NCBI GenBank assembly: GCA_947175285.1
Contig: CAMWMM010000124.1
Span: 1-10,378, forward strand
Reading direction: 5' to 3'
DNA length: 10,378 nt
Source: an uncultured Lachnospiraceae bacterium
Lineage (GTDB): Bacteria > Bacillota_A > Clostridia > Lachnospirales > Lachnospiraceae
This document shows, in pieces, positions 1-10,378 of this stretch. How positions within the stretch are numbered: the stretch's first letter is position 1; each line of letters begins with the position of its first letter. Under the pieces are notes generated by a model. The model was not told the origin of the DNA, ran no database searches, and worked only from the letters and a program-made list of their open reading frames with translations. Both the position numbers and the translations under genes were made by a program.

Positions 1-133
1 GAATACAGCACCTGCTATTTGCGCCAGTACCGCGTTGTCGTCAGTCAACAATGCCACCGCATTGCCTCCTTCCACCGCCTTGTCCTGACACAAATATCAA
101 GCACTGTTTTTCACCGTTATTTAGGCAATGCTG
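1..133. other. Unassigned GC-rich DNA left of the methyltransferase repeat
   Basis: This stretch is clearly richer in G and C than the AT-rich remainder, most strongly over bases 1-90. It shares nothing with the sequence that precedes the homologous segment at 4001, so the join at 133/134 is a rearrangement breakpoint. On the + strand a frame runs straight from here into the methyltransferase pseudogene, but its residues look unlike a natural protein. On the - strand a frame is open from 96 down to 1 (32 codons, read off the left edge). It has a plausible composition, with residues such as GGNAVALLTDDNAVLAQIAG. That could be the end or an internal piece of a neighbouring - strand gene, but I cannot name it and see no convincing start. 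Confidence 0.4.
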
Positions 134-924
134 TACTAGTTGCTGCGGACAAAGCTTATGGCAGTATCAGGGAAGATATTAGGAAAATGGGGATAGATGA
201 AGGAAAAGTCGAAAGTCTTACTCACTATCTGGAAAAGGAGTATTCCCTTATAACAGACGGGCAAGTAGGGGGCATCAAGGAAATTCTGAGAGCATCTGAT
301 GACGAGGTAAAAAATTATGAGTGGATGTACCAGAAAATTGCAGAGTATGGAGTGTTTCCTTTTGAGCAAAATGTAGGATGTAATCATAACGACATTTTCT
401 GGTTCGCGCTGGGTGTATGTCAGACAATAGAAGAATTTACGCAATTTTGCAATTATATCAGTGGATTAACAATTGAGACGGCAATAGAGACAGGTGTGTT
501 CAGAGGAAGAAGTTCTTATCTGATGTGCACCTTACTTGTAAGAAAAAATCCGGATTTGCAGTATATATTGGTAGATATCAAAGACAATCTCAAAGAATAT
601 GACAGGTTTAAAGAGATATTACCATGGCTGGACAAACGAATACCAAGTACATCTGAAAATCACAGAGAACATAAGTTTGGCCTTGCGTTTATTGATGCGA
701 ATCATTCATATACAGCATCATATAGGGATTGTTTATACTGTGGGTAATATGCAAACAAGCTTACCGTGTTTCATGATATCTATTGTTATGAGTATGATAA
801 GCCTGATGGTGGGACGGTTCGTATGTGGGAGGAGGTTCTTGAGAAAACAAAGGAAGAGGGACACAGAATTTTTTCAAGCCATAACAGAAAATGGATGGGA
901 ATTGGTGTGGTAGAATGGAGAGAT
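134..924 (+). repeat. Direct repeat, copy 1 (methyltransferase segment)
   Basis: Bases 134-924 align without any gap to 4001-4791 at a constant offset of 3867. My hand count gives about 68 mismatches, or roughly 91 percent identity, and most differences are transitions. The differences cluster around 661-690 and 853-895. The repeat covers codon 69 to near the end of the methyltransferase and is in direct orientation. Confidence 0.95.
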
Positions 925-945
925 ACGCACGTGTGGCAGGACTGA
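134..945 (+). pseudogene. Decayed second copy of the cluster's SAM methyltransferase
   Basis: This is a 5'-truncated relative of the gene at 3799-4809. Homology starts at the codon for Leu69 of the intact protein, so the whole N-terminal Rossmann-like module is gone and is replaced by unrelated DNA. A CAA glutamine codon of the intact copy is TAA here at 745-747, which stops translation before the motif around FHDIY. Beyond the stop the frame continues to a TGA at 943-945. Residues at important positions have also changed: the motif I glycine region reads ETGVFRG instead of EIGVFRG, and the acidic motif reads FIDANHS instead of FIDADHS. The open part could still be expressed as a fusion from an upstream start near base 19, but I see no ribosome binding site and regard it as dead. 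It remains a possible donor for recombination with the intact copy. Confidence 0.9.
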
Positions 946-979
946 TGGTTTTAGGGTGCATAGGCTAAGCTGAAAATGA

Positions 980-1399
980 GTGATATTAGTGAGTAAGTTA
1001 ATAATTGCGGAGTCGAAAGGACTTATAAGACCGAATATTGATAAATTTGATATTTGGTTAAACAATATCAGAAGAATGAAAGCAATATGTCAAAGTGAAG
1101 GGAAACTTTTATGGGATTCTTCAACCAGTCTTATATTCTAAATTAGGTGGGACAAAGGAAGAAAATGGGATAATGTGGTCTACTTGGAGAATTCATAATT
1201 GTTATGATTGGGCAAATGAATTTCGAAACAGAATAAAGAAAGCAGTGGATTCTGATGAGCCGATTTATGATTTGTCTCATATTTTTGATGCAGAATCGGA
1301 TGTATATATGGATGACTGTCATGTATATGAAAAGGAAATAAGATAATCGCAGAGTATATTTATGAAATAATTAAAAATAAATTGAAAAATTGTAATTGA
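980..1399 (+). pseudogene. Frameshifted remnant of an SGNH/GDSL-type hydrolase (C-terminal part)
   Basis: Three pieces in different frames line up as one protein end. From about 980 to 1098 the frame reads residues including ESKGLIRPNIDKFDIW and NNIRRMKAICQSEG. After a frame change near 1098-1102 it continues as NFYGILQPVLYSKLGG and then YDLSHIFD, followed by DVYMDDCH. After a one-base loss near 1335 it ends with NKIIAEYIYEIIKNKL and a stop at 1397-1399. The LQP segment and the late D-x-x-H motif (here DDCH) followed by a G/N-x-IIAE helix are typical of the C-terminal half of SGNH/GDSL-like hydrolases that modify polysaccharides. The N-terminal half with the nucleophile is absent. The longest single open piece starts with GTG at 1095 and ends at 1346; I do not think it is a gene. 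The family assignment is by eye. Confidence 0.65.
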
Positions 1400-1434
1400 T
1401 GAGAGCATGTTTGAGAAATGAGTTTATTCAGATA

Positions 1435-1450
1435 ATATAAGGGGTATAGA
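1435..1450 (+). repeat. 16-bp direct repeat ATATAAGGGGTATAGA, copy 1
   Basis: The same 16 bases occur at 7214-7229. Here the AAGGGG core lies nine bases before the ATG at 1454 and serves as the ribosome binding site of the small gene. It may be a fragment of a shared leader carried along when genes were shuffled. Confidence 0.8.
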
Positions 1451-1453
1451 TAG

Positions 1454-1792
1454 ATGAACAGAAATGAAAAAGAAAAGCACATGTTACGCGAATGGGCAGA
1501 AAACAACAACTCTACTTATAAGTTTCCTGAAATTGAAAAAGAAAAGGAAAGTTATTTTATTAAACGTCAGGAAAAATCATATATAAGAGAATATGGATTT
1601 GAAACATTGCTGGAACTATTTCAAGAGCTGGACTGCATGTGGCAAGACGAAAAATGCATGGGACAAATTAGAAAGGCTGTAGGGGTAGCTACATTGAAAA
1701 ATAAGCCTTCTGAAGAAGTTCATAGAGGGATGGAAAAGAATTATACAGACGAGACGAAAGATATTCTGCCGGAATTCATCTATAATTTTTAG
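1454..1792 (+). CDS. Small charged protein of unknown function (112 aa)
   Basis: I do not recognise this protein. It is hydrophilic, rich in Glu and Lys, and has no signal peptide, membrane segment or cysteine motif that suggests a metal site. The N-terminal 45 residues are highly charged. A central block around residues 46-60 (EYGFETLLELFQELDCMW) looks helical, and a short block VGVATLKNKPSEE follows. The start is supported by AAGGGG at 1439-1444 with good spacing to the ATG. It lies downstream of the SGNH remnant and 117 bases upstream of the carbamoyltransferase in the same direction, so it may be the first intact gene of the unit. A cytoplasmic accessory or regulatory role is possible, but the sequence shows no function. 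It could also be a leftover fragment of a larger gene, although the clean frame and ribosome site argue for a real gene. Confidence 0.6.
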   Translation: MNRNEKEKHMLREWAENNNSTYKFPEIEKEKESYFIKRQEKSYIREYGFETLLELFQELDCMWQDEKCMGQIRKAVGVATLKNKPSEEVHRGMEKNYTDETKDILPEFIYNF

Positions 1793-1909
1793 AAAATGGT
1801 GCGATACATGGTAGATTAATATAAAATTATGACTTTAAAAGGTTCGACATCAGACCTGTGGTGTATTCCGATAAAATTATGTATTAAAATATGAGGAGAA
1901 CTGATAAAA
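1793..1909 (+). other. Intergenic leader before the carbamoyltransferase
   Basis: This AT-rich gap contains an 11-bp direct repeat, ATAAAATTATG, at 1821-1831 and 1871-1881. Between the copies a short frame ending at the TAA around 1882-1884 reads like a protein tail (FKRFDIRPVVYSDKIMY), which may be another gene scrap, but I cannot assign it. AGGAGAA at 1894-1900 is the ribosome binding site for the ATG at 1910. I see no convincing promoter or terminator hairpin. Confidence 0.35.
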
Positions 1910-3754
1910 ATGAATATATTAGGTATTTCGGCATTGTACCATGATTCAGCGGCAAGTTTGGTAGTAGACGGAGAAATTATTGCTGCTGCACAAGAAGAGC
2001 GGTTTACCAGGATTAAGCATGACTTATCTTTTCCCGTCAATGCGATAGAATATTGCCTAAGAGAAGGGAATATTGGGAAGGAGGAAGTTGAAATAGTTGT
2101 TTTTTATGATAACCCCATTCTTACGCTCGATAGGCATTTAAAAAATAGTTTGGCAGTAGGGCAGGACTCCGGGGAGGTTATTAACAGAGGATATGAGTCT
2201 TTGTTTGGAGAAAAATTATGGATTCATAAAATTACTGACAAAACATTGGGTAAGAATAAAAACCGGAAATTCTACGTGTGTGAACATCATATTTCCCATG
2301 CTGCTTCAGCATTTTATCCGTCGCCGTATGAAAAGGCGGTTATTCTTACCCTTGATGGGGTGGGAGAATGGGCGACGACGACAATCAGCGTAGGAGATAA
2401 GAAAGATATAACCATAAAAGAAGAATTGCGTTTTCCTCATTCGTTGGGTCTTTTATATAGTGCATTTACTTATTTTTGTGGGTTTAAGGTTAATTCGGGA
2501 GATTACAAGTTTATGGGGCTTGCACCTTATGGGGAGCCTGTATACGAAGAACTCATCAAAGAGAAACTCATAGATGTGAAGGAAGATGGTTCTTTTGCCC
2601 TGAATATGGAATATTTTGATTATCAGTATGGCAGGGCAATGACAAATGAAAAGTTTGCCGAGTTATTTGGCGGTCCGCGAAGAGAGCCGGAATCGGAAAT
2701 TACAAAAAGAGAAATGGATATTGCTGCTTCTGCACAGAAAGTTGTTGAGGGAATTATTTTAAAATTAGTGCGTCATGCAAAGGAGCAATTTGGAGAAGAT
2801 ATTGATAACCTCGTATTGGCAGGTGGTGTAGCTTTAAATTGCGTGGCAAATGGAAAGATAAAAAACAGTGGGATATTTAAAAATATATGGATTCAGCCCG
2901 CAGCAGGGGATGCGGGAGGAAGTCTTGGCTGTGCGTTGTTTGCAGCATATCAGTTTGATTCAGCGGCAGACAGAGTATGTGGAGATCAATCAAAGGATTT
3001 TCAGAAGGGGAGTTATTTAGGACCTGGATATTCTATGGAAGAGATTGAAAGATACCTGAAGGAGGGTGGCTATCCATATCATGTATATGCCGATGATATA
3101 TATGAAAAGATTGCAGAGCTACTTGCGGCAGAGAAGGTAATCGGACTTTTTCATGGACGCATGGAATTTGGACCGAGGGCGCTGGGAAATAGGAGCATTA
3201 TCGCTGATGCCCGTTCGGATACCATGCAGGTAAAGTTGAATCAGAAAATTAAATACAGGGAATCTTTCAGACCTTTTGCCCCCTCTGTGCTGAAGGAGGA
3301 CGTGTCAGATTATTTTGAACTGGAGGAAGAAAGCCCGTACATGCTTCTGGTTGAAAATGTGAATAAAGAACGCAGGGATGCAGTGCATGTGCAGGAGGAT
3401 TTGGATAAATATAACGGCAATATGCTGGAAATTGTAAAGCAGAAGCGCTCTGATATTCCGGCGGTAACACATGTGGACTATAGTGCCCGTATTCAGACGG
3501 TAACGGAAGAAACAAATTCGTATTATTACCACGTCATTTCTGAATTCAAAAAGTTGACTGGTTGTAGTGTAATTGTAAACACTTCGTTTAATGTCAGGGG
3601 TGAACCTATTGTTTGTACCCCGAAGAATGCCTATGAATGTTTTATGAGGACAGATATGGATGTGCTTGTGTTAGAAAACTGCATTCTCTATAAGGCGGAA
3701 CAGCCTGAATTTACGGAGCAGACAGACTGGCGGAAAATGTATGTGTTAGATTAA
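1910..3754 (+). CDS. NodU/CmcH-family carbamoyltransferase (614 aa)
   Basis: This enzyme should transfer a carbamoyl group from carbamoyl phosphate, through a carbamoyl-adenylate, to a hydroxyl of a sugar or similar acceptor in the cytoplasm. The full-length family pattern is visible. The N-terminus is MNILGISALYHDSAASLV with the EERFTRIKHD segment. The metal-binding HHISHA lies at 126-131 and the LDGVGE motif at 148-153. These are followed by KFMGLAPYG, LAGGVALNCVANG and AAGDAGGSLG. The C-terminal domain carries HGRMEFGPRALGNRS (415-429), SFRPFAPS and VNTSFNVRGEPIV. The length is normal for the family and no key motif is missing, so it looks active. AGGAGAA at 1894-1900 supports the start. 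Methyltransferases follow at 44 and about 1100 bases, a pairing also known for NodU/NodS and CmcH/CmcI. I infer glycan O-carbamoylation; the acceptor is unknown. Confidence 0.93.
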   Translation: MNILGISALYHDSAASLVVDGEIIAAAQEERFTRIKHDLSFPVNAIEYCLREGNIGKEEVEIVVFYDNPILTLDRHLKNSLAVGQDSGEVINRGYESLFGEKLWIHKITDKTLGKNKNRKFYVCEHHISHAASAFYPSPYEKAVILTLDGVGEWATTTISVGDKKDITIKEELRFPHSLGLLYSAFTYFCGFKVNSGDYKFMGLAPYGEPVYEELIKEKLIDVKEDGSFALNMEYFDYQYGRAMTNEKFAELFGGPRREPESEITKREMDIAASAQKVVEGIILKLVRHAKEQFGEDIDNLVLAGGVALNCVANGKIKNSGIFKNIWIQPAAGDAGGSLGCALFAAYQFDSAADRVCGDQSKDFQKGSYLGPGYSMEEIERYLKEGGYPYHVYADDIYEKIAELLAAEKVIGLFHGRMEFGPRALGNRSIIADARSDTMQVKLNQKIKYRESFRPFAPSVLKEDVSDYFELEEESPYMLLVENVNKERRDAVHVQEDLDKYNGNMLEIVKQKRSDIPAVTHVDYSARIQTVTEETNSYYYHVISEFKKLTGCSVIVNTSFNVRGEPIVCTPKNAYECFMRTDMDVLVLENCILYKAEQPEFTEQTDWRKMYVLD

Positions 3755-3798
3755 AATATTTAAACTTCCCACTGGGATTTATATGCAAAGGTGAAAGA

Positions 3799-4809
3799 AT
3801 GAACAAGGTAAAAACAATGGAACAAATAATTATATGGGGAGCGGGTTCGGTATTTCATCAAAATCTGTTTGAAATCAGGCGAATGCTTCAAGACGGCGTA
3901 AATATAATAGCGCTTGTAGACCAAGGTAAAAAAGGCAGCGTTGTGGATGGATACAGGGTAATCGATAAACAGGAGATTGGGAATTATAACTGGGATAAAA
4001 TACTGGTTGCAGCGGACAAGGCCTATGACAGTATCAGAGAAGATATTAGGAAGATGAGGATAGATGAAGGAAAAGTCGAAAGTCTTACTCATTATCTGGA
4101 AAAGGATTATTCCCTTATAACAGACAGGCAAGTAGGGGTTATCAAGGAAATTCTGAGAGCATCTGATAACGAGATAAAAAATTATGAGTGGATGTACCGG
4201 AAAATTGCAGAGTATGGAGTGTTTCCTTTTGAGCAAAATGTAGGATGTAATCATAACGATATTTTCTGGTCTGCGCTGGGTGTATGTCAGACGATAGAAG
4301 AATTTACGGAATTTTGCAATTATATCAGTGGATTGACAATTGAGACGGCGATAGAGATAGGTGTGTTCAGAGGAAGAAGTTCTTATCTGATGTGCGCCTT
4401 GCTAGCAAGAAAAAATCCGGATTTGCAGTATGTATTGGTAGATATTAAAGATAATCTCAAAGAATATGACAGATTTAAAGAGATATTACCATGGCTGGAT
4501 AAACGAATACCAAGTACATCTGATGATTATAAAAAATGTAAGTTCGATTTTGTGTTTATTGATGCGGATCATTCATATACAGCATCATATAGGGATTATT
4601 TAAACTGTGGGCAATATGCCAACAAGCTTACCGTGTTTCATGATATCTATTGTCATGAGTATGATAAGCCTGATGGTGGGACGGTACGTATGTGGGAGGA
4701 GGTTCTTGAGAAAACAAAGGAGCAGGAACATATAATTTTTTCAAGTCATAATGCAAAATGGATGGGGATTGGCGTGATAGAGTGGAAAAATGATAATAGA
4801 GAATCCTAG
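3799..4809 (+). CDS. Rossmann-like module fused to a class I SAM methyltransferase (336 aa)
   Basis: The protein has two parts. Residues 9-90 form a nucleotide-binding-like module starting with IIIWGAGSVFHQNL (the G-x-G turn), then IIALVDQG and KILVAADKAY. It resembles the modules at the C-termini of both glycosyltransferases here. Residues about 160-330 are a SAM methyltransferase of the Methyltransf_24 type. Motif I is EIGVFRGRSS (186-195), followed by LVDIKD. The acidic motif is FIDADHSY (253-260), and VFHDIY lies at 279-284, followed by a GGTVRMWEEV segment. The likely reaction is methylation of a sugar hydroxyl or a related group on a nucleotide sugar or glycan. AAAGGTGA at 3787-3794 supports the start, though Met7 at 3817 is an alternative. 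It sits 44 bases after the carbamoyltransferase. A 791-bp decayed copy lies at 134-924, and a 67-bp scrap of its 3' end lies at 5913-5979. The substrate is not predictable. Confidence 0.85.
   Translation: MNKVKTMEQIIIWGAGSVFHQNLFEIRRMLQDGVNIIALVDQGKKGSVVDGYRVIDKQEIGNYNWDKILVAADKAYDSIREDIRKMRIDEGKVESLTHYLEKDYSLITDRQVGVIKEILRASDNEIKNYEWMYRKIAEYGVFPFEQNVGCNHNDIFWSALGVCQTIEEFTEFCNYISGLTIETAIEIGVFRGRSSYLMCALLARKNPDLQYVLVDIKDNLKEYDRFKEILPWLDKRIPSTSDDYKKCKFDFVFIDADHSYTASYRDYLNCGQYANKLTVFHDIYCHEYDKPDGGTVRMWEEVLEKTKEQEHIIFSSHNAKWMGIGVIEWKNDNRES
4001..4791 (+). repeat. Direct repeat, copy 2 (inside the intact methyltransferase)
   Basis: This is the intact partner of 134-924. Recombination between the two copies would delete about 3.87 kb, removing the SGNH remnant, the small gene and the carbamoyltransferase, and would leave one hybrid methyltransferase segment. 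Confidence 0.95.
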
Positions 4810-4846
4810 ACTTTGGGAGAACATAAAATGGTAAGGGAAATAAAAA

Positions 4847-5062
4847 ATGTATAAAGAGTATTTGGAAGATTTTGTGATCAATGAAAACGAGAGTGTATAT
4901 AAAGCATGTTGGCAGTATCAAAGAAATAAGGAGGCATTATTGTTGGTAGTTGATTCTGATAATAAATTTAAAGGCGTTGTGGGTTCACAGGAGATTAAGA
5001 AAACCTTTTTAGACAATGCGGGGGGGGGTATGTTAAAGACATTTGTAATTGCAACGGAGTGA
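4847..5062 (+). CDS. N-terminal CBS part of a split, probably phase-variable methyltransferase (71 aa as read)
   Basis: The frame encodes most of a CBS-type half domain, with LLLVVDSDNKFKGVVGSQEIKK at residues 31-52 (a typical 'value, refined by variant' strand pair). It then enters a run of nine G at 5020-5028, after which the sequence MLKTFVIATE ends at a TGA (5060-5062). With one extra G, or two fewer, the frame would continue as YVKDICNCNGVKIICKEG into the next frame, giving one protein of about 353 aa. AAGGGAA at 4833-4839 gives a good ribosome site. As read, this is either a truncated off-state product or the first half of a pair of overlapping genes. The first reading is favoured, because a CBS domain cut after its first half makes little structural sense. 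Confidence 0.75.
   Translation: MYKEYLEDFVINENESVYKACWQYQRNKEALLLVVDSDNKFKGVVGSQEIKKTFLDNAGGGMLKTFVIATE
5020..5028 (+). repeat. Homopolymeric G9 tract at the frame junction
   Basis: Nine consecutive G residues occur inside the coding sequence of an otherwise AT-rich region; no other G run of this length is seen in the window. The tract lies in a small glycine stretch (NAGGG) between the two halves of a CBS pair. Seven or ten G would join the upstream and downstream frames; eight G would give a stop codon (TAA) about two codons later. This is the classic arrangement for slipped-strand phase variation. A sequencing or assembly error in the run is the main alternative. Confidence 0.85.
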
Positions 5063-5907
5063 AAATAATATGTAAAGAAGGGGAAGATTTTTATGCTGAG
5101 GGTAGAAATATCTTCGCAGAAAAAAGTATTAATTTTGTGCCGGTGATAGATTATGAAAATAATATTATTGATATGTTTTCAAGAAGACGTGCTTTTTTCA
5201 AAAATGCATATCGGGCTGGTGATTTGGAGCGAATGGTCTATGCAAGAAATATTTGGAAAATGGCAGAAGCGGCACAGCAAATAGGAATAAAAGAATTCAG
5301 TATAATTGAATTTGGTGTTGCGGGTGGAAATGGTCTTGTGGCGGCGGAATTTTATGCAAGGGAGATATCCAGGTTATTTGATCTAAAAATTGAAGTTTAT
5401 GGATTTGACAATGCCGCTGGACTGCCTGCAATAAAAGAGAATTATATTCAGAAAGAGATGCCATATTTATGGTATGGTGGATTGTTCGATTATATGAACA
5501 TTGAAAAACTGAATAAAAGGCTTAGGTCGGCGAAACTGATAATAGGAGATATTGAAGAAACATTAAAAGATTTTATTGAAGTTTTTCATCCGGCACCAAT
5601 TGGAGTTATATTTGTGGATGTAGACCAGTATGCTGGAACAGCAGCGATATTATCTTTTCTGGAGTCAGATGATAACAATTTTTTGCCACGTATGAATATT
5701 TATTTTGATGATATGAGTTTTGAGACTGAATCCAGGGGAGAGCATAGGGCTATTTTAGAGTTTAATCAGAGGAATACAAACATGAAGATTATCCCAGAAG
5801 ATTTGCGCACAAGAGAAAAGAGATGTTTTCGCTATCAGCATCCGTTATATGATAAAGAAATCAAGTATGATACAACAGCATGCGCATATTCTTATTATAC
5901 GATATAG
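5059..5907 (+). CDS. Second CBS half plus class I SAM methyltransferase (282 aa as read)
   Basis: Residues 1-45 carry the second CBS half (AEKSINFVPVIDYENNII). A helix follows ending in YARNIWKM (61-68). Residues 78-282 are a SAM methyltransferase: motif I EFGVAGGNG (84-92), GFDNAAGLP (115-123), GDIEETL (163-169), VIFVDVDQY (183-191) and IYFDDM (214-219). These features resemble TylF/MycF-type sugar O-methyltransferases, with the paired acidic residues expected for a metal site. The only start for this frame is a GTG overlapping the TGA of the upstream frame (GTGA). The GGAG there is too close to act as a good ribosome site, so independent translation should be poor unless coupled. I think the natural product is the fused protein of about 353 aa produced when the G tract length restores the frame. 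The substrate is probably a sugar of the same glycan; this is inference. Confidence 0.75.
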   Translation: MKIICKEGEDFYAEGRNIFAEKSINFVPVIDYENNIIDMFSRRRAFFKNAYRAGDLERMVYARNIWKMAEAAQQIGIKEFSIIEFGVAGGNGLVAAEFYAREISRLFDLKIEVYGFDNAAGLPAIKENYIQKEMPYLWYGGLFDYMNIEKLNKRLRSAKLIIGDIEETLKDFIEVFHPAPIGVIFVDVDQYAGTAAILSFLESDDNNFLPRMNIYFDDMSFETESRGEHRAILEFNQRNTNMKIIPEDLRTREKRCFRYQHPLYDKEIKYDTTACAYSYYTI

Positions 5908-5912
5908 AAAAT

Positions 5913-5979
5913 GAGGAGGTTCTTGAGAAAACAGTGGAACAGGGACATAATATTTTCTCAAGTTATAACGAATAATGGA
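5913..5979 (+). pseudogene. 67-bp scrap of the methyltransferase 3' end
   Basis: Bases 5913-5979 align without gaps to 4696-4762 of the intact methyltransferase, with the first 21 bases identical and about 11 mismatches in the rest. In the same frame it reads EEVLEKTVEQGHNIFSSYNE before a TAA at 5973-5975, compared with EEVLEKTKEQEHIIFSSHNA in the intact protein. The last bases of the scrap supply the ATG assigned to the next gene (5975), so the scrap also forms that gene's leader. It marks an old deletion or recombination joint. Confidence 0.88.
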
Positions 5980-7219
5980 AAAAGAACCCATGATATCAGT
6001 AATTATACCAAATTATAACAGGGAAATGGCTATCTGTGAGACGGTTCAGAGTGTATTGAATCAAAGTTATAAGAATATAGAGGTTCTGATTATTGACGAT
6101 GCATCCACAGACCGTTCTGTAGAAATGCTGGCAAAAGTGAAGGACAAAAGAGTCAGGTGTATTGTGCAAAAAGAACATAGAGGGGCAAGTTATTGCAGAA
6201 ATCTTGGAGTGAGTGAAAGCCAAGGGGAGTATCTTGCCTTTCAGGATAGTGGAACAATCTGGCTTCCCGACAAGTTGCAAAAACAGATGAAAAGATTAGA
6301 GAAAAGCCCGGAAGCAGGACTGGTTTATTGCCTTTTAGAGATAGATGATGGAAGCGATACTTATTGTAACCCGGAAAAAGAATATGAATTATGCTATAAA
6401 GAAGAAAAATGTAAAGAAATACTGAAAAAGAGAAATTTAATTGCTACGCCAACAATTTTGATGACACGAAAATGCTTTCTTGAAATTGGGGGATTTGACG
6501 AGAGACTTCTGCGATGGCAGGATTATGATCTGGTAATTCGGATAGTGCAGAGTTATAAAGTCGTTATTGTTAATGAGATATTAGTAAAAGAGCAATTTTT
6601 TGAGAATGGTATTTCAAATAAGTATGATCTTTTCATTCAGGCACTACCAATATTTTTGAAAAAGCATATAATTTTTTTTGCCTCAGAAATGAAAAATTTT
6701 GAACTTTTGGTAAACATTTTTTTCCGTATGCTTCAGCATGATAATCTCTCTTATGAAAATTACATAAAATTTATTTCAGAAATCAGCCGACAGTTGGAAC
6801 ATGACCTTGCTGATGTGGTTTATGTTTGTGCAGGAAAAGCATTGCAAAGAAAAGCAGCTTTGAGAGAACTGGGCAATCAACTGGTAGAATATAATTTTCG
6901 CTGTTTTATGCAGGAGGTACAAGAGGGAAGATACTTTGCCATTTATGGAATAGGAAATTATGCGTTAAGGATATTAAATGCATTGCGTATAATTAAATGC
7001 GAGGGACGTATACTAAGTATGATTGTTACAGAAAAAGGTGAGGAAAACTTCTTTGAGAATATTCCGATAGTAACAGTGGATGAATTTGAAGATAAAAAGA
7101 ATACGCCGGTACTAATAGGGACGGCGGATAAAACCCAGAAAGAAATATTTGATATATTATGTGAAAAAGGTTACAGAAAGATAATTATGTTTCAAAGTGA
7201 GTTTTTTCAAATCATATAA
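5975..7219 (+). CDS. Family 2 glycosyltransferase with C-terminal Rossmann-like module (414 aa)
   Basis: The N-terminal GT-A domain shows ISVIIPNYNRE (7-17), VLIIDDASTDRS, GASYCRNLGVSESQGEYLAF, and the acceptor-side RWQDYD (180-185) where the general base is expected. The usual D-x-D metal motif is altered: the segment reads FQDSGTIW (D91-S92-G93) where FQDSDDIW would be typical. The middle part (about 210-310) is helical and unassigned. Residues 319-414 form a nucleotide-binding-like module with YFAIYGIGNYALR. It should add a sugar from a nucleotide donor to the growing glycan at the cytoplasmic face. The start at 5975 lies inside the methyltransferase scrap and lacks a good ribosome site; Met6 at 5990, directly before ISVIIP, is an equally good candidate. 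GAGGAGG at 5913-5919 is too far upstream to serve either. Activity is uncertain because of the D-x-D change. Confidence 0.85.
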   Translation: MEKEPMISVIIPNYNREMAICETVQSVLNQSYKNIEVLIIDDASTDRSVEMLAKVKDKRVRCIVQKEHRGASYCRNLGVSESQGEYLAFQDSGTIWLPDKLQKQMKRLEKSPEAGLVYCLLEIDDGSDTYCNPEKEYELCYKEEKCKEILKKRNLIATPTILMTRKCFLEIGGFDERLLRWQDYDLVIRIVQSYKVVIVNEILVKEQFFENGISNKYDLFIQALPIFLKKHIIFFASEMKNFELLVNIFFRMLQHDNLSYENYIKFISEISRQLEHDLADVVYVCAGKALQRKAALRELGNQLVEYNFRCFMQEVQEGRYFAIYGIGNYALRILNALRIIKCEGRILSMIVTEKGEENFFENIPIVTVDEFEDKKNTPVLIGTADKTQKEIFDILCEKGYRKIIMFQSEFFQII

Positions 7220-7229
7220 GGGGTATAGA
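7214..7229 (+). repeat. 16-bp direct repeat ATATAAGGGGTATAGA, copy 2
   Basis: It is identical to 1435-1450 and overlaps the stop codon of the glycosyltransferase gene. At the first copy an ATG follows at the right distance; here the equivalent position (7233) reads GAC. The frame after the TAG at 7226-7228 encodes RQEDYYREIEEWVRK directly in phase with the ATG at 7277. A start codon near 7230 may therefore have been lost, leaving the next gene with a shortened N-terminus. Confidence 0.7.
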
Positions 7230-7276
7230 AAAGACAGGAAGATTATTATCGAGAGATTGAAGAATGGGTACGGAAG

Positions 7277-9139
7277 ATGAATACAGAGGGGAAAGACTAT
7301 AATTTCATTCCTGTGAAGGACATGACATCAGTATATCGTATGTCTGATATTCAGGATTTACCTAAAATGGCATATCAGCATTTTATGAGTCATGAAAACG
7401 AGGTACTGTACATTTTAGTAACGAGGTGGGAGGGGCTGGAAGGCGTACTTTCCATTGGAGATTTGGAGCGTTTTTATGCAAACGGCAGGAAAGAATTAAT
7501 AGTAAACAGAAATTATACATTCATTACGGTTTTTGATTATGAGGCGGCGGATGACTTTTTTAAACGGGTGTCAACGGTTAACGAGATACCTGTTGTTATG
7601 GAAGATAGATTTATAGGGGTCATAAGAAAGTATAAAGAAAACTCTCAGAGAAATAGGCAGAGAAGGTCGTTAAAAAAAGCAAGAATGGACATATGGCAGA
7701 TGTCGAAAATGGAAATGCAGCGGTTTGTTAATGAAACAAAAGCAAAAGTTTTGATGTATACGTATTCAAGCACGGATATAATAGGACAAATGGAAGGGAA
7801 AGACTATGAGCGAGTTAAAAAAATGAAAGAAATGAAAAAAATAGAATCTTATGACTCGTGGCAGTGCCTTTCAATTGTAGAAAAAGAATTCTTTCAAGAA
7901 GAATATGAAGAAGGATTATGTGATATTATGCGAACAGAAAGCGGGAAATTTGAAATTTCGATAATAAATGGAATCATGAAGATTTCAGATATGGAATATA
8001 AATGTTTTCGCTATGCGGAGGGCTGTCGTATTACTGAGAATAATCCACCAGAAGCTGATAGAAGAATACTATTTTTTGGACCGTGTATTGTATTTGGAGC
8101 TTTTTGCAAGAGTGAACATACAATAGAGTCTTATTTGCAGGATTGTTTATTGGAAAATGGTTATATGGAATGGAAAGTTTTAAATAAGGGCCAATATGAT
8201 GCTAAAAACATGGACTGCTGGTATGGATCGCTTTTTGCAGAGGAATTGTCGGAGGATGACATTGTTGTAATAATTGTGCAGGATAATAAAGAGATATTAA
8301 ATATTGAAGGAACTGTTAATTTAGCCGATCTATCAGAGGAATTTATGAAGATTCCATCATTATCTAGATATATTGTAGATGACATAGCGCATTGTAATTA
8401 TATTGTGAATCAAAGATTAGCAGAGCGAATTTATAAAGACATTTATACAACTGGTTTACTGGAACAACCCAAAAACTCAGGAAAGCCGGAAAGAATCCAG
8501 GATTATTACATTAATTTGGGTATCAGGAAATATTTTGTGGATTATTTTGAACAGTATGAATTATATAAAAATGAAAGTGATGTTAAAGTCGGTTCAATCG
8601 TTATGAACTGCAATCCTTTTACCAGGGGCCATCGCTATCTGATCGAACAAGCGCTTATGAAAGTGGACAAGCTGTATGTATTTGTTGTTGAGGAAGATAA
8701 GTCCTATTTTAAATTTACAGATAGAATAAAAATGGCGGAAGCAGGGGTGGCGGGGCTGGCTGATGTCCGGGTTGTTCCTTCAGGTAAATATATTTTATCC
8801 AAAGATACCTTTGCCCAATATTTTGAAAAAAACCAGGTCGAAGTAGTGGAAAGTATGGATTATGACCTTCGTATTTTTGGGGAAGTGGTGGCGGCAGAGT
8901 TGGGTATTAAATACCGTTTTGTGGGTGAGGAGCCTTTTGATAAAGTAACGAGAGAGTATAACAAGACTATGAAGCGTATCCTGCCAGAATATGGAGTGGA
9001 TGTGGTGGAAATTCCAAGGATGCAAGAAGGCTTGGATGTTATTAGTGCAACATCCGTAAGGAAAGCTTTGCAAGAAGAGGATTGGGAGATGATTGCAAAA
9101 CTTTGTCCGAAAACTACGCTGAGGTATTTAAAACAGTAA
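7277..9139 (+). CDS. CBS pair + SGNH-like + citrate-lyase-ligase-type nucleotidyltransferase fusion (620 aa)
   Basis: Residues 40-118 look like a CBS pair: VLYILVTRWEGLEGVLSIGDL, then EIPVVMEDRFIGVIRK. A helix ends in ARMDIWQM, similar to ARNIWKM in the protein at 5059-5907. Residues about 135-260 are unassigned. Residues 263-430 begin RRILFFGPCIVFG, an SGNH-like fold opening with GPC (268-270) where active hydrolases have GDS. Residues 438-620 form an HxGH-type nucleotidyltransferase of the citrate lyase ligase (CitC) kind: VMNCNPFTRGHRYLIEQA (442-459) with T-x-GH at 449-452, and ISATSVRKAL (589-598). Such domains adenylate or cytidylate a small acid or phosphate substrate. No citrate lyase genes are present, so a role in activating a group for glycan decoration is more likely. 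No good ribosome site precedes the ATG, and upstream in-frame codons suggest a lost start. Substrate unknown. Confidence 0.8.
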   Translation: MNTEGKDYNFIPVKDMTSVYRMSDIQDLPKMAYQHFMSHENEVLYILVTRWEGLEGVLSIGDLERFYANGRKELIVNRNYTFITVFDYEAADDFFKRVSTVNEIPVVMEDRFIGVIRKYKENSQRNRQRRSLKKARMDIWQMSKMEMQRFVNETKAKVLMYTYSSTDIIGQMEGKDYERVKKMKEMKKIESYDSWQCLSIVEKEFFQEEYEEGLCDIMRTESGKFEISIINGIMKISDMEYKCFRYAEGCRITENNPPEADRRILFFGPCIVFGAFCKSEHTIESYLQDCLLENGYMEWKVLNKGQYDAKNMDCWYGSLFAEELSEDDIVVIIVQDNKEILNIEGTVNLADLSEEFMKIPSLSRYIVDDIAHCNYIVNQRLAERIYKDIYTTGLLEQPKNSGKPERIQDYYINLGIRKYFVDYFEQYELYKNESDVKVGSIVMNCNPFTRGHRYLIEQALMKVDKLYVFVVEEDKSYFKFTDRIKMAEAGVAGLADVRVVPSGKYILSKDTFAQYFEKNQVEVVESMDYDLRIFGEVVAAELGIKYRFVGEEPFDKVTREYNKTMKRILPEYGVDVVEIPRMQEGLDVISATSVRKALQEEDWEMIAKLCPKTTLRYLKQ

Positions 9140-9152
9140 TAGGAGCATTAAC

Positions 9153-9175
9153 GAGGACGGATATGGATGTGCTTG
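9153..9175 (+). pseudogene. 23-bp scrap of the carbamoyltransferase 3' end
   Basis: These bases match 3646-3668 of the carbamoyltransferase gene at 22 of 23 positions. The shared codons read RTDMDVL in both; in this copy a TGA follows two codons later. The match ends abruptly on both sides. It sits in the 83-base gap between the CBS fusion gene and the last glycosyltransferase, which suggests that another carbamoyltransferase gene, or part of this one, once ended here. Confidence 0.75.
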
Positions 9176-9207
9176 AATCATGATAGGGGGCACAATTATT
9201 TTGAGGT

Positions 9208-9216
9208 AAAAGGAGA
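9208..9216 (+). promoter_or_regulatory. Ribosome binding site supporting the GTG start at 9223
   Basis: AAAGGAGAA lies six bases before the GTG at 9223 and is the strongest such site in the window. It decides the choice of a GTG start, since there is no ATG before the conserved SIVVPIYN motif. Confidence 0.8.
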
Positions 9217-9222
9217 AGTTTC

Positions 9223-10378
9223 GTGAACACGTTGGTTAGTATTGTCGTACCGATTTACAATGCAAAAGAATACTTGCATAAGTGTGTTGATAGCATTATA
9301 AAACAAACATATGAAAATATTGAGCTTATTCTTGTAGATGATGGCTCCCAAGACGGTTCTGCTTTATTATGTGATGAACTGGCGGAATCAGATAAGCGTA
9401 TTATTGTGATGCATAAAAATAATGGAGGATTGGTCACGGCCCGGAAAGCGGGATTGAGACAGGCAAGGGGAAAATATATTTTAAATGTGGACAGTGATGA
9501 TTGGATTGAAAAGGATATGGTAGAACAGCTTTTGGCAGCAGCAGAGCAAAACGATTCTGATATCGTTACATCTGGATATTACGAGGAAACATTAGAATAT
9601 ACCATTAAGCAGACTGATACGCTTCCTGAAGGAAATTATAATACTGAAGAAGAAAAGCTCTATTTGTACCGACATATGGTACGGAATGGTATGCGGCGCG
9701 GCATGAATGTACCAATTTGGTGCAAACTGGTAAAAAGTAATATTATGCGTGAAATCTATCTGGAAATGAGCGATGAAATCCGTGTGGGGGAGGATGCAGC
9801 ATTTATATATAGTTGTCTGGCTTTGGCAGATAAAATTACAATTTCACACAATGCGTATTATCACTATATGGTTCGGGAAGGAACCATGTCAAGAAGCAGA
9901 AACAGGTATTATTATAGGGAAATAAATGATGTAATACTATTTATAGAGAAAAATTTTGAAAAAAATAAATATAGAGAATTTTTAAAAGAGCAGCTGGATT
10001 ACCATACAATTGTATTATGCTTGCTTGGAATGGAAAAATTTTTTGGACTTGAGAAAGCGTTTTTGATTCCCAGATATTGGTTCCCACAGAGAGAACTGAT
10101 TATGGGTTCAAAACTTATTATTTATGGGGCCGGTGTAGTAGGTAAATCTTATTATAAAAAAATAAAAATGGAAAAACTGTATGAAGTAGTATGCTGGGTA
10201 GATAAAAAATATTTATATTATCAGAAACAGGAAATGGCCGTTTTTGCACCGGAAGAGGTAGTGAAGAGAGAGTACGATTATATTTTACTAGCGTTAAAGA
10301 ATGTAGAATTGGCAGAACCCGTGAAAAGTGAATTGATAGAAAAATATCATGTAGAAGAAAACAAAATATTATGGTATG
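9223..10378 (+). CDS. Family 2 glycosyltransferase with C-terminal Rossmann-like module, partial at right edge
   Basis: The frame starts at GTG 9223 and is open for 385 codons to the window edge. The GT-A domain is complete: SIVVPIYNAKEYL (6-18), LILVDDGSQDGS, a canonical D-x-D in NVDSDDW (88-94), and GEDAAF (189-194) with the expected catalytic acid, followed by a YHYMVREGTMSR segment. This pattern is common in capsule and teichoic-acid-like glycosyltransferases. From about residue 295 a nucleotide-binding-like module begins with LIIYGAGVVGKSYYKK, then VVCWVDKKY and YDYILLALKN. It is the third such module in the window and the closest in layout to the N-terminus of the protein at 3799-4809. 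Unlike the glycosyltransferase at 5975-7219, all catalytic motifs look intact. The carboxy end is not seen, so further domains are possible. It probably adds a sugar to the same glycan; donor and acceptor are unknown. Confidence 0.9.
   Translation, partial: MNTLVSIVVPIYNAKEYLHKCVDSIIKQTYENIELILVDDGSQDGSALLCDELAESDKRIIVMHKNNGGLVTARKAGLRQARGKYILNVDSDDWIEKDMVEQLLAAAEQNDSDIVTSGYYEETLEYTIKQTDTLPEGNYNTEEEKLYLYRHMVRNGMRRGMNVPIWCKLVKSNIMREIYLEMSDEIRVGEDAAFIYSCLALADKITISHNAYYHYMVREGTMSRSRNRYYYREINDVILFIEKNFEKNKYREFLKEQLDYHTIVLCLLGMEKFFGLEKAFLIPRYWFPQRELIMGSKLIIYGAGVVGKSYYKKIKMEKLYEVVCWVDKKYLYYQKQEMAVFAPEEVVKREYDYILLALKNVELAEPVKSELIEKYHVEENKILWY

What the first reader, a model, noticed from the sequence alone, without database searches (positions are those of the whole stretch)
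4847..5907. Candidate phase-variable CBS-methyltransferase controlled by a G9 tract
The 71-aa and 282-aa frames are the two halves of one protein. Changing the G run at 5020-5028 from nine to ten or seven fuses them into about 353 aa, and the joined reading (NAGGG, then YVKDICNCNGVKIICKEG) continues the CBS pair naturally. Long G runs inside coding sequence in AT-rich genomes are typical contingency loci for surface glycan variation. If true, the cell would switch one methyl decoration of its surface glycan on and off, or release a CBS-free enzyme by weak coupling at the GTGA overlap.
Basis: partly seen in the sequence, partly recalled or inferred. Interest (0 to 1): 0.82.

Follow-up and report, generated by a model that had tools for sequence, protein, structure and literature searches.

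The report
Poly-G switch in sugar-methylation gene
A gut bacterium's gene for a probable sugar-methylating enzyme is cut in two at a run of nine Gs, most likely because that run can grow and shrink and so flip the enzyme on and off, and sister species carry many similar runs, often in surface-sugar genes.

Summary
In detail: nine G lie at 5020-5028, where the 71-aa and 282-aa frames meet. The nine closest full-length relatives listed (72-84% identical) each encode one unsplit CBS-methyltransferase of 347-355 aa. The downstream GTG is V, I or K in them, so this is one gene caught out of frame. The model of a relative joins a CBS pair to a sugar O-methyltransferase fold (CalS11, MycF, NovP).

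A slipped-strand switch is the best explanation, but reads were not available, so switching is inferred. The genus supports it: runs of nine or more G split frames in 19 of 91 cases, against 11 of 294 for runs of 5-7. Two gene pairs have one copy open and one split: ten versus eleven G at about 96% identity, and nine versus ten G at 71%.

Against it: this genome has only five such runs, near extrapolation; one relative is a dead gene broken at the same site; decay or an assembly error cannot be excluded. Poly-G switching is well known; ten literature searches listed none for Lachnospiraceae.

The parts
4847..5062 (+). First frame (71 aa): N-terminal CBS motif of the gene, ends just after the G run
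   Evidence: PF00571 E 6e-4, below the curated cut-off
5020..5028 (+). Run of nine G, candidate slipped-strand contingency tract; encodes a glycine loop between the two CBS motifs
4999..5907 (+). Second frame, open from 4999 (listed as 282 aa from the GTG at 5059): second CBS motif and methyltransferase domain
   Evidence: fold of the relative P0003
1454..1792 (+). Small protein (112 aa); one resembling it by eye follows the carbamoyltransferase in L021
1910..3754 (+). Carbamoyltransferase (614 aa), neighbour of the CBS-methyltransferase also in L021
3799..4809 (+). Second methyltransferase (336 aa), C2185-like N domain plus Methyltransf_24
5975..7219 (+). Family 2 glycosyltransferase (414 aa)
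7277..9139 (+). 620-aa protein with citrate lyase ligase C-terminal (nucleotidyltransferase) domain
9223..10377 (+). Family 2 glycosyltransferase, runs off the window

Best explanation
5020-5028 is a poly-G contingency tract inside one gene for a CBS-regulated sugar O-methyltransferase. Slipped-strand mispairing at replication changes the number of G. In one of the three phases the halves are read as one protein of about 352 aa that adds a methyl group to a sugar of the surface polysaccharide made by this locus; in the other two phases translation stops soon after the run and no working enzyme is made. The assembly shows an OFF state. Shown: the split at the run, unsplit relatives, conserved residues in both halves, glycan-type neighbours, and the same arrangement with open/split pairs in the genus. 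Inferred: slippage in this strain, the sugar that is methylated, and the benefit (escape from phages or antibodies).
For: Frame change exactly at the run. Nine unsplit relatives at 72-84%. 14 of 14 and 88 of 89 columns invariant in 15 unsplit relatives are kept in the two halves. The run lies in a loop where close relatives differ in length (P0002 against P0003). In this genome runs of eight or more G sit at frame splits in 4 of 12 cases against 5 of 156 for runs of 5-7 (p 0.0016, or 0.013 with a doubtful case dropped). In the genus, 19 of 91 runs of nine or more are at splits, against 11 of 294 for runs of 5-7 and 95 of 3000 random places. Length differs between open and split copies of two genes: L067/L081 and the GDPD-like gene of this genome against G016.
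Against: No reads, so no length variation shown in this strain. Long G runs are few in this genome (5) and close to extrapolation from shorter ones. A close relative (P0122 with P0020) is broken at the same site with an interrupted run and has lost 106 residues of its core; P0123 is broken elsewhere. The intact G027 gene has no G run at the site, so the run is not ancestral. L045 and L061, 87-88% identical, have the same length and are both split, which shows no switching.
Confidence: 0.72

Rival explanations
1. Plain decay: a one-way frameshift in a dispensable gene. The G run is only where the slip happened, and the gene is being lost.
For: P0122/P0020 and P0123 are broken relatives; the window also holds a broken copy of the neighbouring methyltransferase; long G runs are not in excess in this genome.
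Against: 102 of 103 invariant residues are kept and the rest of both frames is open; frame splits are concentrated at long G runs here and in the genus. A very recent loss would look the same.
Confidence: 0.13
2. Assembly or sequencing error: the real run is in frame and fixed, and the draft miscounts it.
For: Draft of 504 contigs with poly-G artefacts at contig ends; a published case of a G run in a gut commensal had a reference length that differed from the main population (PMC9187656, passages).
Against: None of 23 runs of seven G in the stretches read from this genome sits at a split, but runs that long are easier to read. Split runs are common also in better assembled genomes of the genus, where 51 of 91 long runs are open through the run.
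Confidence: 0.08
3. Two separate proteins: a CBS half and a methyltransferase half, coupled at GTGA.
For: One close relative has the same two-frame layout, 71 aa plus a frame that starts at the same place. Remote relatives of about 271-297 aa look CBS-free by length and precomputed Pfam.
Against: The nine close full-length relatives are unsplit; the GTG codon is not conserved; GGAG abuts it; the split lies inside a CBS pair; the second half of the two-frame relative has lost 106 residues.
Confidence: 0.03
4. Programmed ribosomal frameshifting or transcript slippage at the G run makes some full-length enzyme from the nine-G gene without a DNA change.
For: Homopolymers can slip during transcription or translation (general knowledge; PMC3711429 passages, name runs of A or T as characteristic).
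Against: The run is absent in intact G027 and its length varies between open and split homologs elsewhere in the genus, which fits a change in DNA.
Confidence: 0.04

Closest known systems
Campylobacter jejuni cj1426 capsule heptose 6-O-methyltransferase with poly-G phase variation (PMC8437040, passages read)
   Same: A sugar methyltransferase gene of a surface polysaccharide locus interrupted by a poly-G run whose length sets ON or OFF
   Different: Switching measured there (rates near 2e-2 in that paper), only inferred here; Gram-negative; a CBS part is not mentioned in the passages read; no sequence comparison was made
Bifidobacterium breve G-tract pilus switch (PMC9187656, abstract and passages read)
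   Same: Gut commensal, intragenic G run, two frames joined or split by run length
   Different: Pilus genes, one or two loci per strain, in Actinobacteria; lengths counted in populations and in mice
TylF/MycF/NovP/CalS11-type sugar O-methyltransferases
CBS pair of MJ0100 (bound to SAM and methylthioadenosine)
   Different: 18% identity; ligand of the present pair untested; other CBS pairs match nearly as well

Membership tests
Slipped-strand (poly-G) phase-variable gene | Long G run inside the coding sequence at the point of frame change | tested here: met
Slipped-strand (poly-G) phase-variable gene | Intact full-length form exists | tested here: met
   In relatives at 72-84%; no intact allele nearer than 84% was listed among 120 of 201 hits
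Slipped-strand (poly-G) phase-variable gene | Run length varies within the strain or species | not testable with these tools
   No reads and no second isolate. Between species it varies for two other genes
Slipped-strand (poly-G) phase-variable gene | Surface-structure function | tested here: inconclusive
   Glycan-type neighbours and a sugar O-methyltransferase fold; target not shown
CBS domain protein | Two CBS motifs in tandem | tested here: met
   PF00571 precomputed in 8 of 9 close unsplit relatives; profile and fold matches to CBS pairs. The window's first half alone is below the cut-off
TylF-type sugar O-methyltransferase | SAM-methyltransferase fold nearest to sugar O-methyltransferases | tested here: met
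   Top rows
TylF-type sugar O-methyltransferase | Curated family score | tested here: not met
   The C half has no Pfam match above cut-off; PF05711 is not listed and the best is Methyltransf_24 at 14.6 against 26.3. It works like one by fold and is not filed in that family
TylF-type sugar O-methyltransferase | Methylates a sugar hydroxyl | not testable with these tools
   Needs enzymology or sugar analysis
Translationally coupled gene pair | Conserved start of the second gene | tested here: not met
   V in 3, I in 5, K in 1 of nine close unsplit relatives

The most novel reading that the evidence does not exclude
This gene belongs to a genus-wide poly-G contingency repertoire in Lachnospiraceae: several species carry 20 to about 50 runs of nine or more G, some clustered in glycan and decoration loci, so that one cell line could present a very large number of surface-sugar variants, on the scale known from Campylobacter but in Gram-positive gut commensals. 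Here the switch cuts a regulatory CBS pair, so methylation would be under both small-molecule sensing and random switching.
Probability: 0.5. Interest if true: 0.75.

Novelty: new member of a known kind. Interest (0 to 1): 0.58.

Why it matters
Poly-G contingency genes are best known from pathogens such as Campylobacter and, among gut commensals, from Bifidobacterium. A Lachnospiraceae genus with dozens of such runs, several in methyl-, acyl- and glycosyltransferase genes, would give a testable source of surface variation in abundant gut bacteria under phage and antibody pressure. It would also mean that some 'split' or 'truncated' genes in their draft genomes are switches, not pseudogenes. 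It can be tested with reads that already exist.

Tried and rejected
Tried without result: the search for related loci in genome contigs with P0003 found no relative; with alignment A2 it gave only L021 and a remote L022. At E 1e-20, P0003 in 397 family genomes and A2 in 391 class genomes matched only this genome; P0003 in 38 genus genomes matched this genome, G027 and, weakly, G030. A DNA search of the gene in the same 38 gave one long match besides itself, G027, and three short ones. The DNA of P0002-P0010 could not be fetched, so whether they have a G run at the site is unknown. A CBS link to the 620-aa neighbour, suspected from its N terminus, was not confirmed (best E 0.017).

Rejected: two conserved proteins. 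An excess of long G runs in this species. Counting contig-end poly-G (C418, C472, C439) as tracts. A common DNA element after the runs: TAT follows 37 of 86 runs, but in the GDPD-like gene the place is a Gly-Gly-Tyr protein motif, so a protein cause is likely for some; not pursued. P0122 as an independent OFF allele of the switch: its peptide RGEG means the G run is interrupted, and its apparent C half P0020 lacks 106 residues. That P0122 and P0020 share a contig is inferred from the same longest-contig length, 33194.

Rows dropped before counts: L063, L064 and L068 (G-rich contig ends); runs within 300 bases of a locus end, which removes C118:106 of this genome. One search also has a class 'split or opposite-strand gene', not counted as split: 1 of 91, 1 of 16, 0 of 40, 1 of 29, 4 of 225 and 145 of 3000. 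Of 103 pieces, 86 went to (left out: 13 own-genome pieces, two L049 entries, L058, one overlapping L123 piece); 10 of the 13 own pieces went. The split thresholds were mine, set after seeing the first cases, and most loci were fetched because they hold long runs.

Full report
Observation. The run of nine G at 5020-5028 and the two frames are as described. The 71-aa frame ends at 5062, in the GTGA where the 282-aa frame is said to start. The downstream frame is open from 4999, so the change of frame lies between 4999 and 5062. Homology puts it at the run: the N half matches relatives up to LD, and YVKDICNCNG, read straight after the run in the other frame, matches them on the far side.

One gene, not two. 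A search with the C half gave 201 proteins (120 listed). The nine closest full-length ones (P0002-P0010, 72-84% identical) are 347-355 aa and unsplit, eight of them with a precomputed CBS domain. With the window's halves kept as separate rows, 14 of 14 (N) and 88 of 89 (C) columns that are invariant in 15 unsplit relatives are kept. At the GTG position the nine have V three times, I five times and K once, and GGAG abuts the GTG without spacing. A conserved pair of proteins is therefore unlikely. The run lies where close relatives differ in length: P0002 has DGGGRTL where P0003 has GGLL. In the model of P0003 (mean pLDDT 81) this is a loop, residues 53-60, behind the last helix of the first CBS motif.

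Is the run a switch? This genome has 26 runs of exactly seven G, 8 of eight and 5 interior runs of nine or ten. Poly-G at contig ends is treated as artefact. The decline is nearly geometric, so long runs are not in excess here. Their place is: in the stretches read, 4 of 12 runs of eight or more G sit at a frame split, against 5 of 156 runs of five to seven and 0 of 23 runs of seven (p 0.0016; with the C123 case dropped, where the run may stand just before an ABC ATPase start, 3 of 12 and p 0.013). Besides the window gene they include a GDPD-like gene (C397, ten G) and a family 2 glycosyltransferase (C29, eight G).

The genus. Of 38 same-genus genomes, 31 have a run of nine or more G. Forward plus single-count reverse hits sum to 298 runs, 11 of 38 genomes having ten or more, among them G030, which includes a G-rich contig end. 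The highest are G032 (48), G033 and G034 (29 each), G035 (23) and G016 (21). Of 397 genomes drawn from the family, 253 have at least one and by my count 27 (one of this genus) have ten or more, contig ends included. In seven genus genomes the counts for seven/eight/nine or more G are G032 27/8/48, G033 17/6/29, G034 13/3/29, G035 18/6/23, G016 18/6/21, G017 26/6/17 and the window's own 26/8/5. Six show a second peak at nine or more, and the window's own does not. These six were chosen because they have many long runs.

A frame test on all fetched loci gave splits at 19 of 91 runs of nine or more, 3 of 16 of eight, 1 of 40 of seven, 2 of 29 of six, 8 of 225 of five and 95 of 3000 random places (p 1.4e-6 for nine or more against five to seven). 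51 of the 91 are open through the run. Of 86 pieces of run-bearing frames scanned against Pfam, seven matched Methyltransf_11 and seven Methyltransf_12 (the sets may overlap), five Acyl_transf_3, three Radical_SAM, and two each MBOAT, glycosyltransferase 2 and WcbI; 25 of 50 families were shown, and Dam, Big_2 and DUFs also occur, so the genes are not all glycan genes. One cluster, G033:C6, has ten runs on one strand within 26 kb; nine run-bearing frames read there include radical-SAM, epimerase, nucleotidyltransferase-kinase, methyltransferase and DUF6056/DUF6020 proteins.

Open/split pairs. L067 (G029) and L081 (G001) are 95.5% and 96% identical over 400 bases on either side of the run; the first has ten G and an open frame, the second eleven and a split one. 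The GDPD-like gene has ten G and is split in this genome, and has nine and is open in G016, at 71% identity with the run in the same place. L045 and L061 (87-88%) both have nine G and both are split. These pairs show length change with effect on the frame between species, not within a strain.

Evidence against. A search with the N half found three proteins: the window's own, P0122 (71 aa, 88%) and P0123 (125 aa, 74%). P0122 ends in RGEG..., so its G run is interrupted, and its C half appears to be P0020, which lacks 106 residues (94-199 in P0003 numbering), from the second CBS motif through the SAM-binding part. It is a dead gene broken at the same site. P0123 is broken elsewhere. The intact gene of G027 has no G run at the site, so the run is not ancestral. 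Decay and assembly error remain open.

Literature. Ten searches, eight of them with a Lachnospiraceae, Firmicutes, Clostridia, Clostridium or Eubacterium term, listed no paper that by title or shown abstract start describes poly-G phase variation in Lachnospiraceae. Listings were cut at 20 of 38 and 20 of 107, and most subscription papers are not held. I read passages, not whole texts, of PMC6437147, PMC12413058, PMC3711429, PMC8355987, PMC9187656 and PMC8437040. Closest are the cj1426 methyltransferase of C. jejuni, Campylobacter species with more than 50 phase-variable genes and the B. breve G-tract pilus switch.

Verdict. A good poly-G contingency candidate, most likely a working switch of a known kind in a lineage where I found none described, with switching itself still to be seen in reads.

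Noticed in passing
window 134-919 against 4001-4786: A gapless 91.6% copy of the neighbouring methyltransferase gene (3799-4809), with a stop at 745-747 and an unrelated first 133 bases: a broken duplicate on the other side of the carbamoyltransferase.
   Followed up: partly
G033:C6:107778-133791 (L148, L149): Ten runs of nine or more G on one strand within 26 kb, in radical-SAM, epimerase, methyltransferase and membrane-type genes among others.
   Followed up: partly
G183 (same family, 1.6 Mb, 68% complete): 126 runs of nine or more G, by far the most of 397 family genomes; the places shown are scattered along its contig C1. Not looked at.
   Followed up: no
L045-L124 tracts: Long G runs are followed by TAT in 37 of 86 cases and preceded by C in 42 of 86; a Gly-Gly-Tyr protein motif explains some, a shared cause is open.
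   Followed up: no
G000:C418:4716-4809 and G000:C118:60-115: C418 shares 45 identical bases with C118 and then ends in 47 G just where C118 has its ten-base run, like the 'G's end' Illumina failure at G tracts described in PMC9187656 (passages). By eye the C118 gene looks like an acyltransferase 3.
   Followed up: partly
G000:C437:15017 and G000:C123:4200: Runs of eight G just upstream of a family 2 glycosyltransferase and of an ABC ATPase start, where length could alter expression rather than frame.
   Followed up: no
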